Assembly (NCBI RefSeq): GCF_003967195.1
Contig: NZ_AP018725.1
Location: 620,001-684,000, forward strand
From: Sulfuriflexus mobilis
GTDB lineage: Bacteria > Pseudomonadota > Gammaproteobacteria > AKS1
Direction of reading: 5' to 3'
DNA: 64,000 nt
Shown here: one piece after another, positions 1 to 64,000 of the stretch
Layout: the number at the start of each line of letters is the position of its first letter
How positions within the stretch are numbered: the stretch's first letter is position 1
Program-made: the position numbers and the translations under genes
Notes under the pieces: generated by a model
What the model saw: only the letters and a program-made list of their open reading frames with translations
Databases searched by the model: none
Told to the model about the DNA's origin: nothing

Positions 1-75
1 ATCGTTTGGCTGAGAAACAAGACGGCTAATGAAGTGAAAATACCGACTGACGCCGTTCAGGACGCAGAGGTCTGA
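1..75 (+). CDS. possible C-terminal end of an unidentified protein (partial)
   Basis: Frame 1 is open from the first base to a TGA at 73-75, giving 24 residues that end in a polar tail; the other two forward frames close within 30 bases. This may be the last part of a gene that starts before the window. It is too short to recognise a family, and an open stretch of this size can occur by chance. Confidence 0.3.
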   Translation: MVWLRNKTANEVKIPTDAVQDAEV

Positions 76-167
76 GGGCACCCGGCAAGATCAGTCGTTC
101 GAGGTGATGAAGAGAGCGGCCGGCTGTTGCGTGAGTAAGGCTTTGCCGCCGCAGGTTCCTTATGAAT

Positions 168-193
168 ACCGCCCTGTGCATGGACAGGGCGGT
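168..193 (-). terminator. GC-rich hairpin downstream of the small PA3496-like gene
   Basis: Perfect 10-bp arms (ACCGCCCTGT / ACAGGGCGGT) around a 6-base loop lie just beyond the stop of the minus-strand gene at 217-399. There is no clear T-run on either side, so it may be a weak or bidirectional terminator, or a transcript-stabilising stem. Confidence 0.4.
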
Positions 194-216
194 GCTTGCA
201 AAACACAGGATGCCGT

Positions 217-399
217 TTAGTAGTCTGTAAAGTCATCCAGCAGTTTACGCAGACGCTGGGCATCCAGCCGATCTTCCAGCTTGCGGCGTGTGCGGTAATT
301 ATTCTTCTGCTTGGCCTTGCTCTTCACAGGGCTTTCAGAGAAGTAATTGTCATCAAAATACTCGTCTTCAGCCTCGTACATATCAACACGATGGTGCAT
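217..399 (-). CDS. PA3496-like small conserved protein
   Basis: A 60-residue acidic-then-basic protein. The N-terminal half is rich in Asp/Glu/Tyr and the C-terminal half carries a charged helix of the type RRKLEDRLDAQRLRKLLDD. This layout matches the small PA3496-type family found in Pseudomonas and relatives; its function is poorly known. The ATG at 399 is preceded by a strong Shine-Dalgarno (GAGGAAAGG). It is a stand-alone gene with a hairpin after its stop. The family call rests on memory of the helix motif and is moderately secure. Confidence 0.65.
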   Translation of the reverse strand: MHHRVDMYEAEDEYFDDNYFSESPVKSKAKQKNNYRTRRKLEDRLDAQRLRKLLDDFTDY

Positions 400-516
400 G
401 TGCCTTTCCTCGTAAATACCTTTGTGGTAATTGCGATTGTCATTTATAGGGCGGAAAACACCAACGAATTTTTTCGATGGTCAGTATCGAAGTTTTCACT
501 CTAGGCGCGCAGGCTG

Positions 517-741
517 TCAGGATTCCATTTCCCGTACATATTCCTGCAAGTCGATATTAAGCCGCCTGGCGTCCTCGCGGATTTTATGGATTTTTTCAGA
601 TATCTGCTCGGCGTGGTCAAAATTATCGTCACTGACATCCTGGTGAATACGGTGTACGGCCTCATGGGCCAGACGCAGCAGGTCTTCTACATCGGCCGCC
701 GCCTCGAGGATCCTTGCGCCTTGTTCAGCCAGGTTGGACAT
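517..741 (-). CDS. small helical hypothetical protein
   Basis: A 74-residue, Glu/Asp-rich protein predicted from its sequence to be almost all alpha-helix, with heptad-like spacing of Leu/Ile (LLRLAHEAVHRIHQ, ISEKIHKIRED). No signal peptide, membrane segment or cysteine is present. An AAGGAAT Shine-Dalgarno precedes the ATG at 741. I do not recognise a family. It may form a coiled-coil dimer. The coding call rests on start context, length and amino-acid composition. Confidence 0.6.
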   Translation of the reverse strand: MSNLAEQGARILEAAADVEDLLRLAHEAVHRIHQDVSDDNFDHAEQISEKIHKIREDARRLNIDLQEYVREMES

Positions 742-937
742 TACTCTATTCCTTATTATCTATTCTGAACTATCGCTGCCAGCGAGGAAATTCATGGGGC
801 ATTTCGGCAAGATTTACGAATAATTGATTACCAGAGAAATTATAGGCTAATTCACATACAGGTCAAGAAAACCCGGGCGGACACTGTGTGCTGGGTCAAA
901 AAGGTGTAAGCAGAAGCCTGCCGGTGTGTGCAGGGGG

Positions 938-1480
938 CTACGGACGGATGCGCCTTTCGTTACCCTCGGTATCACGGATATAGACCTCGCCCTTGACGCG
1001 GAAGGAATTGGCCTCTTTGATCAGCTTCGCGAAGACGATCGTATTCGAGGGTAGCTTGTCCAATAAATATTCACTGTTATTGGCATCCTTGTGCAGCAAG
1101 CTGTCACCACGGTCATGCTGGAATTCATACAGCCCGCCACGTTTGTTCACTACATCGTCCCGTGGCAGGTCCTGATGGAAATAGAGCAGGGTCTTACCGT
1201 CTGCGGAGAGGGCATAACCATTCTGGCGCGGGGCGTACTTGGAAAACTTGACCAGACCAATCTGCACCTTCTTGCCGTTTTCGTGGTGAAAGGTTTCCAG
1301 TAGCCTGGGCCGGAAGATACCGCCCGACAGCATGATTGAAAAATAGGGGGAGAGCCGGGTTTCGCCTTCCTCAACCTTTTCGTGTAGCGGGGCGTAGGCT
1401 GATGTTTTCAGTTCCAGCGCCGCGGCCAGCGGGCTCAGAGCCAGGGCCAGAATCATCAGGAGTAGTCGGGTTTTAATCAT
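938..1480 (-). CDS. exported hypothetical protein
   Basis: A 180-residue protein beginning with a clear Sec signal peptide (residues 1-21, MIKTRLLLMILALALSPLAA, cleavage after an Ala-rich stretch), so probably periplasmic. The mature part is polar, with beta-strand-like segments and no cysteines or recognised motif. The start at 1480 is chosen over an in-frame ATG 93 bases upstream because it directly precedes the signal peptide and has a GAGGAAG ribosome site. I do not recognise the family. Confidence 0.65.
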   Translation of the reverse strand: MIKTRLLLMILALALSPLAAALELKTSAYAPLHEKVEEGETRLSPYFSIMLSGGIFRPRLLETFHHENGKKVQIGLVKFSKYAPRQNGYALSADGKTLLYFHQDLPRDDVVNKRGGLYEFQHDRGDSLLHKDANNSEYLLDKLPSNTIVFAKLIKEANSFRVKGEVYIRDTEGNERRIRP

Positions 1481-1624
1481 GGCTTCCTCGGTGTGTGAGC
1501 GATAACGATAGCCTGTTGTTATCTTATCGGCCCCGCCAAGTATCTCATAAATAGCCATATTGGGGGGGTCCATAAGACATAGTCGCCGTCACCACAGGGG
1601 ATAAGCATGGAATGGGGTCATCGT

Positions 1625-1654
1625 AAATAAAAAAGGGCGGTCAAAAGACCGCCC
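1625..1654 (-). terminator. intrinsic terminator of the PhoX-like gene
   Basis: Read on the minus strand, GGGCGGTC-TTTT-GACCGCCC is followed by a T-rich run (plus-strand A-rich 1625-1634). It lies 37 bases beyond the stop of the 1691-3013 gene, the classic form of a Rho-independent terminator. Confidence 0.85.
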
Positions 1655-1690
1655 TGATAATAAAGCTTACTTCCCCCTCACTCTCCCCGG

Positions 1691-3013
1691 TTATTTTGGC
1701 ATTTTACTAATGGCCCAGGTGCCGTCACCGTCTTTACTGGTAGAATGCTGGATATTCACGTACAGGGTACGTGAGTCAGTCGGACTGAAGTAAATGCCGG
1801 TACCTTCTGCATCTGGGTCTGTCAGTGATGCAAACAGGCGTACTTTTTTTGAGGCACCAAAATCATTGGTGCGGGTACTGGCTACCCAGATATCCGAGGG
1901 TTTGTTGTCTTCAATGAGCATGAGGTTACCGTCGGGCATTTCAGCAAGATTATCGATACTGTCAAAACCGGATTGATGCCCCTCATCGCCAGGCTTGCCG
2001 ATCTCAACCGGGACATTGACACCTGGCTTGATGAAGTTGGCTACCTTGAGAGAATCCAGCGCAATGGAAATAATCCGGCCCTCATACAGTTCCTTATCGG
2101 TTTCATCGCGCGGACCTTCGGTGATCGCAACATACAGGGTGTTGCCAATAACCTCGAGATCTTCGGGGCGTTGGTAACTCTGCCCACCAGCGGCTGTCCC
2201 GGCAGCACGGGCGTTAAGCGGGTCAATCGGACCTAGCCATTCACCCTGACCAGTGCCATCCGGCCCGGTTACTTTCAGGACATAGAGTGAGCCTGAGGAA
2301 AGGTCGCCATACGTATCCGGTACAAACTTATAAATACCGCCGCCACAGGGCACGGCACCGGCGCAGGTATTGCCACGCTCAGGGCGTGTCTCAGAACGGC
2401 CACGGTATTCATCGACAATATACACATTACCATCCTTATCCAGTTCGATGCCTTCATGGGCAAGGCGACCCACGGCGGGGCGATCCACTACTGCCGTGGC
2501 CTGGGTGAGGTCATTCGTGTTGAGCATCATTTCAAAAAGACGACCACCGGTCTTTTCCTCTGCAAACAATACCGTGCCCCAGGGCGTCCAGCGAATACCG
2601 TCCAGCGCATCCCAGGATGGGTCCTGGGCGATAATGCTTGCTTCGCCGGTCTTCAGGTCAACAACTGAGACTGTGCCACCTTCCGGTTGGTTGCCGGGAA
2701 AACGAAGTTCATGTGTGCGATACATAAAACGGCCGGCATGGTTACCCGTTTCGTTTACGGTATTCATATCATGCCAGTCATCACGACCAGCATCATAAAT
2801 ATTCAGGGCTGTTTCATCAGCAACGACAGACTGACGAAAACCCTTCGGCAGTTTCCACGGCAGGGCCGGATCCCAGTCGGTATTGTTGGCGGATTGCTCA
2901 AGTTGCTTGAAGTTGGAAAATGAATGATTCTTACTATCGGCATGGGTCATGCCGACGGCGATAATACCTGATACGGCGATAGTGACAGAAACTGCAAGAA
3001 GTGTCTTGTTCAT
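1691..3013 (-). CDS. PhoX-family (DUF839) exported beta-propeller protein
   Basis: A 440-residue protein with an N-terminal Sec-type signal peptide (about residues 1-26). Characteristic PhoX-family elements are visible: AHEGIELDKDGNVYIVDEYRG in the first half and GTGIYFSPTDSRTLYVNIQH near the C-terminus, with many Asp/Glu-rich turns. PhoX proteins are periplasmic Ca/Fe-dependent alkaline phosphatases and are normally Tat exported; no twin-arginine motif is visible here, so it may be a divergent, possibly non-phosphatase member. The ATG at 3013 is preferred over one at 3034 because it leads directly into the signal peptide and has a GGGAG site upstream. A strong terminator follows the gene. 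Confidence 0.75.
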   Translation of the reverse strand: MNKTLLAVSVTIAVSGIIAVGMTHADSKNHSFSNFKQLEQSANNTDWDPALPWKLPKGFRQSVVADETALNIYDAGRDDWHDMNTVNETGNHAGRFMYRTHELRFPGNQPEGGTVSVVDLKTGEASIIAQDPSWDALDGIRWTPWGTVLFAEEKTGGRLFEMMLNTNDLTQATAVVDRPAVGRLAHEGIELDKDGNVYIVDEYRGRSETRPERGNTCAGAVPCGGGIYKFVPDTYGDLSSGSLYVLKVTGPDGTGQGEWLGPIDPLNARAAGTAAGGQSYQRPEDLEVIGNTLYVAITEGPRDETDKELYEGRIISIALDSLKVANFIKPGVNVPVEIGKPGDEGHQSGFDSIDNLAEMPDGNLMLIEDNKPSDIWVASTRTNDFGASKKVRLFASLTDPDAEGTGIYFSPTDSRTLYVNIQHSTSKDGDGTWAISKMPK

Positions 3014-3235
3014 GAGATATTTCTCCCTTTCCATTCAGGACAGATGCAAAACATATGGTGAGGGAAAAGGTAGTTATTTTTTATGACAATAGCGTGGCAT
3101 CGGTATGAATATGCCGTGAAAGGCTGCCGGTTTTGTAGAACAAGCCGATGACATGAGGGCCTCGGGGTGCGCAGGCGATTACCATAATACCGTGAGGCAC
3201 GACGGCTAAGATTATGATCTGTACGCGGCTGATTA

Positions 3236-3871
3236 TTATTCTGCTGGCGGTTTTTGTGCGCGCAATACCACAAAGGAACCTTCGCCATAGCCCGTCTTGA
3301 CGACAGCCGCAGTATTTTTATGGCTATCACCGGGTAATAAGGCCTGCGCAAAATCAAAATGATGAAATCCGGATTGTTCAAGCCCATGGATGATTTCATC
3401 GACAGTATGAAAGGTGGCGTCCTTATAAAAAACACTGCTGGCCTTGTTTTTCTCATAGTGCCTGCCCAAGACACTATCCCGGTCAATTAAGCCGATAATA
3501 ATAAAGCCGCCCTCCCGGAGGATACGATAGACCTCAGTGAAGGCCGACTGCAGGGAGGCTAAAAAACATACAGTGGTTACCAGCAGGGCGTAATCGTACG
3601 TCTTGTCGGTTACAGGCAGAGATTCTGCGGTTCCGGCAATAATGTTAATACCCCGCCCCTGTGCGAGTCTGCGCATGGCCTCAGAGGGTTCAATCCCCGT
3701 GCTGATAGTCAGCGGCCCGGCAAAGCGCCCGGTGCCGACCCCTATCTCAATCCCTTCCCCCTTATCAGGTAACAGTGTCCTTATGGCCTCTAATTCAGCG
3801 TTATACTCGAGGGCATGCGTATCAAACCATTCATCATATTCGCGCGCATGTGAATCAAAGGGATTGGTCAT
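3236..3871 (-). CDS. class I SAM-dependent methyltransferase
   Basis: A 211-residue protein with a Rossmann-type methyltransferase core. Motif I (IEIGVGTGRF) is at residues 41-50, an acidic residue of motif II (GIEPS) follows, and a DYALL segment then an RILREGGFIIIGLI strand-turn fit motifs IV-VI of the Methyltransf_11 group. The substrate cannot be told from sequence. It lies downstream of the MerR operon in the same direction (51-bp gap), so it could be co-transcribed with it. Confidence 0.75.
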   Translation of the reverse strand: MTNPFDSHAREYDEWFDTHALEYNAELEAIRTLLPDKGEGIEIGVGTGRFAGPLTISTGIEPSEAMRRLAQGRGINIIAGTAESLPVTDKTYDYALLVTTVCFLASLQSAFTEVYRILREGGFIIIGLIDRDSVLGRHYEKNKASSVFYKDATFHTVDEIIHGLEQSGFHHFDFAQALLPGDSHKNTAAVVKTGYGEGSFVVLRAQKPPAE

Positions 3872-3922
3872 GGCCTTCTTCTGATGGATAGCATTCCCTG
3901 GAACAGTACTCAGGCCGAGGCC

Positions 3923-4393
3923 TCAGCTATGTTGATCCCAGATAAGGTTAAGTAGCTCAATGTTACCTGTATGCAACTTGACGGGGCAGTCTGGACAGCC
4001 ATTGGAAGTGGGTTTGTTTTTACAGCCACGACATTTATTTATTACCCATTTTGCCTGCGCAAGTTCGTCTTTAAGGCGTTCAAGTTCGCGCGCCTTCGCG
4101 GTGATTTCATTTATTTCAGTTTCAAGTTGCGCGGAAACCTTGTTACTGCTTTCGTCACCGGTCTTGCAGGTTTCCCTGAGTGAGGCGATCAGATGGATGG
4201 ATTCAAGAGAAAAGCCATTTTTTGCCAGGTGCAGGATCGACCTGAGACGAGAAAGGTGACGCTCAGTATAAAGCCGCGTTCCGCCCGCCGTGCGCGAGGG
4301 TCGGAGCAGGCCCTCTTCCTCGTAGTACCTGATGGTGCGTACGGTTATAGCAAGTAAGTCTGCTATTTCACCAATTTTATATTCATTCATCAT
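3923..4393 (-). CDS. MerR-family regulator with a four-cysteine C-terminal cluster
   Basis: A 156-residue protein. Residues 4-70 form a MerR winged helix (KIGEIADLLAITVRTIRYYEEEGLL), followed by a dimerisation coiled coil (about 85-118) and a C-terminal effector segment with Cys at 121, 124, 133 and 136 (CRGC...CPDC), a likely metal or thiol-reactive site; another Cys is at 76. It is the last gene of a three-gene operon with a TusA-like protein and a small alpha-beta protein. Upstream of that operon lies a promoter with 19-bp spacing and a central dyad, as MerR activators need, so it probably regulates its own operon. The start could be 4393 or 4390; a TTG at 4396 abuts the previous stop. Confidence 0.85.
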   Translation of the reverse strand: MMNEYKIGEIADLLAITVRTIRYYEEEGLLRPSRTAGGTRLYTERHLSRLRSILHLAKNGFSLESIHLIASLRETCKTGDESSNKVSAQLETEINEITAKARELERLKDELAQAKWVINKCRGCKNKPTSNGCPDCPVKLHTGNIELLNLIWDQHS

Positions 4394-4396
4394 CAA

Positions 4397-4642
4397 CTAC
4401 TGTTTTTGTATCCAGAACCGGAACAGGCCTTCTTTTTCCTCTTGCCTTAAGAGTGTGTGCTGAGTCATGGCACAATAGGCAGGAATGTCCCTGAGCATTG
4501 AACTCTTATCAGAGATGACCAGGGCCACCTCGCCGACGACGAATGTCTTAAATACCTTGGTCAACTCGATCACGGGGGCCGAACAACACAGCCCCTTGAT
4601 GTCAACGACATGGTCGTGCGGCATGGTCATCGCCGCCTTCAC
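4397..4642 (-). CDS. TusA/SirA-like sulfur-carrier family protein (non-canonical active site)
   Basis: An 81-residue protein with the TusA fold signature: DIKGLCCSAPVIELTK at residues 14-29, a central VALVISDKSSMLRDIPAYC, and a terminal FRFWIQK strand. TusA proteins carry sulfane sulfur on the Cys of a CPxP motif. Here the motif is Cys19-Cys20-Ser-Ala-Pro, so one cysteine is kept and the first proline is lost; Cys57 is a third candidate. Its ATG overlaps the stop of the upstream gene (ATGA), implying translational coupling. With a Cys-rich MerR regulator in the operon, a role in sulfur or metal handling is a reasonable inference. Confidence 0.75.
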   Translation of the reverse strand: MKAAMTMPHDHVVDIKGLCCSAPVIELTKVFKTFVVGEVALVISDKSSMLRDIPAYCAMTQHTLLRQEEKEGLFRFWIQKQ

Positions 4643-4866
4643 ATCCCCAGCAATTGTGCCGTGTAGCCACCGGCCTTAACCTGATGGAGCAGCTTGTGCG
4701 AATCAATCTGCTCGGGGTTGTAGGCGACCAGCAATAAATGCGGGGTTTCCTTATTGAAGCGGGGTGCAACGACACCATTGGATTGTCGCAGCACGTCCTC
4801 GAGGGCGGTCCGCTCGCTGGCGGCAAGTGTTTCATTTACATGAATAATCAGATCGGCCAGATGCAT
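4639..4866 (-). CDS. small HMA-like alpha-beta protein of the MerR operon
   Basis: A 75-residue protein with a strand-helix-strand-strand-helix-strand pattern (LIIHVNETL, ALEDVLRQSNGVV, HLLLVAYNP, SHKLLHQVKAGGYTAQLLGM) like heavy-metal-associated ferredoxin-like domains, but without the CxxC metal motif. It is the first gene of the operon and overlaps the TusA-like gene by four bases. A GGAGG Shine-Dalgarno is present upstream. The function is unknown; the HMA-like fold is inferred from pattern only. Confidence 0.6.
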   Translation of the reverse strand: MHLADLIIHVNETLAASERTALEDVLRQSNGVVAPRFNKETPHLLLVAYNPEQIDSHKLLHQVKAGGYTAQLLGM

Positions 4867-4902
4867 GCTTCAATCCTCCATCACGACAAATGTAAGAGGT
4901 TT

Positions 4903-4933
4903 TAAGTATCTGACGTTAACGGTAGATTGTCAA
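4903..4933 (-). promoter_or_regulatory. MerR-type promoter and operator
   Basis: On the minus strand a consensus -35 TTGACA (4933-4928) is followed after 19 bp by a -10-like TACTTA (4908-4903). The spacer is an imperfect 20-bp dyad (4908-4927, 16 of 20 positions symmetric, centre GTTAAC). An overlong 19-bp spacer filled by a dyad is the hallmark of MerR-activated promoters. It lies about 40 bp upstream of the first gene of the operon that encodes the MerR protein. Confidence 0.75.
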
Positions 4934-4977
4934 GTCTGCAAAAGAGGCCGTGGCCTATGCGTTGTCGCAGCGATGGG

Positions 4978-5421
4978 TTATTTAGGCTGTTTGAACAGGT
5001 AGGGCCCAAGCTCAGTTCGTACGTCATTCTCAAGAAGGCCGCATTGAACCTTGATACCCGCCCGAGTGAGGATATCTATGCCTGCCCCGCGATTCCTCGG
5101 GTGAGGGTCTATGATGCCTACATAGACTTCTTTCAGGCCACGCCTCACAAGCTCTTCTGCACAAGAGGGTGTGCGGCCATGAAATGAACAAGGTTCGAGG
5201 GTGACAAACGCAACAACATCATCAAGCGGGCCTTGTATCTGGCTGAGTGCCATGGCCTCTGCGTGAGCCAGGCCGGGTTCGTTGGTGTGACCGGCTGAAA
5301 TGACTGTTCCGTCCCTGACCAATACACAGCCAACGGGCGGGTTGGGCTTGCACTTACCAAGTGCCTTTCTCCCTTCATGCAGGGCCTCACGCATAAAATG
5401 TTCTGCTTGTGGTTTGTCCAT
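4978..5421 (-). CDS. RibD-like deaminase, deaminase domain only
   Basis: A 147-residue zinc-dependent deaminase. HAE at residues 53-55 and PCSFHGRTPSC (Cys78 and Cys87) give the zinc ligands and proton shuttle, with the PCxxxxRTPxC form typical of the RibD deaminase (diaminohydroxyphosphoribosylaminopyrimidine deaminase, riboflavin synthesis). The usual C-terminal reductase domain of RibD (about 200 residues) is absent, and no other rib gene is nearby. It may act with a separate reductase or on another substrate. No FMN riboswitch is apparent upstream. Confidence 0.8.
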   Translation of the reverse strand: MDKPQAEHFMREALHEGRKALGKCKPNPPVGCVLVRDGTVISAGHTNEPGLAHAEAMALSQIQGPLDDVVAFVTLEPCSFHGRTPSCAEELVRRGLKEVYVGIIDPHPRNRGAGIDILTRAGIKVQCGLLENDVRTELGPYLFKQPK

Positions 5422-5626
5422 GATTATTTCTTAAGGTTAAGGTCAGTGTTGATCAGGGTTCTTCGGCACAGTCAGCGGAATGTCGGGCGTGCCCCTCACT
5501 TGCATTGTATGTCAAATGTTCCTTTCTGTATCTGACACGGATATGCTAATGCCTGACTCAACTTCAGGCAACGCAGGACTCGCACGCCTGGACCGCATGG
5601 TTAACCCTGGTTGGGAGGAGAAAGGC

Positions 5627-6019
5627 ATGAAAAAATCTACTCTTATTACGCTGGTTGATATTGGGGCATTTATAAGTTTTGTCTTTGTGGTCTCTACCGG
5701 TGTGTTAATGCGATATTCGCTGCCCCCTCGAAGTGGCCGTTTCATAGAAATACTTGGCCTATCCCGACATGAATGGGGTGAGGTACATTTTTATATTTCT
5801 TTTTTGTTTTTGCTCATATTGTCGATGCATTTAATTTTACATTGGAGATTTATTCTTGGTGTGCTGCATGGACGAGTCAGGGAAATCAGTAGTTATCGAT
5901 TACTCCTGGGCGTGCTTGCCTTAACGGCCGTGTTGGCGCTGGCAATTGCACCATTTGTAACGCCGAAAGAAGATACCGGGGTAACAACTGGCTACCAATA
6001 TGGTAAAGAGAATAAATGA
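5627..6019 (+). CDS. DUF4405-type small membrane protein
   Basis: A 130-residue protein with three predicted membrane helices (about 8-28, 52-75, 86-107). His residues in and before the second helix (SRHEWGEVHFYIS, LSMHLILHW) match the DUF4405 family, which resembles cytochrome b561-like heme-binding bundles; heme binding is an inference. The start at 5627 is chosen over an upstream in-frame ATG because of the strong GGGAGGAG site at 5613-5620 and because the first helix begins there. It stands alone, convergent with the antiporter operon. Confidence 0.65.
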   Translation: MKKSTLITLVDIGAFISFVFVVSTGVLMRYSLPPRSGRFIEILGLSRHEWGEVHFYISFLFLLILSMHLILHWRFILGVLHGRVREISSYRLLLGVLALTAVLALAIAPFVTPKEDTGVTTGYQYGKENK

Positions 6020-6082
6020 GCGGTATCGCGGGGCTTTATTTTATATCACGAATACCCAGAGACTGGAATCAGTTAGCGAGAA

Positions 6083-7303
6083 TCAGTCGGGTATCGTGAC
6101 CTTCAGGCGATCACCATAACACCCGTAGAACCACTTCATGACAAAGGGGGGTAACAAGGTGGTGAGCGCAATCACGATCACCATGCCGGCATAGATTTCA
6201 TTACTGAATATACCACTCACCCGGCCCAACTCGGCGAAGATGAGGCCAACCTCACCGCGCGGTATCATGGCCATACCGATCGCCCAGCGTGCCGGCCATG
6301 ACTCTTTGATAAGAAATGCACCAATGAGTTTGCCGGCGACAGCCGCGAGCAACAGCGACAGCGAGAAACCCCAGATAAAGCTCGAGTCCCAGTCGATCTC
6401 ATGCAAGTTGAGGGAAAGACCTACAAATACAAAAAATATGGGTGTAAACAAATGTACGATGGGCCGCATCTGGTCCTCGATGCGGTGGGCAAAAAGCTCA
6501 TCGGTATGCAGGGCGATGCCCATCGGCAGGAAAAAACGTCTCGACAGGGCCAGCCCCGCGGCAAAGCCGCCAAGTAATTCCGGTGCGCCCAGGGCATGGG
6601 CTAGCCACGCACAGAATAACACCAGCGAGACGATGGTGGTAGGCAGCAGGCCGGGGATGCCGCTGACAGCATCGAAACGCTTGATGAGCAATGAAACCAT
6701 TTTCGCCGCTACGGGGGCGAGGACAAAAAATGCACCTACAAACATCAGTACCTTGCCCGCATTGATCAGGTTTATGCCGCCACCAATGGAGAATTCATAG
6801 AGTAGCGCCAGCAACACTACGCCGAGTACGTCGTCGAGTACCGCGGCACCAAGGACGATCTGCCCCTCGGAAGAATGTTGGCGTTTGAGATCAGAGAGTA
6901 CGCGTATGGTGATACCGATGCTGGTGGCCGTGAGCGTGCCACCGATGAACAGTGATACCAGCAGTGACAGGCCGAACACCCAGTAACCCAGTGCAAAACC
7001 CAATAGCAGTGGGAATATAAATCCCGCTATCGCCACCACGAAGGGTTTCAGGCCGGTGCGCACCAGACGTTTGACGTCGGTCTCCAAACCCACCTCGAAG
7101 AGCAGCAGGATAATACCGATCTCCGCCATCAGTTTGATGGCCTCGACCGGCTGGATCCAGCCAAACAGGCTTGGCCCCAGTACCACCCCTGCAAAGAGCT
7201 CGCCGATCACGGAGGGTGCTCGCAGGCGAGTCGCGAGTTCAGCGAACACGCGCGCCGTCAGCAGAATGACAAGCAGGTAAAGAAAGAAGTCATGGGTTGC
7301 CAC
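6083..7303 (-). CDS. Kef-type cation:proton antiporter (CPA2 family)
   Basis: A 406-residue membrane protein with about twelve hydrophobic segments. The N-terminal LRAPSVIGELFAGVVLGPSLFG, the central GAAVLDDVLGVVLLAL with its acidic pair in the membrane, and the IPRGEVGLIFAELG segment are hallmarks of CPA2 Na/K:proton antiporters. No C-terminal nucleotide-binding RCK domain is present, so it is the membrane subunit alone. It starts with GTG at 7303 and lies 18 bp after nhaA, probably co-transcribed, adding a second antiporter to a Na+/pH-stress operon. Its ion cannot be told from sequence. Confidence 0.85.
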   Translation of the reverse strand: MATHDFFLYLLVILLTARVFAELATRLRAPSVIGELFAGVVLGPSLFGWIQPVEAIKLMAEIGIILLLFEVGLETDVKRLVRTGLKPFVVAIAGFIFPLLLGFALGYWVFGLSLLVSLFIGGTLTATSIGITIRVLSDLKRQHSSEGQIVLGAAVLDDVLGVVLLALLYEFSIGGGINLINAGKVLMFVGAFFVLAPVAAKMVSLLIKRFDAVSGIPGLLPTTIVSLVLFCAWLAHALGAPELLGGFAAGLALSRRFFLPMGIALHTDELFAHRIEDQMRPIVHLFTPIFFVFVGLSLNLHEIDWDSSFIWGFSLSLLLAAVAGKLIGAFLIKESWPARWAIGMAMIPRGEVGLIFAELGRVSGIFSNEIYAGMVIVIALTTLLPPFVMKWFYGCYGDRLKVTIPD

Positions 7304-7321
7304 GGTATTTATTCCCGGTTG

Positions 7322-8695
7322 TTAGTCTTTACTGACCAGCCACAGCCAGATGAAACCGGTTATGCCCGCGAGCAGGGAAGCGGCAAGGACGCCTGTTTTG
7401 GCCATTAACAGTAATTCTTCGTTGCCTTCGAAACCTAGCTGGGCGACAAAGATGGACATGGTGAATCCTATCCCCGCGAGCAGAGATACGCCGGCGATTT
7501 GAGTGAAGCGGGTGTCTTTGGGTAACGCCGCCAGCCCCAATTTTAGCATTATCCAGCAAACTCCGGTGATACCAATAAACTTACCCAGGACGAGTCCCAA
7601 TGATACACCGAGCATAACGGGATGACCCAGGGTCTCGCCCAGAGAAGCAAATTCCAGGGGGATACCGGCATTCGCCAGTGCAAAGATCGGGATCACCAGG
7701 TAGGCCACCGGCATATGCCAGACATGCTCCAGCCGCTGCAACGGGGCTTCAACGCTATTCACACCATTCTCGAGGGTCTGTACCACAGCGCGTAATTTGT
7801 CATTGGTCATGATGCTCTTGCCGGGTTCATGACTGGCATCAAATCGATGCATCAATTCCCGGATATGTTTACTGAAACGTTCCGGGTTGTATTTCGGGAT
7901 CGCGGGCACGGCTAATGCCCCCAGTATGCCCGCCAGGGTGGCGTGCACGCCGGACAGCAGCAAGGCATACCATAAAAACACCGCGACAATAAAATAAGGC
8001 ATGGTTTTGCGGATACCGCCCAGGTTGAACATCAGCAACAAGGCAAATAAACCACCGGCTGCCAGCAGCGGCGTCAGGGCAATGGTTTCGGTATAGAACA
8101 GGGCAATCACCATCACCGCACCCAGGTCATCGACAATTGCCAGCGCCACCAGAAAGGTGATCAAGGCCTTGGGTACCCGGTTTGCCAGCAACGCCAGGGC
8201 GCCAATGGCAAAGGCAATGTCGGTGGCCATAGGGATCCCCCAGCCACGTGCGACGTCGCCTTCGGGGTTGATGGCAAAATAGATCAGTGCCGGTACCACC
8301 ATGCCACCAATGGCCGCACCGATAGGCAGTGCGGCATTGCGTAGTTTCGCCAGTTCACCTACCAGTATTTCCCGTTTCAACTCCAGACCGACGACGAAGA
8401 AAAACAATGCCATCAGGCCATCATTAATCCAGTGATGCAGACTCATTTCCAGCTTCCAGCTTCCGCTATAGAGACCGATAAGGGTATGTACCAGATGTGT
8501 GTAAGCCGAAGATAACGGCCCGTTAGCTATCAGTAAGGCGATAACCGCCGTTCCCATCAACAATATGCCGCTGGTGGTCTGACGATGAATAAATTCTTCA
8601 AAAGGTGTGAGGATCTTGTCGAAACTCTTTTCCCAGGGGGCATGAAAAACACCCTTCTCCGTCGAGTGCCCTGATATCTTGTCCTGTTTGCTCAT
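7322..8695 (-). CDS. nhaA: Na+/H+ antiporter NhaA
   Basis: A 457-residue inner-membrane antiporter that expels Na+ in exchange for protons. Family signatures are visible: FFFVVGLELKREI in an early helix, MATDIAFAIGALALL, and IVDDLGAVMVIALFYT with the paired aspartates that bind the cation and protons. A hydrophilic insert lies in the middle (around residues 265-305), longer than in Escherichia coli NhaA (388 residues). The start overlaps the nhaR stop by four bases, so translation is coupled to the regulator. Confidence 0.93.
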   Translation of the reverse strand: MSKQDKISGHSTEKGVFHAPWEKSFDKILTPFEEFIHRQTTSGILLMGTAVIALLIANGPLSSAYTHLVHTLIGLYSGSWKLEMSLHHWINDGLMALFFFVVGLELKREILVGELAKLRNAALPIGAAIGGMVVPALIYFAINPEGDVARGWGIPMATDIAFAIGALALLANRVPKALITFLVALAIVDDLGAVMVIALFYTETIALTPLLAAGGLFALLLMFNLGGIRKTMPYFIVAVFLWYALLLSGVHATLAGILGALAVPAIPKYNPERFSKHIRELMHRFDASHEPGKSIMTNDKLRAVVQTLENGVNSVEAPLQRLEHVWHMPVAYLVIPIFALANAGIPLEFASLGETLGHPVMLGVSLGLVLGKFIGITGVCWIMLKLGLAALPKDTRFTQIAGVSLLAGIGFTMSIFVAQLGFEGNEELLLMAKTGVLAASLLAGITGFIWLWLVSKD

Positions 8696-9630
8696 ACGTT
8701 ATTCCTGTTTTTTTTTCGTTCACGCAACTCTGGGGTATCCCGAAACAGCCACTCACGCGCGGTCTCGGTGAGCGCGACCACAGCGGGATGAGATATCTTG
8801 CGTTCTACGGAAATGGCATAAAACTGTTCGCGCACCGCATCCGTCTGCCCTATGATAACGACACCGTACTGCTTTTCCACCTCCGTAGCGATAGCAGTGG
8901 GTGCAATAAACACGCCGACGCCGGTCTGACCGAAGGCCTTCATGAGGGCGCTGTCGTCGAATTCCCCAACGATCCGGGGATGGATGTGCAGCCCGTCCAA
9001 CCATTGTACAAGGCGGCTGCGCATCACGCTCATTTCACCAGGCAGTAGCAGGGGCGCGCCATTGAGGCTTTGCGGAAACCCTGTTTCGAGCGTGCCTGCC
9101 AGATCGGCGGTTGCAAAAAAACTGATCCCGGAGTCGCCAAGCGGGTGGTTGAAGCCACGCACATTAACGCCTGGCGGAATGGGACCGTCGGCGATCACCA
9201 GGTCGACCCGATGAACGGCCAGGTCGGCGAGCAGCGCGTCGATGGCGCCCTCCCGACAAACAATACGTACGGGTTCTGGCAACTGCAACGCCGGGGCCAG
9301 CAGGCGATAGGCAATGGATTTCGGTACCACGTCCGCTATGCCGACCTTAAAAACCAGTGGCCGTCCACCCGGGAGGTTGCGGACCATTTCTTCCAGTTCT
9401 CCACCGAGTGAAAAAATCTCCTCGGCATAGCTCAACACCAGGCGACCGGTCTCGGTTATTTCCAGGTTACGCCCGACACGGCTAAACAGCGCCTCACCCA
9501 GGTTTTCTTCCAACAGGCTGAGTTGTCCGCTGATGGTCTGGGGTGTTAGGTGCAGGCGCTCGCTGGCGCGGGCGATACCGCCTTCCTTTGCCACCACCCA
9601 GAAATAGTGCAGGTGTTTGTAGTTAATCAT
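8692..9630 (-). CDS. nhaR: LysR-type regulator NhaR
   Basis: A 312-residue LysR regulator. The N-terminal winged helix (residues 1-60, HLHYFWVVAKEGGIARASERLHLTPQTISGQL) is close to the NhaR form, followed by an effector domain. In enteric bacteria NhaR activates nhaA in response to Na+. Here it is the first gene of the operon nhaR-nhaA-antiporter, unlike E. coli where nhaA comes first. It is divergent from yccA, with a 198-bp gap that should hold its promoter. Confidence 0.9.
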   Translation of the reverse strand: MINYKHLHYFWVVAKEGGIARASERLHLTPQTISGQLSLLEENLGEALFSRVGRNLEITETGRLVLSYAEEIFSLGGELEEMVRNLPGGRPLVFKVGIADVVPKSIAYRLLAPALQLPEPVRIVCREGAIDALLADLAVHRVDLVIADGPIPPGVNVRGFNHPLGDSGISFFATADLAGTLETGFPQSLNGAPLLLPGEMSVMRSRLVQWLDGLHIHPRIVGEFDDSALMKAFGQTGVGVFIAPTAIATEVEKQYGVVIIGQTDAVREQFYAISVERKISHPAVVALTETAREWLFRDTPELRERKKNRNNV

Positions 9631-9828
9631 GGCCCGGTGAAATCTTCGGTTAATACGAACAATTAGACAATAATAATCGACTTTTTCTTTATTTGAAACA
9701 GGCCTAGGCTTGCCATCGGCCCCGTCGCTGTATGCTGGGGGCTCGATACCATGACATGGAAACCAGCCATTATTTCACTGAAAAATGCTCTGGAATCCGC
9801 CACTTAACCTGACAGGAAATACGCCGCC

Positions 9829-10500
9829 ATGAACACATCACTGACAAATGCCACCGCCCGTACACAGACGGCCGTCCTGGCCAGCAACAAGGTGATCCGT
9901 AACACCTACACGCTGTTGTCCATGACGCTGCTGTTCAGTGCGCTGACAGCCGCTGTCTCGATGACGCTGAATCTGCCCCATCCGGGGATATTGCTCACTC
10001 TCGGTGGCTATTTCGGCCTGTTGTTTGCCACCGCAAAATTCCGTAACAGCAGCCTGGGGCTTGCCTTCGTCTTCGCCCTGACCGGTTTCATGGGTTACAC
10101 GCTTGGACCTATCCTCAATGCCTATCTGGCCCTGCCCAATGGTGGCCAGGTGGTGATGACGGCTATGGGGGCGACCGGCGCCATCTTCCTCGGCCTGTCA
10201 GGCTACGCGCTGGTCAGTCGCAAGGACTTCAGTTTCATGGGCGGATTCCTGATGGTGGGTATCCTGGTGGCCTTCCTTGGCGGGCTCGGGGCGATATTTT
10301 TCGAAATCCCGGCATTATCCCTAGCGGTGTCAGCCATGTTCGTCTTGCTCATGGGCGGCCTGATCCTCTATGAAACCAGCAACATCATCCATGGCGGTGA
10401 AACCAACTACATCATGGCGACTGTGACCCTGTATGTCTCCATCTTCAACCTGTTCACCAGTCTGCTGCACCTGCTCGGTTTTATGAATGGCGAAGACTAA
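9829..10500 (+). CDS. yccA: Bax inhibitor-1 family protein YccA
   Basis: A 223-residue inner-membrane protein with seven predicted helices. The pattern NTYTLLSMTLLFSALTA at the start and ALYETSNIIHGGETNYIMATVTLYVSIFNLF near the end (a conserved acidic-rich loop) matches the BI-1/YccA family; YccA of E. coli interacts with the FtsH protease. An AGGAAA site precedes the ATG. It stands alone, divergent from nhaR, with a hairpin after its stop. Confidence 0.9.
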   Translation: MNTSLTNATARTQTAVLASNKVIRNTYTLLSMTLLFSALTAAVSMTLNLPHPGILLTLGGYFGLLFATAKFRNSSLGLAFVFALTGFMGYTLGPILNAYLALPNGGQVVMTAMGATGAIFLGLSGYALVSRKDFSFMGGFLMVGILVAFLGGLGAIFFEIPALSLAVSAMFVLLMGGLILYETSNIIHGGETNYIMATVTLYVSIFNLFTSLLHLLGFMNGED

Positions 10501-10590
10501 AATTTTCTCAAGGCCGGGGCGACAGCCTCTACCACACATGACACAATAGCCATCCCCTACCAGGGCATTGAAAAGACATATAGACAAAGC

Positions 10591-10620
10591 GGCCATACCC
10601 TTCTGCAGCAGGGTGTGGCC
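10591..10620 (+). terminator. hairpin between yccA and the carbonic anhydrase gene
   Basis: GGCCATACCC and GGGTGTGGCC form a 10-bp stem with one G-T pair around a 10-base loop. No immediate T-run follows (a T-run appears about 20 bases later at 10639-10645), so termination is uncertain. Confidence 0.4.
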
Positions 10621-10661
10621 GGGTTCGTTAAGTAAGGTATTTTTTCGGAAGGAATCTAATA

Positions 10662-11294
10662 GTGAGTGCTATTGATGATCTAATCGCGGGATACCGCCGT
10701 TTTCGCGGCGGTTACTACGAAACCAATCGTGATGAGTTTGCCCGCCTGAGGCAATCCCCAAAGATAGCCGTGGTGGCCTGTTGTGATTCACGTGTCGACC
10801 CGGCCGTCATCACCGATAGCACAACCGGTGAGTTGTTCGTCATACGCAATGTTGCCAACCTGGTGCCGCCCTGTGAGGGGCAGGGTGAGCGCAGCTGGCA
10901 CGGCACCAGTGCCGCCCTGCAATTCGCGGTATGCGACCTGGCGGTCGAGCACCTCATTGTCCTCGGTCATGCCCGCTGTGGCGGGATCCGCGCATTGCTG
11001 GAAGGGCAGGCACATAAGCATGAGGACGGCTTTATCGCCTCCTGGATGAGTATCGCCGATGAGGCCTGCGAACGGGCCATGGCCCGGGACGACCTGCAGA
11101 CTTTCGACGAGCGCGCCCATGCCTGTGAACTGGATGCGATAGGCATATCACTGGCCAACCTGAAGACCTTCCCCTGGATACGGGAACGAGTAGAACAAAA
11201 CAGCCTGCAATTGCATGGCTGGTATTACGACATGATGACAGGGGACCTGTTGCGTCTGGATGAGGGAGAAGGGGGCTTTGTCTCGCTCTACTAA
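10662..11294 (+). CDS. can: beta-class carbonic anhydrase
   Basis: A 210-residue cytosolic zinc enzyme that interconverts CO2 and bicarbonate. Zinc ligands are seen as Cys41 with Asp43-Arg45 (CCDSRVDP), His103 and Cys106 (GHARCGG), the beta-class pattern. Length is normal. The start is GTG at 10662, supported by a GGAAGGAA site 9 bases upstream. It stands alone between yccA and a convergent small ATPase gene. The symbol is given by family; there may be more than one paralogue in the genome. Confidence 0.92.
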   Translation: MSAIDDLIAGYRRFRGGYYETNRDEFARLRQSPKIAVVACCDSRVDPAVITDSTTGELFVIRNVANLVPPCEGQGERSWHGTSAALQFAVCDLAVEHLIVLGHARCGGIRALLEGQAHKHEDGFIASWMSIADEACERAMARDDLQTFDERAHACELDAIGISLANLKTFPWIRERVEQNSLQLHGWYYDMMTGDLLRLDEGEGGFVSLY

Positions 11295-11303
11295 GCTTGC
11301 AGA

Positions 11304-11798
11304 CTAGGCTTGTGTATTGCTTACAGGCGCACCAAGTTCAGTCTTTTTGCCATGAAAGGATGTAAATATCTTCTTGTGCGCCGTCAGCGAAAACTCATCA
11401 TCCCTGGTGTCATACTGTTTTACCCAGGTGATGAGCATGTCTAAATTTGCATCCTGTTCGGCCTTTGATTTGTATTTATGCGGCTCCCACGGCCTGTTTT
11501 TGCAATGATTGATACAGGCCTCAATACCGGGATTCAGGAAGATGATCTCCGTGGCATGAGGAGTGGCCAGTTCGATCAAATCGGCATAACAGCCTTCAAT
11601 AACCCAAGCCGTATGTGCTGACAGAAATTTTTCAAACTCTATAGCACTTTCGGCAATAGCCCGTCTTTCCGGCGGTGCCGTACTGCGCCAGGCAAGAGTA
11701 TCCAAATCCAGGTGCGCCAGGTTGAACTCTTCGCCTAAGGCCTTTGCCAGGGTTGTCTTGCCCGCCCCGGAGTTACCAAAAATAATCACTCTCTGCAT
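11304..11798 (-). CDS. small P-loop NTPase / adenylate-kinase-like protein
   Basis: A 164-residue protein with Walker A GNSGAGKTT at residues 8-16, then HLDLDTLAWR (a substrate-side Asp motif) and VIEGCYADL, a layout shared by small AAA/adenylate-kinase-like and topology-modulation (FlaR-like) proteins. It is probably a nucleoside or small-molecule kinase; the substrate is unknown. It is convergent with the carbonic anhydrase gene (9-bp gap between stops). Confidence 0.7.
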   Translation of the reverse strand: MQRVIIFGNSGAGKTTLAKALGEEFNLAHLDLDTLAWRSTAPPERRAIAESAIEFEKFLSAHTAWVIEGCYADLIELATPHATEIIFLNPGIEACINHCKNRPWEPHKYKSKAEQDANLDMLITWVKQYDTRDDEFSLTAHKKIFTSFHGKKTELGAPVSNTQA

Positions 11799-11908
11799 GC
11801 AATAGTCTTCCTTTTCAGAGCCGGCCGAACCGCCTCAATGGGATACGTAGTCATGCATCGCATACCACCTATGCAAGCGGTAAACCACTACCGGCCTCGC
11901 TGGCAGGC

Positions 11909-12331
11909 TTAGGCGTGTAATAATTGTATGAACAAGATGCCCCACATCACATACAGCGCCAGCACACTGAGCAGAAAGGCATTTCTACGATGAAAAATAT
12001 TATTATAGGTCGTATGAATGACGGTATGTAAGATACGCATTATAAAGTATGACCACGCCAGGGCCAGGTAGACATAGTCGCCCCGCTCCATGACCAGGAC
12101 CAGAATCACCACGACATAAAATAGTACCGGCTGCTCAAACTGGTTGTCGTAATTCTGGCTTACCTTGGTAAGGTATTCCGGTGGTTTTCCGCCCCGGTTG
12201 AGGAGGAAATAGGCCGGGCTCAGGTTATCCTCGCGTACCGCCCTTATCCTCAGGGCGAGCATCCTTAGCCCGACATACAAGCTAAGAAACACCATTCCGA
12301 TCACCGGAAATAACATCCAATGCTGTTGCAT
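11909..12331 (-). CDS. MAPEG-family membrane protein
   Basis: A 140-residue protein with four predicted membrane helices. The segment NYDNQFEQPVLFYVVVILVLV and the loop SYFIMRILHTVIHTTYNNIFHRR carry the Gln/Pro and Arg/His pattern of MAPEG proteins (membrane-associated eicosanoid/glutathione metabolism), many of which bind glutathione. Its role in bacteria is not defined. A strong AGGAG site precedes the ATG. It is divergent from a TetR regulator, which probably controls it. Confidence 0.85.
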   Translation of the reverse strand: MQQHWMLFPVIGMVFLSLYVGLRMLALRIRAVREDNLSPAYFLLNRGGKPPEYLTKVSQNYDNQFEQPVLFYVVVILVLVMERGDYVYLALAWSYFIMRILHTVIHTTYNNIFHRRNAFLLSVLALYVMWGILFIQLLHA

Positions 12332-12384
12332 GACAACTCCTGTTCGTGTTTAAAAATAGAAGCATCATGGTACGGGCTATTATA

Positions 12385-12397
12385 ATATGTTCCATAT
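12385..12397. promoter_or_regulatory. candidate operator and -10 box between MAPEG and tetR
   Basis: An inverted repeat ATATG-TTC-CATAT overlaps a TATAAT (12381-12386) oriented towards tetR, in the 92-bp gap of a divergent pair. Such placement suits autorepression by the TetR protein. The arms are short and AT-rich, so chance is possible. Confidence 0.35.
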
Positions 12398-12423
12398 CAT
12401 ATTTAATCCATAAGGAACTGGCT

Positions 12424-13002
12424 ATGCCGCGTTCAGTCGCACACAAACAACGCAGCAGGCAAAAAATCCTCGAAAGTGCCGTCAAATTATTTACCCATCA
12501 GGGTTTTGATAATACCTCGATCGACCAGGTCATGAACGAGGCCGAGATGACGCGGGGCGCCTTTTATGCGCACTTTTCCAGCAAGAGTGAGCTATATCAG
12601 GTGGCCATACTCAGTGCCGCCTTAAATACACGACTGATACAGCAAAAACCGGATGACATGGATGAACAATCATGGCTGACGTCACTCCTGAACGGATATT
12701 TGAGCACAGCCCACCTGGACTTCGATATTGCACCTTGCCCTTTGGCCTTTCTGACCACTGATGTGGCAGTACGTGAACCGGCAGTCAGAACGACTTATAC
12801 AAAAGTGTTTAAAGGTATGAACAAACGAATATTGAATTATGTGAAGAGTTATTCAGCTTGTGACGAGAATAGAATGCTGGCTATCACAGCTATGATGATC
12901 GGTGGAGTGGCTGTAGCCAGGGCCCTGAACGATAAAGCAATGACTGAACAATTGCTGGAGAGTTGTAAAGTGGTTGCGCAGGGGTTACTTGATAAAGACT
13001 AG
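12424..13002 (+). CDS. TetR-family transcriptional regulator
   Basis: A 192-residue regulator. The N-terminal helix-turn-helix (residues 8-54: RQKILESAVKLFTHQGFDNTSIDQVMNEAEMTRGAFYAHF) is typical of the AcrR/TetR group; the C-terminal domain (CPLAFLTTDVAVREPAVR) resembles the TetR_C_6-like group. The start at 12424 is preferred because an AAGGAA site lies 6 bases upstream and the sequence then enters the HTH. It is divergent from the MAPEG gene, its probable target. Confidence 0.85.
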   Translation: MPRSVAHKQRSRQKILESAVKLFTHQGFDNTSIDQVMNEAEMTRGAFYAHFSSKSELYQVAILSAALNTRLIQQKPDDMDEQSWLTSLLNGYLSTAHLDFDIAPCPLAFLTTDVAVREPAVRTTYTKVFKGMNKRILNYVKSYSACDENRMLAITAMMIGGVAVARALNDKAMTEQLLESCKVVAQGLLDKD

Positions 13003-13022
13003 TGGGATGAGATAGGGGACCA

Positions 13023-13133
13023 TTATGTCCAGAAACCTGCAACAATAATAGCGACAATCTGTACGATTATATTAAGTGCCTCTAATTGTCTTAAAAAAAG
13101 AGTCTTAAAAAAAAGACGAGTTCCTTTTGTCAT
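13023..13133 (-). CDS. 36-residue putative small membrane protein (or gene remnant)
   Basis: A short frame reads a basic N-terminus (MTKGTRLFFKTLFLRQ) followed by one hydrophobic helix (LNIIVQIVAIIVAGFWT) and a TAA. It has a near-perfect Shine-Dalgarno (AGGGAGGAA) 7 bases before the ATG at 13133. It may be a genuine single-pass peptide, or the start of a longer membrane protein cut short, since the hydrophobic segment ends exactly at the stop. It lies in the 376-bp gap between tetR and ygiQ, in which I see nothing else coding; two A-rich GTCTT repeats lie inside it. Confidence 0.45.
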   Translation of the reverse strand: MTKGTRLFFKTLFLRQLEALNIIVQIVAIIVAGFWT

Positions 13134-13378
13134 AATCAGTTTCCTCCCTGATATCTAATTATAGTTACGGTGCATAGCTGTCCTCTCAATAAGGTACTGG
13201 ATAGCGGCTGAGAGATTAAATACAGCAGTGGATTTCGGTTAACTACCCGCCCCTTATCAGTCTCACTCCGCATAAATCCCTGTCAAGTCGAAGGTTATTG
13301 CGGCTGCCTGTTTTGCTGCAAAATACGCTATAATCCGTCCTTGTTCATACGGCTCCACCGCCATTTCAGTCGTTTCCT

Positions 13379-15661
13379 ATGCAAACAGCCACTAACATCT
13401 TTTCCCATCGCCAGTACTGGGCCAAGCGCTTCGGTAGTGCGCCGGTATTGCCGATGACACGCACAGAGATGGATGCGCTCGGCTGGGATAGTTGCGATAT
13501 TATCCTCGTTACCGGCGATGCCTACGTCGACCACCCGAGCTTCGGCATGGCGATGATTGGTCGCCTGCTGGAGGCGCAAGGCTTTCGGGTCGGCATCATT
13601 GCCCAGCCGGACTGGCAGGATAAAAATGCCTTCATGGAACTGGGCCAACCGAACCTGTTCTTTGGCATCACGGCCGGTAATATGGATTCGATGGTAAATC
13701 GGTACACAGCGGATCGTCGCCTGCGGCATAATGATGCCTATACCCCCGATGGTGCGGCGGGCAAGCGCCCGGACCGCTCGGTGGTGGTCTACAGCCAACG
13801 TGTGCGTGAGGCCTATAAGGGCGTGCCGGTGATCATCGGCGGCATTGAGGCCAGCCTGCGCCGTATCGCGCATTACGATCATTGGTCAGGAAAAGTACGC
13901 AAGTCGATTCTGCCGGACTCGAAGGCCGACCTGCTCGTCTATGGCAATGCCGAGCGCGCCATTACCGAGATCGCCCACCGCCTCGCCAACGGCGAGGCCA
14001 TTGCCGAGATCACTGATGTGCGTGGCACGGCCTATATGCGCCAGGCCGCGCCAGCCGACTGGGCGGTGGTCGATTCCACGGATGTCGACCAGCCGGGCCG
14101 GATCGAACAACACCCTGATCCCTATGCCTCGGAACCAGACTGCGCACAGGCCTCGCGGGCCGAAGCCACACCGCCGGCCAGTGATACCAGTACGATCGTC
14201 CAGCTCGATGTGCGGCGTGTGAAACTCAACCGTGACAAGACCGCGCTACGCCTGCCGTCGTTTGAACAGGTCGCCGGCGACAAGGTCCTTTACGCCCATG
14301 CCTCGCGGGTTTTCCACCTGGAGACCAATCCCGGTAATGCCCGTGCCCTTATGCAGCAGCATGGCAAGCGTATGGTGTGGCTGAATCCGCCGCCGATCCC
14401 GCTGAGTTCGGCTGAGTTTGATCGCCTGTTTGAATTGCCTTACACGCGCCTGCCACATCCGGCCTATGGCGAGGCGAAGTTGCCGGCCTGGGAGATGATC
14501 CGCTTCTCGGTCAATATCATGCGCGGCTGTTTTGGCGGCTGTACCTTCTGTTCGATCACCGAGCACGAGGGCCGGATCATCCAGAGCCGTTCGGAGGACT
14601 CGATCATTCACGAGATCGAGACCATCCGCGACACGGTGCCGGGCTTTACCGGCAACATCTCAGACCTCGGCGGACCAACGGCAAACATGTATCGCCTGGC
14701 CTGCAAGAGTGAGAAGATTGAATCAGCCTGCCGTCTGCCATCTTGTGTTTATCCGGATATCTGTAGCAACCTGAATACGGACCACAAGCCGTTGATTCAT
14801 CTTTATCGTCGTGCGCGCAAGCTCAAGGGCATCAAGAAGATCTTTATCGCCTCTGGTCTGCGTTACGACCTGGCCATACGTTCGCCCGAGTATGTGAAAG
14901 AACTCGTACAACATCACGTTGGTGGTTACCTGAAGATCGCACCCGAGCATACCGAGCAGGGCCCGCTGAGCAAGATGATGAAGCCGGGTATCGGCAGCTA
15001 TGACAAGTTCAAGGAAATGTTCGAGAAGTATTCTAAAGAAGTAGGCAAGGAGCAGTACCTGATCCCGTATTTCATCTCTGCCCACCCGGGCACCACCGAT
15101 GAAGACATGCTAAACCTTGCGCTGTGGCTAAAGCGAAACAAGTTTCGCCCCGACCAGGTACAGGCCTTCCTGCCGACGCCATTGGCGATCGCCTCGGCCA
15201 TGTACCACACGGGCAAGAACCCGTTAAAGAAAGTCGATAGAAGCTCGGAACGCGTCAGCGTGGTGCGCGGTGACAAACGCCGCCGCCTGCACAAGGCCTT
15301 CCTGCGCTACCACGATGCCGAGAACTGGCCGATGCTGCGTGCGGCCTTAAAGCGCATGGGGCGTTCAGACCTGATTGGCAACGGCAAGCAGCATCTCGTG
15401 CCAAGCTGGCAGCCGGCTGGCACCGGTGGCCGCCCGGAGGGTGCGCGCAGTTATGCCGAGGAGAAAAAACAGGCCGCGCAGGCGAAACGCGGCAAGAAGA
15501 CAGCAGGTAAGAAGGCTATCGCTAACAAAACTGGCGGTAAGAAAGTCGCGGGCAGGAAGAAGGTCGCTAAAAAGGCTGCAGCCAAGGGCCGTGCCCGACC
15601 CATGGTAAAGGCCAAGGCGAATACACGGCGTAAACCAGCTAGCAAGAAGACTTCGCGTTGA
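13379..15661 (+). CDS. ygiQ: YgiQ-family radical SAM protein
   Basis: A 760-residue protein. The N-terminal domain (about 1-330; [21 protein letters not shown]) and the radical SAM core (about 375-600) are as in YgiQ (UPF0313). The 4Fe-4S cluster motif is [16 protein letters not shown] near residue 385. The reaction is unknown. The last 60 or so residues are an unusual Lys/Ala/Gly-rich tail (repeats like [19 protein letters not shown]) similar in composition to histone-H1-like proteins, suggesting nucleic-acid binding. A TATAAT lies at 13329-13334, without an evident -35. It is convergent with the glutathione transferase gene across a palindromic repeat. Confidence 0.92.
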
Positions 15662-15674
15662 CGTTAGTTAAAAG

Positions 15675-15751
15675 GCCCAACGCAGAGTCGCTGAGGACGC
15701 AAAGGGTTTTAATTAAATTATCTCTGCGAACTTTGCGACTCTGCGTTGGGC
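15675..15751. repeat. palindromic repeat element, copy A
   Basis: Perfect 17-bp inverted arms (15675-15691 and 15735-15751, GCCCAACGCAGAGTCGC) with an inner pair rich in GACGCAAAG / CTTTGCGA. It lies between the convergent ygiQ and glutathione transferase genes and could act as a bidirectional terminator. It is related to the element at 37614-37739, sharing GAGGACGCAAAG and the CGCAGAG/CTTTGCG vocabulary. Confidence 0.75.
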
Positions 15752-15784
15752 TTGTGATCTTTTATACTGTCTATCTTATATATT

Positions 15785-16435
15785 TCAAGGAAACCAGGTC
15801 GGGGCATCATCCGGCTGCCAGGCCGGATATTTCTGCATCACACTTAAAAACAATTCCGAATTGAGAAACGCGACCAGCCATTGTTGCAGGTATGGGTAGG
15901 GGGCCTGGTCGAACCAGTCTTTATCTGTATAGGCAAACTGGCGGATAAACGGCAGGATGGCGATGTCGGCGATGCCGGGGTGCTCACCGAGCAGGTAGCG
16001 ATGCCGTCCCAGAACTTGTTCGAGTTGCTGTAAAAATTTCTCCCCTTCGGCACGGTAGTCTAGGCCCTGTTCATCGGGGTATCGTTCGGGGTATTTGTAG
16101 CGATCGAGGTTGTATTTGAAACGGCCGTCGTTTTCCTCAATGAGGGCCGTGGCTTGTTGTTGTGAGGCCGCATCGCATGGCAACCAGTGTTGCGGGTCGT
16201 TGTACACCAGGGCCCAATTGAGGATATCGAGACTCTCTTCGAGCACCTTGCCATCGGGCAACACCAGCACCGGTACCTCGCCCTTGGGCGAGGCGTCGAG
16301 CAGGCTGGTGGGTTTGTCTCGCAGTACGACCTCGCGCAATGCCACCCGCACACCGCTATAACAAATCCCCAGCCGTGCGCGTATGGCATAGGGACAACGG
16401 CGGAAACTATAGAGGATGGGCAGGGCGGTGTGCAT
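15785..16435 (-). CDS. glutathione S-transferase family protein
   Basis: A 216-residue soluble protein with an N-terminal thioredoxin-like domain (residues 5-80; FRRCPYAIRARLGI, a CPY motif as in Omega/glutaredoxin-2-like transferases, and GEVPVLVLPDGKVLEESLDIL for the glutathione-binding cis-Pro and Glu-Ser) and a helical C-terminal domain. It probably conjugates or reduces small thiol or electrophile substrates; the substrate is unknown. It lies just after the terminator of the DUF3012 gene. Confidence 0.85.
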   Translation of the reverse strand: MHTALPILYSFRRCPYAIRARLGICYSGVRVALREVVLRDKPTSLLDASPKGEVPVLVLPDGKVLEESLDILNWALVYNDPQHWLPCDAASQQQATALIEENDGRFKYNLDRYKYPERYPDEQGLDYRAEGEKFLQQLEQVLGRHRYLLGEHPGIADIAILPFIRQFAYTDKDWFDQAPYPYLQQWLVAFLNSELFLSVMQKYPAWQPDDAPTWFP

Positions 16436-16436
16436 G

Positions 16437-16469
16437 AAAAAAGGGCGACAGCCTGTGGCACTGTCGCCC
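16437..16469 (-). terminator. intrinsic terminator after the DUF3012 gene
   Basis: Perfect 9-bp arms GGGCGACAG / CTGTCGCCC with a 9-base loop, followed on the minus strand by six T residues (plus-strand A run 16437-16442). It lies 11 bases beyond the stop at 16480 and immediately before the glutathione transferase start. Confidence 0.88.
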
Positions 16470-16479
16470 GGGGTAAAAG

Positions 16480-16659
16480 TTATTTGAATACGCAGTGCTT
16501 GGCGTAGTCGGCCACTTCGTTGGCCGTCCAGTCACCGTTCGGTTTTTCTTTCAACTGGGCACACCACTTCTCGCTGCCGACCTCGGGGGCGCAGCCACTG
16601 ATGGCAATAATAAGGCCCAGGCCTGCTACCACAGCGAATGTTCTGAAAATTGTCTTCAT
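16480..16659 (-). CDS. DUF3012-type small lipoprotein
   Basis: A 59-residue protein with a lipoprotein signal peptide ending in ISGCAPE (lipidated Cys near residue 23), then a short domain SEKWCAQLKEKPNGDWTANEVADYAKHCVF with two further cysteines, the DUF3012 pattern. It is likely anchored in a membrane facing the periplasm; the role is unknown. The start at 16659 is chosen for its CAGGAG site and the signal peptide. It follows mgtE by 22 bp and is probably co-transcribed. Confidence 0.85.
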   Translation of the reverse strand: MKTIFRTFAVVAGLGLIIAISGCAPEVGSEKWCAQLKEKPNGDWTANEVADYAKHCVFK

Positions 16660-16681
16660 GGATTTCGTTCTCCTGTAATGG

Positions 16682-18079
16682 TTAAACGAGGAACAGTGCG
16701 GCCAGGCCGAGGAAGGCCATGAAGCCAATCACATCGGTAACAGTGGTCAGCACGACGCCGCCGCCGAGTGCCGGGTCGGCGCCAAGTTTTTTCAGTAACA
16801 ACGGGATCGTCGCTCCGGCCAGTGCAGCAGAGATGAGGTTGATGACAATCGCGGCGCCGATGACGATGCCGAGCTGGACACTACCAAACCAGAGTCCGCA
16901 AACGATGGCGATCACTACGGCCCAGAGGATACCATTGAGGGCACCGACGGCGAGTTCCTTATAGATGAGTGGCCCAGCATTGCTGACGCCGATCTGGCCG
17001 AGGGCCATACCGCGGATGACAAGTGTCAGGGTCTGGCTACCGGCGATGCCGCCCATGCTGGCAACGATGGGCATGAGCACGGCGAGAGCGACGAGTTTCT
17101 CAATGGTGGCATCGAACTGGGAGATAACCAGGGAGGCAATAAAGGCAGTAATGAGGTTAATGCCCAGCCAGATAGCACGGCGGCGGGTACTCGTGAGCAC
17201 CGGTGCGAACATGTCGTTCTCTTCACTCAGACCGGCCATACTCATGAGCGAGTGTTCGGCCTCCTGGCGGATAACGTCGACGACGTCATCGATGGTGATA
17301 CGGCCGAGCAGTTCGCCGTCATCATCGACCACGGGTGCCGAGATCAGGTCGCGTTGCTGGAACAGGCTGGCAACCTCGGTGGCGGCCATGTTTGCCGAGA
17401 CGCCTTTCAGTTCATCCTTGATGAGGTCACTGACCTGCAGACTGGGTTCGCGGGTGAGCAGATCGGTCAGGCGCACCTGGCCGATGTAGCGGTTTTTGCG
17501 ATCAACCACAAACAGGTTATCTGTCATGGCCGGGATTTCACCGCGACGGCGCAGGTAGCGCAGCACCACGTCGAGATTGACGTCGGGGCGCACCGTGATG
17601 GTGTCGGTGTTCATAAGACCCCCGGCGCTGTCCTCCGGGTAAAACAATACGGCCTCAAGTCGGCGGCGGTCCTGGCTATCCATGGATTGCAGGACCAGGT
17701 GGGTGACGGTATCCGGCAGGTCCTGGATAAAGTCAGCCAGATCGTCGGCCTCAAGGGTTTCGGTCATGGCCAGCAGTTCAGTGGTCTCCATCTGCTTGAT
17801 GAGGTGTTCACGAATGTCATCGTTGACCTCAAGCAGGACATCGCCCTGTAATTCCGGTTCGACCAGTTCCCAGATGAACTGGCGCTTATCCTGTGGCAGG
17901 GATTCGAGCAGGTGGGCGACCTCGGCCGGGTACAGGCCGTTGAGCATGCGGCGCATCTGTTTGAGGGTGCCGCTTTCGAGAATTTTTGAGAAGGCCTGCA
18001 GACGCTGATACGGCTGATGTTCCTCATCGGCAACAGGGTTATGCGTAGGCTCGACGTGTTTTTCTGTATTTTCGGACAT
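16682..18079 (-). CDS. mgtE: magnesium transporter MgtE
   Basis: A 465-residue Mg2+ channel. The cytosolic N-domain (about 25-140), two CBS domains (about 145-265; TITVRPDVNLDVVLRYLRRRGEIPAM and APVVDDDGELLGRITIDDVVDVI) and five membrane helices (about 300-460) with PIVASMGGIAGSQTLTLVIRG, the conserved pore-lining segment, are all present. CBS domains gate the channel by Mg2+ binding. The start at 18079 gives the normal family length. It lies 114 bp after ptsI on the same strand, a neighbourhood shared with other gammaproteobacteria. Confidence 0.93.
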   Translation of the reverse strand: MSENTEKHVEPTHNPVADEEHQPYQRLQAFSKILESGTLKQMRRMLNGLYPAEVAHLLESLPQDKRQFIWELVEPELQGDVLLEVNDDIREHLIKQMETTELLAMTETLEADDLADFIQDLPDTVTHLVLQSMDSQDRRRLEAVLFYPEDSAGGLMNTDTITVRPDVNLDVVLRYLRRRGEIPAMTDNLFVVDRKNRYIGQVRLTDLLTREPSLQVSDLIKDELKGVSANMAATEVASLFQQRDLISAPVVDDDGELLGRITIDDVVDVIRQEAEHSLMSMAGLSEENDMFAPVLTSTRRRAIWLGINLITAFIASLVISQFDATIEKLVALAVLMPIVASMGGIAGSQTLTLVIRGMALGQIGVSNAGPLIYKELAVGALNGILWAVVIAIVCGLWFGSVQLGIVIGAAIVINLISAALAGATIPLLLKKLGADPALGGGVVLTTVTDVIGFMAFLGLAALFLV

Positions 18080-18193
18080 GCTACGATTTCTCACCAGTGC
18101 ATTCTGTGGAATGCAAACCCTAAGTAAAACCATTCTACCGTTCTGCACGCTGGCTTGCACGCGATGATGGTCACATTAGTGGAAAGTCAGCAT

Positions 18194-19939
18194 CTAGTCC
18201 TGATCGGCGAGGTTCATACGGGCGATGATCTTCTCAACATCACTTTGCCGCGCACTGGTGAGGGATTTACGTGCGGGTTTTTCCAGCAGCCGGGTATCGC
18301 TGTTGTTAATAATGCGTTTAACCTCGAGCAGCACGGAGGGGTGCATGCTGAATTCGCGCAGGCCGAGGCCGAGCAATAGCCGGGTCAGGCGTGGGTCGCT
18401 GGCCATTTCACCGCACATGGAGACGGGGATGCCGGCCTTGTCGGCGGCACGGATAGTCATGTGGATTAATTGCAGTACCGCCGGATGAACCGGGTCATAG
18501 AGGTAGTTGACCTCATCATCGATGCGGTCGATAGCCAGGGTGTACTGGATCAGATCGTTGGTGCCGATAGACATGAAGTCGAGGTGCTTGGCGAACTGGT
18601 TGGCGGAGATGGCCGCGGCCGGAACCTCGATCATGCCACCGACGGGTAGGTCATCGGCGTAGGCCAGTCCTTCGCGGTCCAATTGCAGCTTGGCCTCGTC
18701 GATCAACTGTTTGACCTGTTGCAGTTCGGCAAGATTGGAGAGCATCGGGATCATCATGCGTACCGGGCCATGTGCCGAGGCTCGCAGGATGGCGCGTAGC
18801 TGGGGTATGAATAGCGCGGTGTCACGCAGGCACAGACGCACGGCGCGCAGGCCGAGGGCCGGATTAGAACCGAGAGGCTTGTTATTGGTGATGCCGTCGA
18901 CCTGCTTGTCGGCACCCAGGTCAAAGGTACGGATGGTGACCGGTGCACCCTTGAGGGATTTCACCACGTGGCGGTAGGCGCGGTACTGCTCTTCCTCATC
19001 AGGGGTATCGACGCGGTTCATGTATAGAAACTCGGTACGGTAGAGGCCAACACCGTCGGCGGCGGCCTTTTTCACGACCGGGATGTCTTCCGGCAGTTCG
19101 ATATTCGCATGTAGCCTGATGGTCTTGCCATCGAGGGTGATCGCCGGTTTACCCTTGAGGGCCTTGAGTTCAGTGAGGCGACGCTTTTCTTCGCGTTGGC
19201 GGCCTTTGTAATGACGCCGGATGCGTTCATCGGCCCCGGCGATCAGGTGACCGGCGCGGCCATCAATGATGATCTCTTCATTGTCATTCAGGTAGCGGCG
19301 GGCATTACGCAGGCCGACGATCGCGGGGACACCAAGACCGCGGGCGAGGATCGAGGTGTGTGAGGTCGGTCCACCAAACTCGGTGACAAATCCGGCCACG
19401 CCGTAGTGTTGCATCAGAACGGTATCGGCCGGGGTCAGGTCATCGGCAACGAGGATACAGCCCTTCAGACGACTGTCGAGTTCGGTGCTGTGGCTGGACT
19501 CGTCGAGCAATAGGGATTGCACACGATTGATGACATGATCAATATCGTCGCGGCGGGTACGCAGGTAGGGGTCGTCCATGGCATCAAACACGGCAACCAC
19601 GCTATCGCGTTGTTGCTTGAGGGCCCACTCGGCATTGCACTGCTGCTCACGAATGAGCTTGAACGGTTCTTCAGAGACCATTCCATCTTCAAGCATGAGC
19701 AGGTGGGCATCGATAAAGGAACTGATATCGGCCGGGGTGCCGGCGGGGATGTGTTTACGAATTGCCTTGAGCTGTGCACGGGCAGCGTTCACTGCGGTCT
19801 TCAGACGGGTGATTTCCTCGTCGACGAACTTCGGCGGTACCACATATTCCGGGATCTCGAGCTGACCGCGCTGCAGCAAGTGAACCTTGCCGATTGCGAC
19901 ACCGCGTGAGACACCAACTCCGGAAAGTGCAATGCTCAT
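18194..19939 (-). CDS. ptsI: PTS enzyme I
   Basis: A 581-residue phosphoenolpyruvate-protein phosphotransferase, which passes phosphate from PEP to HPr. The phosphorylated His194 is in GGPTSHTSILARGLG, and the C-terminal PEP-binding barrel shows DGVGLYRTEFLYM, GTNDLIQYTLAIDR and SMCGEMASDP with its catalytic Cys. An AAGAGGTAGG site precedes the ATG. It follows ptsH by 11 bp. No PTS permease is present in the window, so this looks like a regulatory PTS. Confidence 0.95.
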   Translation of the reverse strand: MSIALSGVGVSRGVAIGKVHLLQRGQLEIPEYVVPPKFVDEEITRLKTAVNAARAQLKAIRKHIPAGTPADISSFIDAHLLMLEDGMVSEEPFKLIREQQCNAEWALKQQRDSVVAVFDAMDDPYLRTRRDDIDHVINRVQSLLLDESSHSTELDSRLKGCILVADDLTPADTVLMQHYGVAGFVTEFGGPTSHTSILARGLGVPAIVGLRNARRYLNDNEEIIIDGRAGHLIAGADERIRRHYKGRQREEKRRLTELKALKGKPAITLDGKTIRLHANIELPEDIPVVKKAAADGVGLYRTEFLYMNRVDTPDEEEQYRAYRHVVKSLKGAPVTIRTFDLGADKQVDGITNNKPLGSNPALGLRAVRLCLRDTALFIPQLRAILRASAHGPVRMMIPMLSNLAELQQVKQLIDEAKLQLDREGLAYADDLPVGGMIEVPAAAISANQFAKHLDFMSIGTNDLIQYTLAIDRIDDEVNYLYDPVHPAVLQLIHMTIRAADKAGIPVSMCGEMASDPRLTRLLLGLGLREFSMHPSVLLEVKRIINNSDTRLLEKPARKSLTSARQSDVEKIIARMNLADQD

Positions 19940-19950
19940 TAACCTACCTC

Positions 19951-20220
19951 TTACTCGTCTTCACCAAAACGATCAGTGATGAGTTCACTGATCTTTGCAA
20001 TAGCCTCGTCCTCATCACTGCCAATAGCACGCACGGTCAGGTCGGTACCTTTTGATGCGGCGAGCATCATGACGCCCATAATGCTCTTGCCGTTCACGGT
20101 TTTGCCGTTACGGGTCAGTTCAATCTTGCTATCAAAGCCTGAGGCGAGGGTAACAAACTTTGCCGCCGCGCGCGCATGCAGGCCAAGTTTATTGATAATA
20201 GTGACGTTGGCTTCGGTCAT
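19951..20220 (-). CDS. ptsH: phosphocarrier protein HPr
   Basis: An 89-residue HPr. His15 (LGLHARAAAKF) takes phosphate from enzyme I, and Ser46 (NGKSIMGVMMLAA) is the site used by HPr kinase, whose gene hprK is two genes upstream in the operon. The start overlaps the stop of the EIIA gene, indicating coupled translation. Confidence 0.95.
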   Translation of the reverse strand: MTEANVTIINKLGLHARAAAKFVTLASGFDSKIELTRNGKTVNGKSIMGVMMLAASKGTDLTVRAIGSDEDEAIAKISELITDRFGEDE

Positions 20221-20609
20221 TAATCTTGTTCCGTTTTGCAGGTCAGAACGCCATCACGGCCGCCGCTGACGGCCTTGTCGGCCAGTTCATCGAGGCTCAG
20301 GCGCGGGTAGTTGAGTACACGCACCAGCATGGGCAGATTGATACCACCAACAACACGTACATTATGATTGGTCCGTAGGCGGCAGGCGATATTGCTGGGC
20401 GTTGAACCGTACATGTCGGTTAATACCAGGGTGGCCTCGCTCTTGGCGATCAGGTCTTCGGCCTGGCTGACGATCTCATCGGGGTTGTGCTCACGGCGCA
20501 CGGCGATGACATTAATTGTCATCGGGCTGACACCGAGCATGTGCACGGCGGTATCGACCATGGCTGAACCGATCTGGTCGTGGGTGATGATTAATAAACT
20601 GACGCTCAT
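20220..20609 (-). CDS. PTS EIIA component, mannose (ManX-like) type
   Basis: A 129-residue EIIA-Man domain. His10 (LLIITHDQIGSAMVD) is the predicted phosphorylation site, and TDMYGSTPSNIA is the family loop. No EIIB, IIC or IID genes are present, so this is an orphan EIIA that likely signals the phosphorylation state of the PTS rather than importing sugar. The start at 20609 overlaps the rapZ stop (ATGA) and is supported by the fold starting directly at residue 3; upstream in-frame sequence is inside rapZ. Confidence 0.9.
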   Translation of the reverse strand: MSVSLLIITHDQIGSAMVDTAVHMLGVSPMTINVIAVRREHNPDEIVSQAEDLIAKSEATLVLTDMYGSTPSNIACRLRTNHNVRVVGGINLPMLVRVLNYPRLSLDELADKAVSGGRDGVLTCKTEQD

Positions 20610-21460
20610 GTAAGTTCTCGGTGGCGGATCAGGACATTCTCGCGTTGTTGCTGAAACAGCTCTGCCAGTTGTCTGACCATGTATACTGAACGGTGTTGGC
20701 CGCCGGTACAACCAATGGCAATAGTCATGTAATTGCGGTTGGCCTGTTCGAATTTTGGCAGCCAGTTGCCGAGAAAGTGCCCGATTTCATCGAGAAGTTT
20801 ACGGGTTTCACTCTGTTGTTCAAGAAAATCCTCGACGGCCTTGTCCGCACCAGTCAGGGGGCGCAGCGCAGGTTCCCAGTGCGGGTTGGGCAGGCAGCGC
20901 ACATCAAAAATAAAGTCCGCCTCGGTCGGCACGCCGTATTTGAAACCGAAAGATTCGAACAACACCGACATGCCGTGCGCCGAGTCAGTGATGTGCTCAG
21001 TGACGAAGTCACGCAGGTCTTGCGGCGTCATGTGACTGGTATCGACATGTTGCGAGGCCATTGCAAAAATGCTCTCGAGCATTTTACGCTCTTGCCTGAT
21101 CGCCTCAGCAAGAGAGCAGCTATCGCTGCTCAGTGGGTGGCGACGGCGCGTTTCGCTGTAACGCTTCAGCAAGTGATTATCGTCAGCCTTGAAATAAATG
21201 ATCCGGCAATCAATGCCATGCAGGCGGATGTTTTCCAGTATGTCATGGATGTCATCACTGGCATTGAGCATGGTGCGGGCATCAATGCCTACTGCAGTGT
21301 TCTCAAGGACAGTATCCGTGCTGGTCCGCATTTGTGTGGCGAGATTTGGCAGCATCGACAATGGCAGGTTATCAATGCAGTAAAAATCGAGGTCTTCGAG
21401 GGTGCGCAAGGCAGTACTCTTCCCGGAGCCCGACAGGCCACTGATGATGAGGAGTTTCAT
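20606..21460 (-). CDS. rapZ: RNase adapter protein RapZ
   Basis: A 284-residue protein with an N-terminal P-loop (GLSGSGKST, residues 8-16) and the conserved C-terminal domain (IAIGCTGGQHRSVYMVRQLAE), as in RapZ/YvcJ. In E. coli RapZ guides RNase E to the GlmZ small RNA to control amino-sugar synthesis. It overlaps hprK upstream and the EIIA gene downstream by four bases each, so the genes are tightly coupled. Confidence 0.94.
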   Translation of the reverse strand: MKLLIISGLSGSGKSTALRTLEDLDFYCIDNLPLSMLPNLATQMRTSTDTVLENTAVGIDARTMLNASDDIHDILENIRLHGIDCRIIYFKADDNHLLKRYSETRRRHPLSSDSCSLAEAIRQERKMLESIFAMASQHVDTSHMTPQDLRDFVTEHITDSAHGMSVLFESFGFKYGVPTEADFIFDVRCLPNPHWEPALRPLTGADKAVEDFLEQQSETRKLLDEIGHFLGNWLPKFEQANRNYMTIAIGCTGGQHRSVYMVRQLAELFQQQRENVLIRHRELT

Positions 21461-22419
21461 TCCCTGTCTTGTTCCAGAAATTGTTGTTGTCGTTGTATGA
21501 AATCTTCGGCAGCGTGATAACCCTTCAGCGTCAGGATATGGTTGCGTACGGCAATTTCCACAAGTACCGCGAGGTTGCGACCTGGTGCCACCGGCAGGGT
21601 GACCTGTTCCACTTCCACGCCAAGGATACTTTTTTTCTGGTGACTGCCGCAGAGACGGTCGATATGCAGCAGCTGGTCTTCGTCCATCTTTTCCAGATGG
21701 ACGATCACACGTAGGTATTTACTGTCTTTGATGGCACTATCACCAAACATGGCACGGATATTCAGTACGCCCAGGCCGCGCACCTCAAGGAAGTTCTTGA
21801 TGGGTGGTGGACAACTGCCACTCAGGGTATCGGGGCCAATACGGGAAAACTCGGGGGCGTCATCGGCAATCAGGCGGTGGCCACGACTAATCAGCTCCAG
21901 CGCCAGTTCGCTCTTACCAACACTGCTCTCGCCACTCAGCAGGACACCGATGCCGATGACCTCCATGAACACACCATGAATGGTGGCGCGCTCGGCGAGA
22001 CTGTGTGACAAGTAGTATTGCAGATTATTAACGAGAAACTGACTGTTCTGGGTAGAGCTATAGAGTGGCAGGCCGGTATTCTCGGAACGGGCAATAAAGT
22101 CATCGGGGACGTCAATGCCATTGGCAATGATGATGCAAAGCGGGTTGCCCTCGTAGAGGCGGTTGAGTGACTCATGCCTGCCCTGTTGCGACAGGCGCAT
22201 AAAGTATTCTATTTCACGGTAACCGATGATTTGAATACGGTGTGGGTGAATAAAGTTCAGGTGCCCGACGTAGGAGACATCCCGGTCATCTTCGTCCGTG
22301 ATTTGCGGCCCATCGAAATGAATATGACGATCTTCGCCATTACTCCCGGCAACATGCACAAGTGCCAGTTTATTGCGATGGGTATCGAACAGGGATTTGA
22401 CAGAGATGTTTTCAGTCAT
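21457..22419 (-). CDS. hprK: HPr kinase/phosphorylase
   Basis: A 320-residue bifunctional enzyme that phosphorylates and dephosphorylates Ser46 of HPr. Walker A GESSVGKS is at residues 163-170, a conserved His is at 148 (ATIHGVFMEV), and LEVRGLGVLNIRAMFG is the C-terminal signature. It lies between ptsN and rapZ. HprK occurs in many proteobacteria with permease-less PTS, where it is thought to link HPr to transcription or cell-surface control. Confidence 0.94.
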   Translation of the reverse strand: MTENISVKSLFDTHRNKLALVHVAGSNGEDRHIHFDGPQITDEDDRDVSYVGHLNFIHPHRIQIIGYREIEYFMRLSQQGRHESLNRLYEGNPLCIIIANGIDVPDDFIARSENTGLPLYSSTQNSQFLVNNLQYYLSHSLAERATIHGVFMEVIGIGVLLSGESSVGKSELALELISRGHRLIADDAPEFSRIGPDTLSGSCPPPIKNFLEVRGLGVLNIRAMFGDSAIKDSKYLRVIVHLEKMDEDQLLHIDRLCGSHQKKSILGVEVEQVTLPVAPGRNLAVLVEIAVRNHILTLKGYHAAEDFIQRQQQFLEQDRE

Positions 22420-22420
22420 G

Positions 22421-22885
22421 TCAGTCTGTGGCGGCCTGCCAGTGTGTTAGAAGTGTGTAGATTTCTTCATTGCTGGTGGCGTGCCGCAATTTTTCACAGT
22501 AAGCCGTATCGCTGAACATTTGTGCCAGTTGCGAGAGGATCTTCAGGTGTTCATCGGTAGAGGCCTCTGGCACCAGCAAGCCGAAGACCAGGTCTACCGG
22601 CTGGCCATCTATGGCATCAAAGTCGATGCCCTCGCGGAGCTGCATGAATGCACCGATGGTCTTGTCGCCGCTCTGGATACGCCCGTGCGGAATGGCAACG
22701 CCATGGCCAAGGCCAGTACTACCCAGGCGTTCACGTGATAGCAGGCTATCAAAGATCTCGCCCTGGGTAAGACTGGCATCGGCATTCAGCATCAGTGCGC
22801 CGACTTCCTCCAGTGCACGTTTTTTACTTGCCGGAGTGGCTGCACAGCTAATGCGCTCCGGTGAAAGTATATCGCTGATATTCAT
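22421..22885 (-). CDS. ptsN: nitrogen-PTS EIIA protein PtsN
   Basis: A 154-residue EIIA of the fructose/Ntr type. The active His67 lies in GLGHGVAIPHGRI. PtsN proteins regulate potassium transport, sigma-54 functions and nitrogen/carbon balance rather than importing sugar. It sits between hpf and hprK, the usual place beside rpoN. Confidence 0.94.
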   Translation of the reverse strand: MNISDILSPERISCAATPASKKRALEEVGALMLNADASLTQGEIFDSLLSRERLGSTGLGHGVAIPHGRIQSGDKTIGAFMQLREGIDFDAIDGQPVDLVFGLLVPEASTDEHLKILSQLAQMFSDTAYCEKLRHATSNEEIYTLLTHWQAATD

Positions 22886-22920
22886 ATTATAGATTTACTA
22901 TTAAGGTTTTTAATAAGGGG

Positions 22921-23259
22921 TTATTCAGGGATTTCCTGAAACTCCTGGTTTTTCAGGCCACCTTCAGAACGATGATGGTCGGTGGTTTTTTCCTTATGCT
23001 TGATAATCTGGCGATCAAGCTTATCGACCAGTGAATCGATCGCAGCGTACATGTCTTCATCGACTGATTCAGCAAACAACTTGTGACCGGTAACGTGCAC
23101 GGTGGCTTCGGCCTTCTGACGGAGTTTTTCCACAGTCAGAATAACGTGCGTGTTCGTGACGTTATCGAAGTGTCGTTCAAGTCGTTCGAACTTGCTGTTC
23201 ACATAATCACGCATAGAATCGGTGATGTCGATGTGATGTCCAGTGAGGTCGATTTGCAT
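22921..23259 (-). CDS. hpf: ribosome hibernation-promoting factor
   Basis: A 112-residue protein of the short HPF/RaiA type (MQIDLTGHHIDITDSMRDYVNSKFERLERHF then KAEATVHV and DMYAAIDSLVDKLDRQI). It binds 30S subunits to form inactive 100S ribosomes in stationary phase. A strong AGAGGAG site precedes the ATG. It sits between rpoN and ptsN, as in related bacteria. Confidence 0.93.
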   Translation of the reverse strand: MQIDLTGHHIDITDSMRDYVNSKFERLERHFDNVTNTHVILTVEKLRQKAEATVHVTGHKLFAESVDEDMYAAIDSLVDKLDRQIIKHKEKTTDHHRSEGGLKNQEFQEIPE

Positions 23260-23293
23260 AGTAGTGCTCCTCTGGGTTGAGGCTGGTGCATGA

Positions 23294-24772
23294 TTACATC
23301 AGCCGTTTACGTTCGTTGGAAGGCGGGATCGACATGGCCTCGCGGTATTTTGCGACGGTGCGTCGGGCCACGTTTATGCCCTGTTGTTCCAGGAGTGAAG
23401 CGATCTTGTTATCACTCAGGGGTTTCTTCGGTTCTTCAGCCGCGATCAGTTTTTTGATCAGGGCGCGGATAGCGGTGGATGAACACTCGCCGCCGCTGGC
23501 GGTACTGACATGGCTGGAGAAAAAGTATTTCAGCTCAAAGATGCCACGCGGGGTATGCATATATTTGCGTGTGGTAACACGGGAGATGGTTGATTCATGC
23601 ATCTCCACGGCCTCAGCGACATCGTGCAGCACCAGTGGCTTCATGGCCTCTTCACCGTGCTCAAGAAAACCGCGCTGGTGTTCAACAATACAGGTGGCGA
23701 CCTTGAGCAGGGTCTCGTTGCGGCTTTGCAGGCTTTTTAGTAACCAGCGGGCCTCTTGCAGGTTATCCTTGAGAAAGTTGTTATCCTGGCTGTTGTCGGC
23801 ACGGCGGATCATGCCAGCGTAGAGGTCATTAATACGTAGCTTGGGTGCAACATCCGGATTCAGTTCCACACGCCACACGCCCTTGTGCTTACGGACATAG
23901 ACATCGGGTACGATATATTCGGTACGTTGGCTGGAAAGGTGGCTGCCGGGACGCGGGTTCAGTGAACGTATCAGGGTGATGACCTGTTGCATGTCCTCTT
24001 CGTTAAGCTTCATACGACGCATCAATTGCGGGTAATCATGCGCGGCCAGCAGCTCGAGGTGTTCACTGACCATCTGCATGGCTTGTTCACGCCATGCTGT
24101 CTCCGGGGAAAACTGACGTAGCTGCATGAGCATGCACTCGCCAAGGTCACGTGTGGCGACACCTGGCGGGTCAAAGTTCTGTACTTGTCTTAATACGGCC
24201 TCGACCTCGTCAAGTTCGAGTTCGGGCAGTTCGTCCTGCAGGCTTTCGAGAAGTTCCTCAGTACTGCTCTCAAGGTAACCGTCTTCGCCGATCGCGTCGA
24301 TGATCGAGGTGGCAACCGTCATGTCGGTATCGGAAAACGGGCTCATGCGCATCTGCCACATCAGGTGGTCATGCAGGCCCTCCTCGTCATCACTGTTGAT
24401 GTCGAAATCACGCTGGCTGAACTCGGAGCTGGCCGGGCCGCTGGATTGGTAACTCGGTTCATAAATGTCATCCCAAGCGGTATCGACCGGCAGGTCATCG
24501 GGGATATCGGCCTGTTGCATGGCCTTGTCGGTGTCGGCTGCGGCAATGTCATCCTTGGCAGAGGGTTTTTCCTTGTCCTTGCCGTGTTCTTCCTGGCTGC
24601 TGTCAGCGCCTTCCTCACCCTCGGCGATCTCAAGCATGGGGTTGCTGTCGAGGGCCTCCTGGATCTCTGAACTCAGCTCCAGCGAAGACAATTGCAACAG
24701 CCGGATGGCTTGTTGCAACTGCGGAGTCATGGTCAGGTTCTGGCCCAGACGAAGCTGGATGGACTGCTTCAT
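23294..24772 (-). CDS. rpoN: RNA polymerase sigma-54 factor
   Basis: A 492-residue sigma-54. Region I ([28 protein letters not shown]) at the N-terminus contacts enhancer-binding activators, a variable acidic region II follows (about 50-125), then the core-binding and DNA-binding domains. The RpoN box [10 protein letters not shown] is at about 469-478. It follows lptB by 89 bp in the standard order. Confidence 0.96.
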
Positions 24773-24861
24773 GTGCGGTTCGGATCTTTCATTAAAGGCA
24801 GACGTGTTACCTAACTAATATTCTAGCGCAACATTCGTGCCAGTACAGGATAAAATTGACA

Positions 24862-25587
24862 TCAGAGGGTGAAATGTTGGCCAAGATAGACCTCACGCAC
24901 CTGCTTGTCGGCGAGCAGGCTTTCCGGGTCACCCTCGGCGATGATCGCCCCGGCATTCATAATGTAGGCACGCTCACAGATACCGAGGGTTTCCCGAACA
25001 TTATGGTCGGTTATTAATACGCCGATGCCGAGCTCACGTAAGTGATTGATAATTGAATTGATGTCCACGACTGAGAGCGGGTCGACGCCGGCAAACGGCT
25101 CGTCGAGGAGGATAAAATCCGGACGCGTGGCCAGGGCGCGGGCGATCTCAACCCGGCGGCGTTCACCACCGGACAGGCTCATGCCGAGGCTGTCGCGGAT
25201 GTGCGAGATATGCAGTTCACGCAACAATTCCTCGGTCTCGGTTTCGATTTGCTCCGCCGACAGGCCCGGCATCGATTCGAGGATGGCGCGGATGTTGTCC
25301 TCGACACTGAGCTTACGGAATACCGAGGCTTCTTGAGGCAGGTAGCCGATGCCGAGTCGGGCACGGCGGTGCATCGGGAAGTGGCTGATGTCGGTATCGT
25401 CGAGATAGATATGCCCGGCATCGGCCGAGATCAGCCCTACCATCATATAAAAGCTGGTGGTCTTGCCGGCGCCATTCGGGCCTAGCAGGCCGACGACCTC
25501 ACCACTGTTGATGTGCATCGAGACATCATTGACGACGTTGCGAGAACGATAGGTCTTGAAGAGTTTTTCTGCACGCAGGGCACTCAT
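24862..25587 (-). CDS. lptB: LPS export ABC ATPase LptB
   Basis: A 241-residue ATPase of the LptBFG transporter that extracts lipopolysaccharide from the inner membrane. Walker [10 protein letters not shown], signature [15 protein letters not shown], Walker [14 protein letters not shown], and a switch His ([10 protein letters not shown]) are all intact. Its start overlaps the lptA stop (ATGA). Confidence 0.96.
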
Positions 25588-26102
25588 TTTTTCGGGTCTT
25601 TTTTACTCGGTTGCAGGATCATTTGTACACGGCCTTTTTTGCCGTCCTCACCGCCGCCGCGCGCCTCAACCAAGTCGCGTCGGGTATCATAAACAATGTG
25701 CTCACCCTGGAAGACATCACCACCCTGAATGACCTCACCCTCACGGCGTACGATCAGGATCTCCTTGACAGCGTCGTAAAACAGCTCGCGACCCTCGGCG
25801 ATGACGTCATCAGGTTTGTTGTCCGGACGTTGCTGAAAGTGGGCGCGTTTGCCCGTGGCGTGGACCCTGTCGAGGTCCTTGTTCTTGTCGCGGTAGACGA
25901 TGACCACGTTACCCTTGATGAGAATACTGCCACGGGTGATGACAACATTGCCACGAAAGGTACTGATGCCCTTTTCATCATCAATATCGACACGGTCTGC
26001 CTCAATGTTCATGGGCTGGTCCTTGTCGCTCTTCAGGGCCAGGGCCGGCAGGGGCAGTAACAGGCAGAGCAGGAGTATGGAAGAATAGAACTTATTGTTC
26101 AT
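25584..26102 (-). CDS. lptA: LPS periplasmic bridge protein LptA
   Basis: A 172-residue periplasmic protein with a signal peptide (residues 1-22, ending PALALK) and repeated beta strands of the OstA/LptA fold ([37 protein letters not shown]). It forms the bridge carrying LPS across the periplasm. The ATG at 26102 overlaps lptC by 11 bases and leads straight into the signal peptide, so it is preferred to upstream starts inside lptC. Confidence 0.93.
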
Positions 26103-26661
26103 AGTGCACCCGTACATCATCAAGCAGTTGTAATTGTCCTTCACGCACATAGGCACGCATACCAATGGCAGTGGTTTTGCGTTTCTCACTCAGCATAGTG
26201 ACAGGTTGGTCGGTTTCGGCAAAGTCGGTTTTCGGATGAATGCGCAAACGTTCCGTTAACAGTTTCACCGGGCGGTTGTCCGGACCACTGTGGCGGTCGA
26301 TGACGACATTACCACTGAGCAGTACCAGCTTGTTATCTGCCGCTACCCAGCCACGGTCGGACCTGACGATCCAGGGTTTACCGGTTTCACGGTACAGGGT
26401 CATGGTCGGCATGTTCAGTTCGGTGCTGTCATCATCCGGGTAATGCAGCATCTTGTCGGAGATCAGCAGGGAACTGGGGCGGCCTAGATCATCCATGGTC
26501 GTCATTTCAAAGTTGTCCATATAATAGTCCGGGACATGGCGCTGTTTAGCCTGTTTTTGTGCAGGGTCTTCATCTCCTTGCTTGCCTTCTTCCTGGAGCC
26601 AGATGCTGGCGCTGGCCAGTGACAACAATACAACGATGAGGGCGAGCAGGCGCAGGTTCAT
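26092..26661 (-). CDS. lptC: LPS export protein LptC
   Basis: A 189-residue bitopic inner-membrane protein: one N-terminal helix (about 3-22) and a periplasmic LptC jellyroll domain (PDYYMDNFEMTTMDDLGRPSSLLISDKMLHYPDDD). It docks LptA onto LptBFG. Its start overlaps the kdsC stop by four bases. Confidence 0.93.
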   Translation of the reverse strand: MNLRLLALIVVLLSLASASIWLQEEGKQGDEDPAQKQAKQRHVPDYYMDNFEMTTMDDLGRPSSLLISDKMLHYPDDDSTELNMPTMTLYRETGKPWIVRSDRGWVAADNKLVLLSGNVVIDRHSGPDNRPVKLLTERLRIHPKTDFAETDQPVTMLSEKRKTTAIGMRAYVREGQLQLLDDVRVHYEQ

Positions 26662-27182
26662 TGCAAATAACTGTTCAGTGTTTGCTGTAAAACGCCATGC
26701 GCCTCCATGAGCATTTCACAAACATCACGACCCGCGCCGCGACCACCGGGGCTCGGGGTTTGCCAGTGCGCGTGTTTGAGGACCATCGGGTGGGCATCCT
26801 GCACGGCGATCGCCAGGCCGACCTTGCTCATTACCGGCAGGTCGACGACATCATCCCCGACATAGGCGACCTGTTGCGGACTGAGTTGCAGCTTCTCCAG
26901 TATTTCGGAAAAGGCGATGCGTTTGTCGTGCTGGCCCTGGTAAACGTGCTCGATGCCGAGGCTTTGCATACGGTAGTCGACGACCTTCGAAGTACGACCC
27001 GTGATGATACCGACCGTAACACCGGCTTCCTGCAGCATCTTCATGCCGTGGCCATCACGCGAGTTAAAGGCCTTGTATTCGAGGCCGTCATCACCGAGAA
27101 ACAGGCTGCCGTCGGTGAGTACCCCATCGACATCAAAGATAACCAGTTTAATGGCCTTGGCGCGTTCGAGTATGTCTTTCAT
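26658..27182 (-). CDS. kdsC: KDO-8-phosphate phosphatase KdsC
   Basis: A 174-residue HAD-family phosphatase that releases phosphate from KDO-8-phosphate in lipopolysaccharide core synthesis. The catalytic DVDGVLTDG is at residues 17-25, GIITGRTS gives motif II and GDDVVDLPVM motif IV. The protein has no cap domain, as expected of KdsC tetramers. Confidence 0.94.
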   Translation of the reverse strand: MKDILERAKAIKLVIFDVDGVLTDGSLFLGDDGLEYKAFNSRDGHGMKMLQEAGVTVGIITGRTSKVVDYRMQSLGIEHVYQGQHDKRIAFSEILEKLQLSPQQVAYVGDDVVDLPVMSKVGLAIAVQDAHPMVLKHAHWQTPSPGGRGAGRDVCEMLMEAHGVLQQTLNSYLQ

Positions 27183-27196
27183 GTGGGTTTCCGTTA

Positions 27197-28168
27197 TCAG
27201 ACCACGCCGGCGCGTAACATGTCATGCATATTGAGGGCACCGACCAGGGTATTGTCCTTGTTGACGACCAGCAGGCCGTTGATCTTTTTCTCCTGCATGG
27301 TCAGCAGGGCCTCCTCGGCGAGGATGTCTTCCTGCACGCTGGTAAAGTTAGCGGTCATACAATCAATGATTTGGGTGTTATGCACATCGACACCGCTATC
27401 GAGTACACGGCGCAGGTCACCATCGGTAAAGATGCCGCACAGGCGGTGATCGGCATCGACGATCGCGGTCATGCCCAGGCCCTTTTGTGTCATCTCTACA
27501 AGGGCGTCGCGCAGGCTCACCGTGTTTTCCACAACCGGAATTGCCGCGCCGCTGTGCATGACATCACTGATGTGCAATAACAGGCGTCGACCGAGACGAC
27601 CGGCCGGGTGCGAGCGGGCAAAGTCCTGTTCGGTAAAACCGCGCGCCTCGAGCAGGGCGATGGCCAGGGCATCACCCATGACCAGGGTAACGGTGGTGCT
27701 CGAGGTCGGGGCGAGATTCAACGGACAGGCCTCAACCTCGACACTGATGTCGAGATAACTGCTGGCGGCCTGGCCCAGCGAGGAATGGCGTTTACCACAG
27801 AGGGCGATTAAGGGCACACCAAGACGTTTCAGCAACGGTAGCAGGGTGACGATCTCATCGGTCTCACCGGAGTTGGAGGCGGCGATGATGACGTCACTCG
27901 CGGTGATCATGCCAAAGTCACCGTGTGCGGCCTCGCCCGGGTGGACAAAAAAGGCCGGGGTACCGGTGCTGGCCAGAGTCGAGGCGATCTTGTTACCGAT
28001 ATGGCCCGATTTACCCATACCAATGACGATAATGCGGCCCTTGCAGTCAAGCATGTAACGGCAGGCGCGAACGAAATCTTCGTCGAGACGGTCACGGAGG
28101 GTTTCTATGGCGCGGGTCTCGGCTTCAATAACGGCCAGACCCATTTTACGCAGGGCATCATCATTCAT
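27197..28168 (-). CDS. kdsD: D-arabinose-5-phosphate isomerase KdsD
   Basis: A 323-residue enzyme making arabinose-5-phosphate for Kdo synthesis. The SIS domain is at about 40-175 (VIGMGKSGHIGNKIASTLASTGTPAFFVHPGEAAHGD), followed by paired CBS domains (about 208-323). Length and order are typical; kdsC follows after 14 bp. Confidence 0.95.
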   Translation of the reverse strand: MNDDALRKMGLAVIEAETRAIETLRDRLDEDFVRACRYMLDCKGRIIVIGMGKSGHIGNKIASTLASTGTPAFFVHPGEAAHGDFGMITASDVIIAASNSGETDEIVTLLPLLKRLGVPLIALCGKRHSSLGQAASSYLDISVEVEACPLNLAPTSSTTVTLVMGDALAIALLEARGFTEQDFARSHPAGRLGRRLLLHISDVMHSGAAIPVVENTVSLRDALVEMTQKGLGMTAIVDADHRLCGIFTDGDLRRVLDSGVDVHNTQIIDCMTANFTSVQEDILAEEALLTMQEKKINGLLVVNKDNTLVGALNMHDMLRAGVV

Positions 28169-28261
28169 AGGCGGAAAGTATCATCCGGGTGGGCCAGTTC
28201 GACGTCGTCATTATGCCGGGGAGTATAACGCAAGCCGGCAGCCACTGTCAGCGCTCCGCAC

Positions 28262-29230
28262 TCAGACACTACTAAGGCCCAGGTAGAGCATATAGGCGAA
28301 GAAACTCGCCAGCAGGACGCTTCCCTTGAGACGGGTAATGCGACCATGATGACCACTTAAACCAAAAGACATGGCAAACAGGGCAATCGTCAGGGCGAAC
28401 ATGACCACGAAGTCACGGCTCAGGGCCGCCTCGGGGATCTCGAAGGCCGTGATAAGCCCCGGTATGCCCATGACACCGAGCAGGTTGAACATGTTCGAGC
28501 CAACCACGTTGCCAACCGCAATATCATCTTCTTTTTTCAGTATGCACATGATCGAAGCGGCCAGTTCCGGCAGGCTGGTGCCGATAGCGATCACCGTCAG
28601 GCCAATGATCAGGTCACTAATGCCCAGCCATTGGGCGATCTCAACCGCACCATAGACCACCAGGCGTGAACCGAGCAGTAGCAGGACCAGACCGACCGCT
28701 AACCACAGGCCAGCCTTCCACATGGGCATGTGCAAAGGGATCTCATCGGCATACTCCTCCTGCATCGGGTCGCTGGCGCGGCTGCGCAGGGCAATACGGG
28801 TGACCCAGTAGAGCATGACGAACATACCGGTGATGAGGATCACACCATCCCATCTGGACATGTACCCATCGATCAGCAACAGCAGGGCAAGCAGCATAAA
28901 GACGAACAACAGGGGGAACTCACGGCGCAAGGTATTCGAATGCACGCTGATCGGTGCGACCAGGGCGGTGGCGCCGATGACCAGGCCGATGTTGGTAATA
29001 TTCGAACCGAGCGCATTACCGATCGAAATAACCGGGTTGCCATACCAGGCCGCGAGGCCGGAAACGAGCATCTCCGGTGCCGAGGTACCAAAGCCGACCA
29101 CGGTCAGACCAATGATCAGGGGCGGTACGCCAAGGTTGCGAGCCGTGGCCGAGGCACCGATCACGAAACGGTCCGCCCCCCAGATGAGGATGGCAAATCC
29201 GGCGATAACAGCGAGAATATTTAATAGCAT
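28262..29230 (-). CDS. yrbG: calcium/sodium antiporter YrbG (CaCA family)
   Basis: A 322-residue membrane protein with two homologous halves of five helices. Each half has a NCX alpha-repeat (GFGTSAPEMLVSGLAAWYGNPVISIGNALGSNITN and AIGTSLPELAASI...GNVVGSNMFNLLGV). It exchanges Ca2+ for Na+ or H+. The ATG at 29230 fits the E. coli start (MLLATALL...); a TTG 18 bases upstream is less likely. It is the first gene of the kdsD-lpt series. Confidence 0.92.
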   Translation of the reverse strand: MLLNILAVIAGFAILIWGADRFVIGASATARNLGVPPLIIGLTVVGFGTSAPEMLVSGLAAWYGNPVISIGNALGSNITNIGLVIGATALVAPISVHSNTLRREFPLLFVFMLLALLLLIDGYMSRWDGVILITGMFVMLYWVTRIALRSRASDPMQEEYADEIPLHMPMWKAGLWLAVGLVLLLLGSRLVVYGAVEIAQWLGISDLIIGLTVIAIGTSLPELAASIMCILKKEDDIAVGNVVGSNMFNLLGVMGIPGLITAFEIPEAALSRDFVVMFALTIALFAMSFGLSGHHGRITRLKGSVLLASFFAYMLYLGLSSV

Positions 29231-29419
29231 ACTTGTCGGGCTACCCAAGGCACTCAGAAGGGCGCTATTGTCGGGGATTCTGTGGCGAAGGCCAAGCTGG
29301 AATTAATGGCGATTAAAATGCTGAAAATTGCGGCTAACTTCTATAAAAAACGCGAAAATCGCTGAAAAGGCTTTTATGTTACAGTGTTCCTGTGGGCGGC
29401 CATGAGGATTTTATTAGAA

Positions 29420-29437
29420 TGTAAGCACTCACTTACA
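29420..29437. promoter_or_regulatory. inverted repeat, possible TetR-type operator
   Basis: TGTAAG and CTTACA form a perfect 6-bp inverted repeat around 6 bases, the size and symmetry of many TetR-family operators. It lies about 190 bp upstream of yrbG in a 290-bp gap between yrbG and mlaA that otherwise holds an AT-rich stretch and the mlaA terminator. No candidate regulator is adjacent. Confidence 0.3.
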
Positions 29438-29460
29438 AATAAAAGCTGTGATGAAGCCGG

Positions 29461-29497
29461 TAAAGAAAAGGCCCCATCTCAGGAGAAGACGGGGCCT
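29461..29497 (-). terminator. intrinsic terminator of mlaA
   Basis: An 11-bp stem (29469-29479 with 29487-29497, one G-T pair) around a 7-base loop is followed on the minus strand by TTTTCTTTA. It lies 24 bases beyond the mlaA stop. Confidence 0.85.
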
Positions 29498-29520
29498 GAC
29501 TTTATATCTCGGCGTGCGAC

Positions 29521-30240
29521 CTAGTAATCGAAGGACGGTTTGGGTGGATTACCGTCGTAAACGAGGCTTTCACGTCGCTGCAGGTAGGCATCACGGGTGA
29601 ACAGGTATTCGTCCAGGGCGGCCTCTTTCAGCACCTTGCTGGCGCTGAGCAGTCCGGCACGGGTATCAACACCCTCGAGCAGGGTCAGGCCGGTACGGGT
29701 ACCGTCCGGGTTGATGTCATTCAGGGGGTCAATATAGGCGTCGCCGATTAGGCCCACCGTATCGCGGATGTCGCTGGGGCCGAGTATAGGCAGCACCAGA
29801 TACGGCCCGGTGCCAATCCCCCAGTAGCCAAAGGACTGGCCAAGGTCCTCGTTATGCTTGGGGAATTCCATTGCGCTGGCGACGTCGACAAAGCCGAACA
29901 GGCCAATGGTGCTGTTAAAGAATACGCGGGCCGTATCGGAAAGGGCCCGTTCAATCTTTAATTGCAGCAGGTCATTGAAGATGACGACTACATCATCGAG
30001 GTTGCTGAAGAAATTACTGACACCCTTGTTGACCGGGTCCGGCAGAACAGCATTATAGCCCTTGGCGACGGGCTTGAGTACGGCCTTATCAAGGGTGTCG
30101 TTGAAGGTGTACATGGCCCGGTTGAAGGATTCAAACGGGTCTTCCGGGTCAGTTGGGCCTTCAACTGTCGCACAGGCTTGCAGGAACAGGCTGAGCAGGG
30201 TCACAGACAGCAGCTGACGTAAACGCGTGAAAGTATTCAT
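29521..30240 (-). CDS. mlaA: phospholipid-binding lipoprotein MlaA (VacJ)
   Basis: A 239-residue outer-membrane lipoprotein: signal peptide with lipobox LFLQACATV, then the MlaA domain (DPFESFNRAMYTFNDTLDKAVLKPVAKGY; NDLLQLK; STIGLFGFVDVAS). It removes mislocalised phospholipids from the outer leaflet and passes them to the periplasmic Mla carrier. The start at 30240 begins the signal peptide. Its usual partners mlaFED-B lie 1.2 kb away on the other strand. Confidence 0.93.
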   Translation of the reverse strand: MNTFTRLRQLLSVTLLSLFLQACATVEGPTDPEDPFESFNRAMYTFNDTLDKAVLKPVAKGYNAVLPDPVNKGVSNFFSNLDDVVVIFNDLLQLKIERALSDTARVFFNSTIGLFGFVDVASAMEFPKHNEDLGQSFGYWGIGTGPYLVLPILGPSDIRDTVGLIGDAYIDPLNDINPDGTRTGLTLLEGVDTRAGLLSASKVLKEAALDEYLFTRDAYLQRRESLVYDGNPPKPSFDY

Positions 30241-30486
30241 TGTTATTAATTGGCTTCCATATGCAGTTGTTGCATTGAGACAACATGAGCGAGTGCAAGT
30301 CATATCACGCTGTCTCAGAGACGAAATGATCATGTCACTTCTTTATCTGTAAATCAAGCGCTTAGCTCTTTTGGATAAGGGCTCTTTAACAATGCGCATT
30401 GACAGCAGATAGTGTAGTATTTTGCTGACACGAGGCGCTACCCCTTACTTACAGGTTATCGGTCGCAGGCGTGATAGGTTGAGGTA

Positions 30487-30672
30487 TTAAAGCGTCTTTG
30501 TGCGTGTGACCCCACAGCGGCGGCAGCGAAACTCGGTGACCAATTGCCCCTGTTTGACGTCGAAACGCCGCGCAGTGACGATTTGCCACTGGTGAAAACC
30601 GTTTTTGCACAGGGTCTTGCCCTTGTTTTTTTCTTGTGCGGTCGGTTTTTTGAAACGAACGACGTCACCCAT
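30487..30672 (-). CDS. small zinc-ribbon-like protein
   Basis: A 61-residue protein with two CxxG/CxxC-like knuckles: LCKNGFHQW and FRCRRCGVTRTKTL, resembling a minimal zinc ribbon, after a basic N-terminus. It has a good Shine-Dalgarno (CAGGAAA) for the ATG at 30672. It is similar in layout to short conserved gammaproteobacterial proteins of unknown role. It is divergent from the next gene. Confidence 0.6.
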   Translation of the reverse strand: MGDVVRFKKPTAQEKNKGKTLCKNGFHQWQIVTARRFDVKQGQLVTEFRCRRCGVTRTKTL

Positions 30673-30756
30673 AGCGGTTTCCTGTGTGAGGCAATTGCGA
30701 CAGACTGGTAAATAATGGATAGTCGCGGCCGGACTGTCAAAGTATCGGGGCAAGAT

Positions 30757-31362
30757 ATGGCTGGGACTGAAAACGAATTCGCGGAAATGGTCGTGGGTAG
30801 CCGGGGCTGGGAGCACCCCCAGTGGCTGGATAGCTATTACCCGGATGACCTGCCAGAGGATTGGCGGCTGGGTTATTACGCCAACGAATTTGGCTGCGTG
30901 CTCTTGCCCCCGGAAGTCTGGGGGGCGGCCAATGAGGCGACTGTCGAGCAATGGCTGGATGATGTCGAGGAGGGGTTTCTGTTTTTCCTCGAGTTGCCCG
31001 CCAGGCCCATGGCCACCGCAGGGGGCCTGGCGGCCTTTGCAGGGCGCTGTGCCGGGGCCATCCTCAGCGAGGGTGAGCCCGCCGACTGGCAGGCCGTGTT
31101 AGACGACATCCCGCTATTGCAGAGCGAGGACACTGGCGGCCTGAGGTGTTATCACCGGGCAGGGCAGACCGAGACGGTACTGGCCTGGTTGAACGCCGAT
31201 GCCGGCGAAAAGATTGCGTTGCCGGTATTGCGTGAACAGATAGAGGCCTCCCTACAGGGCGTGGCGAAGACCTCGCGGCTGGCCTTTATCATCGGCAATG
31301 GGCCCCCGGCGGTAGAAAACCTGCAAAACGCGATGGTAGTCGCTGAATTACTTGGCGCATAA
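30757..31362 (+). CDS. DUF72-like hypothetical protein
   Basis: A 201-residue protein. The start of the fold, VGSRGWEHPQWLDSYYPDDLPEDWRLGYYANEF, matches the opening strand and loop of DUF72 barrel proteins (typical GTSGWxYxxWxxxFYP then RLxYYA), but the protein is shorter than most members. An ATG at 30715 is an alternative start; 30757 has a weak GGGG site upstream. The role is unknown. The gene precedes mlaF by 133 bp. Confidence 0.6.
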   Translation: MAGTENEFAEMVVGSRGWEHPQWLDSYYPDDLPEDWRLGYYANEFGCVLLPPEVWGAANEATVEQWLDDVEEGFLFFLELPARPMATAGGLAAFAGRCAGAILSEGEPADWQAVLDDIPLLQSEDTGGLRCYHRAGQTETVLAWLNADAGEKIALPVLREQIEASLQGVAKTSRLAFIIGNGPPAVENLQNAMVVAELLGA

Positions 31363-31495
31363 GGGTAGGGTTAGTTGACAGCATGGCGCCAGTTGTTGAA
31401 ACTGCGCGACACGAAACGTCCGCTCCGTTGCAGGATTGGCCGTATTGGCAGCATAAAAATTCAAACTAATAATTAAGCGAAGTTAAACAGGGATT

Positions 31496-32326
31496 ATGAG
31501 CAACGCAGCAGACGACGTCCTCGTCCAGATACGCAACCTGCATTTCTCGCGCGGCAAGAAAAAGATATTCGATGGTATCGATATCGATATTCGCCGTGGC
31601 AAGGTGACCGCGATCATGGGCCCGAGTGGTACAGGCAAGACCACCCTGTTACGCCTTATCGGCGGCCAGCTGCGCCCCCAGCGTGGCAGCATCATCGTTG
31701 ATGGCCAGAGTGTCCCGCAACTGCGCCGCCGCCAGCTGTTTGAACTGCGCAAACGCATGGGCATGCTGTTCCAAAGCGGTGCCTTGTTAACGGACCTCAG
31801 TGTATTCGATAACGTTGCCTTCCCCTTGCGTGAGCATACCCAGCTGCCGGAGGCCATGATCCGCGACCTGATCCTCATGAAACTCGAGGCGGTTGGCCTG
31901 CGCAATGCCCGTCAACTCATGCCGAGTGAACTCTCCGGCGGCATGGCACGACGCGTGGCCCTGGCGCGCGCCATTGCACTCGACCCGATGATGATCATGT
32001 ATGACGAACCCTTTACGGGCCAGGACCCAATTTCGATGGGGGCGATCGTGCAACTGATCCGCCTGCTCAATGATGCGCTGGGCCTGACCAGTATTATCGT
32101 CTCGCACGACGTCAAGGAAACCACCACCATCGCCGACGATATCTATGTCCTTTCTGAAGGCCGCGTAGTGGGGCATGGCACCCCCGAAGAACTCAATACC
32201 ACGGATTCCGACTGGGTGCGCCAGTTCATGCATGGCCTGCCTGACGGCCCTGTGCCATTCCATTATCCCGGCCCGCGCTATGTCGATGACCTGCTCGCCG
32301 GCAGCGAACAGGGGGGGGAGGGCTGA
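31496..32326 (+). CDS. mlaF: phospholipid ABC transporter ATPase MlaF
   Basis: A 276-residue ATPase of the Mla phospholipid transporter. Walker A GPSGTGKT at 42-49, signature [14 protein letters not shown], Walker [14 protein letters not shown], and a switch His in VSHDVKE. The C-terminal extension is typical for contact with the MlaB subunit. It overlaps mlaE by one base (TGATG). Confidence 0.95.
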
Positions 32327-33108
32327 TGCTCGAATCCATACAGCGCCTTGGCCGTTGGGGCATCAACTTCTTTGAACGCACCGGTCGGTCGAGTATTTTC
32401 CTGGTTAATACACTGTTCAGTATCCCGAACGTGTTGATACGCTTCGGCCTGGTCGTGCAGCAGGTCTATTCGGTGGGTGTGTTGTCGCTGCTCATTATTT
32501 TCGTCTCGGGCCTGTTTGTCGGCATGGTGCTTGGCCTGCAGGGCTATAACACCCTGGTCGACTTCGGCGCGGAAGAATCCCTCGGTGTCGTGGTCTCGCT
32601 GTCGCTGGTGCGAGAACTTGGCCCGGTGATCTCGGCATTGTTGTTTGCTGGCCGCGCCGGCTCGGCGCTGACGGCCGAAATTGGCCTGATGAAGAGTACC
32701 GAGCAACTCTCGGGTATGGAGATGATGGCGGTAGACCCGATGGAGCGTGTGATTGCACCGCGTTTTCTCGCCGGTTTTATTTCCTTGCCCTTGCTGGCGA
32801 CCATCTTCAGTGCTGTCGGTGTGATGGGAGGATACTTTGTCGGCGTGGGCCTGTTGGGCGTCGATGATGGTGCCTTCTGGTCTCAAATGCAGGACAAGGT
32901 CGACTTGCAGGAAGATATTATGAATGGCGTCATCAAGAGCATTGTGTTTGGTTTTGTCGTGACCTGGATCGCGTTGTTTGAAGGCTACGACGCCGTGCCG
33001 ACCTCGGAGGGCGTCAGCCGTGCCACGACGCGTACCGTGGTACACAGCTCCCTGGCGATCCTGGGCCTGGACTTTGTCCTCACGGCACTCATGTTTGGAA
33101 ATATATAA
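32326..33108 (+). CDS. mlaE: phospholipid transporter permease MlaE
   Basis: A 260-residue permease with about five membrane helices and the conserved MlaE pattern ([34 protein letters not shown] and [19 protein letters not shown]-like cytoplasmic loop). It begins one base into the mlaF stop, after a strong GGGGGAGGG site. Confidence 0.95.
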
Positions 33109-33140
33109 GGGAAAAACGAGCCTGTTAGGCGAGGTGTGGT

Positions 33141-33617
33141 ATGCACAATTCAAGAACATTGGAAATTATAGTGGGCCTGTTCGTGGCCCTGGGACTGGCG
33201 GCCTTGTTCATGTTGGCAATGAAGGTCAGCAACCTGACGACCTTTGCCGGTAATGACGGTTATAGCGTCACCGCAAGATTCGAAAATATCGGTGGCCTGA
33301 AGGTACGTTCGCCGGTGACCGTGGCCGGTGTCCGTGTCGGCCGGGTCTCGGAAATCGGCTTTGACAATAATACCTTTGAGGCCGTTGTCACCATGAACAT
33401 CGGCCAGGAATACAATGCCCTGCCGACCGATACCTCGGCGAGCATCTTTACCGCCGGCCTGCTCGGTGAGCAATATGTCAGCCTCGAGCCGGGCGGTGAT
33501 GACAAGTCACTGCAATCGGGCAGCGAGATCCGCCTGACCCAGTCGGCCATTGTGCTGGAGCAGATCATCGGTCAGTTCCTCTACAGCCAGGCCGAGAGCG
33601 GCGGTGAGAAGAAGTAG
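33141..33617 (+). CDS. mlaD: phospholipid transporter substrate-binding protein MlaD
   Basis: A 158-residue protein with one N-terminal membrane helix (about 8-27) and an MCE domain (YSVTARFENIGGLKVRSPVTVAGVRVGRV). Hexamers of MlaD form a hydrophobic pore in the periplasm above MlaE. It is followed at once by mlaB; the periplasmic carrier gene mlaC, normally next, is missing. Confidence 0.94.
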   Translation: MHNSRTLEIIVGLFVALGLAALFMLAMKVSNLTTFAGNDGYSVTARFENIGGLKVRSPVTVAGVRVGRVSEIGFDNNTFEAVVTMNIGQEYNALPTDTSASIFTAGLLGEQYVSLEPGGDDKSLQSGSEIRLTQSAIVLEQIIGQFLYSQAESGGEKK

Positions 33618-33618
33618 C

Positions 33619-33936
33619 GTGAAGAAGCAGGACGACATCATTAACTTGTCGCGCCGCGAAGATGGCTGTTTTATTCTCAAGGGCGCGCTCAATTTTCAGA
33701 CCGTTCCGATGGTCTGGCAGCAGGGTCTAAACCTGTTCAACGAGGCCCCCAGCCTGGTGCTGGACCTGCAACAGGTCAGCCGCAGCGACAGTGCCGGGCT
33801 GGCCCTGCTCATCGAGTGGATGCGCTTTGCCCGCCAACAGAACAAGCCCATCAGCTATATCAATATGCCGAACCAGATGCTGGCCATTGCCCGTGCCAGC
33901 AGCCTCGATAGCATCCTGCCCCTGGCCCGGGGTTGA
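33619..33936 (+). CDS. mlaB: STAS-domain protein MlaB
   Basis: A 105-residue STAS domain protein (GALNFQTVPMVWQQGLNLF, LDLQQVSRSDSAGLALLIEWMRFARQQ with the conserved Asp-Ser-Ala). It binds and activates MlaF. The start is GTG at 33619, one base after the mlaD stop, with a GAGAAGAAG site inside mlaD. Confidence 0.88.
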   Translation: MKKQDDIINLSRREDGCFILKGALNFQTVPMVWQQGLNLFNEAPSLVLDLQQVSRSDSAGLALLIEWMRFARQQNKPISYINMPNQMLAIARASSLDSILPLARG

Positions 33937-34020
33937 TTTAATCGACCTGTATTTTTAGCCTTTGCAGGCGTTTTTATATAGAATAGGCCGCCTTTAGGAC
34001 CCCTTTTTGGCAGGTGAGTG

Positions 34021-34275
34021 ATGCAACCCGAAGCAATTAAGACATTGATCGAGCAAGGATTAACTGGCGTCGAGGCGCGGGTAACCGGCGATGGTAGCCA
34101 TTTTGACGCCGTCGTCATCGGTGATGTGTTCGCGGGCATGAGCCCGCTGAACAAGCAACGTACCGTATATGGCACCCTGGGGGATCGCATCACCTCGGGC
34201 GAAATTCATGCCCTGAGCATCAAGGCCTACACCCCCGCCGAGTGGAAAAAGGCCAGCCAGTTCCAGGTCTCCTGA
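34021..34275 (+). CDS. ibaG: BolA-family protein IbaG
   Basis: An 84-residue BolA-fold protein (GVEARVTGDGSHFDAVVIGDVFAGMSPLNKQRTVYGTL), matching IbaG, which lies upstream of murA in many gammaproteobacteria and binds Fe-S glutaredoxin partners. The ATG at 34021 follows an AGGTG site; a GTG at 34018 is an alternative. A terminator follows. Confidence 0.9.
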   Translation: MQPEAIKTLIEQGLTGVEARVTGDGSHFDAVVIGDVFAGMSPLNKQRTVYGTLGDRITSGEIHALSIKAYTPAEWKKASQFQVS

Positions 34276-34293
34276 GCGGCCGCTCCCGGTTAA

Positions 34294-35631
<1,338 letters not shown>

Positions 35632-35645
35632 GCAGGATTGTAACG

Positions 35646-36293
35646 ATGAGTAACGACACGATTAGTATTGCCGTATCCAAGGGCCGCATCTACAAGGAGG
35701 CGCTGCCATTGCTGGCGCATGCCGGTATTGTGCCCATCGATGACCCGGATACCTCGCGCAAGCTGATCCTCGATACCAATCAGCCGGATGTAAAGCTGGT
35801 GATCATCCGCGCCTCGGACGTGCCGACCTTTGTCGAGTATGGCGCCGCCGATATGGGTATTACCGGCAAGGATGTCTTGCTCGAGTATGGTGGTAGTGAA
35901 CTCTACGAGCCGCTGGACCTGCAGATCGCCGGTTGCAAGATGATGGTCGCCGGCCCGACCGAGCCGGCCGCGAAGCGCCCGGGGCGCAAACGTATCGCCA
36001 GCAAGTACGTTAACATCGCGAAAAAGTTTTATGCCGCTAAGGGTGAGCAAGTCGAGATCATCAAACTGTATGGCTCGATGGAACTTGCACCGCTGGTCGG
36101 CCTGGCCGACCTGATTGTTGACCTCGTCGATACCGGCAACACGCTCAAGGCCAATGGCCTCGAACCGCAGGAACACATCATGGATATCAGTTCACGACTG
36201 ATCGTCAACAAGGCCTCGATGAAAATGAAACACGCCCGCATCAAGGCCTTTATCGAGACCATGGCCGAGGCCGTGGCAACACGGGGGGCCTGA
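35646..36293 (+). CDS. hisG: ATP phosphoribosyltransferase, short form HisG
   Basis: A 215-residue catalytic subunit of the first step of histidine synthesis. It has the PRPP-binding [18 protein letters not shown] loop but lacks the C-terminal regulatory domain of the long form (about 295 residues). Short HisG needs the paralogous HisZ subunit for activity and feedback control; hisZ is not in this window and is often near purA elsewhere. Confidence 0.95.
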
Positions 36294-36296
36294 ACC

Positions 36297-37598
36297 ATGC
36301 CTGCGATCACCCGTCTGGATAGCGCGCAAACCGATTTCCGCGCACGCCTCGATGCCTTGCTGGCCTGGGAATCGGTCTCCGATACCGCCGTCTTCAACAC
36401 CGTCAACGAGGTGCTGAACGCCGTGCGCACGCGCGGTGATGCCGCCGTGCTCGAATACACAAAGAAATTTGACCGCCTCGACGTGGCCTCGATGGCTGAG
36501 CTGGAGATGTCGGCCGCACGCCTGCAACAGGCCCTCGACGGCATCCCGGCCGAGCAACGTGCCGCACTCGAAACCGCCGCACAACGTGTGCGTGAGTATC
36601 ACGATAAACAACGCATGGAGTCCTGGTCGTATACCGAGGCAGACGGCACCCTGCTCGGTCAGCAGGTCACCGCCTTGGACCGCGCCGGTCTCTATGTGCC
36701 GGGAGGAAAGGCCGCCTATCCTTCGTCGGTGTTGATGAATGCCATCCCGGCCAAGGTCGCCGGTGTTAAAGAGTTGATCATGGTCGTGCCGACACCGGAT
36801 GGCGTCGTTAACGAACTGGTGCTGGCCGCTGCCGCCATCGCCGGCGTCGACCGCGTCTTTACCATCGGTGGTGCACAGGCCGTGGCCGCGCTCGCCTATG
36901 GCACCGAGACTATCCCGCAGGTCGACAAGATCGTTGGCCCCGGCAACATCTACGTCGCCACCGCCAAGCGCATGGTCTTCGGCACCGTTGGTATCGACAT
37001 GATCGCCGGGCCTTCCGAGATACTTGTCATCTGTGATGGCGAGACCGACCCGGACTGGATTGCCATGGACCTGTTCTCGCAGGCCGAGCACGACGAAGAC
37101 GCACAATCCATTCTGTTATGCCCGGATGCCGATTACCTCGACAAGGTTGCCGCGAGCATGGACAGGCTCATGGCCGAGATGCCGCGCGCCGTGATGATCA
37201 GCACGGCGCTGAAAGACCGTGGTGCCCTGATCCGGGTCAAGGACCTCGACGAGGCCGTTGAGATCGCCAACCTCATAGCCCCCGAGCACCTCGAGTTATC
37301 GATCGCTGAACCCGAGGCGATGAGTAAAAGAATCCGCAATGCCGGTGCCATCTTCATGGGCCGTTACACCGCCGAGGCCCTGGGTGATTACTGTGCCGGG
37401 CCGAACCACGTGTTGCCGACCTCGCGTACCGCGCGTTTCAGTTCGCCACTGGGGGTGTATGATTTCCAGAAGCGATCGAGCCTGATCATGTGTTCGCCGG
37501 AAGGCAGCGCCGTGCTGGGTAAGGTCGCCTCGACCCTGGCGCGTGGCGAAGGTCTGGTCGCACACGCCCGCTCGGCCGAGTATCGTATCAAGGATTAG
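36297..37598 (+). CDS. hisD: histidinol dehydrogenase
   Basis: A 433-residue zinc enzyme for the last two oxidations of histidine synthesis. Signatures include [60 protein letters not shown] (zinc and catalytic His/Glu) and [19 protein letters not shown]. It starts 3 bases after hisG. A palindromic repeat separates it from hisC. Confidence 0.96.
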
Positions 37599-37613
37599 GT
37601 TAGGAGTTGGAAT

Positions 37614-37739
37614 CGCAAAGGCCGCAAAGACGCAGAGGACGCAAAGGAAGGCTTAAAAAAATAACTGCGTGTGAATTGTCTGTGAAATGAATTTATATTT
37701 TTTAATCTTTGCGAACTCTGCGTCTTTGCGGCCTTTGCG
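37614..37739. repeat. palindromic repeat element, copy B (between hisD and hisC)
   Basis: Perfect 24-bp inverted arms (37614-37637 and 37716-37739; CGCAAAGGCCGCAAAG...) with an inner pair CGCAAAG / CTTTGCG (37640-37646, 37707-37713) and an AT-rich centre. It resembles the element at 15675-15751 and belongs to a class of small cgcaaag-rich palindromes seen in many environmental genomes. Inside the his operon it would be transcribed as a long hairpin. Confidence 0.8.
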
Positions 37740-37770
37740 TTAATTACTAGAGACCAGATAAGAACACTAA

Positions 37771-38856
37771 ATGGCTGATAACCCCTACATTAAAAAACTC
37801 ATTCGTGACGAAGTACGCGCCCTCTCGGCGTATCACGTGCCGGACGCAAGCGGTTACATTAAACTCGATGCCATGGAAAATCCCTACCAGCTTCCCGCCG
37901 AACTCGTCGATGAATGGCTTGACGTGCTGCGTGAGGTCGAGCTGAATCGCTACCCGGACCCGGGGGCACGGCCTCTCAAGGCCCAACTGCGCAAGGCCAT
38001 GCAGATCCCGGCCGATATGGAGCTGCTGCTCGGTAACGGTTCGGACGAGATCATCCAGATGATCTGCATGGCGCTGGCCAAACCCGGTGCCACGGTGCTG
38101 GCCCCCGAGCCAGGTTTTGTCATGTACCGCATGATCGCGTTGTTCTGCAACATGGACTACATCGGTGTGCCATTACATACGGATTTCAGTCTTGATATGG
38201 ACGCCATGCGTGCCGCGATAGAAGAGCATCGTCCGGCCGTGACCTTCCTCGCCTGGCCGAACAACCCGACCGGTAATTTATTCTCCGAGACCGATGTGAT
38301 GGAGATCATCGAACACGCCCCCGGTCTGGTCGTGCTCGACGAAGCCTACACAAGTTTTGCCGGGCAGAGTTTTATGGCGCGGCTGGGCGACTACGACAAC
38401 CTCGTTGTTATGCGCACGGTCTCCAAGTCGGGCCTCGCCGGCCTGCGCCTGGGTTACCTCGCCGGTCCGGCGGCGTGGCTGAATGAATTCGACAAGGTAC
38501 GCCTGCCCTACAATATCAATATTCTTACCCAGGCCAGTGCCGAGTTTGTTCTAAGTCATACCGATGTGCTCGATGCCCAGGCCGCCAAGCTGCGCGCCGC
38601 ACGTGGTGAGTTGTTTACGGCTATGCAGGCCATCGACGGTATCGAGCCTTACCCGAGCGCCGCCAACTTCATCCTCTTCCGCACCCCGGCGGGGCAGGCC
38701 ACGGCCATCTTCGAATCACTGAAGGCACAAAACGTGCTGGTCAAGAACATGCAGCCGGTCGGCGGCATGCTGGCAGACTGCTTGCGCGTCACCGTCAGCA
38801 CTCCGCAGGAAAACACCGCCTTCCTCACCGCCCTCAGGGACAGCCTGGCCGGTTAG
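37771..38856 (+). CDS. hisC: histidinol-phosphate aminotransferase
   Basis: A 361-residue PLP enzyme. The PLP lysine lies in RTVSKSGLAGLRLGY, with LLGNGSDEIIQMI, AWPNNPTGNLF and VLDEAYTSF as the other family motifs. It transaminates imidazole-acetol phosphate. It is the last core gene before the cassette array, in the same orientation as all cassettes. Confidence 0.95.
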   Translation: MADNPYIKKLIRDEVRALSAYHVPDASGYIKLDAMENPYQLPAELVDEWLDVLREVELNRYPDPGARPLKAQLRKAMQIPADMELLLGNGSDEIIQMICMALAKPGATVLAPEPGFVMYRMIALFCNMDYIGVPLHTDFSLDMDAMRAAIEEHRPAVTFLAWPNNPTGNLFSETDVMEIIEHAPGLVVLDEAYTSFAGQSFMARLGDYDNLVVMRTVSKSGLAGLRLGYLAGPAAWLNEFDKVRLPYNINILTQASAEFVLSHTDVLDAQAAKLRAARGELFTAMQAIDGIEPYPSAANFILFRTPAGQATAIFESLKAQNVLVKNMQPVGGMLADCLRVTVSTPQENTAFLTALRDSLAG

Positions 38857-39000
38857 TTTGACCGCTATGGCCCGGCCAGGGATGGAAGGCCAATAGCCAG
38901 CCCCCTGCCCGTTGTGCTATACATAACCACATAATAATACCCGGCTAGTCAGAAATACGGGCAGTCACGACCCTGACCACCTTGCTTTTTGGCTCAAGAT

Positions 39001-39105
39001 TTTTAGTACTAAAAGGCCCGATAAAAAACATTAAGTCATTGATTATAGTAAAGTCTGTTTTTATCAGGGCCTAAAAGGCCTATTTGAAAGGGGCGTTTTA
39101 GGCCC
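39001..39105. other. overlapping inverted repeats at the proximal edge of the cassette array
   Basis: The 260-bp gap after hisC holds no gene. It contains a perfect palindrome TTTTAGTACTAAAA (39001-39014); arm A (39011-39029) pairs with arm B (39057-39076) with small bulges; arm B ends in GGGCCTAAAA (39067-39076), which also pairs perfectly with arm C TTTTAGGCCC (39096-39105). A:B and B:C stems are mutually exclusive, like an attenuator, but no T-run follows arm C. It may also be the remains of an integron attachment region. Confidence 0.5.
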
Positions 39106-39106
39106 T

Positions 39107-39372
39107 CTAATTATAGTTGGATAGACGTAAGAAAAATCGTATAGAAATATAAGTGAAACACCGATACAAGGGACGTTGAAAAAATGATAAAAAGTGAAGT
39201 GTACGACGCTGCAACACAAACTTGTTTGGTGTTGACACTGGCGAACACTTCACAAGAAGGATTCAACTAAGCCTATGTCGTGCTTCATTCCATTCCTATC
39301 GCTTAATAGCTACGCAATCCAACTACTCGCTAGACGCGACGCACTATCGTGCGCACGTCAGCTTAATTGTTA
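39107..39372 (+). repeat. 266-bp repeat, copy 1 (small cassette)
   Basis: Identical to 41289-41554 except at one base (A at 39125, G at 41307). Probable cassette limits are GTTGGAT (39116-39122) and the G of GTTATAA (39369). It carries a 28-codon frame and a 115-bp attC. The ten bases before GTTGGAT are also shared. Confidence 0.9.
39184..39270 (+). CDS. 28-residue peptide of the duplicated cassette (copy 1)
   Basis: A short frame (MIKSEVYDAATQTCLVLTL then ANTSQEGFN) with an AAGGGA site about ten bases upstream. Its TAA overlaps the attC start, as with many true cassette genes. It has no recognised family. It may be a real peptide, or the cassette may be essentially non-coding. Confidence 0.35.
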   Translation: MIKSEVYDAATQTCLVLTLANTSQEGFN

Positions 39373-39375
39373 TAA
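39261..39375 (+). other. attC site of duplicated cassette, copy 1
   Basis: R'' ATTCAAC (39261-39267) and R' GTTATAA (39369-39375) bound 115 bp. Inner segments pair imperfectly: CAACTAAGC with GCTTAATTG, and GTCGTGC with GCGCACG. The junction lies 9 bases before the next start codon. Confidence 0.75.
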
Positions 39376-39378
39376 GCC

Positions 39379-39807
39379 ATGACATACACAGTAAGTAAAA
39401 TTGAAGCAGCAGCAGATCAACTTGATTGGGCTATAAAGCTTTTTCTTGATCATAAAGCATATGTGCCGGCAATAACTCTTGCAGGTGCAGCTGAAGAAAT
39501 TGTAGGTGAAGCGGTTTCAAATGATGCAGCATTTCATAAGCTAAAAGAAATTCTTTCTGAAAAAACGGGCATAGAAGGAAAAGTCATTTCTCAAGAATAT
39601 CTTAATAAGACAAAAAACTGGCTAAAACATTGGAAATGTTTAAAAGATGATGAAACCATAGAAATAGAACTTGAAAAAGAAGCCATTCAGTACCTAGTAA
39701 GAGCAATGACAAATTTTGTTACTCATGATAATGCAGTTACTAGTGAAACACCGAGGTTTTATGAATGGCTAGTTGAGAACAAAAAGGAATTAATAAATGG
39801 CTTATAA
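39379..39807 (+). CDS. cassette protein, HEPN-like helical family of unknown function
   Basis: A 142-residue all-helical protein (AADQLDWAIKLFLDHKAYVPAITLAGAAEEIVGEA ... NWLKHWKC ... YLVRAMTNFVTH). The pattern of an N-terminal amphipathic helix, an Ala-rich helix and an N-W-x-K-H segment matches a widespread uncharacterised family of small helical proteins that resemble HEPN domains. The ATG lies 9 bases from the cassette junction with no Shine-Dalgarno of its own, and the stop codon is part of the attC. The codons are AT-rich, unlike the core genes. Confidence 0.75.
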   Translation: MTYTVSKIEAAADQLDWAIKLFLDHKAYVPAITLAGAAEEIVGEAVSNDAAFHKLKEILSEKTGIEGKVISQEYLNKTKNWLKHWKCLKDDETIEIELEKEAIQYLVRAMTNFVTHDNAVTSETPRFYEWLVENKKELINGL

Positions 39808-39879
39808 CAAGGCACTCCAGTTGACCACCAAAAGCGGCGCTTTGCTTGCTTTTGGGTCAACTGAGCTTAATCGTTAGCC
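39802..39879 (+). other. attC site
   Basis: Begins TTATAAC (39802-39808) and ends GTTAGCC (39873-39879), 78 bp. AGTTGACC pairs with GGGTCAACT inside. The left end GGCTTATAAC complements the start of its own cassette (39369-39378). Confidence 0.9.
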
Positions 39880-39899
39880 ATAATAATTAAGGAGAGAAC

Positions 39900-40793
39900 G
39901 TGGCAATTGAATCACCACTATTTCAAAGCGCAATGGAGTTGCTTGGGCACTCTTTTTCGCACTTCAATGGTTCGAAAGAGCTAGATAGGAAGCTGGTAAT
40001 ACTACATCTCGCTAATTCGATAGAACTCATTCTTAAGGACTTGGTATTAGATGCGGGGGAGTCTATTTACAAAGGGCCAAAAGAAACGATAACCATTCAT
40101 GGCTGCATTAAGTCATTGGAAGATAAAGATATAAAAATACCTTTCTTGAATAAAATAGAATTATTAATTGATGAAAGAAATGCCCTGCAACATAGGTTTG
40201 GCTCACCGAATGAATTAACTGCAATATTCTATATGAATATATCGCAAGAATTTTTTAGGGAAATCCTCAAAGAGCACTATGACCTAGAATATGAAGAAGT
40301 TATTACTCAATTTGCTGAAGAAAAAGAATTATTAGCATTTCGCATGAGAGAACCCAGCGATGATGCAGAGTTAGAGAATCTTAAAAAGCTATCAAAAGTA
40401 CACCCTTTAGGAGCATTGCTTTCAGCAATGACCTACTTAGAAAAGAACATACTCGACTTTTCAGAGAAAGCCGGGCTAGGTGAGGATTTCAGAAGAAGGC
40501 CATACTGGCATATGATTTCTCATCGTTTTCTAGAGAGATTCGATGTTATAACCCCAGATGAACTTAGGGAAAAAATGGATGATACTAGGCGCTTGCGCAA
40601 TATGGCAGCCCACGGAAGAAAAGAGCCAACTAGAGATGAAGTTGCAAGGGCAATAAGCTCCATTGAAGAATTTGAGAAATTTCTTAGCACTATAGATATG
40701 AGTGCAGTAGAGAAAAAAGTAAAAGCTTACTTAGAAGAACGTGAAGAAGAACGCAACCAGAGAACACTCGAACTAGAGAAAGAAATTGGCTAA
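39900..40793 (+). CDS. cassette protein with two HEPN-type Rx4H motifs
   Basis: A 297-residue mainly helical protein. Two segments carry the R-x4-H signature of HEPN ribonucleases: RNALQH (Arg93-His98) in the first half and RNMAAH (Arg233-His238) in the second, each after a long helix, suggesting tandem HEPN-like domains. The C-terminus is a charged coiled coil. Such proteins are common in toxins and abortive-infection systems, but no activity is shown here. It starts with GTG after an ideal AAGGAGAG site, and its stop lies in the attC. Confidence 0.8.
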   Translation: MAIESPLFQSAMELLGHSFSHFNGSKELDRKLVILHLANSIELILKDLVLDAGESIYKGPKETITIHGCIKSLEDKDIKIPFLNKIELLIDERNALQHRFGSPNELTAIFYMNISQEFFREILKEHYDLEYEEVITQFAEEKELLAFRMREPSDDAELENLKKLSKVHPLGALLSAMTYLEKNILDFSEKAGLGEDFRRRPYWHMISHRFLERFDVITPDELREKMDDTRRLRNMAAHGRKEPTRDEVARAISSIEEFEKFLSTIDMSAVEKKVKAYLEEREEERNQRTLELEKEIG

Positions 40794-40874
40794 CAATAGG
40801 GTCAAGTTGACTGCCAAAAGCGGCGCTCCTTTCGTCGCTATGCTTTTGTCAGCAACTTACCCAAAACGTTAGGT
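40788..40874 (+). other. attC site
   Basis: Begins GGCTAAC (40788-40794) and ends GTTAGGT (40868-40874), 87 bp. AAGTTG pairs with CAACTT, and GGGT with ACCC. GGCTAAC is the exact complement of its cassette start GTTAGCC at 39873. Confidence 0.92.
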
Positions 40875-40895
40875 GTCAGAATAAAAGGAGCACCA

Positions 40896-41282
40896 ATGGA
40901 CGAAGAAATAATTATTGGTTTTTCTGTGTCGCTAATAGGTGGCGGTATAGGTGCATGGTTGTTTCTGAAATTACTGCGCAAATGGATGCGCTTAACAAAA
41001 GAAGCTGAAGAAAATAGTGGTTCACGCGCAGTTCCATCATGGATTACTGGTGTAATTGAACGTTTTTTCTTTACCTTATTAGTGCACTTTCAGTTGCCTG
41101 GTGTGCCAGCTGCTATGCTGATTTGGCTCACTCTAAAAATGGTAACAAATTGGAATAGCCCTTTAAGAAAAGAAGCTGATAAAAATCACACACGGCTAGC
41201 TTTCTCGGCACTATTAGCTGGACTTATTTCATTAGGGTTTGCGGTTTATGGTGGTCTAATCTCACGTGGAGATATTCTCTAA
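40896..41282 (+). CDS. cassette-encoded small membrane protein
   Basis: A 128-residue protein with predicted membrane helices at about 6-25, 53-72 and 101-122 and charged loops between. No family is recognised. A strong AAAGGAG site precedes the ATG. Its own attC is reduced to a few bases because the second copy of the small cassette follows at once. Confidence 0.8.
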   Translation: MDEEIIIGFSVSLIGGGIGAWLFLKLLRKWMRLTKEAEENSGSRAVPSWITGVIERFFFTLLVHFQLPGVPAAMLIWLTLKMVTNWNSPLRKEADKNHTRLAFSALLAGLISLGFAVYGGLISRGDIL

Positions 41283-41283
41283 T

Positions 41284-41298
41284 GACACCTAATTATAG
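41284..41298 (+). other. truncated attC of the membrane-protein cassette
   Basis: GACACCTAAT (41284-41293) is nine-tenths complementary to the start of this cassette (GTTAGGTGTC at 40868-40877), so it is the left arm of its attC. GTTGGAT of the next unit begins only five bases later, so the rest of the site is missing. Confidence 0.65.
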
Positions 41299-41554
41299 TT
41301 GGATAGGCGTAAGAAAAATCGTATAGAAATATAAGTGAAACACCGATACAAGGGACGTTGAAAAAATGATAAAAAGTGAAGTGTACGACGCTGCAACACA
41401 AACTTGTTTGGTGTTGACACTGGCGAACACTTCACAAGAAGGATTCAACTAAGCCTATGTCGTGCTTCATTCCATTCCTATCGCTTAATAGCTACGCAAT
41501 CCAACTACTCGCTAGACGCGACGCACTATCGTGCGCACGTCAGCTTAATTGTTA
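41289..41554 (+). repeat. 266-bp repeat, copy 2 (small cassette)
   Basis: Second copy of 39107-39372, with 265 of 266 bases identical and the same orientation, 2182 bp downstream. Probable cassette limits are 41298 (GTTGGAT) and 41551 (G of GTTAGCC). Confidence 0.9.
41366..41452 (+). CDS. 28-residue peptide of the duplicated cassette (copy 2)
   Basis: Identical in sequence to the frame at 39184-39270, with the same upstream AAGGGA and the same overlap of stop codon and attC. Its reality as a protein is uncertain. Confidence 0.35.
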   Translation: MIKSEVYDAATQTCLVLTLANTSQEGFN

Positions 41555-41557
41555 GCC
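41443..41557 (+). other. attC site of duplicated cassette, copy 2
   Basis: R'' ATTCAAC (41443-41449), R' GTTAGCC (41551-41557), 115 bp, the same site as at 39261-39375 except for the bases after GTTA, which belong to the next cassette. Confidence 0.8.
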
Positions 41558-41576
41558 GGAAAAAGAGGATTTATAG

Positions 41577-41996
41577 ATGATCGAACCAATAAGCTCATTT
41601 CCAGTATTCACCGTTAAGGATCTCAATGCTGCGAAATCATTCTATACAGAGAACCTTGGCTTTGATGTTGTTTTTTCGGGTGATTGGTACACTCACCTGG
41701 TTTCGAAGTCGGGTGTTCAGATTGGTTTTCTATTGCCAGATCAACCCACTCAACCACCAATATTTCAAAAACCATATATTGGTGAAGGCGTCATTTTCAG
41801 CTTGGAAGTAGAAGACGCAGATTCCGCTTTCGAAGTAGCCAAATCGAAATCCCTTGATATCGTTCTTGAGTTACGGTCCGAAGACTGGGGTCAGCGGCAC
41901 TTCTGCATCCAGGATCCAAACGGGATTTATTTGGACATTGTTCAGTCTTTTGAGCCAACCGAAGAATATCAAAATGATTATAGCTCGGAACAATAA
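41577..41996 (+). CDS. VOC-family (glyoxalase/bleomycin-resistance fold) cassette protein
   Basis: A 139-residue single-module pair of beta-alpha-beta-beta-beta motifs: FPVFTVKDLNAAKSFYTENLGFDVVFSGDWY in the first half and WGQRHFCIQDPNGIYLDIVQ in the second, the VOC superfamily pattern. The HFCIQDPNG and terminal Asp/Glu positions could hold a metal. The substrate is unknown; members include drug-binding resistance proteins and isomerases. An AGAGGA site precedes the ATG. Confidence 0.85.
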   Translation: MIEPISSFPVFTVKDLNAAKSFYTENLGFDVVFSGDWYTHLVSKSGVQIGFLLPDQPTQPPIFQKPYIGEGVIFSLEVEDADSAFEVAKSKSLDIVLELRSEDWGQRHFCIQDPNGIYLDIVQSFEPTEEYQNDYSSEQ

Positions 41997-42017
41997 CCTA
42001 AGCTCAAAGCACAGGTC

Positions 42018-42080
42018 GGCTAACAAGGCGGTTAAGAACGACGCGCATAAAGCGCCGCGCGTCTTACCTTAACGTTAGAA
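42018..42080 (+). other. attC site
   Basis: Begins GGCTAAC (42018-42024), ends GTTAGAA (42074-42080), 63 bp. GACGCGC pairs with GCGCGTC, and GGTTAAG with CTTACC-type bases. It starts 21 bases after the VOC gene stop. Confidence 0.92.
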
Positions 42081-42087
42081 GGCAAAA

Positions 42088-42732
42088 ATGCCAAAGCAGA
42101 AATCATCAAAAATATTCCTCAAGAACGGCGATAGCCAAAAGGTTTTCATGTGGACTATCGTAGGATCTGATGGGTCTGTGATGATGGGATTTCCTTGGGA
42201 GACGAATGAAGATCTAGCTTTAGTGATGGATGAAGAGCTAGGGGATTTAAAACGTGAAGATGTAGTATCACAAGGCTATACAGGAAGGTCTAAGATAAGT
42301 TTTCATAAATCAGGTCATTTCAAACTTAATAGCAGAATGGGAAAAACCGAAGAGGCGATAGACAGAATCACCATTAAAGGCCCGAGTTTTGATGAGATTA
42401 CAACACCAGCCAGATTAGCAGAGCTTTTGTTACCCGAGTCGATACCAGACAGCAACTATGAACCGACCGAACGAGATATAGTTATTGATGTAACTAATGC
42501 AGAGAGTTTACCCACACGATGTACTATTTCCTGTATCAGGAATGAAGAGTTTATGGAAATTAACTTTGACAAAAGTAGAGTTGTCGATACTTCTATTTGG
42601 GAAGCTTCTCATGCATTAGAAAATGACACCCACACTTGGATGTGGACATTTAGGAAGTCAAAAGATGACACAAGATATGCAGATAAAATATATGTGACAC
42701 TTCTAGGTAGCCCCAAATGGGGGATTGAATAG
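42088..42732 (+). CDS. cassette protein of unknown function
   Basis: A 214-residue soluble protein with alternating strands, many Asp/Glu and Trp residues (FMWTIVGSDGSVMMGFPWETNED; HTWMWTFRKSKDDTRYADKIYVTLLG). I see no signal peptide, membrane segment or known motif. The ATG lies 13 bases from the cassette junction with no strong ribosome site. It is AT-rich like its neighbours. Confidence 0.75.
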   Translation: MPKQKSSKIFLKNGDSQKVFMWTIVGSDGSVMMGFPWETNEDLALVMDEELGDLKREDVVSQGYTGRSKISFHKSGHFKLNSRMGKTEEAIDRITIKGPSFDEITTPARLAELLLPESIPDSNYEPTERDIVIDVTNAESLPTRCTISCIRNEEFMEINFDKSRVVDTSIWEASHALENDTHTWMWTFRKSKDDTRYADKIYVTLLGSPKWGIE

Positions 42733-42738
42733 TATGCC

Positions 42739-42819
42739 TTCTAACAAATGGGTCAAGTTCGCTCCCGTTGGTCGCTGGGACCGCCAAAAAGCGGCGGCCC
42801 CTTACCCAAAACGTTAGGC
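42739..42819 (+). other. attC site
   Basis: Begins TTCTAAC (42739-42745), ends GTTAGGC (42813-42819), 81 bp. GCCTTCTAAC complements its cassette start GTTAGAAGGC at 42074-42083 over ten bases. GGGTC/GGGAC and CCGCC/GGCGG segments form the inner stem. Confidence 0.92.
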
Positions 42820-43557
42820 ATGAAAATAATCATTATGAAGAAGGATAGGCCGAAAAAATTTAATAGAGATGTAAGCAAACACCCAGCACTAAGGCGTAAG
42901 TGGAGGTTGTGGTTAAAGCATTTGAAATCGAACCTCACAGAGTTATTGGGAGATAGGGAGATATTCTGGGGATTACAAGATATCGCTAAAGAAAACCCAG
43001 ACATATTAACACCAGGGGCGTTATTTGATTGGATGTGTAGTAACTATACAACTTCTGTAGCAGTGGGTGCGCGTAGGTTTACAGATCAAAGCAAGAACTC
43101 ACACTCACTATGGGTGATGTTGTACCAAATACTGGAAAACCCAGGTGTTATAAATAGAAGAGCACATATATCTCTTTATACTAAAGTGACGCGCGAGATG
43201 GATATGGGGAATCTAACATTTAACTCTGTAGTTGGTAAAGGAAAAGACTATTTAAGTCAACAACAGGTACGCTCAGACTTAAGAAAATTAGAAGTTGCTA
43301 ATGAAAGAATAAAAAGATTTGTTAATAAGAGAATTGCACATTTCACTAATAAAGGTTCGATAAGAAAATTACCAACATTTCATGAATTAGATAACGCCTT
43401 AACCACAATTGATGAATTACTATGCAAATATAACTTGCTGCTAAATGCTGAAGGAACAACTTCTATGGAAGCAACAAGACAATATGACTGGACTGAAGTG
43501 CTTAATAAGGCTTGGATTAAGACGCAAGATGGGTTGCGCCATAACAAACATGCCTAA
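42820..43557 (+). CDS. cassette protein with AbiU2-like HEPN segment
   Basis: A 245-residue helical protein. The segment LEVANERIKRFVNKRIAHFTNKG (residues 158 on; Arg171 and His174) followed by a helix with TIDELLCKYNLLL resembles the AEPN/HEPN domain of AbiU2-type abortive-infection proteins and fixes the likely family. Residues RKWRLWLKHL near the start are basic. The ATG at 42820 directly follows the core site with no Shine-Dalgarno; an ATG at 42835 is an alternative. The stop lies in the attC. Confidence 0.7.
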   Translation: MKIIIMKKDRPKKFNRDVSKHPALRRKWRLWLKHLKSNLTELLGDREIFWGLQDIAKENPDILTPGALFDWMCSNYTTSVAVGARRFTDQSKNSHSLWVMLYQILENPGVINRRAHISLYTKVTREMDMGNLTFNSVVGKGKDYLSQQQVRSDLRKLEVANERIKRFVNKRIAHFTNKGSIRKLPTFHELDNALTTIDELLCKYNLLLNAEGTTSMEATRQYDWTEVLNKAWIKTQDGLRHNKHA

Positions 43558-43659
43558 CAAGCGCAGTCAAATCGGTCACACTTCCGCGTCGCGCCTTTTT
43601 TGCTTAAATAGCACAAAAGGCACTACACTCCAGTGTGCCACATATTGCGGACGTTAGTT
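43552..43659 (+). other. attC site
   Basis: Begins GCCTAAC (43552-43558), ends GTTAGTT (43653-43659), 108 bp. ATGCCTAAC exactly complements its cassette start GTTAGGCAT at 42813. Confidence 0.88.
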
Positions 43660-43672
43660 GCAAAAGGAAGAG

Positions 43673-44089
43673 ATGGGCATCGAGTATAAAATCAACGCTC
43701 CTATATCAACGGATCAATTCATAGAATTGCTTCGTGACTCTACACTTGGTGAGCGCAGGCCGATTGAGGACCGAAATTGCATGGAAGGAATGGTAAAGAA
43801 TAGCAATCTGATGGTTACAGCCTGGAATGATGGCTCATTAGTTGGTATTGCACGTTCTATGACAGACTTTCATTATGCCTGTTACCTTTCCGACCTTGCG
43901 GTTCATAAGAAATATCAAAAGAACGGTATTGGAAAGAAACTGCAAGCCTTAACACAAGAGCAATTGGGGCCTAAATGCAAATTAATTCTGGTTGCTGCGC
44001 CCGCTGTAAACTCGTACTACGAGCATATAGGGTTTACAAACAATCAAAGGTGTTGGGTGCTTGATCGTGAGCAAAGTATCAGCAGTTAA
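43673..44089 (+). CDS. GNAT-family N-acetyltransferase (cassette)
   Basis: A 138-residue acetyltransferase. LSDLAVHKKYQKNGIGKKLQ (residues 72-91) is GNAT motif A with the Q-x-x-G-I-G acetyl-CoA loop, and a following strand ILVAAPAVNSYYEHIGF gives motif B. The substrate is unknown; integron GNATs range from drug to amine acetylases. The start at 43673 follows an AAAGGAAGAG site. Confidence 0.88.
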   Translation: MGIEYKINAPISTDQFIELLRDSTLGERRPIEDRNCMEGMVKNSNLMVTAWNDGSLVGIARSMTDFHYACYLSDLAVHKKYQKNGIGKKLQALTQEQLGPKCKLILVAAPAVNSYYEHIGFTNNQRCWVLDREQSISS

Positions 44090-44143
44090 CAAGGCGCCCC
44101 AGCCGACGTCAGAAAACGGCGCGACTGAGCTTGGCCGCTAGAT
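44084..44143 (+). other. degenerate attC site
   Basis: AGTTAAC (44084-44090) to GCTAGAT (44137-44143), 60 bp. The R' core has C in place of the usual T (GCT rather than GTT), and R'' does not fully complement its cassette start, so recombination at this site may be impaired. Confidence 0.7.
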
Positions 44144-44150
44144 TTCAATT

Positions 44151-44777
44151 ATGCCCAGTCAGGAAATTAACGAATACTATGATGCGACGGAATCTCGAGA
44201 GATTCGTTCTGATTTGACTTTTGCGGTTAATATTGTGGGCGATCCTAAGATCGCTATAGATTGTGGTTGCGGAGCTGGCGCTGACATAGAGTACTTATTG
44301 GCATCGGGTTTTAAAGTGTACGGCTTTGATATAGAGGAAGAATCTATATCAAGATGTAAGAAACGCTTTAAGAATAACAGTGATGTCATTCTCTCAAAAG
44401 CCGGGTTTAGTTCGTATAACTATCCGCGGGCATCACTGGTAGTCGCCGACGCAAGTCTCTTCTTTTGCCCAAAGACGGAGTTTGACACTGTTTGGCGCAA
44501 TATATCTGAGTGCCTTTACCCCAATGGGATTTTCTGTGGTTCCTTTTTAGGAGCTGAAGATACTATGGCTGGGCCAATATATGATAAGAGTGCTTATTGG
44601 CCTGAAATATCAGTTTTTGATGAGAAAGAAGTGAGAGCTATTTTTAAAGGCTATGAAATTTGTCATTTTACTGAGCATAAAACATCTGGAAAGACCCCAC
44701 AGGGAATTCCGCATGACTGGCATATCTATTCGGTCGTTGCAAAGAAATCTGACAATTCAAGCAAGAAGGGTGCGTAA
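44151..44777 (+). CDS. class I SAM methyltransferase (cassette)
   Basis: A 208-residue methyltransferase. Motif I AIDCGCGAGADIEYLL (residues 35-50) binds SAM, followed by FDIEEESI (motif II acid) and SLVVADASLFFCP (motif IV). The substrate is unknown, possibly a small molecule as in tellurite-resistance TehB-like proteins. No clear ribosome site precedes the ATG. AT-rich codons match the rest of the array. Confidence 0.8.
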   Translation: MPSQEINEYYDATESREIRSDLTFAVNIVGDPKIAIDCGCGAGADIEYLLASGFKVYGFDIEEESISRCKKRFKNNSDVILSKAGFSSYNYPRASLVVADASLFFCPKTEFDTVWRNISECLYPNGIFCGSFLGAEDTMAGPIYDKSAYWPEISVFDEKEVRAIFKGYEICHFTEHKTSGKTPQGIPHDWHIYSVVAKKSDNSSKKGA

Positions 44778-44828
44778 AAGTGTCCACAAAAATGGTTCTA
44801 GTTCACCCTCTTTTTCAAATCGTTAGGC
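44778..44828 (+). other. remnant attC (right half only)
   Basis: GTTAGGC (44822-44828) is a normal R' core, but no matching RYYYAAC is seen in the 44 bases after the methyltransferase stop. The left part of the site is lost or diverged. Confidence 0.55.
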
Positions 44829-44847
44829 CAGGCAACGCAAAGCATAT

Positions 44848-45744
44848 ATGACGATCTATACTCTCGGCACACTGATAATCTTGCTCCCCTTATTGATTAT
44901 CGCGTGGTTTTCATTCGGCAAGCTAAAAAGCAAAACTGAATGGTTGCTGAGACTCTTATTTGTGGGGAGCATGGTTCTGGTTTTTTACAAAATCGGCACT
45001 TGGTCAATGACCAGCTATTACATGAGGTTCGTGATCGTCGTGCTTTTCCTGGGTTCGGCATTCTACTCATTTTACAATATCCGTACCGGGTTCTGGCATA
45101 TACCGAAGAAGCAATGGTTTCGTATGGGGGGAACAGCTTTATTCACTCTGCTCGGTATCTTGCTAAGCGCGTTAACGTACTCCGGGACCTCTTATTCAGG
45201 CAGTGACATGATTAACCTGAAATTCCCATTCGGTCAGGGCAGATATTATGTACTACAAGGTGGAAGTAATGTCATGACAAATCCATTTCACAGCATGGCC
45301 TTGAATGGAAAGTATGCTATAGACCTTGTTGAAATAAACAATCTAGGCAACCGGGCCGCGACAATTTTACCGCAAGAACTCGCGCAGTATCATATCTTTG
45401 GCGAGGTGGTTTACAGCCCATGTAACGGCAGGGTTGTAACAACGGTTAATGGTTTTCCGGATAACATACCCACAAACGTGGATCGAGAGCATCCTGCAGG
45501 TAACCACGTGGTTATAGAATGCGACAGTATTAAAGTCATGCTCGCACATTTGAAGGCAGGCAGCCTAAAAGTCAGTCAGGGGGATAATGTTAAAGCGGGT
45601 TGGCCCGTTGCCGAGGTGGGTAATTCTGGTTACACGGATGAACCGCACCTTCACATACAAGCTAACAGCCATGATGGCAATCCTGTTGCAATCTTGTTCG
45701 GTGAAAGATTTCTTTCAATTAATGATGTATATGTCGTTAACTAA
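44848..45744 (+). CDS. membrane-anchored M23-family peptidase-like protein (cassette)
   Basis: A 298-residue protein: four membrane helices (about 2-23, 32-52, 58-78, 93-113), then an M23/LytM-like domain (about 130-295). NPFHSMALNGKYAIDLVEI supplies the first zinc His/Asp pair and EPHLHIQ the HxH pair; VMLAHLKAGS is the intermediate His. Basic loops after helices 1 and 3 suggest both termini are outside, placing the peptidase in the periplasm, where it could cut peptidoglycan cross-links. It is the last gene of the array. Confidence 0.75.
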   Translation: MTIYTLGTLIILLPLLIIAWFSFGKLKSKTEWLLRLLFVGSMVLVFYKIGTWSMTSYYMRFVIVVLFLGSAFYSFYNIRTGFWHIPKKQWFRMGGTALFTLLGILLSALTYSGTSYSGSDMINLKFPFGQGRYYVLQGGSNVMTNPFHSMALNGKYAIDLVEINNLGNRAATILPQELAQYHIFGEVVYSPCNGRVVTTVNGFPDNIPTNVDREHPAGNHVVIECDSIKVMLAHLKAGSLKVSQGDNVKAGWPVAEVGNSGYTDEPHLHIQANSHDGNPVAILFGERFLSINDVYVVN

Positions 45745-45750
45745 CTCCTG

Positions 45751-45798
45751 GCCTTACAAGGAAAATTAGTGGCATTAGCAAGGACTCGCATCCTTGCT
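45751..45798 (+). other. degenerate distal attC end and hairpin
   Basis: GCCTTAC (45751-45757) matches R'' except for one base and, with TG before it, nearly complements its cassette start GTTAGGCCA. No GTTRRRY follows. A perfect 8-bp hairpin AGCAAGGA-CTCGCA-TCCTTGCT (45777-45798) lies just after and may end transcription of the array. The next 200 bases to 46004 show nothing coding. Confidence 0.5.
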
Positions 45799-46004
45799 TT
45801 CGTCGCCTTCGTAGAGAATACACGAGCATTCCCCAAGGATTGTTTAATTTGAAGGTAATACCCGTATGATATTTATGCTTATCGCGCGTTCAGAAATGCG
45901 GAGAATAGGCTAGACTGTGAAGGATGGTTTACTGGGGTTGCTGAGTAGCGGCTTTAATTCTTTTGTGGGCGAGTAGTGCAGTTGAGAATATCGGAGTCTG
46001 TTGT

Positions 46005-46460
46005 ATGCGTTTTTTAAGCCTGTTTTTATTTGCGGTTCTGCCGCCGCTATTACATGCGGAATCTACCCAGAGTATTCCCATCTATAAATACGAGGCATCA
46101 ACCTATTATATCGATGTGAGTATTGCCGACTCGGAGAGCGAGGCCTACCTTATCGATACCGGGGCAAGTTACGTCACTATCAGCGAAACGACGCTGGCAG
46201 ACCTGCTTGACAAGGACCAGGCCGAATTTGTCAGGGTCATGAGTGCGGTACTTGCGGACGGTCGTGGCATGGATGTTCCGGTTTATCGGGTCAGCAGTTT
46301 GCAAATTGGTAAACATTGTCACTTCAGTGATGTTGAGGTCGCCGTGATCCCGGGCGAGGCGCGCTGTGTGCTCGGTTTGAGCGCCCTGCGCCAGGCGGCA
46401 CCCTTCATTTTTTCGATAGACCCACCAGAACTCACCGTGAGTAACTGCACCGCAGCCTGA
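46005..46460 (+). CDS. exported retropepsin-like aspartic protease
   Basis: A 151-residue protein with a signal peptide (residues 1-18) and a single aspartic protease half: YLIDTGASYVTIS (Asp51-Thr-Gly) as the active loop and VLGLSALRQAAPFIFSID as the conserved flap-side segment. Clan AA proteins of this type work as dimers in the periplasm. The start at 46005 is chosen to begin the signal peptide. It is the first core gene after the array. Confidence 0.8.
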   Translation: MRFLSLFLFAVLPPLLHAESTQSIPIYKYEASTYYIDVSIADSESEAYLIDTGASYVTISETTLADLLDKDQAEFVRVMSAVLADGRGMDVPVYRVSSLQIGKHCHFSDVEVAVIPGEARCVLGLSALRQAAPFIFSIDPPELTVSNCTAA

Positions 46461-46496
46461 GAATAAAACAGGTCGCACCCGGCAGGGTGCGGCCTG
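46461..46496 (-). terminator. terminator between convergent genes
   Basis: Arms 46469-46480 and 46485-46496 (CAGG/CCTG plus CGCACCC/GGGTGCG, one mismatch) around GGCA. On the minus strand it is followed by TTTTATTC, so it should end the gene at 46511-46810; it may also serve the protease gene on the plus strand. Confidence 0.8.
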
Positions 46497-46510
46497 CTGC
46501 TGTGCCCCGC

Positions 46511-46810
46511 TTAACGTGCGCCTGTCATAACGATATGGGCATCATCATCTGCATAGAGGAGATCGTCCACACCGGGGATCACCTCAAAGATAGCCAGTTC
46601 AGCCTGCTTCGCACCACGCGCGTCTTCACGGATGACATATTTCTGTCCGCCGACATTAAACGTATCAATGACCTTGCCCTGTTCGGCGGGGGCATCCCAG
46701 ACGGTAAATTTTTGTCCGGCGACTTCAAATGTCTCCGCGGCGTTGACGTGCCCCGCGAGACCAAGAGCCAGTGTCCCTGCCAATGCAATTGAAATAATGT
46801 GTTTGTCCAT
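46511..46810 (-). CDS. small exported protein with internal repeat
   Basis: A 99-residue protein with a signal peptide (residues 1-24, ending NAAE). The mature part holds two similar units (TFEVAGQKFTVWDAP and TFNVGGQKYVIREDA). A GAGG site precedes the ATG. It has no recognised family; it is probably periplasmic. The 295-bp gap upstream of it, up to the degS stop, is AT-rich and likely carries its promoter, with no other gene. Confidence 0.65.
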   Translation of the reverse strand: MDKHIISIALAGTLALGLAGHVNAAETFEVAGQKFTVWDAPAEQGKVIDTFNVGGQKYVIREDARGAKQAELAIFEVIPGVDDLLYADDDAHIVMTGAR

Positions 46811-47105
46811 GGTCGTAACCTCACTTTGTGTGCATTTAATATTACTTTGCTATGAATTTTGCAATCCATAGGTAAAAGATAAGACTCGATAGGAGTGAAA
46901 AAATTTCATAAAAAATAAATTTTTTATTGAGACTTTTTTAGCGACAGGTAGCCATGTAGTAGCACTAAAAAAGTGGTGTTAGGCGAGTCTGAAAAGAGTT
47001 TATTTTTTGTGGCATAACAAAGCCGTGCCAGTAGTGTTACAAAAAACAGGTGCAGGCGAACTTATGTGGCATGAGACATTTGCTTAATGCGGTATTCGTC
47101 TGGAT

Positions 47106-48269
47106 TCAGGTATTCGACTGTGGTCTCTCTGCTACCGTGGCGGTCAACTCGAGCGGCTTTCCCGCACGTAATACGTGTAACTGCAAGGACTGACCCGGTT
47201 TGTAACCGGCGATGGTATTGAGCAGGGTAAAGGAACTGTCTACATGCACATCATTGATGTGGGTGAGGATGTCGCCGGGGCGCAGGCCGGCGACCTCGGC
47301 CGGGCCCAGGCGCAACACACCGGCAATGAGGACACCGGCTCCGGCCTCGAGTTTGAAGGACTCGGCCAGTTCCGGGGTCAGGTCCTGGGCTTCAACCCCG
47401 AGCCAGCCACGGACGACGCGGCCATTCTCAATGATCTGCTGCATCACATCCTTGGCCAGTGCAGCCGGGATGGCAAAGCCGATGCCCTGTGAGCCACCAC
47501 TCTTGCTGAAGATGGCGGTATTGATGCCAACCAGTTGGCCGAGGGCATTGATCAAGGCGCCGCCGGAGTTGCCGGGGTTGATCGCCGCATCGGTCTGGAT
47601 AAAGTTTTCAAAGGTATTGATGCCGAGCTGACTGCGGCCGGTGGCGCTGACAATACCCAGCGTCACCGTCTGGCCGACCCCGAAGGGGTTACCGATGGCG
47701 AGTACGACATCACCCACACGCAGGGCATTGGACTGACCGAGGGTGACTGTCGGCAGCTTGACGTAGTTGATCTTGAGCACGGCCAGGTCGGTTTCCGGGT
47801 CGGTGCCGATGACCTTGGCCTGTGGGGTCTCGCCGTTGGCGAGCGCCACGCGGATCTCATCAGCGCCCTGGATGACGTGGTTATTGGTGAGGATATAACC
47901 GCCGGCACTCATGATCACGCCCGAACCGAGGCTGGTTTCGAGGCGCTGGCGCGGGGCAGGCAGTTGATCACCAAAGAAGCGCTGGAAGAACGGGTCATTG
48001 AGCAGGGGATTGCGCTGCTCAGTGACGAGCTTGGCGGTATAGATGTTCACCACCGCCGCGGCACTGCGTTCCACGGCATCGGCATAGGAGACCGGGCCGC
48101 TATTGCGGGTGTCGGCGGCGATGATGGGGGCGGCGGCCTGCTCGGTGATCTCGACCACGGGCGCGGGGCGTTGTAACAATTCCGGTTTGAAGAACAGGAC
48201 AAAGATGAGCGCCGCCAGTATGGCGGTCAGCAACTGAAAAAAGAACAACAGACTTTTGCCCATATTCAT
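47106..48269 (-). CDS. degS: DegS/AlgW-type periplasmic serine protease
   Basis: A 387-residue membrane-anchored protease: one N-terminal helix (about 5-25), a trypsin-like domain with catalytic His (LTNNHVIQGADE), Asp (DPETDLAVLKI) and Ser (NPGNSGGALINALGQLVGINTAI), and a single PDZ domain at the C-terminus. Family members sense misfolded outer-membrane proteins and cut the anti-sigma factor RseA/MucA. The ATG at 48269 has an AAAGGG site. In Pseudomonas the equivalent algW gene lies next to hisC. Confidence 0.93.
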   Translation of the reverse strand: MNMGKSLLFFFQLLTAILAALIFVLFFKPELLQRPAPVVEITEQAAAPIIAADTRNSGPVSYADAVERSAAAVVNIYTAKLVTEQRNPLLNDPFFQRFFGDQLPAPRQRLETSLGSGVIMSAGGYILTNNHVIQGADEIRVALANGETPQAKVIGTDPETDLAVLKINYVKLPTVTLGQSNALRVGDVVLAIGNPFGVGQTVTLGIVSATGRSQLGINTFENFIQTDAAINPGNSGGALINALGQLVGINTAIFSKSGGSQGIGFAIPAALAKDVMQQIIENGRVVRGWLGVEAQDLTPELAESFKLEAGAGVLIAGVLRLGPAEVAGLRPGDILTHINDVHVDSSFTLLNTIAGYKPGQSLQLHVLRAGKPLELTATVAERPQSNT

Positions 48270-48368
48270 ACGACCCTTTCTCGACAATTGCGCTACTCTA
48301 TCACTGCTGACCTGGCCGCGTCAGCAGGCCGGTTGCACAAAATGACCCGACAACACAAAGAAAAGCCC

Positions 48369-49118
48369 ATGACCGACAGAAACGACATCACCTCATATAT
48401 TGACGAACTGCTCAGGGTCGACCAGTTCAGTGACTACTGCCCGAACGGTCTGCAGGTCGAGGGCCGGAATGCCATCGCCCATATTGTTTCCGGGGTTACG
48501 GCCTGCCAGGCCTTGATCGAGGCGGCCATTGAGCAGCAGGCCGACGCCCTGCTGGTGCACCACGGCTATTTCTGGAAGGGCGAGGCCCCCGGCATCACCG
48601 GCCTGAAACGCGAGCGCATCGTGCGCCTGCTGGAAAACGACATCAACCTGCTGGCCTACCACCTGCCACTGGATGCACACCCGCAGCTGGGCAATAACGC
48701 CCAGCTGGGGAAAAGGCTCGGTTTGCAGGTCGAGGGCACGGCCGGGGATACCGACCTGATCTGGTACGGCTCACTGTCCGCGCCCTGTACGGCCGCCGAA
48801 CTGGCCAGCCGCATTGACGCCGCACTCGGTCGTACCCCTCTCTATATAGAAGGGGGTGAAGGGCCGATTCACCATGTGGCCTGGTGCACCGGTGCGGCGC
48901 AGGGTTATATTGAAGAGGCCGCCGCACTGGGCGTGCAGGCCTTTATCTCCGGCGAGATCTCCGAGCAAACCGTACACGTGGCACGGGAGCTGGGGCTGGT
49001 CTATTTCTCGGCCGGGCACCATGCCACCGAACGCTACGGCGTGCAGGCCCTCGGTGAGCACCTTGCTGAACGCTTTTCTATTCGCCATAGCTTCATTGAT
49101 ATCGATAACCCCGTCTAA
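48369..49118 (+). CDS. Nif3-like dinuclear metal-centre protein
   Basis: A 249-residue NIF3/YbgI family protein. Metal-binding motifs are LLVHHGYFWKG and YHLPLDAH in the first half, and FSAGHHATERYGV in the second. It forms hexameric toroids; the substrate is uncertain (GTP cyclohydrolase-I-like claims exist). The start at 48369 fits the family start; an ATG at 48342 is possible. It is divergent from degS. Confidence 0.88.
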   Translation: MTDRNDITSYIDELLRVDQFSDYCPNGLQVEGRNAIAHIVSGVTACQALIEAAIEQQADALLVHHGYFWKGEAPGITGLKRERIVRLLENDINLLAYHLPLDAHPQLGNNAQLGKRLGLQVEGTAGDTDLIWYGSLSAPCTAAELASRIDAALGRTPLYIEGGEGPIHHVAWCTGAAQGYIEEAAALGVQAFISGEISEQTVHVARELGLVYFSAGHHATERYGVQALGEHLAERFSIRHSFIDIDNPV

Positions 49119-49186
49119 TTCGCGCTTTTCGGACTCCCGAGTTCTTTCATAAGGTATTGTAATAGCAGGTAAAATCAAGCTTCTGC

Positions 49187-49215
49187 TTGACCATTGGCGG
49201 CGCATCGGCGAGAAT
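49187..49215 (+). promoter_or_regulatory. candidate promoter of petABC
   Basis: TTGACC (49187-49192) and GAGAAT (49210-49215) are separated by 17 bp, about 120 bp before the petA start, in the 215-bp gap before the operon. It has four of six matches at -10. Confidence 0.4.
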
Positions 49216-49333
49216 ACGGGCTTATTTTTGGGCGGCAATTCACAATATTCTTATTTTATGATGAGTTTTGTCTGTTGCCGGACGAGTTAGTGACGTGGCG
49301 ACGCTGGGAAGTGTGGTCACACAGGAGACGAAC

Positions 49334-49927
49334 ATGAGTACAGATGGCGTCGATAAGAGCAAACGCCGCTTCCTGACCGCTGCAACCACGGTTGTCGGCG
49401 GTGTCGGGGCAGCCTTTGTTGCCGTTCCATTTTTGAAATCCTGGAGCCCGAGTGCCAAGGCCAGGGCCGCGGGTGCCCCGGTAGAGGTGGATTTCAGCAA
49501 ACTGCAACCGGGTCAGCAGATGGCCGTGTTGTGGCAAAAGAAACCGGTCTGGATTGTGCGACGCACGCAGGAAACCCTGGCTAGCCTTGCAAGCAACAGA
49601 GATCACCTGGCTGACCCGGATTCTGCTCAATCGAAGCAACCTGAATACATCAAGGGTGATGCCCGTGCGCTCAATCCCGAGTATCTGGTCACCGTGGGTA
49701 TCTGTACGCACCTGGGTTGTTCACCAACCTACCGCCCTGAGCTGGTTGCAGCCGACCTTGGTGATGACTGGATGGGTGGTTTCTTCTGCCCATGTCACGG
49801 TTCAAAGTTTGACATGTCCGGTCGCGTCTACGCCGGCGTGCCCGCCCCGACCAACCTGGAAGTACCGAAATACAAGTACTTGTCCGACACAAGCCTGATT
49901 ATTGGTGTTGATGAGGGAGCCGCCTGA
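49334..49927 (+). CDS. petA: ubiquinol-cytochrome c reductase iron-sulfur subunit (Rieske)
   Basis: A 197-residue subunit of complex III. The N-terminus has a Tat-like KRRFL (Arg11-12) and a membrane helix (about 18-36). Rieske cluster ligands are Cys124/His126 (CTHLGC) and Cys152... with CPCH (Cys154 His155), and Cys129 forms the disulfide. The start at 49334 has an AGGAGA site. It overlaps petB by one base. Confidence 0.95.
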   Translation: MSTDGVDKSKRRFLTAATTVVGGVGAAFVAVPFLKSWSPSAKARAAGAPVEVDFSKLQPGQQMAVLWQKKPVWIVRRTQETLASLASNRDHLADPDSAQSKQPEYIKGDARALNPEYLVTVGICTHLGCSPTYRPELVAADLGDDWMGGFFCPCHGSKFDMSGRVYAGVPAPTNLEVPKYKYLSDTSLIIGVDEGAA

Positions 49928-51159
49928 TGAGCATATTAGAAAAGACTCTCGGCTGGGTTGATGATCGCTTCCCGCTGACAAAAATGTGGAAAGAGCACCT
50001 TTCCGAATACTACGCACCGAAGAACTTCAACTTCTGGTACTTCTTTGGTTCATTGGCACTGATGGTGCTGGTGATGCAGATCCTGACCGGCATCTGGCTG
50101 ACCATGAACTACAAGCCGGATGCAGAGATGGCCTTTGCCTCGGTGGAATTCATTATGCGCGACGTCGAGTGGGGCTGGCTGATTCGCTATCTGCACTCCA
50201 CTGGTGCCTCGGCCTTCTTTATTGTTGTCTATCTGCACATGTTCCGTGGTCTGATGTACGGTTCTTACCGGAAGCCACGTGAACTTATCTGGATCTTCGG
50301 CATGATCATCTACGTCGCACTGATGGCAGAGGCCTTTATGGGCTACCTGCTGCCTTGGGGCCAGATGTCCTACTGGGGTGCACAGGTGATCGTCTCCCTG
50401 TTCGGTGCCGTACCGTTTGTTGGTGAGGAACTGGCCATCTGGATTCGTGGTGACTTCGTGATTGGCGATGCCACCCTGAACCGCTTCTTCGCCTTCCACG
50501 TCATTGCCCTGCCAATCGTGCTGTTGGGTCTGGTCGTGGCGCACATCATTGCCCTGCATGAAGTGGGTTCCAACAACCCGGACGGCGTTGAGATCAAAAA
50601 GAACAAGGGCCCGGATGGCATTCCGCTTGACGGTATCCCGTTCCACCCTTACTACACCGTGAAAGACATCGTCGGTGTGGTGGTGTTCCTGTTCTTCTTC
50701 GCGCTGGTGGTATTCTTCGTGCCGGAGTTGGGCGGTTGGTTCCTTGAGAAGGACAACTTCGTGCCGGCCAACCCGCTGAAGACTCCTGAACACATTGTGC
50801 CGCTGTGGTACTTCACCCCGTTCTACGCCATCCTGCGTGCTGTGCCGCCGATTGGTGTGTCCCAGTTCCCGGGCGTGGTAGCGATGGGTGCCGCGATTGT
50901 GGTGCTGTTCTTCCTGCCGTGGCTGGATCGCAGCCCGGTCAAGTCTATCCGTTACCGTGGTGCCATTTACAAGTTCGCACTGGCCGTATTCGTGGTGAGC
51001 TTTGTCTTTCTCGGTTGGTTGGGTACACAGCCTGCTGGTGGCATCTACCTGATACTTTCGCAGATCTTTAGTGTGCTGTACTTCGCATTCTTTGTGCTGA
51101 TGCCCTGGTACACGAAGATCGACAAGACCAAGCCTGTACCGGAGAGGGTTACCCAATGA
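49927..51159 (+). CDS. petB: cytochrome b of the bc1 complex
   Basis: A 410-residue inner-membrane cytochrome b with eight helices. Heme ligands are the paired His in LIRYLHSTGASAFFIVVYLHMFRG and in RFFAFHVIALPIVLLGLVVAHI, and PEH (TPEHIVPLWYF), the Qo-site signature, is present. It is downstream of petA and overlaps petC by four bases, so the operon is intact. Confidence 0.95.
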   Translation: MSILEKTLGWVDDRFPLTKMWKEHLSEYYAPKNFNFWYFFGSLALMVLVMQILTGIWLTMNYKPDAEMAFASVEFIMRDVEWGWLIRYLHSTGASAFFIVVYLHMFRGLMYGSYRKPRELIWIFGMIIYVALMAEAFMGYLLPWGQMSYWGAQVIVSLFGAVPFVGEELAIWIRGDFVIGDATLNRFFAFHVIALPIVLLGLVVAHIIALHEVGSNNPDGVEIKKNKGPDGIPLDGIPFHPYYTVKDIVGVVVFLFFFALVVFFVPELGGWFLEKDNFVPANPLKTPEHIVPLWYFTPFYAILRAVPPIGVSQFPGVVAMGAAIVVLFFLPWLDRSPVKSIRYRGAIYKFALAVFVVSFVFLGWLGTQPAGGIYLILSQIFSVLYFAFFVLMPWYTKIDKTKPVPERVTQ

Positions 51160-51902
51160 AAAAGCTGATGATTGCATTCATGATGCTGGCCCTGCCGGGT
51201 CTGGCCGCCGCCGCGGGTGCCGGTCCTCACCTCGACAAGGCAAATATTGATCTGACCGACAAGGCCTCGTTGCAGCGTGGTGCACGCCTGTTCGTTAACT
51301 ACTGTCTGAATTGTCACTCCGCCAACTTCATGCGTCACAACCGCATGGGCAAGGACCTGGGTATTTCTGACGAGCTGGTAGCAGAGAACCTGTTGTTCAC
51401 GGCCGATAAGGTTGGTGCGCCAATGGGTATCGCTATGCCGCTTGAAGATGCCCAGAACTGGTTTGGTACGCCGCCACCAGATTTGTCGGTGATGGCGCGT
51501 GCCAAGGGTGCCGGTGATGAAGGGGCGAACTGGTTGTATACCTATTTCCGCTCTTTCTATATCGATACGTCACGTCCGTTCGGTGTGAACAACACCGTCT
51601 TCAAGGATGTTGGTATGCCACACGTGCTGTGGGAGTTGCAGGGTATGCAGACACTGGTGAACGCGGAAGAACTGGCCGCGCACAAAGGTGCCAAGCCCGA
51701 GTTTGCCCTCAACCAGCCGGGCAGTATGAGCGCTGAGGAATATGATCAGGCCGCACGCGACCTGACCAACTTCATGGTTTATATGGGTGAACCGGCCCAG
51801 CTGGAGCGCAAGAGCCTGGGTATCTGGGTAGCATTGTTCCTGTTGTTCTTCTTCTTTATCGCTTACGCACTGAAGAAGGAATACTGGAAGGATATTCATT
51901 AA
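51156..51902 (+). CDS. petC: cytochrome c1
   Basis: A 248-residue subunit with a signal peptide (residues 1-20), c-type heme site Cys50-x-x-Cys53-His54 (CLNCHSANFMRHNRMG), and a C-terminal membrane anchor (about 222-243). It hands electrons from the Rieske protein to soluble or membrane cytochrome c. A perfect hairpin follows its stop. Confidence 0.95.
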   Translation: MKKLMIAFMMLALPGLAAAAGAGPHLDKANIDLTDKASLQRGARLFVNYCLNCHSANFMRHNRMGKDLGISDELVAENLLFTADKVGAPMGIAMPLEDAQNWFGTPPPDLSVMARAKGAGDEGANWLYTYFRSFYIDTSRPFGVNNTVFKDVGMPHVLWELQGMQTLVNAEELAAHKGAKPEFALNQPGSMSAEEYDQAARDLTNFMVYMGEPAQLERKSLGIWVALFLLFFFFIAYALKKEYWKDIH

Positions 51903-51909
51903 TTCATCG

Positions 51910-51943
51910 GCCACGGTGCAGCGGCAATATACTGCACCGTGGC
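51910..51943 (+). terminator. hairpin after petC
   Basis: Perfect 12-bp arms (51910-51921, 51932-51943; GCCACGGTGCAG) with a 10-base loop, eight bases after the petC stop. No T-run follows, so it may stabilise the mRNA or act as a partial terminator. Confidence 0.5.
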
Positions 51944-51995
51944 ATGATTGAACTGTCCCAGGAAGGGATAAAACACAATTGGGAGTACACCCGTT

Positions 51996-52625
51996 ATGGC
52001 GTCAATATCTAACCGACGCTCCGTGATGACGTTATATTCGAGCGCGACATCACCTTACAGTCATCGCACGCGTATCGTCCTCGCTGAGAAGAACATCACT
52101 TACGAGATTCAGGATGTTGAGGCGGGCGCATGCCCTGAAGACCTCGCCGAGCTGAATCCCTATAACACGGTACCGACACTGGTTGACCGTGATCTGGTAC
52201 TTTACGATTCACGCATCATCATGGAGTACCTGGATGAGCGTTTCCCGCATCCGCCGTTGATGCCGGTTGACCCGGTCTCTCGCGCGAACGCGAAGCTTTA
52301 CATGTATCGCATTGATCGTGACATGTATAGCATCATCGATCAGTTTGAAGATAACTGTGACAGTCGCACGGCAACCAAGCTGCGCAAGGAATTGCGTGAC
52401 AGCCTGACCTTGATTGCGCCCATCTTCGATGCAAAGCCGTTTTTTATGAGTGACGAATTTACCCTGATCGATGCGTATATGGCACCGCTGTTATGGCGTT
52501 TGCCGAAGTATGGCGTAGAACTGCCGGCACAGGCCCGCGCGGTGAACACCTATGCCGAGCGTCTGTTTTCACGCGAGTCATTCCAGACCGGCCTCACCGA
52601 GGCTGAACGCGAGATGCGCGACTGA
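51996..52625 (+). CDS. sspA: stringent starvation protein A
   Basis: A 209-residue glutathione-transferase-fold regulator that binds RNA polymerase. NRRSVMTLYSSATSPYSHRTRIVLAEKNITYEIQDVE and YDSRIIMEYLDERFPHPPLMPVDPVSRA are the SspA signatures. The start at 51996 matches the E. coli N-terminus. sspB follows. Confidence 0.95.
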   Translation: MASISNRRSVMTLYSSATSPYSHRTRIVLAEKNITYEIQDVEAGACPEDLAELNPYNTVPTLVDRDLVLYDSRIIMEYLDERFPHPPLMPVDPVSRANAKLYMYRIDRDMYSIIDQFEDNCDSRTATKLRKELRDSLTLIAPIFDAKPFFMSDEFTLIDAYMAPLLWRLPKYGVELPAQARAVNTYAERLFSRESFQTGLTEAEREMRD

Positions 52626-52677
52626 TTGCAGTCGCGCCCTGGCGTTAAGCGTATTCGGCACTCGAGGAATATTCATT

Positions 52678-53064
52678 ATGAACTCAAGTCGCCCCTACCT
52701 TATCCGTGCACTCTATGAGTGGATTGTCGATAATGGCATGACCCCCTACGTCCTCGTTGACGCCATGGCCGAGGGTGTCAGGGTGCCGGAGCAGTTTATC
52801 GAGGATGGCAAGATCGTCCTCAATATCAATCCGAGTGCCACACAAGCACTTACCCTGGGTAACGAGTTTATTGAGTTCAGTGCCCGTTTCTCTGGTGCGG
52901 AGATGCTGGTCAGTGTGCCGACGATGGCAGTGCTGGCGATCTATGCGCGGGAGAATGGCCAGGGCATGATGTTCGCTGAGGAAGAGGGTGGCGAGCCGAG
53001 CCCAACCAGCCCGGGGGAGGGTCCTGAAGAAGGCAAGAAGCCGACCCTGACCCTGGTAAAGTAG
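52678..53064 (+). CDS. sspB: ClpXP adaptor SspB
   Basis: A 128-residue adaptor that delivers ssrA-tagged proteins to ClpXP. The structured domain (residues 5-108; RPYLIRALYEWIVDNGMTPYVLVD) is followed by a flexible acidic/Pro linker and a short C-terminal ClpX-binding tail (PTLTLVK). A GAGGAA site precedes the ATG. Confidence 0.95.
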   Translation: MNSSRPYLIRALYEWIVDNGMTPYVLVDAMAEGVRVPEQFIEDGKIVLNINPSATQALTLGNEFIEFSARFSGAEMLVSVPTMAVLAIYARENGQGMMFAEEEGGEPSPTSPGEGPEEGKKPTLTLVK

Positions 53065-53079
53065 GTTTCTGACCTGCGC

Positions 53080-53391
53080 CTATAATAGCGTTCGCTGCCC
53101 ACCAATAGAGATTTCCACCGGTTGTAGTCCGAGTATCACCAGTGCGCCGTGCTGACGGTGCGCGATGTCATCGCTGTATTCAAAACGGTAAGTGCGTTCA
53201 AACACCAGGCGTCCGTTGACATTACGGCGCAGCTTCAGCCTGTCCAGGACCACGGTCTCATCCAGCAGGATCACTGCATGTTTATCACAAAGATGGCGGC
53301 ACAGGCCCACCCCGAATTCGTGGGCACGACGACTATCAAGCCAGAACCAGATCAAAGCCGAGAAAAGCAGGAGTAAGAGTAAACCATTCAT
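53080..53391 (-). CDS. DUF3301-type membrane-anchored protein
   Basis: A 103-residue protein with an N-terminal membrane helix (about 2-17), then a small domain (WLDSRRAHEFGVGLCRHLCDKHAVILLDETVVL ... RTYRFEYSDDIAHRQHGALVILG) matching DUF3301. The role is unknown. The start at 53391 is preferred because the helix begins there, although no clear ribosome site is seen. It is divergent from the macro-domain gene. Confidence 0.75.
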   Translation of the reverse strand: MNGLLLLLLFSALIWFWLDSRRAHEFGVGLCRHLCDKHAVILLDETVVLDRLKLRRNVNGRLVFERTYRFEYSDDIAHRQHGALVILGLQPVEISIGGQRTLL

Positions 53392-53458
53392 GTGCAGGAC
53401 ATAGACCGGGACAAGGCTGACAGATGGGATTAGTATAAAGCAAAAGGGAGAGAAAACG

Positions 53459-53956
53459 ATGTTGACCGCCCGCCGTGCCGATATTACCACGCTCAAGGTC
53501 GATGCCATCGTCAATGCGGCGAATAACAGCCTGCTCGGTGGCGGCGGGGTGGATGGTGCGATTCATCAGGCCGCCGGACCGGAACTGCTGCGCTTTTGCC
53601 ACCAACTGAATGGCTGTGAGACCGGCGAGGCGAAGATCACCCCGGGCTTTTATTTACCGGCGAAGTGGGTGATCCACACTGTCGGTCCGGTATGGCAGGG
53701 TGGTGGAGAGGGTGAAGCCGCCTTGCTGGAAAGTTGTTACCGGCGTTCACTGCAACTGGCGCTGCAGTATGAGGTGAAAACAATTGCCTTGCCCTCCATC
53801 AGCACCGGCGTGTATGGCTATCCAAAACAACAGGCGGCAGAGATAGCAGTCAGGGTGATGCGCGAGTATGCAGGCCACTTCGAGGAAATTATTGCCTGTT
53901 GTTATAGTGAAGAGGACCTGAAACGCTATCAAGCCCTTATAGAAAGCGAAAGCTAG
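53459..53956 (+). CDS. macro-domain protein (O-acetyl-ADP-ribose deacetylase type)
   Basis: A 165-residue macro domain. Ligand loops [26 protein letters not shown] (from residue 15) and [22 protein letters not shown] match the YmdB-type group that hydrolyses O-acetyl-ADP-ribose and removes mono-ADP-ribose. An AAAAGGGAG site precedes the ATG. It is convergent with bioA (3-bp gap). Confidence 0.9.
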
Positions 53957-53959
53957 CGA

Positions 53960-55234
53960 TTACTGTTGAGCAAGCACTTCTGTGACGGTATGCGTGAGCG
54001 TGGCTAGGTCCGCATCATTGATAATAAACGGCGGCATCAGGTAAACAAGTTTGCCGAACGGGCGCACCCAGACCCCGGCATGCACAAAGGCCTCGGTAAT
54101 GGCCTGCATCGCCACCGCCTGCCTCATCTCCACCACGCCGATGGCACCGAGGATACGCACCTCTGCGACCTGTTCCAGTTCGCGGCAAGGGGCAAGACCT
54201 CGTTCAAGGCCTTGCTCGAGGCGTTGAATATTTTTTTGCCAGTCTGTCTCAAGCAATAAGCGGATGCTGGTCAGTGCCGCTGTGCAGGCCAGTGGGTTGG
54301 CCATGAAGGTGGGGCCGTGCATGAATACCCCGGGTTCACCCGCATCAATGGTCTGACTGACCTGTTCGGTGGTGAGCGTGGCGGCGAGCGTCAGGTAGCC
54401 CCCCGTCAGGGCCTTGCCGATGCAGAGGATATCCGGTGTGACATCGGCATGTTCACAGGCAAACAGTTTGCCGGTGCGGCCAAAACCGGTGGCGACCTCG
54501 TCAAGGATGAGCAGCACACCATATTGCTCACAGAGCCTGCGTGCACGTTGCAGGTATTCGGCCGAGTAAAACCACATGCCCCCCGCACCCTGCACGATGG
54601 GTTCCATGATCAGCGCGGCACAATCATCGGCATGCGCCTTCAGGGCCTGTTCCAGTGGCGCGATGTCTGCATCGCTGCAGGGTTCACCGAAACGACAAGT
54701 CGGTTGGTCAACGAAAACCTGCTTTTGCAGGGCGTCCCTGAACAGACTGTGCATACCGGTAACCGGGTCACAGACCGACATGGCGCCGAAGGTGTCACCA
54801 TGATAGGCCGAGCGCAGGGCGATGAATCGTTGTTTAGTGGTTTTGCCCTTCGCCTGCCAGTACTGGATAGCCATCTTCATGGCCACTTCGACAGATACTG
54901 AGCCCGAGTCCGAATAGAACACACTTTGCAGTGCCGGGGGGGTGATGGCGAGTAACTGTTCGGTGAGTCTTATTGCGGGTTCATGGGTCAGGCCGCCGAA
55001 CATGACATGTGACATATTTTGCAGCTGTGCCTGCAGGGCGGCATTCATCTGTGGCTGGTTGTAACCGTGAATGGCACACCACCACGAGGCCATGCCATCA
55101 ATGAGTTCGCGACCATCCGCGAGTCTCAGGCGCACCCCGTGGGCGGATTCAACTTTGTAAACCGGCAGATCAGAGTGCATGGCACTGTAGGGGTGCCAGA
55201 TGTGTTGCTGGTCTGTATTATTTCGCCCGCTCAT
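53960..55234 (-). CDS. bioA: adenosylmethionine-8-amino-7-oxononanoate aminotransferase
   Basis: A 424-residue PLP enzyme of biotin synthesis. [10 protein letters not shown] at the start, [41 protein letters not shown], and [18 protein letters not shown] with the PLP lysine are BioA signatures. No other bio gene is present in the window. Its start overlaps the FAD oxidase stop by four bases, an unusual pairing. Confidence 0.94.
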
Positions 55235-56622
55235 GATGTCGCCGGCAGGGTTTTGTCGGCATTGAGGATACCGTTCGGGTCAAACTGTCGGCGAATGGCC
55301 TGCATCAGTTGCAGTGCTATTGGGTCGAGTTCGCGGGCAATAAAGTCACGTTTCTCGATACCGACACCGTGTTCACCGGAGAGGCTGCCCTCCAGTTTCA
55401 GTACCAGGCTGAAGACATCATCAAGACACGCCTGGGCGGCCTGCATCTCCGCCGGGTCATCAGGGTTGACCAGCAGGTTAACGTGGATGTTGCCATTACC
55501 GGCATGGCCGAAGTTGACGATCTTGATAGCGTGTTGTGCAGCGAGTTTTTCCAAACCGCTAATCAGTTCGGGTATACGGGATACCGGTACGACGACATCT
55601 TCGTTGATCTTCTTCGGGGCGATCTTGCGCAGGGCCGGCGAGAGGGCCTTACGCGTCGCCCACAGTGCAGCGATCTCTTCTTTGCCTTGTGCAACCATGA
55701 AGTCCAGCAGGCCATCGTTACTGGCTGCATTGCGCACACTCTCGACCGCGTCGTCGATGCTGGCGGTCGAACCATCGACCTCGATCATCAACAGGGCCCC
55801 GGCCTGTTGCGGTAAGTCGGCATCGGAGTAATCACGAATCATGTCGAGCGCGGCATGATCGATAAACTCGAGTGCACAGGGGGTAATGGGCTGTGCCATG
55901 ATCGCGGCCACGGCCCGGCTGGCGGTCTGGATATCGACGTAAATTGCGCGCAGTGTGCGTTTGGTTTCTGGTAAGGGCGTCAGTTTCAAGGCGGCCTCGG
56001 TGATGATGGCAAGTGTGCCTTCCGAGCCGATTAACAGGCGGGTCAGGTCATAGCCGACCACACCCTTGGTGGTGAGGGTGCCGGTACGCAGTTCTTCCCC
56101 GGCACCGGTGACGGCACGCAGGCCAAGGGTATTCTCACGCGGGGTACCATACTTTACCGCACGTGGCCCGGCCGAGTTATAGGCCAGGTTGCCACCAATA
56201 CTGCAAAAGGCGGCACTGGTCGGGTCGGGTGGCCAGAAGAAACCGTGTGCCGCAGCGGCGTCTTGTACGGCCTGGTTGGTGACACCCGGCTCAACGATGA
56301 TCAAACGGTTATCCGGGTCAATGCGCAGGATGCGGTTCATGCGTTCCAGTGAAAGCACCAGGCCGGCGTGCAGGGGCACGCTCGCACCGGTGGTGCCGGT
56401 GCCACGACCACGTGCCGTTAACGCTACCTGGTACTGATTACAAAGACGGACAATCTCCAGGACTTGCTCATGTCGGGTGGCAAATGCCACGGCCTGTGGC
56501 AGACTATGGCGGCGGCTGTTGTCATAGCCATAGTTCCAGCATTCGCTCTCGCCAGTGAGTAAATTCTCTGCACCGAGACATTGGCGAAGGGCATGCAGAA
56601 AGTCATTGCTTAAGCTCGGCAA
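55231..56622 (-). CDS. FAD-linked oxidase, GlcD / D-lactate dehydrogenase type
   Basis: A 463-residue FAD enzyme. The PCMH FAD-binding domain (about 37-215; [51 protein letters not shown]) and the C-terminal substrate domain ([16 protein letters not shown] and [12 protein letters not shown]) match GlcD/D-2-hydroxyacid dehydrogenases. The start appears to be TTG at 56622, so the exact N-terminus is uncertain. It is transcribed with bioA. Confidence 0.88.
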
Positions 56623-56634
56623 GACCCAGGAAAC

Positions 56635-57219
56635 CTAGTTCAAGTACTCGAAGAGTTTGACCACGCGTTGCACACCTTTGACTCTGCGTGATGCCTCAAC
56701 CACGGTCTCGGCCTCGCTACGCGTAACAATACCCATAAGGAAGACAGTACCGTTCTCACTCACGACCTTGATGCGGGTGGGGTCAAAACCTTCGATATTT
56801 TTAATATTGAACAGGTTGGTCTTGACCTTGGTGGTGATCCAGGTATCGCTGCTGCGTGTCAGCATAGAGCTTGGTGCTGCCAGCACCAGTTCGTTATGCA
56901 CCTTGCGCACTTTGGGAATATCCGAGACCAGCGAAAAGGCCTTGCTGCGCAAGACATCGGTGGGTGCCTCGCCACTGAGCAAAAGGATATTATTGTAAGA
57001 AGTGATATTGATATGGCTCTGGTCAAACAGCTCCTTATCGGCGATTAGTCTTTTCGTAGCCTTGAGTTCGATGATCTCATCATCAACAAAGGTACCAGCA
57101 CTGCGACGGTCATGTGCGATGCTGGCACCAGCAGCGGCACCACCGACAACGACCCCGGCACAGCCCTGCAACAGGGCCACCAGTACTAGAACAGAAACAC
57201 CGGACAGCATTCTTAACAT
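56635..57219 (-). CDS. dolP: BON-domain lipoprotein DolP (YraP)
   Basis: A 194-residue lipoprotein: lipobox ALLQGCAG with Cys20, then two BON domains (about 50-115 and 125-190; DQSHINITSYNNILLLSGEAPTD and GFDPTRIKVVSENGTVFLMGIVTRSEAE). DolP sits in the outer membrane near division sites and helps envelope integrity. It directly follows the SIS gene, as in E. coli. Confidence 0.92.
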   Translation of the reverse strand: MLRMLSGVSVLVLVALLQGCAGVVVGGAAAGASIAHDRRSAGTFVDDEIIELKATKRLIADKELFDQSHINITSYNNILLLSGEAPTDVLRSKAFSLVSDIPKVRKVHNELVLAAPSSMLTRSSDTWITTKVKTNLFNIKNIEGFDPTRIKVVSENGTVFLMGIVTRSEAETVVEASRRVKGVQRVVKLFEYLN

Positions 57220-57223
57220 GGTA

Positions 57224-58233
<1,010 letters not shown>

Positions 58234-58259
58234 CTGACTGTCCTTGTCATTGCCGCTGT

Positions 58260-60215
58260 TCAGCTCGGCGGCGTTAATGGCACCGGTCTGGTCGGTTCGG
58301 GAAGTGTTGCCGGTGTTAATTGTGCGGGCGCGGCCGGCGCGGGTGCCTGCTCAAGCAGGCGGGGTTTCCCATAACGGAATGTCGCCCAGCTCAATTGCCG
58401 GCGCAGGCGTTGTTGCTCGTCCATACGCAGACTGCCGGTCTGGCCGCTATAGCGTTCAAAGGGATATTGTTGCAAACGCCGCAGGTGTGGCAGCAGCCGG
58501 TAGGCATCCAGACCAAAGGCATACAGGCGGGCATACTTTTCGCTCTCGGCAGGCCAGAGCGCATTAATGGTTGTATGCAGGGGTTCGGTGCGGGCGCCGC
58601 TCAGTGTCCACGGCATGTCACCAAAGGTAATCCCGTTCATGTCGCGGTCTTTTTCGGTATCGATATATCCACTATAAACATGCGAGGTAGAATAAACAGG
58701 CAGATCACCGGCATGGTAAAACTTGAGCTGTGGTCGAATCTGTCGTGCCTGTTCGGAAAATCCAGCGAGGAAGACAAAATCGACATCCTGACGACGACGG
58801 GTTTCAAACTCGATCTTTTGCTTGAGCACCCGTTTCAGGTTTTGGTAACGATCACGGCTGTTATCGACGTTGAACAGGTCACGAATCGATTTTGCATAGT
58901 CGACCTTGGCCAGGGGATAGGCCTGCACCTCCACCAGCTTGCCACCGAGTTGTTGCCAGTGTGTGTTAAAGGCGGTGAGTAGGCGTTCACCCCAGTCCGT
59001 GTTCGGGTAGAGCATCACCCCCTGACTATGACCATCGAGCCAGATCCGCTCGGCGACCTGGCGTGCCTCGTCTTCCGGTAGCAGGGCAAACTGGTAGAGG
59101 CCCTCTTTGTATTGTTCACTTTGTGTATTGTTCAGGGTCAGGGTCGGCACCGTCAGGCTGGGCTGTGCAGCAAGTTTGCTCACGGCGGCCTTGCTCAGTG
59201 GGCCAACAATAAATTCGGCACCTTCCGCCACGGCCTGCTGATAGACTGCCTCGATATTGTCTTCATTGGTGTTATAGATACGCAAGCGGATGTTGTCCGC
59301 GCCGGGTTTGTCGGCGTAATAGGCGGCAAGAAAACCGTCACGCACGGCGCGGGCGACGTCGGCATACTGACCGCTCAAGGGCAGTAACAGGGCCAGTTGT
59401 TTCGGTTGCGGGGTGGTGGCGGCACTGATATTGCGCAGGGTATTGATAAAACGTTGTGCCGCCGGGTGTTGTGGGTGGCGGCTGCGCCATTCCTCGAGTT
59501 GGCTGGCATCTCCCTGCCCGCGTTTGTTGATCACGGCCAGTTCCAGCCAGGCACGCAGGGTCCCCGGGGCGCTGGCGGCGTAGAGGCTGCGCAGGCTGGC
59601 CTCGGTCAATCTATTCAATTCGGACCAGAGGGCGGCCCGGTTGGCATCCTGTTGCATAGGGTCATCGAGCAGGCTGTCGAGCAGGTCGTAATGGTGTGCG
59701 GATTCAAAATGATTCCCGATACGGGCATAGGCCTCAGCCAACATACCCAGAAACTGGCGTTGCTGCGCCCTATCCAGTGGTTGCTGACGCAGTGGCTCGA
59801 GTTGTTCCAGCACGGCCGCCGGGCGATGCATGGCCAATTGCAGACGGGCACCGAGCAGCCGGGCGGGCAGGCTGTCGCGTTGCTGGACCTGCACGAGGAC
59901 ATTGGCGGCGGCCTCGGTTTGTCCGTCATCAAGTAAGGACTCACTAGCACGTAACAACAGACCATCCCGTTGTTCTGCCGGGGCCGTCGCGGCCAGTGCC
60001 AGCCAGGCCTGGGCGGCGTCGGCGTGCCGCCCCTGCCGGCTGAGGGCCTCGGCCGATTGGGGGGCGGGCTCTTGCCCGGGGAATGAGATATCCGGGACGC
60101 CGTCCGGCAGGGTGCAGGCGCTGAGCCCGACGCACAGCAGGGCAGCAAGGACGGTGGCGGGCAAATGCCGCCGGGCAGCAGCGAGGAAACCGGGATGTGA
60201 TACAGTTGCGATCAT
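58260..60215 (-). CDS. lpoA: penicillin-binding protein activator LpoA
   Basis: A 651-residue outer-membrane lipoprotein that activates PBP1A. The signal peptide ends at LSACTLPDG (Cys34), followed by a TPR-like N-terminal domain (about 50-270) and a periplasmic-binding-protein-like C-terminal domain (about 290-610; KQLALLLPLSGQYADVARAVRDGFLAAYY). It is divergent from rsmI with a 36-bp gap. Confidence 0.92.
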   Translation of the reverse strand: MIATVSHPGFLAAARRHLPATVLAALLCVGLSACTLPDGVPDISFPGQEPAPQSAEALSRQGRHADAAQAWLALAATAPAEQRDGLLLRASESLLDDGQTEAAANVLVQVQQRDSLPARLLGARLQLAMHRPAAVLEQLEPLRQQPLDRAQQRQFLGMLAEAYARIGNHFESAHHYDLLDSLLDDPMQQDANRAALWSELNRLTEASLRSLYAASAPGTLRAWLELAVINKRGQGDASQLEEWRSRHPQHPAAQRFINTLRNISAATTPQPKQLALLLPLSGQYADVARAVRDGFLAAYYADKPGADNIRLRIYNTNEDNIEAVYQQAVAEGAEFIVGPLSKAAVSKLAAQPSLTVPTLTLNNTQSEQYKEGLYQFALLPEDEARQVAERIWLDGHSQGVMLYPNTDWGERLLTAFNTHWQQLGGKLVEVQAYPLAKVDYAKSIRDLFNVDNSRDRYQNLKRVLKQKIEFETRRRQDVDFVFLAGFSEQARQIRPQLKFYHAGDLPVYSTSHVYSGYIDTEKDRDMNGITFGDMPWTLSGARTEPLHTTINALWPAESEKYARLYAFGLDAYRLLPHLRRLQQYPFERYSGQTGSLRMDEQQRLRRQLSWATFRYGKPRLLEQAPAPAAPAQLTPATLPEPTRPVPLTPPS

Positions 60216-60251
60216 GGCTGCACAGTATCTTGGCCCGCTCGAGGCCTGTCA

Positions 60252-61118
60252 ATGAATCCCGGCACACTCTTTGTTGTTGCCACTCCGATTGGGCACCTTG
60301 GCGACCTGAGTCCGCGCGCCGCCGAGACCTTGTCACAGGTGGCCGTGATCGCGGCCGAGGATACCCGTGTCAGCCGTCGCCTGTTACAACATATTGGTTG
60401 TGATACACCGATGTTGTCCCTGCATGATCACAATGAAAGCCAGCGTGTGGCCGGTCTGCTGGAACGCCTGCAGGCGGGGGATGACGTGGCCCTGATCTCG
60501 GATGCCGGTACGCCGCTCATCAGTGACCCGGGTTACACACTGGTGCGCGCCGTGCGCGCGGCCGGGGTCAAGGTGGTGCCGATCCCCGGGCCATCGGCCC
60601 TGATCACGGCCTTGTCGGTGGCCGGCCTGCCCACCGACCGCTTCGTTTTCGAGGGTTTTCTTTCCGCCAAGCCCGCCGCCCGCCGTGCGCGCCTGAAAGC
60701 GCTGGCGCAGGAAAGCCGTACCCTGATCTTTTATGAATCCCCGCACCGCATCCTCGCCACGCTGGCCGACCTGCGCGATGTGCTGGGTGCCGGTCGCGAG
60801 GCCGTGGTCGCGCGTGAACTCACCAAGACCTTTGAGACCCTGCACGGCGATCGGCTAGATGCTTTGTACGAATGGGCGCAGGCCGATAGCAATCAGCAAC
60901 GTGGTGAGTTTGTGCTCGTGGTGGCCGGCGCCGAGGTCGTGACAGAGGCCCCGGCGGTCGATGAGGCGCATTTGCTCAGTGTCTTGCTGGAGGAGTTGCC
61001 GGTCAAGCAGGCGGCCAGCCTGGCCGCGCGGATCACCGGCGGCAAGCGCAACGCCCTCTATAATAAGGCACTGGCCCTGCAAAAGTCGAAATCCCCTGAT
61101 CCCCCTCGGGTGAGCTAA
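60252..61118 (+). CDS. rsmI: 16S rRNA (cytidine1402-2'-O)-methyltransferase RsmI
   Basis: A 288-residue SAM methyltransferase of the tetrapyrrole-methylase fold. LFVVATPIGHLGDLSPRAAETL, ISDAGTPLISDPGYTLVRA and ALSVAGLPTDRFVFEGFLSAK are the RsmI motifs. It methylates the 2'-OH of C1402 in the decoding centre. rnpB follows after 77 bp. Confidence 0.95.
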   Translation: MNPGTLFVVATPIGHLGDLSPRAAETLSQVAVIAAEDTRVSRRLLQHIGCDTPMLSLHDHNESQRVAGLLERLQAGDDVALISDAGTPLISDPGYTLVRAVRAAGVKVVPIPGPSALITALSVAGLPTDRFVFEGFLSAKPAARRARLKALAQESRTLIFYESPHRILATLADLRDVLGAGREAVVARELTKTFETLHGDRLDALYEWAQADSNQQRGEFVLVVAGAEVVTEAPAVDEAHLLSVLLEELPVKQAASLAARITGGKRNALYNKALALQKSKSPDPPRVS

Positions 61119-61195
61119 GCCTGGCGATCGTCGCATCGCCGAATATATTTGCTTTACCGTGAGACCCGTCCGATGTCTGTTTCGGTTATAATAGG

Positions 61196-61548
61196 TGCGG
61201 GAGTCGGCCAGGCGATCGCTGTTCCGCAAGGGATGGAGGAAAGTCCGGGCTCCATAGGGCAGAGTGCCAGGTAACCCCTGGGGGGCGCGAGCCTACGGAA
61301 AGTGCCGCAGAAAATATACCGCCTAAGCGACCTCGGTCGCCGGTAAGGGTGAAATGGTGCGGTAAGAGCGCACCGCGCCGCTGGTAACAGTGGTGGCAGG
61401 GTAAACCCCACTCGGAGCAAGACCAAATAGGGGAACATCGATGCGGCCCGCATTGTTCCCGGGTAGGTTGCTTGAGGCACGCGGTGACGCGTGACCCAGA
61501 TGAATGATCGTCCTCGACAGAACCCGGCTTATCGGCCGACTCCCACCT
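61196..61548 (+). ncRNA. rnpB: RNase P RNA (class A)
   Basis: The 5' end (GGGAGTCGGCC) pairs with the 3' end (GGCCGACTCCC), forming helix P1. Conserved blocks GAGGAAAGTCCGGGCTCC and AGGGTGAAATGGTGCGGTA, CAAATAGGGG and ACAGAACCCGGCTTATCGG are all present in order, about 350 nt, the normal bacterial length. TATAAT at 61187-61192 fits a -10 box just before the start. It lies between rsmI and mraZ; a T-rich stretch follows. Confidence 0.96.
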
Positions 61549-61718
61549 TTCATGTTTTTCTTAATAATCCTCTCTAAGTAATCGATGTAACTTATTGTTT
61601 CTATTGAATTGCAAAATTTTTATTGTTGCCTTTTTGCGACGTATTTCACACTCCCCTGAAGCTCGCTAAGTCCTTGTGTGCAAAGCAAGAAATCTACTTG
61701 AGAGTGGGGTGGGTCGGC

Positions 61719-61747
61719 TTGACAGTGCTAGGGTTGAGGCCTATAGT
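61719..61747 (+). promoter_or_regulatory. sigma-70 promoter of the mra/fts division cluster
   Basis: TTGACA (61719-61724) and TATAGT (61742-61747) with a 17-bp spacer, 56 bp before mraZ. This is a near-consensus promoter. Confidence 0.82.
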
Positions 61748-61756
61748 GTAAAGAAG

Positions 61757-61781
61757 TGGTATAAAGTGGAAATAAATGGAT
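61757..61781 (+). promoter_or_regulatory. MraZ-binding boxes
   Basis: TGG triplets at 61757, 61767 and 61777 repeat at exactly 10-bp intervals (TGGTA, TGGAA, TGGAT with 5-bp spacers) just after the likely transcription start. This is the arrangement of MraZ operators (TGGGN repeats), with the third G replaced in each. Confidence 0.7.
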
Positions 61782-61803
61782 CACAGAGGCGGAGTGGATC
61801 GCG

Positions 61804-62256
61804 GTGTTTCGAGGCGTAAATAACATCACGCTGGATGCAAAGGGTCGCATGGCTATGCCAACGCGATACCGTGAGCGCCTGCAAGAACGTTGTGAGGGCC
61901 AACTGGTCATCACCGTCGATCGCGATCACTGTCTGTTGCTGTATCCATTGCCTGAATGGGAAGAGATAGAACGCAAGCTGGTGCGCCTGCCGAGCCTCAA
62001 CAAACAGGCCCGTCGTCTGCAACGTTTGCTGATCGGGCATGCCACCGAGTGTCAGCTGGATGGCAATGGTCGTGTGTTATTGCCACCGCCACTACGTGAA
62101 TTCGCCAGCCTTAATCGGCAGGCCGTCCTGATTGGGCAAGGCAACAAGTTCGAGCTTTGGGATGAGCAGGTCTGGACTGAACGCCGCGATGTCTGGTTGG
62201 TGGAGGAAGATGACGAGCTTGAAATGCCGGATGAACTGGGATCGCTGTCACTCTAG
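61804..62256 (+). CDS. mraZ: MraZ transcriptional repressor of the division cluster
   Basis: A 150-residue protein with two AbrB-like swapped-hairpin domains (about 5-50, [25 protein letters not shown], and 77-120, [24 protein letters not shown]). It represses its own operon. The start is GTG at 61804, matching the family N-terminus MFRG, after an AGAGGCGGAG stretch. Confidence 0.95.
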
Positions 62257-62307
62257 GCGACGTCGGTGGATGCCGGCCAGGATTGTAAGGGTATAGATGC
62301 GGCGTGT

Positions 62308-63252
62308 ATGAGCGGACCAGCAGAAAAAGATTATCACCATAAGCCGGTCATGCTCGAGGCGGTGCTTGACGCCCTGAATATAAAAACCGATGGCGTCTAT
62401 GTCGATGGCACCTTTGGTCGCGGTGGTCATGCACGGGCGGTGTTGCAGCGACTCGGGCCAAACGGTCGGCTGCTGGCCCTGGACAGGGACCCGCAGGCGG
62501 TTGAGGCGGCACAGGCATTGGCAGGGCAGGACGAACGATTCAGCATACAGCGAGGCTCGTTCACGATGTTAAGAACGCTGGTCGAAGACAATGACTTATT
62601 GGGCAAGGTCGATGGTTTGTTACTCGACCTGGGTGTCTCGTCTCCGCAGTTGGATGACCCCGAACGTGGCTTCAGTTTCCAGCATGATGGTCCGCTGGAT
62701 ATGCGCATGGATAACGAGAGCGGCCAGTCAGTTGCCGAATGGCTGGCTGAGGCCAGTGAACGTGATATCAGTCAGGTGTTGTTTGATTACGGCGAAGAGC
62801 GTCATGGTAAACGTATTGCCCGCGCACTATGCAAGGCACGAAATGAAAATCCGATCACCACAACGGCACAACTGGTCGAGATTATCTCTGCAGCAAATCC
62901 TTCACATGAGAAGCACAAACATCCGGCTACGCGCAGTTTTCAGGCCTTCCGTATTTTTATTAATCGCGAGCTGGATGAATTGCATGAAGTGCTTACACAG
63001 ACACTTGATGTGCTGGCTGTGGGCGGGCGCCTGGCAGTGATCAGTTTTCATTCACTCGAAGACAGGATTGTGAAGCGTTTTATTCGTCAGCAGGTACGTG
63101 GCGATGATATGCCGCGTGACCTGCCGGTAACGGCCGATATGCTGAATCCGCGCATGCGCGCCGTTGGCAAGGCAATCTATGCCGATGCGGCCGAGCTTGC
63201 CGTGAATCCGCGTGCACGCAGTGCCGTGTTACGCGTGGCGGAGAAGCTCTGA
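62308..63252 (+). CDS. rsmH: 16S rRNA (cytosine1402-N4)-methyltransferase RsmH
   Basis: A 314-residue methyltransferase (MraW). DGTFGRGGHARAVLQRL is the SAM motif, followed by LLDLGVSSPQLDDPERGFSF and ISFHSLEDRIVKRFI. It acts at the same base as RsmI. The ATG at 62308 gives the usual short N-terminus; a GTG at 62266 is an alternative. It overlaps ftsL by one base. Confidence 0.94.
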   Translation: MSGPAEKDYHHKPVMLEAVLDALNIKTDGVYVDGTFGRGGHARAVLQRLGPNGRLLALDRDPQAVEAAQALAGQDERFSIQRGSFTMLRTLVEDNDLLGKVDGLLLDLGVSSPQLDDPERGFSFQHDGPLDMRMDNESGQSVAEWLAEASERDISQVLFDYGEERHGKRIARALCKARNENPITTTAQLVEIISAANPSHEKHKHPATRSFQAFRIFINRELDELHEVLTQTLDVLAVGGRLAVISFHSLEDRIVKRFIRQQVRGDDMPRDLPVTADMLNPRMRAVGKAIYADAAELAVNPRARSAVLRVAEKL

Positions 63253-63518
63253 TGCAAATACCGGTTGGTATTACCTTACTGGGTGTGGCGGTCATGGTTT
63301 CGGCACTGGGTGTGGTCTATAGCCGCCATGAAAGCCGCAAGTTATTTGTCGAGTTGCAGTCCTTGCAGGAGCAACGCGACGAGATGAACGTCGACTGGGG
63401 GCGTTTGCAACTGGAGCAAAGTACCTGGACCACACATGGGCGTGTAGCGGCGACCGCACGTGAACGCCTGGATATGGTCGTACCCGAAACCAAGAGTATC
63501 AGGATACTCAAATACTGA
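63252..63518 (+). CDS. ftsL: cell division protein FtsL
   Basis: An 88-residue bitopic protein: a membrane helix (about 6-24) and a periplasmic coiled coil (HESRKLFVELQSLQEQRDEMNVDWGRLQLEQ). With FtsB and FtsQ it activates FtsWI. It overlaps both neighbours by one base. Confidence 0.93.
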   Translation: MQIPVGITLLGVAVMVSALGVVYSRHESRKLFVELQSLQEQRDEMNVDWGRLQLEQSTWTTHGRVAATARERLDMVVPETKSIRILKY

Positions 63519-64000
63519 TGACGACATCGGACACACAGCCACTGCGCTATCGTTTTCGCAGCCGCTTCACGCTGGGCCTGTTGCTGCTGGCCGCTGCGTT
63601 GCTGGGCTGGCGCATTGTCGATCTGCACGTGCTGCGCCATGACTTTTTACAGGGCCAGGGTGATGCACGCTCGCTGCGTGTGGTCGGCATGGCCGCCCAT
63701 CGTGGCATGATCACCGATCGGCATGGTGAACCACTGGCGATCAGCACACCGGTAGATTCCATCTGGGCCAACCCCCAGGAATTACTCCTCGAGCGTGAGC
63801 GCCTGCCTCAGCTGGCACGCGCCTTAAAGATGGATACTGACAAGCTGCAACAAATACTCGCTTCACGCCGTGGCCGCGAATTTGTTTACCTGCAACGCCA
63901 TAGTCACCCTGACCTGGCGCAGGATGTGGTGGCTCTCGGTATCGCCGGCGTATCCCTGCAGCGTGAATACCGCCGTTATTACCCGGCAGGTGAGGTCGCC
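63518..64000 (+). CDS. ftsI: peptidoglycan transpeptidase FtsI (PBP3), N-terminal part
   Basis: The first 161 residues of a class B penicillin-binding protein, cut by the window end. A short cytoplasmic tail and one membrane helix (about 18-37), then RGMITDRHGEPLAISTPVDSIWANPQ and the pedestal segment YLQRHSHPDLAQDVVALGIAGV. This is the septal transpeptidase start as in the mra cluster. The ATG overlaps the ftsL stop. Confidence 0.92.
   Translation, partial: MTTSDTQPLRYRFRSRFTLGLLLLAAALLGWRIVDLHVLRHDFLQGQGDARSLRVVGMAAHRGMITDRHGEPLAISTPVDSIWANPQELLLERERLPQLARALKMDTDKLQQILASRRGREFVYLQRHSHPDLAQDVVALGIAGVSLQREYRRYYPAGEVA

Follow-up and report, generated by a model that had tools for sequence, protein, structure and literature searches.

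The locus studied here raises the question of how an integron cassette array comes to stand without an integrase, and whether one encoded elsewhere in the cell could still feed it. The window, a 64 kb stretch of the Sulfuriflexus mobilis genome (620–684 kb), had been read from sequence alone as holding such an array at 39116–45757, either a stranded cluster of attC sites (CALIN) fed by an integrase elsewhere or a segment that had lost its own. We located the array at 39,117–45,760, in agreement with that reading, and divided it into 11 cassettes (Table 1).

The cassette array and its left edge

The window contains eight attC sites. They were scored with a position-weight model trained solely on 11 attC sites from the genome's two other arrays, which was chosen over a covariance model because RNAalifold obtained no consensus structure from the attC alignment. 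Six of the eight scored 26.4–30.5, above the maximum of 22.8 reached when the 64 kb were shuffled 20 times, bearing out the proposal that the co-directional genes are followed by attC-like sites. The site at 44,084 scored only 18.2, and that at 43,552 was missed by the model and is recognized by 9-base reciprocity and its bottom-strand fold (z = -5.2). Model matches and bottom-strand folding, whose absence would have spoken against the array, were thus found. Cassette starts had been predicted to complement the starts of their own attC sites over 7–10 bases; exact complementarity to the 5' end extends over 7–11 bases at five cassettes (11, 7, 7, 10 and 9 bases at cassettes 2, 3, 6, 7 and 8, respectively), over 6–7 bases in the two copies of cassette 1/5 once the core is correctly set (read from the sequence), and over only 3 bases at cassette 9.

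Table 1. Features of the cassette array and its flanks (window coordinates)
Feature	Position	Strand	Basis
hisC-like aminotransferase gene, left neighbour of integron	37771..38856	+	ORF list; named by eye from sequence
attI and intI-leader remnant, inverted repeat GGGCCTAAAA..TTTTAGGCCC; crossover G^TT at 39116/39117; intI absent	38975..39116	+	three-way alignment
Cassette 1, ~253 bp, without long ORF; attC 39317-39375	39117..39369	+	attC score 26.4
Cassette 2: ORF 39379-39807, 142 aa, no family; attC 39802-39879	39370..39873	+	reciprocity 11 nt, attC score 30.3
Cassette 3: ORF 39900-40793, HEPN/DUF4145-like; attC 40788-40874	39874..40868	+	attC score 29.9
Cassette 4: ORF 40896-41282, small membrane protein	40869..41298	+	sequence
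Cassette 5: repeat copy of cassette 1; attC 41499-41557	41299..41551	+	attC score 27.6
Cassette 6: ORF 41577-41996, glyoxalase/bleomycin-resistance fold; attC 42018-42080	41552..42074	+	Pfam E 6e-14; attC score 27.1
Cassette 7: ORF 42088-42732, unknown; attC 42739-42819	42075..42813	+	reciprocity 10 nt, attC score 30.5
Cassette 8: ORF 42820-43557, weak AbiU2-HEPN match; attC 43552-43659	42814..43653	+	reciprocity 9 nt, fold z -5.2
Cassette 9: ORF 43673-44089, GNAT acetyltransferase; degenerate attC 44084-44143 (GCTAGAT core)	43654..44137	+	Pfam E 7e-12; attC score 18.2
Cassette 10: ORF 44151-44777, SAM methyltransferase	44138..44822	+	Pfam E 1e-10
IS3-like element right end, 37 bp, 92%	44770..44806	+	sequence comparison
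Cassette 11: ORF 44848-45744, M23 peptidase	44823..45760	+	Pfam E 1e-11

Cassette 1 is 99.6% identical to cassette 5 over 266 bp and 97.8% identical to the first cassette of the integron at 237 kb. The ORF of cassette 2 has no Pfam match, that of cassette 3 weakly matches PADLOC PDC-S19, and the match of cassette 8 lies below the cut-off (Pfam E 2.7e-5). The attC sites of cassettes 4, 10 and 11 are damaged: only the 5' end TGACACCTAA (41283-41292) remains in cassette 4, fused to an attI-like CTAATTATAG (41289-41298); in cassette 10 an IS remnant lies inside the site and the 3' part alone survives; and in cassette 11 the 5' end alone is left and forms the right edge of the array. Two full copies of the IS3-like element interrupt attC sites in the genome's other two arrays. 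Mobile elements that settle in attC include the IS1111-attC group and group IIC-attC introns, which the present element resembles in its position but not in its genes, as it carries orfA (with HTH_Tnp_1) and orfB (with rve) and has no IS110-type transposase or intron.

The absence of a nearby tyrosine recombinase also held: none is encoded in the window, and the four PF00589 genes of the genome lie at 53, 237, 2014 and 2300 kb. With attC sites above chance, cassette starts complementary to attC and attI at its head, the array itself is an ordinary cassette array; having at least two attC sites and no intI nearby it classifies as a CALIN, and with no IntI in the window or beside attI it is not a complete integron. 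The attI and intI leader at its left edge share 75% identity over 119 bp with their counterpart beside intI at 2300 kb (intI-B), and no intI similarity is left at this remnant. That the remnant joins the first cassette argues for an integron that lost its intI, not for a random cluster of attC sites; intI would have been deleted, leaving attI and the leader fused to the region downstream of hisC. An array that never had its own intI, in which a segment of attI plus cassettes was copied or transposed beside hisC (a CALIN by relocation), would also account for the likeness to the attI of intI-B and for the cassette common to the window and the intI array at 237 kb (intI-A). However, conservation of the leader stops near the expected intI start codon, as if intI had been cut out, and neither a transposase gene nor a repeat was seen at the window's left edge, so that we regard relocation as possible but rather unlikely.

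A two-hairpin element before the catalytic tyrosine codon of both intI genes

The genome is complete (3.11 Mb, one contig), and intI is present in both of its further integrons; the genome-wide search for IntI that had been proposed returned only these two, neither in the window. Both exceed the TIGR02249 cut-off (457 and 421 bits versus 265), and both matches end at profile position 297 of 315. In each gene a 50-nt insert with two hairpins sits immediately ahead of the catalytic Tyr codon (before TAT ACC CAT GT) and shifts the frame, so that the Tyr box that follows is no longer read in frame and neither intI-A nor intI-B has an in-frame catalytic Tyr. The predicted products would keep the DNA-binding and most catalytic residues and lose the nucleophile and the C-terminal tail, and to judge from the gene sequences the insertions probably abolish integrase activity. 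The intI-B locus adjoins ilvD, as in two congeners, and the intI genes found in two of three congeners are intact.

Since both remaining intI genes are interrupted, feeding of the window array by an integrase elsewhere could have occurred only in the past. Exchange at that time is indicated by the 266-bp noncoding cassette, present twice in the window and first in the intI-A array (98%), and cassettes probably once moved among the cell's three integrons. Of the two origins first considered, the segment that lost its integrase is thus favoured by the retained attI and leader, the supply from elsewhere fails as a statement in the present tense, and the CALIN label stands by the usual bookkeeping. 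In all probability none of the three integrons has a working integrase any longer, the gene having been deleted in one and struck by a site-preferring palindromic element in the other two.

This element belongs to a REP-like dispersed two-hairpin repeat family of Gammaproteobacteria with strong covariation: in its 12-pair structure 94% of cells are paired and 20 cells are changed on both sides, values of which neither was reached in 500 shuffles. Matches at E<=0.1 number 28 in this genome and 0, 3 and 1 in three congeners. Every copy within leuS, mnmG and the genes reading as alaS and glyQ preserves the reading frame. We found no RAYT gene with the element at its flanks; of the Y1_Tnp genes, one is intact without the repeat and one is a remnant beside an element copy. 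No target consensus emerged from the flanks of other copies, and no copy was found in viral contigs or on plasmids. A phage reservoir was discarded, as the viral contigs lack a copy and the single pattern match in a phage is due to chance, and so was a group II intron, given an insert of 50 nt and no Rfam intron called in a scan covering the window.

Recurrence at one base of intI

A genome scan that targeted this site, and therefore gives no rate elsewhere in intI, turned up four more intI genes from other Gammaproteobacteria (L078, L079, L083 and L084) with the element at the identical base and likewise oriented. This brings the count to six genes in five genomes, which speaks against an assembly artefact. 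Among the ~155 other gammaproteobacterial intI listed, nearly all continue past this profile position; the only other one to stop there (G328, truncated at position 296) lacks the element. In 425 kb from 89 sources, made up mostly of intI loci, this base is the one place where the element is found. A single ancestral insertion in Porticoccaceae was favoured while the interrupted genes formed a clade and was dropped after intact relatives had been added: interrupted genes are now sister to intact ones (L084 with L189, 95/89; L078 with L185, 95/84), and three changes are forced by starred branches. This sister placement points to recurrent independent insertions, by which the element would have struck the same intI base several times. 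Recurrence exact to the nucleotide, in the active site of an integrase, is out of the ordinary, and we found no published report of it. We infer that a putative transposing enzyme prefers this target, perhaps with some help from selection against the integrase. L078 apart, the interrupted genes show no further damage and the tails beyond the frameshift are preserved, so that the loss of function must be recent or incomplete.

For intI-A and intI-B, it is possible but rather unlikely that a single insertion spread from one gene to the other by gene conversion, a course consistent with two copies that are 96% identical and have no closer copy in the genome; against it, flank identity falls at once (70% to the left, 50–60% beyond 12 bases to the right), and unrelated species have the same site hit. 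An improbable course is one old insertion, inherited and precisely excised many times, which would make the element a reversible off-switch of the integron integrase. The three Porticoccaceae copies are of one subtype (CTTGTAC..TGTACATCG), and genomes G369 and G372 have no copy besides the one in intI, as this would have it, but more tree steps are needed than with independent gains, intI-A and intI-B are separated on the tree by intact genes, and we know of no excision enzyme, which also counts against it. We hold it very improbable that the element serves as a dedicated and perhaps reversible off-switch, homing to the active-site codon of integron integrases and either excised precisely or bypassed in translation when the integrase is needed.

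Translational bypass is known from T4 gene 60 (50-nt gap) and yeast mitochondrial byps, which the insert resembles in its ~50 nt, its hairpins and its position within a reading frame. We give least credence of all to the view that ribosomes hop or shift frame over the insert, so that working integrases feed the window array in trans: the two stable hairpins in 50 nt, the intact flanking frames of five of the six genes and tails that differ mainly by synonymous changes (dN/dS giving only coarse values, as synonymous sites are saturated) would fit, but take-off and landing codons are unmatched (ATT, ATG, ATC or ATA before the insert, TCG as its last), all seven housekeeping-gene copies seen keep frame, which would not matter were the element bypassed, whereas the intI copies do not, the intact sisters imply that tail conservation may predate insertion, the decayed L078 gene has an extra stop, and L079 has an intact 3' end before the leftover element and tail, as if function had needed restoration. 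We consider it likely that the window holds an integron whose intI was deleted and that the two other intI were split by a REP-like element which struck the same base repeatedly.

Relation to known systems and significance

In Xanthomonas, around half of the genomes carry CALINs and intI lies downstream of ilvD (PMC12444791), the gene next to intI-B here. The window likewise resembles CALINs and integrase-less chromosomal integrons, with an attC array lacking a nearby intI and integrons elsewhere in the genome, but unlike CALINs it retains attI together with the leader of intI, and the genome's other intI are all interrupted too. Between 43 and 46% of intI are predicted to be inactive (PMC3108266), and an active integrase carries a cost (PMC3510236). 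The frame disruption seen here resembles that of such inactivated integrases and suggests that activity is little needed or is selected against, yet their lesions are scattered frameshifts, stops and deletions, in contrast to one mobile element at the same base of six genes. REPs with GTAG/CGTC tags also occur within genes for tRNA synthetases and for repair, and occupy approximately the same site in two recB genes (PMC3733652). Like REPs, the element is a short, dispersed, multi-copy palindrome with compensatory stems, mostly intergenic and in frame within housekeeping genes; in place of the GTAG/CGTC tag, 8–9 bp stem, 4–5 nt loop and CCA tail, it has 50–52 nt, two unlike hairpins with stems of 4–5 bp, and an end reading GTAC(G/A)TC(G/A). 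It shares with Rickettsia palindromic elements that palindromes are read in frame within essential proteins (leuS and mnmG here), but differs in sequence and hosts and in the out-of-frame intI copies.

Integron integrases are often found broken, but the mutations responsible are scattered. Repeated splitting of intI at a single base by a mobile palindrome would amount to a specific way of freezing cassette arrays. It would also provide REP-like elements, about whose targeting little is understood, with a natural target site open to testing. Were the off-switch reading true, integron activity would be controlled by a mobile hairpin. In S. mobilis, interrupted and deleted intI would together explain how three cassette arrays can persist in a genome that lacks an intact integrase gene.

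The cassette array and its head

The complete 3.11-Mb genome is a single contig (C1), of which the window spans 620001-684000. Reading and folding located eight attC sites in the window array. A weight model whose training set consisted solely of 11 attC sites of the other two arrays in this genome gave six of them scores of 26-31, compared with a maximum of 22.8 in 20 shuffled 64-kb sequences. The cassette array proposed in the sequence-only reading is upheld, as is the reciprocity it described between each cassette start and the start of its own attC, which is exact over 7-11 bases in five cassettes. Three attC sites are damaged: that of cassette 4 is a remnant, that of cassette 10 contains the end of an IS and that of cassette 11 lacks its 3' half. 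The cassette 4 fusion resembles a former joining of two integron heads, followed by a deletion.

An attI/intI leader lies between hisC and cassette 1. It shares 75% identity over 119 bp with its counterpart beside the intI gene at 2300 kb, and an inverted repeat of the same kind stands just before the crossover in both. Because this homology ends near the expected intI start codon and no IntI similarity is left at the window array head, we infer that the array is an integron without its former integrase. Of the two earlier alternatives, a stranded CALIN (an attC cluster without intI nearby) fed by an integrase elsewhere and a segment that lost its integrase, the latter is supported; the name CALIN applies formally, and the array is of an already known kind, a CALIN with attI.

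An IS3-like element (orfA HTH_Tnp_1, orfB rve) occurs in the genome as no more than three traces and appears to be an IS that seeks attC sites without belonging to the IS1111-attC group. A noncoding 266-bp cassette, which contains a TTGACA box and perhaps a 28-aa ORF, occurs in three copies of 98-99.6% identity, all directly 3' of attI or attI-like sequence.

Coordinates of the features in the window and at related loci
Feature	Location	Remarks
hisC end	window 38,856	left neighbour of attI/intI leader
Integron cassette array	window 39,117-45,760	11 co-directional cassettes
266-bp noncoding cassette	window 39117-39369; window 41299-41551; L005 (237-kb array) 10940-11195	
Cassette proteins	window 39900-40793; window 42820-43557	weak HEPN or defence-type matches (PDC-S19, AbiU2-like)
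Cassette 4 attC remnant	window 41283-41298	first ten bases only, joined via CTAA to ten attI-like bases CTAATTATAG
IS3-like traces	L005 13170-14478; L006 13035-14343; window 44770-44806	one per integron array, each within attC
Other inverted repeat (AAGTGGGGTCAGAGCACAG..)	L005 15362-15423	replaces part of attC
RNase P RNA, bacterial class A	window 61200-61547	
Insert in intI-A and intI-B	immediately 5' of TAT ACC CAT GT (catalytic Tyr box codons)	50 nt, GTCGCTCCCGGCGTCCTGCCT[TC/CA]CGCGACACTAGTACATCCTGTACGTCG
Intact intI 3' end, then leftover element and second, diverged YTHV tail	L079 3140-3320 (minus strand)	

Interruption of intI at a single base

The proposed whole-genome search for intI returned only two genes passing the IntI profile TIGR02249, intI-A (236.9 kb) and intI-B (2300 kb), each heading its own cassette array. 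Both profile matches end at position 297 because of a 50-nt insert directly before the Tyr box codons, which costs both genes their frame; they otherwise read cleanly. The inserts are 96% identical, their flanks ~70% on the left and 50-60% on the right beyond 12 bases, and the aligned proteins are clearly diverged.

Scanning ~85,000 species genomes for the element end followed by Tyr-Thr-His codons yielded four further interrupted intI, in Porticoccus (L078), Porticoccaceae (L083), Gammaproteobacteria BRH_c0 (L084) and another gammaproteobacterium (L079), a count that is not a rate since only the Tyr-codon site was sought. All six interrupted genes carry an insert of 49-50 nt, on the sense strand and at the same base. 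Among ~155 gammaproteobacterial intI in an unbiased list, only this genome's two carry the element, and in 425 kb of sequence from 89 sources, most of it intI loci, it occurs at the Tyr-codon base only. In the L083 family, where 23 of 112 genomes have intI, the three interrupted genes are well-supported sisters of intact ones and the intI tree forces three changes; in a wider tree, intact IntI of two congeners fall among or beside intI-A and intI-B. The L079 sequence looks like the repair of an interrupted integrase. Our searches of the open literature found no prior description of recurrent exact insertion at the intI Tyr codon, which, as far as they show, is new.

Structure, dispersal and proposed role of the element

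Relatives of the element (50-52 nt, <=2 mismatches) were identified in 13 of the 369 gammaproteobacterial genomes searched. When 19 copies are aligned, a structure of two hairpins is supported: 94% of cells are paired and 20 are changed on both sides, and none of 500 shuffles reached either value. Covariance-model matches (E<=0.1) number 28 in this genome, whereas three congeners have 0, 3 and 1. Outside intI, the copies are mostly intergenic, with some lying within genes; the frame is kept in this genome's leuS and mnmG and, in other genomes, in genes reading as alaS, glyQ and a helicase. In the leuS, mnmG, glyQ-like and alaS-like genes (L159, L161, L144 and L156), the palindrome, read in frame, lengthens necessarily functional proteins by ~17 residues. 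REPs within tRNA synthetase and repair genes are already known (PMC3733652); the element does not fit the CGTC-REP described there. A Y1-transposase remnant adjoins one copy.

Most likely, intI contains a preferred landing site of a short palindromic element that is mobilised enzymatically, and insertion there splits the gene 5' of the codon for its nucleophile; host integrase activity would then be lost and the cassette arrays frozen. Translational bypass of the insert is unlikely, as matched codons are absent at the intI inserts, copies in housekeeping genes preserve the frame, the L078 intI has an extra stop and interrupted intI have intact sister genes. Since integron integrases are often inactive (PMC3108266) and their activity carries a cost (PMC3510236), hits of the palindromic element in intI may be tolerated or favoured.

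Follow-up and report, generated by a model that had tools for sequence, protein, structure and literature searches.

The DNA analysed here (hereafter the window) is a stretch of 64,000 bp from Sulfuriflexus mobilis, in which an integron-type array lies 3' of hisC (37771-38856). The array starts with an attI-like site at 38999-39116 on the + strand, which ends in CTAATTATAG, has its crossover at 39116/39117 and has no adjoining integrase gene. It is followed by a small cassette (copy 1, 39117-39369, +), cassette 2 (39370-39873), cassette 3 (39874-40868), cassette 4 (40869-41298, +, with an ORF at 40896-41282) and a second copy of the small cassette (copy 2, 41299-41551, +). No TIGR02249 match indicative of an integron integrase was found in the window, and tblastn with one IntI gave only matches with E-values of 0.23 and 0.40. 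In three other genomes of the genus, inspection by eye of the few hundred bases 3' of hisC revealed no integron. Two cassette genes are possible defence genes on the basis of weak matches, namely the gene at 39900-40793 (PDC-S19; PADLOC, E 1.1e-7) and the gene at 42820-43557 (HEPN_AbiU2; Pfam, E 2.7e-5, below the cut-off). The window also contains a Bacterial RNase P class A RNA at 61200-61547 (Rfam, 342.5 bits).

The small cassette had been noticed before as a duplicated unit. This duplication is real, and it can be refined to a unit of exactly 253 bp with a single mismatch between copies 1 and 2 (A at 39125, G at 41307). The original prediction proposed a search for the same unit of about 250 bp in other arrays, and this search yielded a third copy in the same genome. 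Copy 3 starts at G000:C1:237939, matches copy 1 at 253 of 253 bases and lies 421 kb from the window copies. It heads the cassettes of an integron that has an intI gene, immediately 3' of the attI region of this integron. Including flanks, the repeat within the window is larger than the unit (39107-39372 and 41289-41554); the 10 bp CTAATTATAG that precede copies 1 and 2 are attI-derived and fall outside the 253 bp. The 5' flank of copy 3 is unlike that of the window copies, save for the last three bases. The downstream neighbour differs at each of the three copies, and in all three places it is a cassette bearing a long ORF. The G+C content of the unit is 42%, compared to 54% for the window.

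DNA relatives of the unit were absent from plasmids, phages, viral contigs (one exact 28-mer) and 56 related genomes, the own genome included. Among 369 genomes of the class, the DNA search gave matches in three, i.e. the own genome and two genomes with matches of 27 and 30 bp only. After inspection of their surroundings, these two short matches were judged to be chance.

The boundaries of the unit follow from a comparison of its flanks. The bases 5' of copies 1, 2 and 3 are CTCTAATTATAG, ACCTAATTATAG and CCTATATACTAG, and the bases 3' are TTATAAG, TTAGCCG and TTAGATT, respectively. Because the flanks diverge outside G/TT, the ends of the unit sit at G/TT, as in cassettes. With three copies that all end exactly at the crossover points, the cassette itself is above chance.

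Copy 1 has a short attC at 39317-39372, of which the bottom (-) strand folds. It has R'' (ATCCAAC, 39317-39323) on one side and R', at the crossover 39369/39370, on the other, with a small-looped stem between them. Three candidate R'' boxes occur in the last 135 bases of the cassette, and for the box at 39315-39323, 8 of 9 positions can pair with the start of the same cassette. A long attC with R'' at 39258-39266, which would contain the stop codon of a 28-codon frame in the unit, was rejected since it pairs at only 6 of 9 positions and the fold is against it. When a longer stretch was folded, the same short hairpin recurred and the outer box was unpaired with R'. The earlier claim that the stop codon lies inside the attC therefore had to be given up: pairing and fold favour the short attC, and the stop is 46 nt upstream of its R''. 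In the circle form, where the cassette start pairs with R'', the bottom strand folded at -19.5 kcal/mol (z -4.46; none of 200 shuffles as low), with R''/R' and L''/L' paired and an unpaired spacer between them. The circle-form attC sites of cassettes 2, 3, 5 and 6 gave z-scores of -5.37, -6.32, -3.44 and -4.94, respectively. The linear form of copy 1 beside its neighbours folded more weakly (DNA parameters; z -2.11 for a short and -1.10 for a long stretch). Among shuffles in which the ends were kept, 5 of 1000 combined an R'' match of at least 7/9 with an inner hairpin of equal or greater stability. The attC alignment was made of 11 sites.

Cassette 4 lacks an attC body. It starts with TTAGGTGTCA, and the reverse complement TGACACCTAA (R'') occurs at 41283-41292, followed by only TTATAG up to the crossover. 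Its last 10 bases, CTAATTATAG at 41289-41298 (+), are identical to the 10 bases that end the local attI-like site, such that cassette 4 is of the ΔattI type, in which the attC is replaced by the 3' end of attI. This 10-mer occurs three times in the window, at 13155, 39107 and 41289. Homologous recombination and a larger mobile unit were considered for the 10 shared upstream bases, and were set aside for the ΔattI tail. Together, these features suggest that an integron integrase would have turned the unit into a circle via its folded attC, and then integrated it at attI sites. Copy 2 would then have entered first at the attI-like site of the window, followed by cassette 4 with its ΔattI tail, cassettes 3 and 2, and copy 1. 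It is possible that copy 2 arose by duplication of another kind.

Several other attI-like sites are present in the genome. A DNA search with the attI-like site of the window identified G000:C1:300226-300342 (91% identity, E 3.0e-40), G000:C1:2299912-2300028 (74% over the matched part, E 2.9e-15), which separates an intI gene from the first cassette after it, and 1469045-1469094 (84% over 50 bp, E 9.3e-9). Seven copies of the 12-mer CTAATTATAGTT are present in the genome, and none of its reversed control. Two further sites were missed by the DNA search: a site at 1975 kb (G000:C1:1975381-1975402), based on the 12-mer and alignment only, and the attI of the 237.9-kb integron, based on its position and alignment. 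Cassette-like ORFs lie 3' of the attI-like sites, as judged by reading rather than by a systematic attC count. Only two intI matches in the own genome were above the cut-off, at 236895 and 2300065. Hence, at least two attI-like sites (at 300 kb and 1469 kb) have no adjoining intI. Those attI-like sites that lack an adjoining integrase gene are similar to the attI found at 2.30 Mb, in an integron with intI.

The two intI genes, at L010:835-1818 (-) and L011:9047-10036 (+), are 64% identical. Both carry the same 50-bp insertion, which differs at two positions between its copies, sits immediately 5' of the presumed catalytic tyrosine codon and breaks the frame. With both genes disrupted in this way, the unit would have moved either earlier or by another integrase. 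A 20-mer of the insertion, searched with up to three mismatches, occurred exactly in the genome only at both intI genes, and once more with three mismatches. Searches of plasmids, phages, genome_contigs (29-mer with flank) and viral contigs (19-mer) detected nothing similar to the insertion, and the 369 genomes gave one partial match outside the own genome, to a similar sequence. It may be a REP-like repeat.

Other repeats were noticed in the same regions. Both integrons carry, within an attC-like region, an insertion sequence that has HTH_Tnp_1 and rve frames (L010 ~4166-5475; reverse in L011), and the two are 99.7% identical over 1310 bp. A 37-bp remnant (92%) of the end of this insertion sequence is present in the window at 44770-44806. 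Palindromic repeats with GGGGTCAGAGCACAG, MITE-like by eye, occur in or beside cassettes at L010 ~6362-6421 and at L062 ~3980-4035 and ~4960-5010.

The coding capacity of the unit is small. The predicted 28-codon frame is present in copy 1 at 39184-39270 (+), from ATG at 39184 to TAA at 39268-39270, and in copy 2 at 41366-41452 (+). The predicted AAGGGA was likewise found, at 39168-39173 (+), 10 nt before the ATG, and is a possible ribosome-binding site. The frame encodes MIKSEVYDAATQTCLVLTLANTSQEGFN and is unchanged in all three copies, as the single difference between the copies falls outside it. Its length, however, is what chance provides: of 2000 shuffles that keep dinucleotides, 29.6% had an ATG frame of at least 28 codons on the same strand, and 50% had one when both strands were counted. 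Moreover, with 84 coding bases of 253, the frame does not fill most of the cassette. No ORF longer than 210 bp lies inside the unit; the longest ATG/GTG/TTG frame wholly inside it on the + strand is the 28-codon frame, and frames on the - strand reach up to 51 codons. A 58-codon TTG frame runs from copy 1 into the next cassette, and its counterpart in copy 3 extends to 393 codons through the gene of the neighbour.

We found no relatives of the 28-residue frame in Pfam, PHROGs or plasmids (tblastn), and among the 369 genomes of the class it occurred in the own genome only, three times. Candidates obtained with the back-translated frame (590 stretches in genome_contigs, and 144 and 9 stretches in viral contigs) included none that was confirmed by tblastn, in a set from which the own or near-own records are possibly omitted. 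A 27-bp stretch at the start of the frame matched genome G111 (93%, E 1.7e-4 for one genome, where 369 were searched), in a frame that resembles ribosomal protein L14; this match was taken as chance. The resemblance to a true cassette gene that had been suggested is thus not borne out, given the chance-level length, the stop codon outside the attC and the lack of a relative in these searches. Most likely, the 28-codon frame is incidental.

The original prediction of a small mobile integron cassette, maybe non-coding, is supported by the three copies, their exact ends and the attC fold, and the cassette is probably gene-less. We consider it likely that the unit is a 253-bp integron cassette that lacks an ORF, carries a short attC of its own and was placed at attI by an integrase, and in which the frame is incidental and the cargo is absent or has a weak cis effect. 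This reading is favoured because the three near-identical copies have differing flanks outside the G/TT points, because the attC folds in its circle form like those of four other cassettes of the array (z -3.44 to -6.32), because an equally good R'' match and hairpin arose in just 5 of 1000 shuffles, because an intI gene adjoins copy 3, and because the frame is at chance level and without relatives. Any cargo function would most likely be none, or a weak cis effect on the next cassette, exerted through low-level promoter activity or through a structured leader or spacer. Against a reading of the unit as a pure passenger stands an inner hairpin that is rarer than chance and that a passenger does not need. 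Neutral drift alone may not account for the recurrent placement beside attI.

One alternative is that the unit is a promoter cassette that drives whichever cassette lies downstream and is retained at the first position for that reason. This is a reasonable possibility, although we would give it less than an even chance. It agrees with the long-ORF cassette downstream of the unit in 3 of 3 places and with the AT-rich composition of the unit (42% G+C against 54%). Furthermore, in the available part of PMC11014356, promoter activity is reported for most of 30 gene-less Vibrio cassettes, with sense-strand activity in 25 of the 30 (summed per-species counts). These Vibrio cassettes, however, are about two times longer (491-666 bp). 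In our scans, moreover, no sigma-70-like site reached the threshold at 38850-39600, where shuffles expect 1.4, and the best matrix score in the unit was 6.9, a value also attained by 226 (+ strand) and 270 (- strand) of 400 shuffles each. The best nearby candidate site, TTGAAA-16-TCTAAT at 39084-39111, is located upstream of the unit, in attI-like sequence. Since PMC11014356 describes the Vibrio promoters as not predictable in silico, these chance-level scans still leave room for a promoter.

Alternatively, the cargo could be a structured RNA. The strongest inner feature of the unit is an imperfect palindrome of 60 nt with perfect 9-bp outer arms at 39194-39253, which overlaps the 28-codon frame and could act as a small RNA, or as a leader with a stabilising or regulatory effect on the array transcript. 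As RNA, this hairpin folded with z-scores of -3.13 (+ strand; 0 of 200 shuffles) and -3.63 (- strand; 1 of 200), and an equally stable 68-nt window was found in 3 of 300 shuffles of the cassette body. The whole 253-bp unit folded with z -2.95 (0 of 200 shuffles). Yet, a perfect inverted repeat of at least 9 bp also occurred in 11 of 300 body shuffles, and the hairpin has no terminator-like T run. No Rfam family matched the unit at gathering score, and a lax search gave two matches far below it, with E-values of 0.012 (38982-39100, mostly upstream of the unit) and 0.37. The three copies are near-identical, with none diverged enough to show covariation of the arms. Overall, we regard a structured RNA cargo as unlikely.

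We assign a still smaller chance to adaptation of the unit to the attI-proximal position, where it would serve as a non-coding 'cap' that conditions transcription of the array, with several attI platforms sharing integrases in trans. A true gene for a 28-residue peptide is highly improbable: its ATG with AAGGGA upstream and its intact frame in three copies (too alike to speak on selection) stand against a length at chance level, a stop codon outside the attC and the lack of relatives in Pfam, PHROGs, plasmids and the 369 genomes other than its own.

The unit is among the smallest cassettes with exactly known limits, which follow from the ends common to its three copies in one genome. It heads three different neighbours, and hence offers a clean object for the question whether empty cassettes are passengers or regulatory elements. 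The frame is of less interest than the setting of the unit, which comprises integrase-less attI-like sites, a chromosomal ΔattI cassette and two intI genes with the same disruption.

Parts of this setting can be compared with known systems, in so far as the available parts of the cited papers describe them. The window array resembles CALIN (PMC9024848) in having attC sites without intI, but unlike CALIN it retains an attI-like site; the same source describes attI sites beyond class 1 as poorly described and undetected. Cassette 4 ends in R'' plus the 10 last attI bases without an attC, as do the ΔattI-type cassettes of class 1 and 2 integrons (PMC12901181), where tails with 8-12 bases ahead of the crossover are the prevalent kind and recombination between the attI L box and R'' has been proposed. 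Here, in contrast to the class 1 and 2 integrons of that paper, the cassette belongs to a chromosomal array in an environmental-type genome with another attI. According to the same text, identical cassettes are seldom found in tandem (in 28 of 1,685 class 1 integrons, and once in 143 V. cholerae genomes); the copies described here are not in tandem.

With the ORF-less cassettes of oral metagenomes (PMC6557892) the unit shares, by description, the lack of an ORF. It can also be compared with the gene-less cassettes of Vibrio, defined in the available text of PMC11014356 by having no ORF over 210 bp and making up 6% to 49% of cassettes. Like the Vibrio gene-less promoter cassettes, the unit has an attC, lacks a credible ORF and lies 5' of gene cassettes. 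It differs in its length (253 bp versus 491-666 bp), the length of its attC (57 bp versus 101-127 bp), its non-Vibrio host, its presence in three copies in one genome and the putative nature of its promoter. The unit is a small new example of this known kind of empty cassette.
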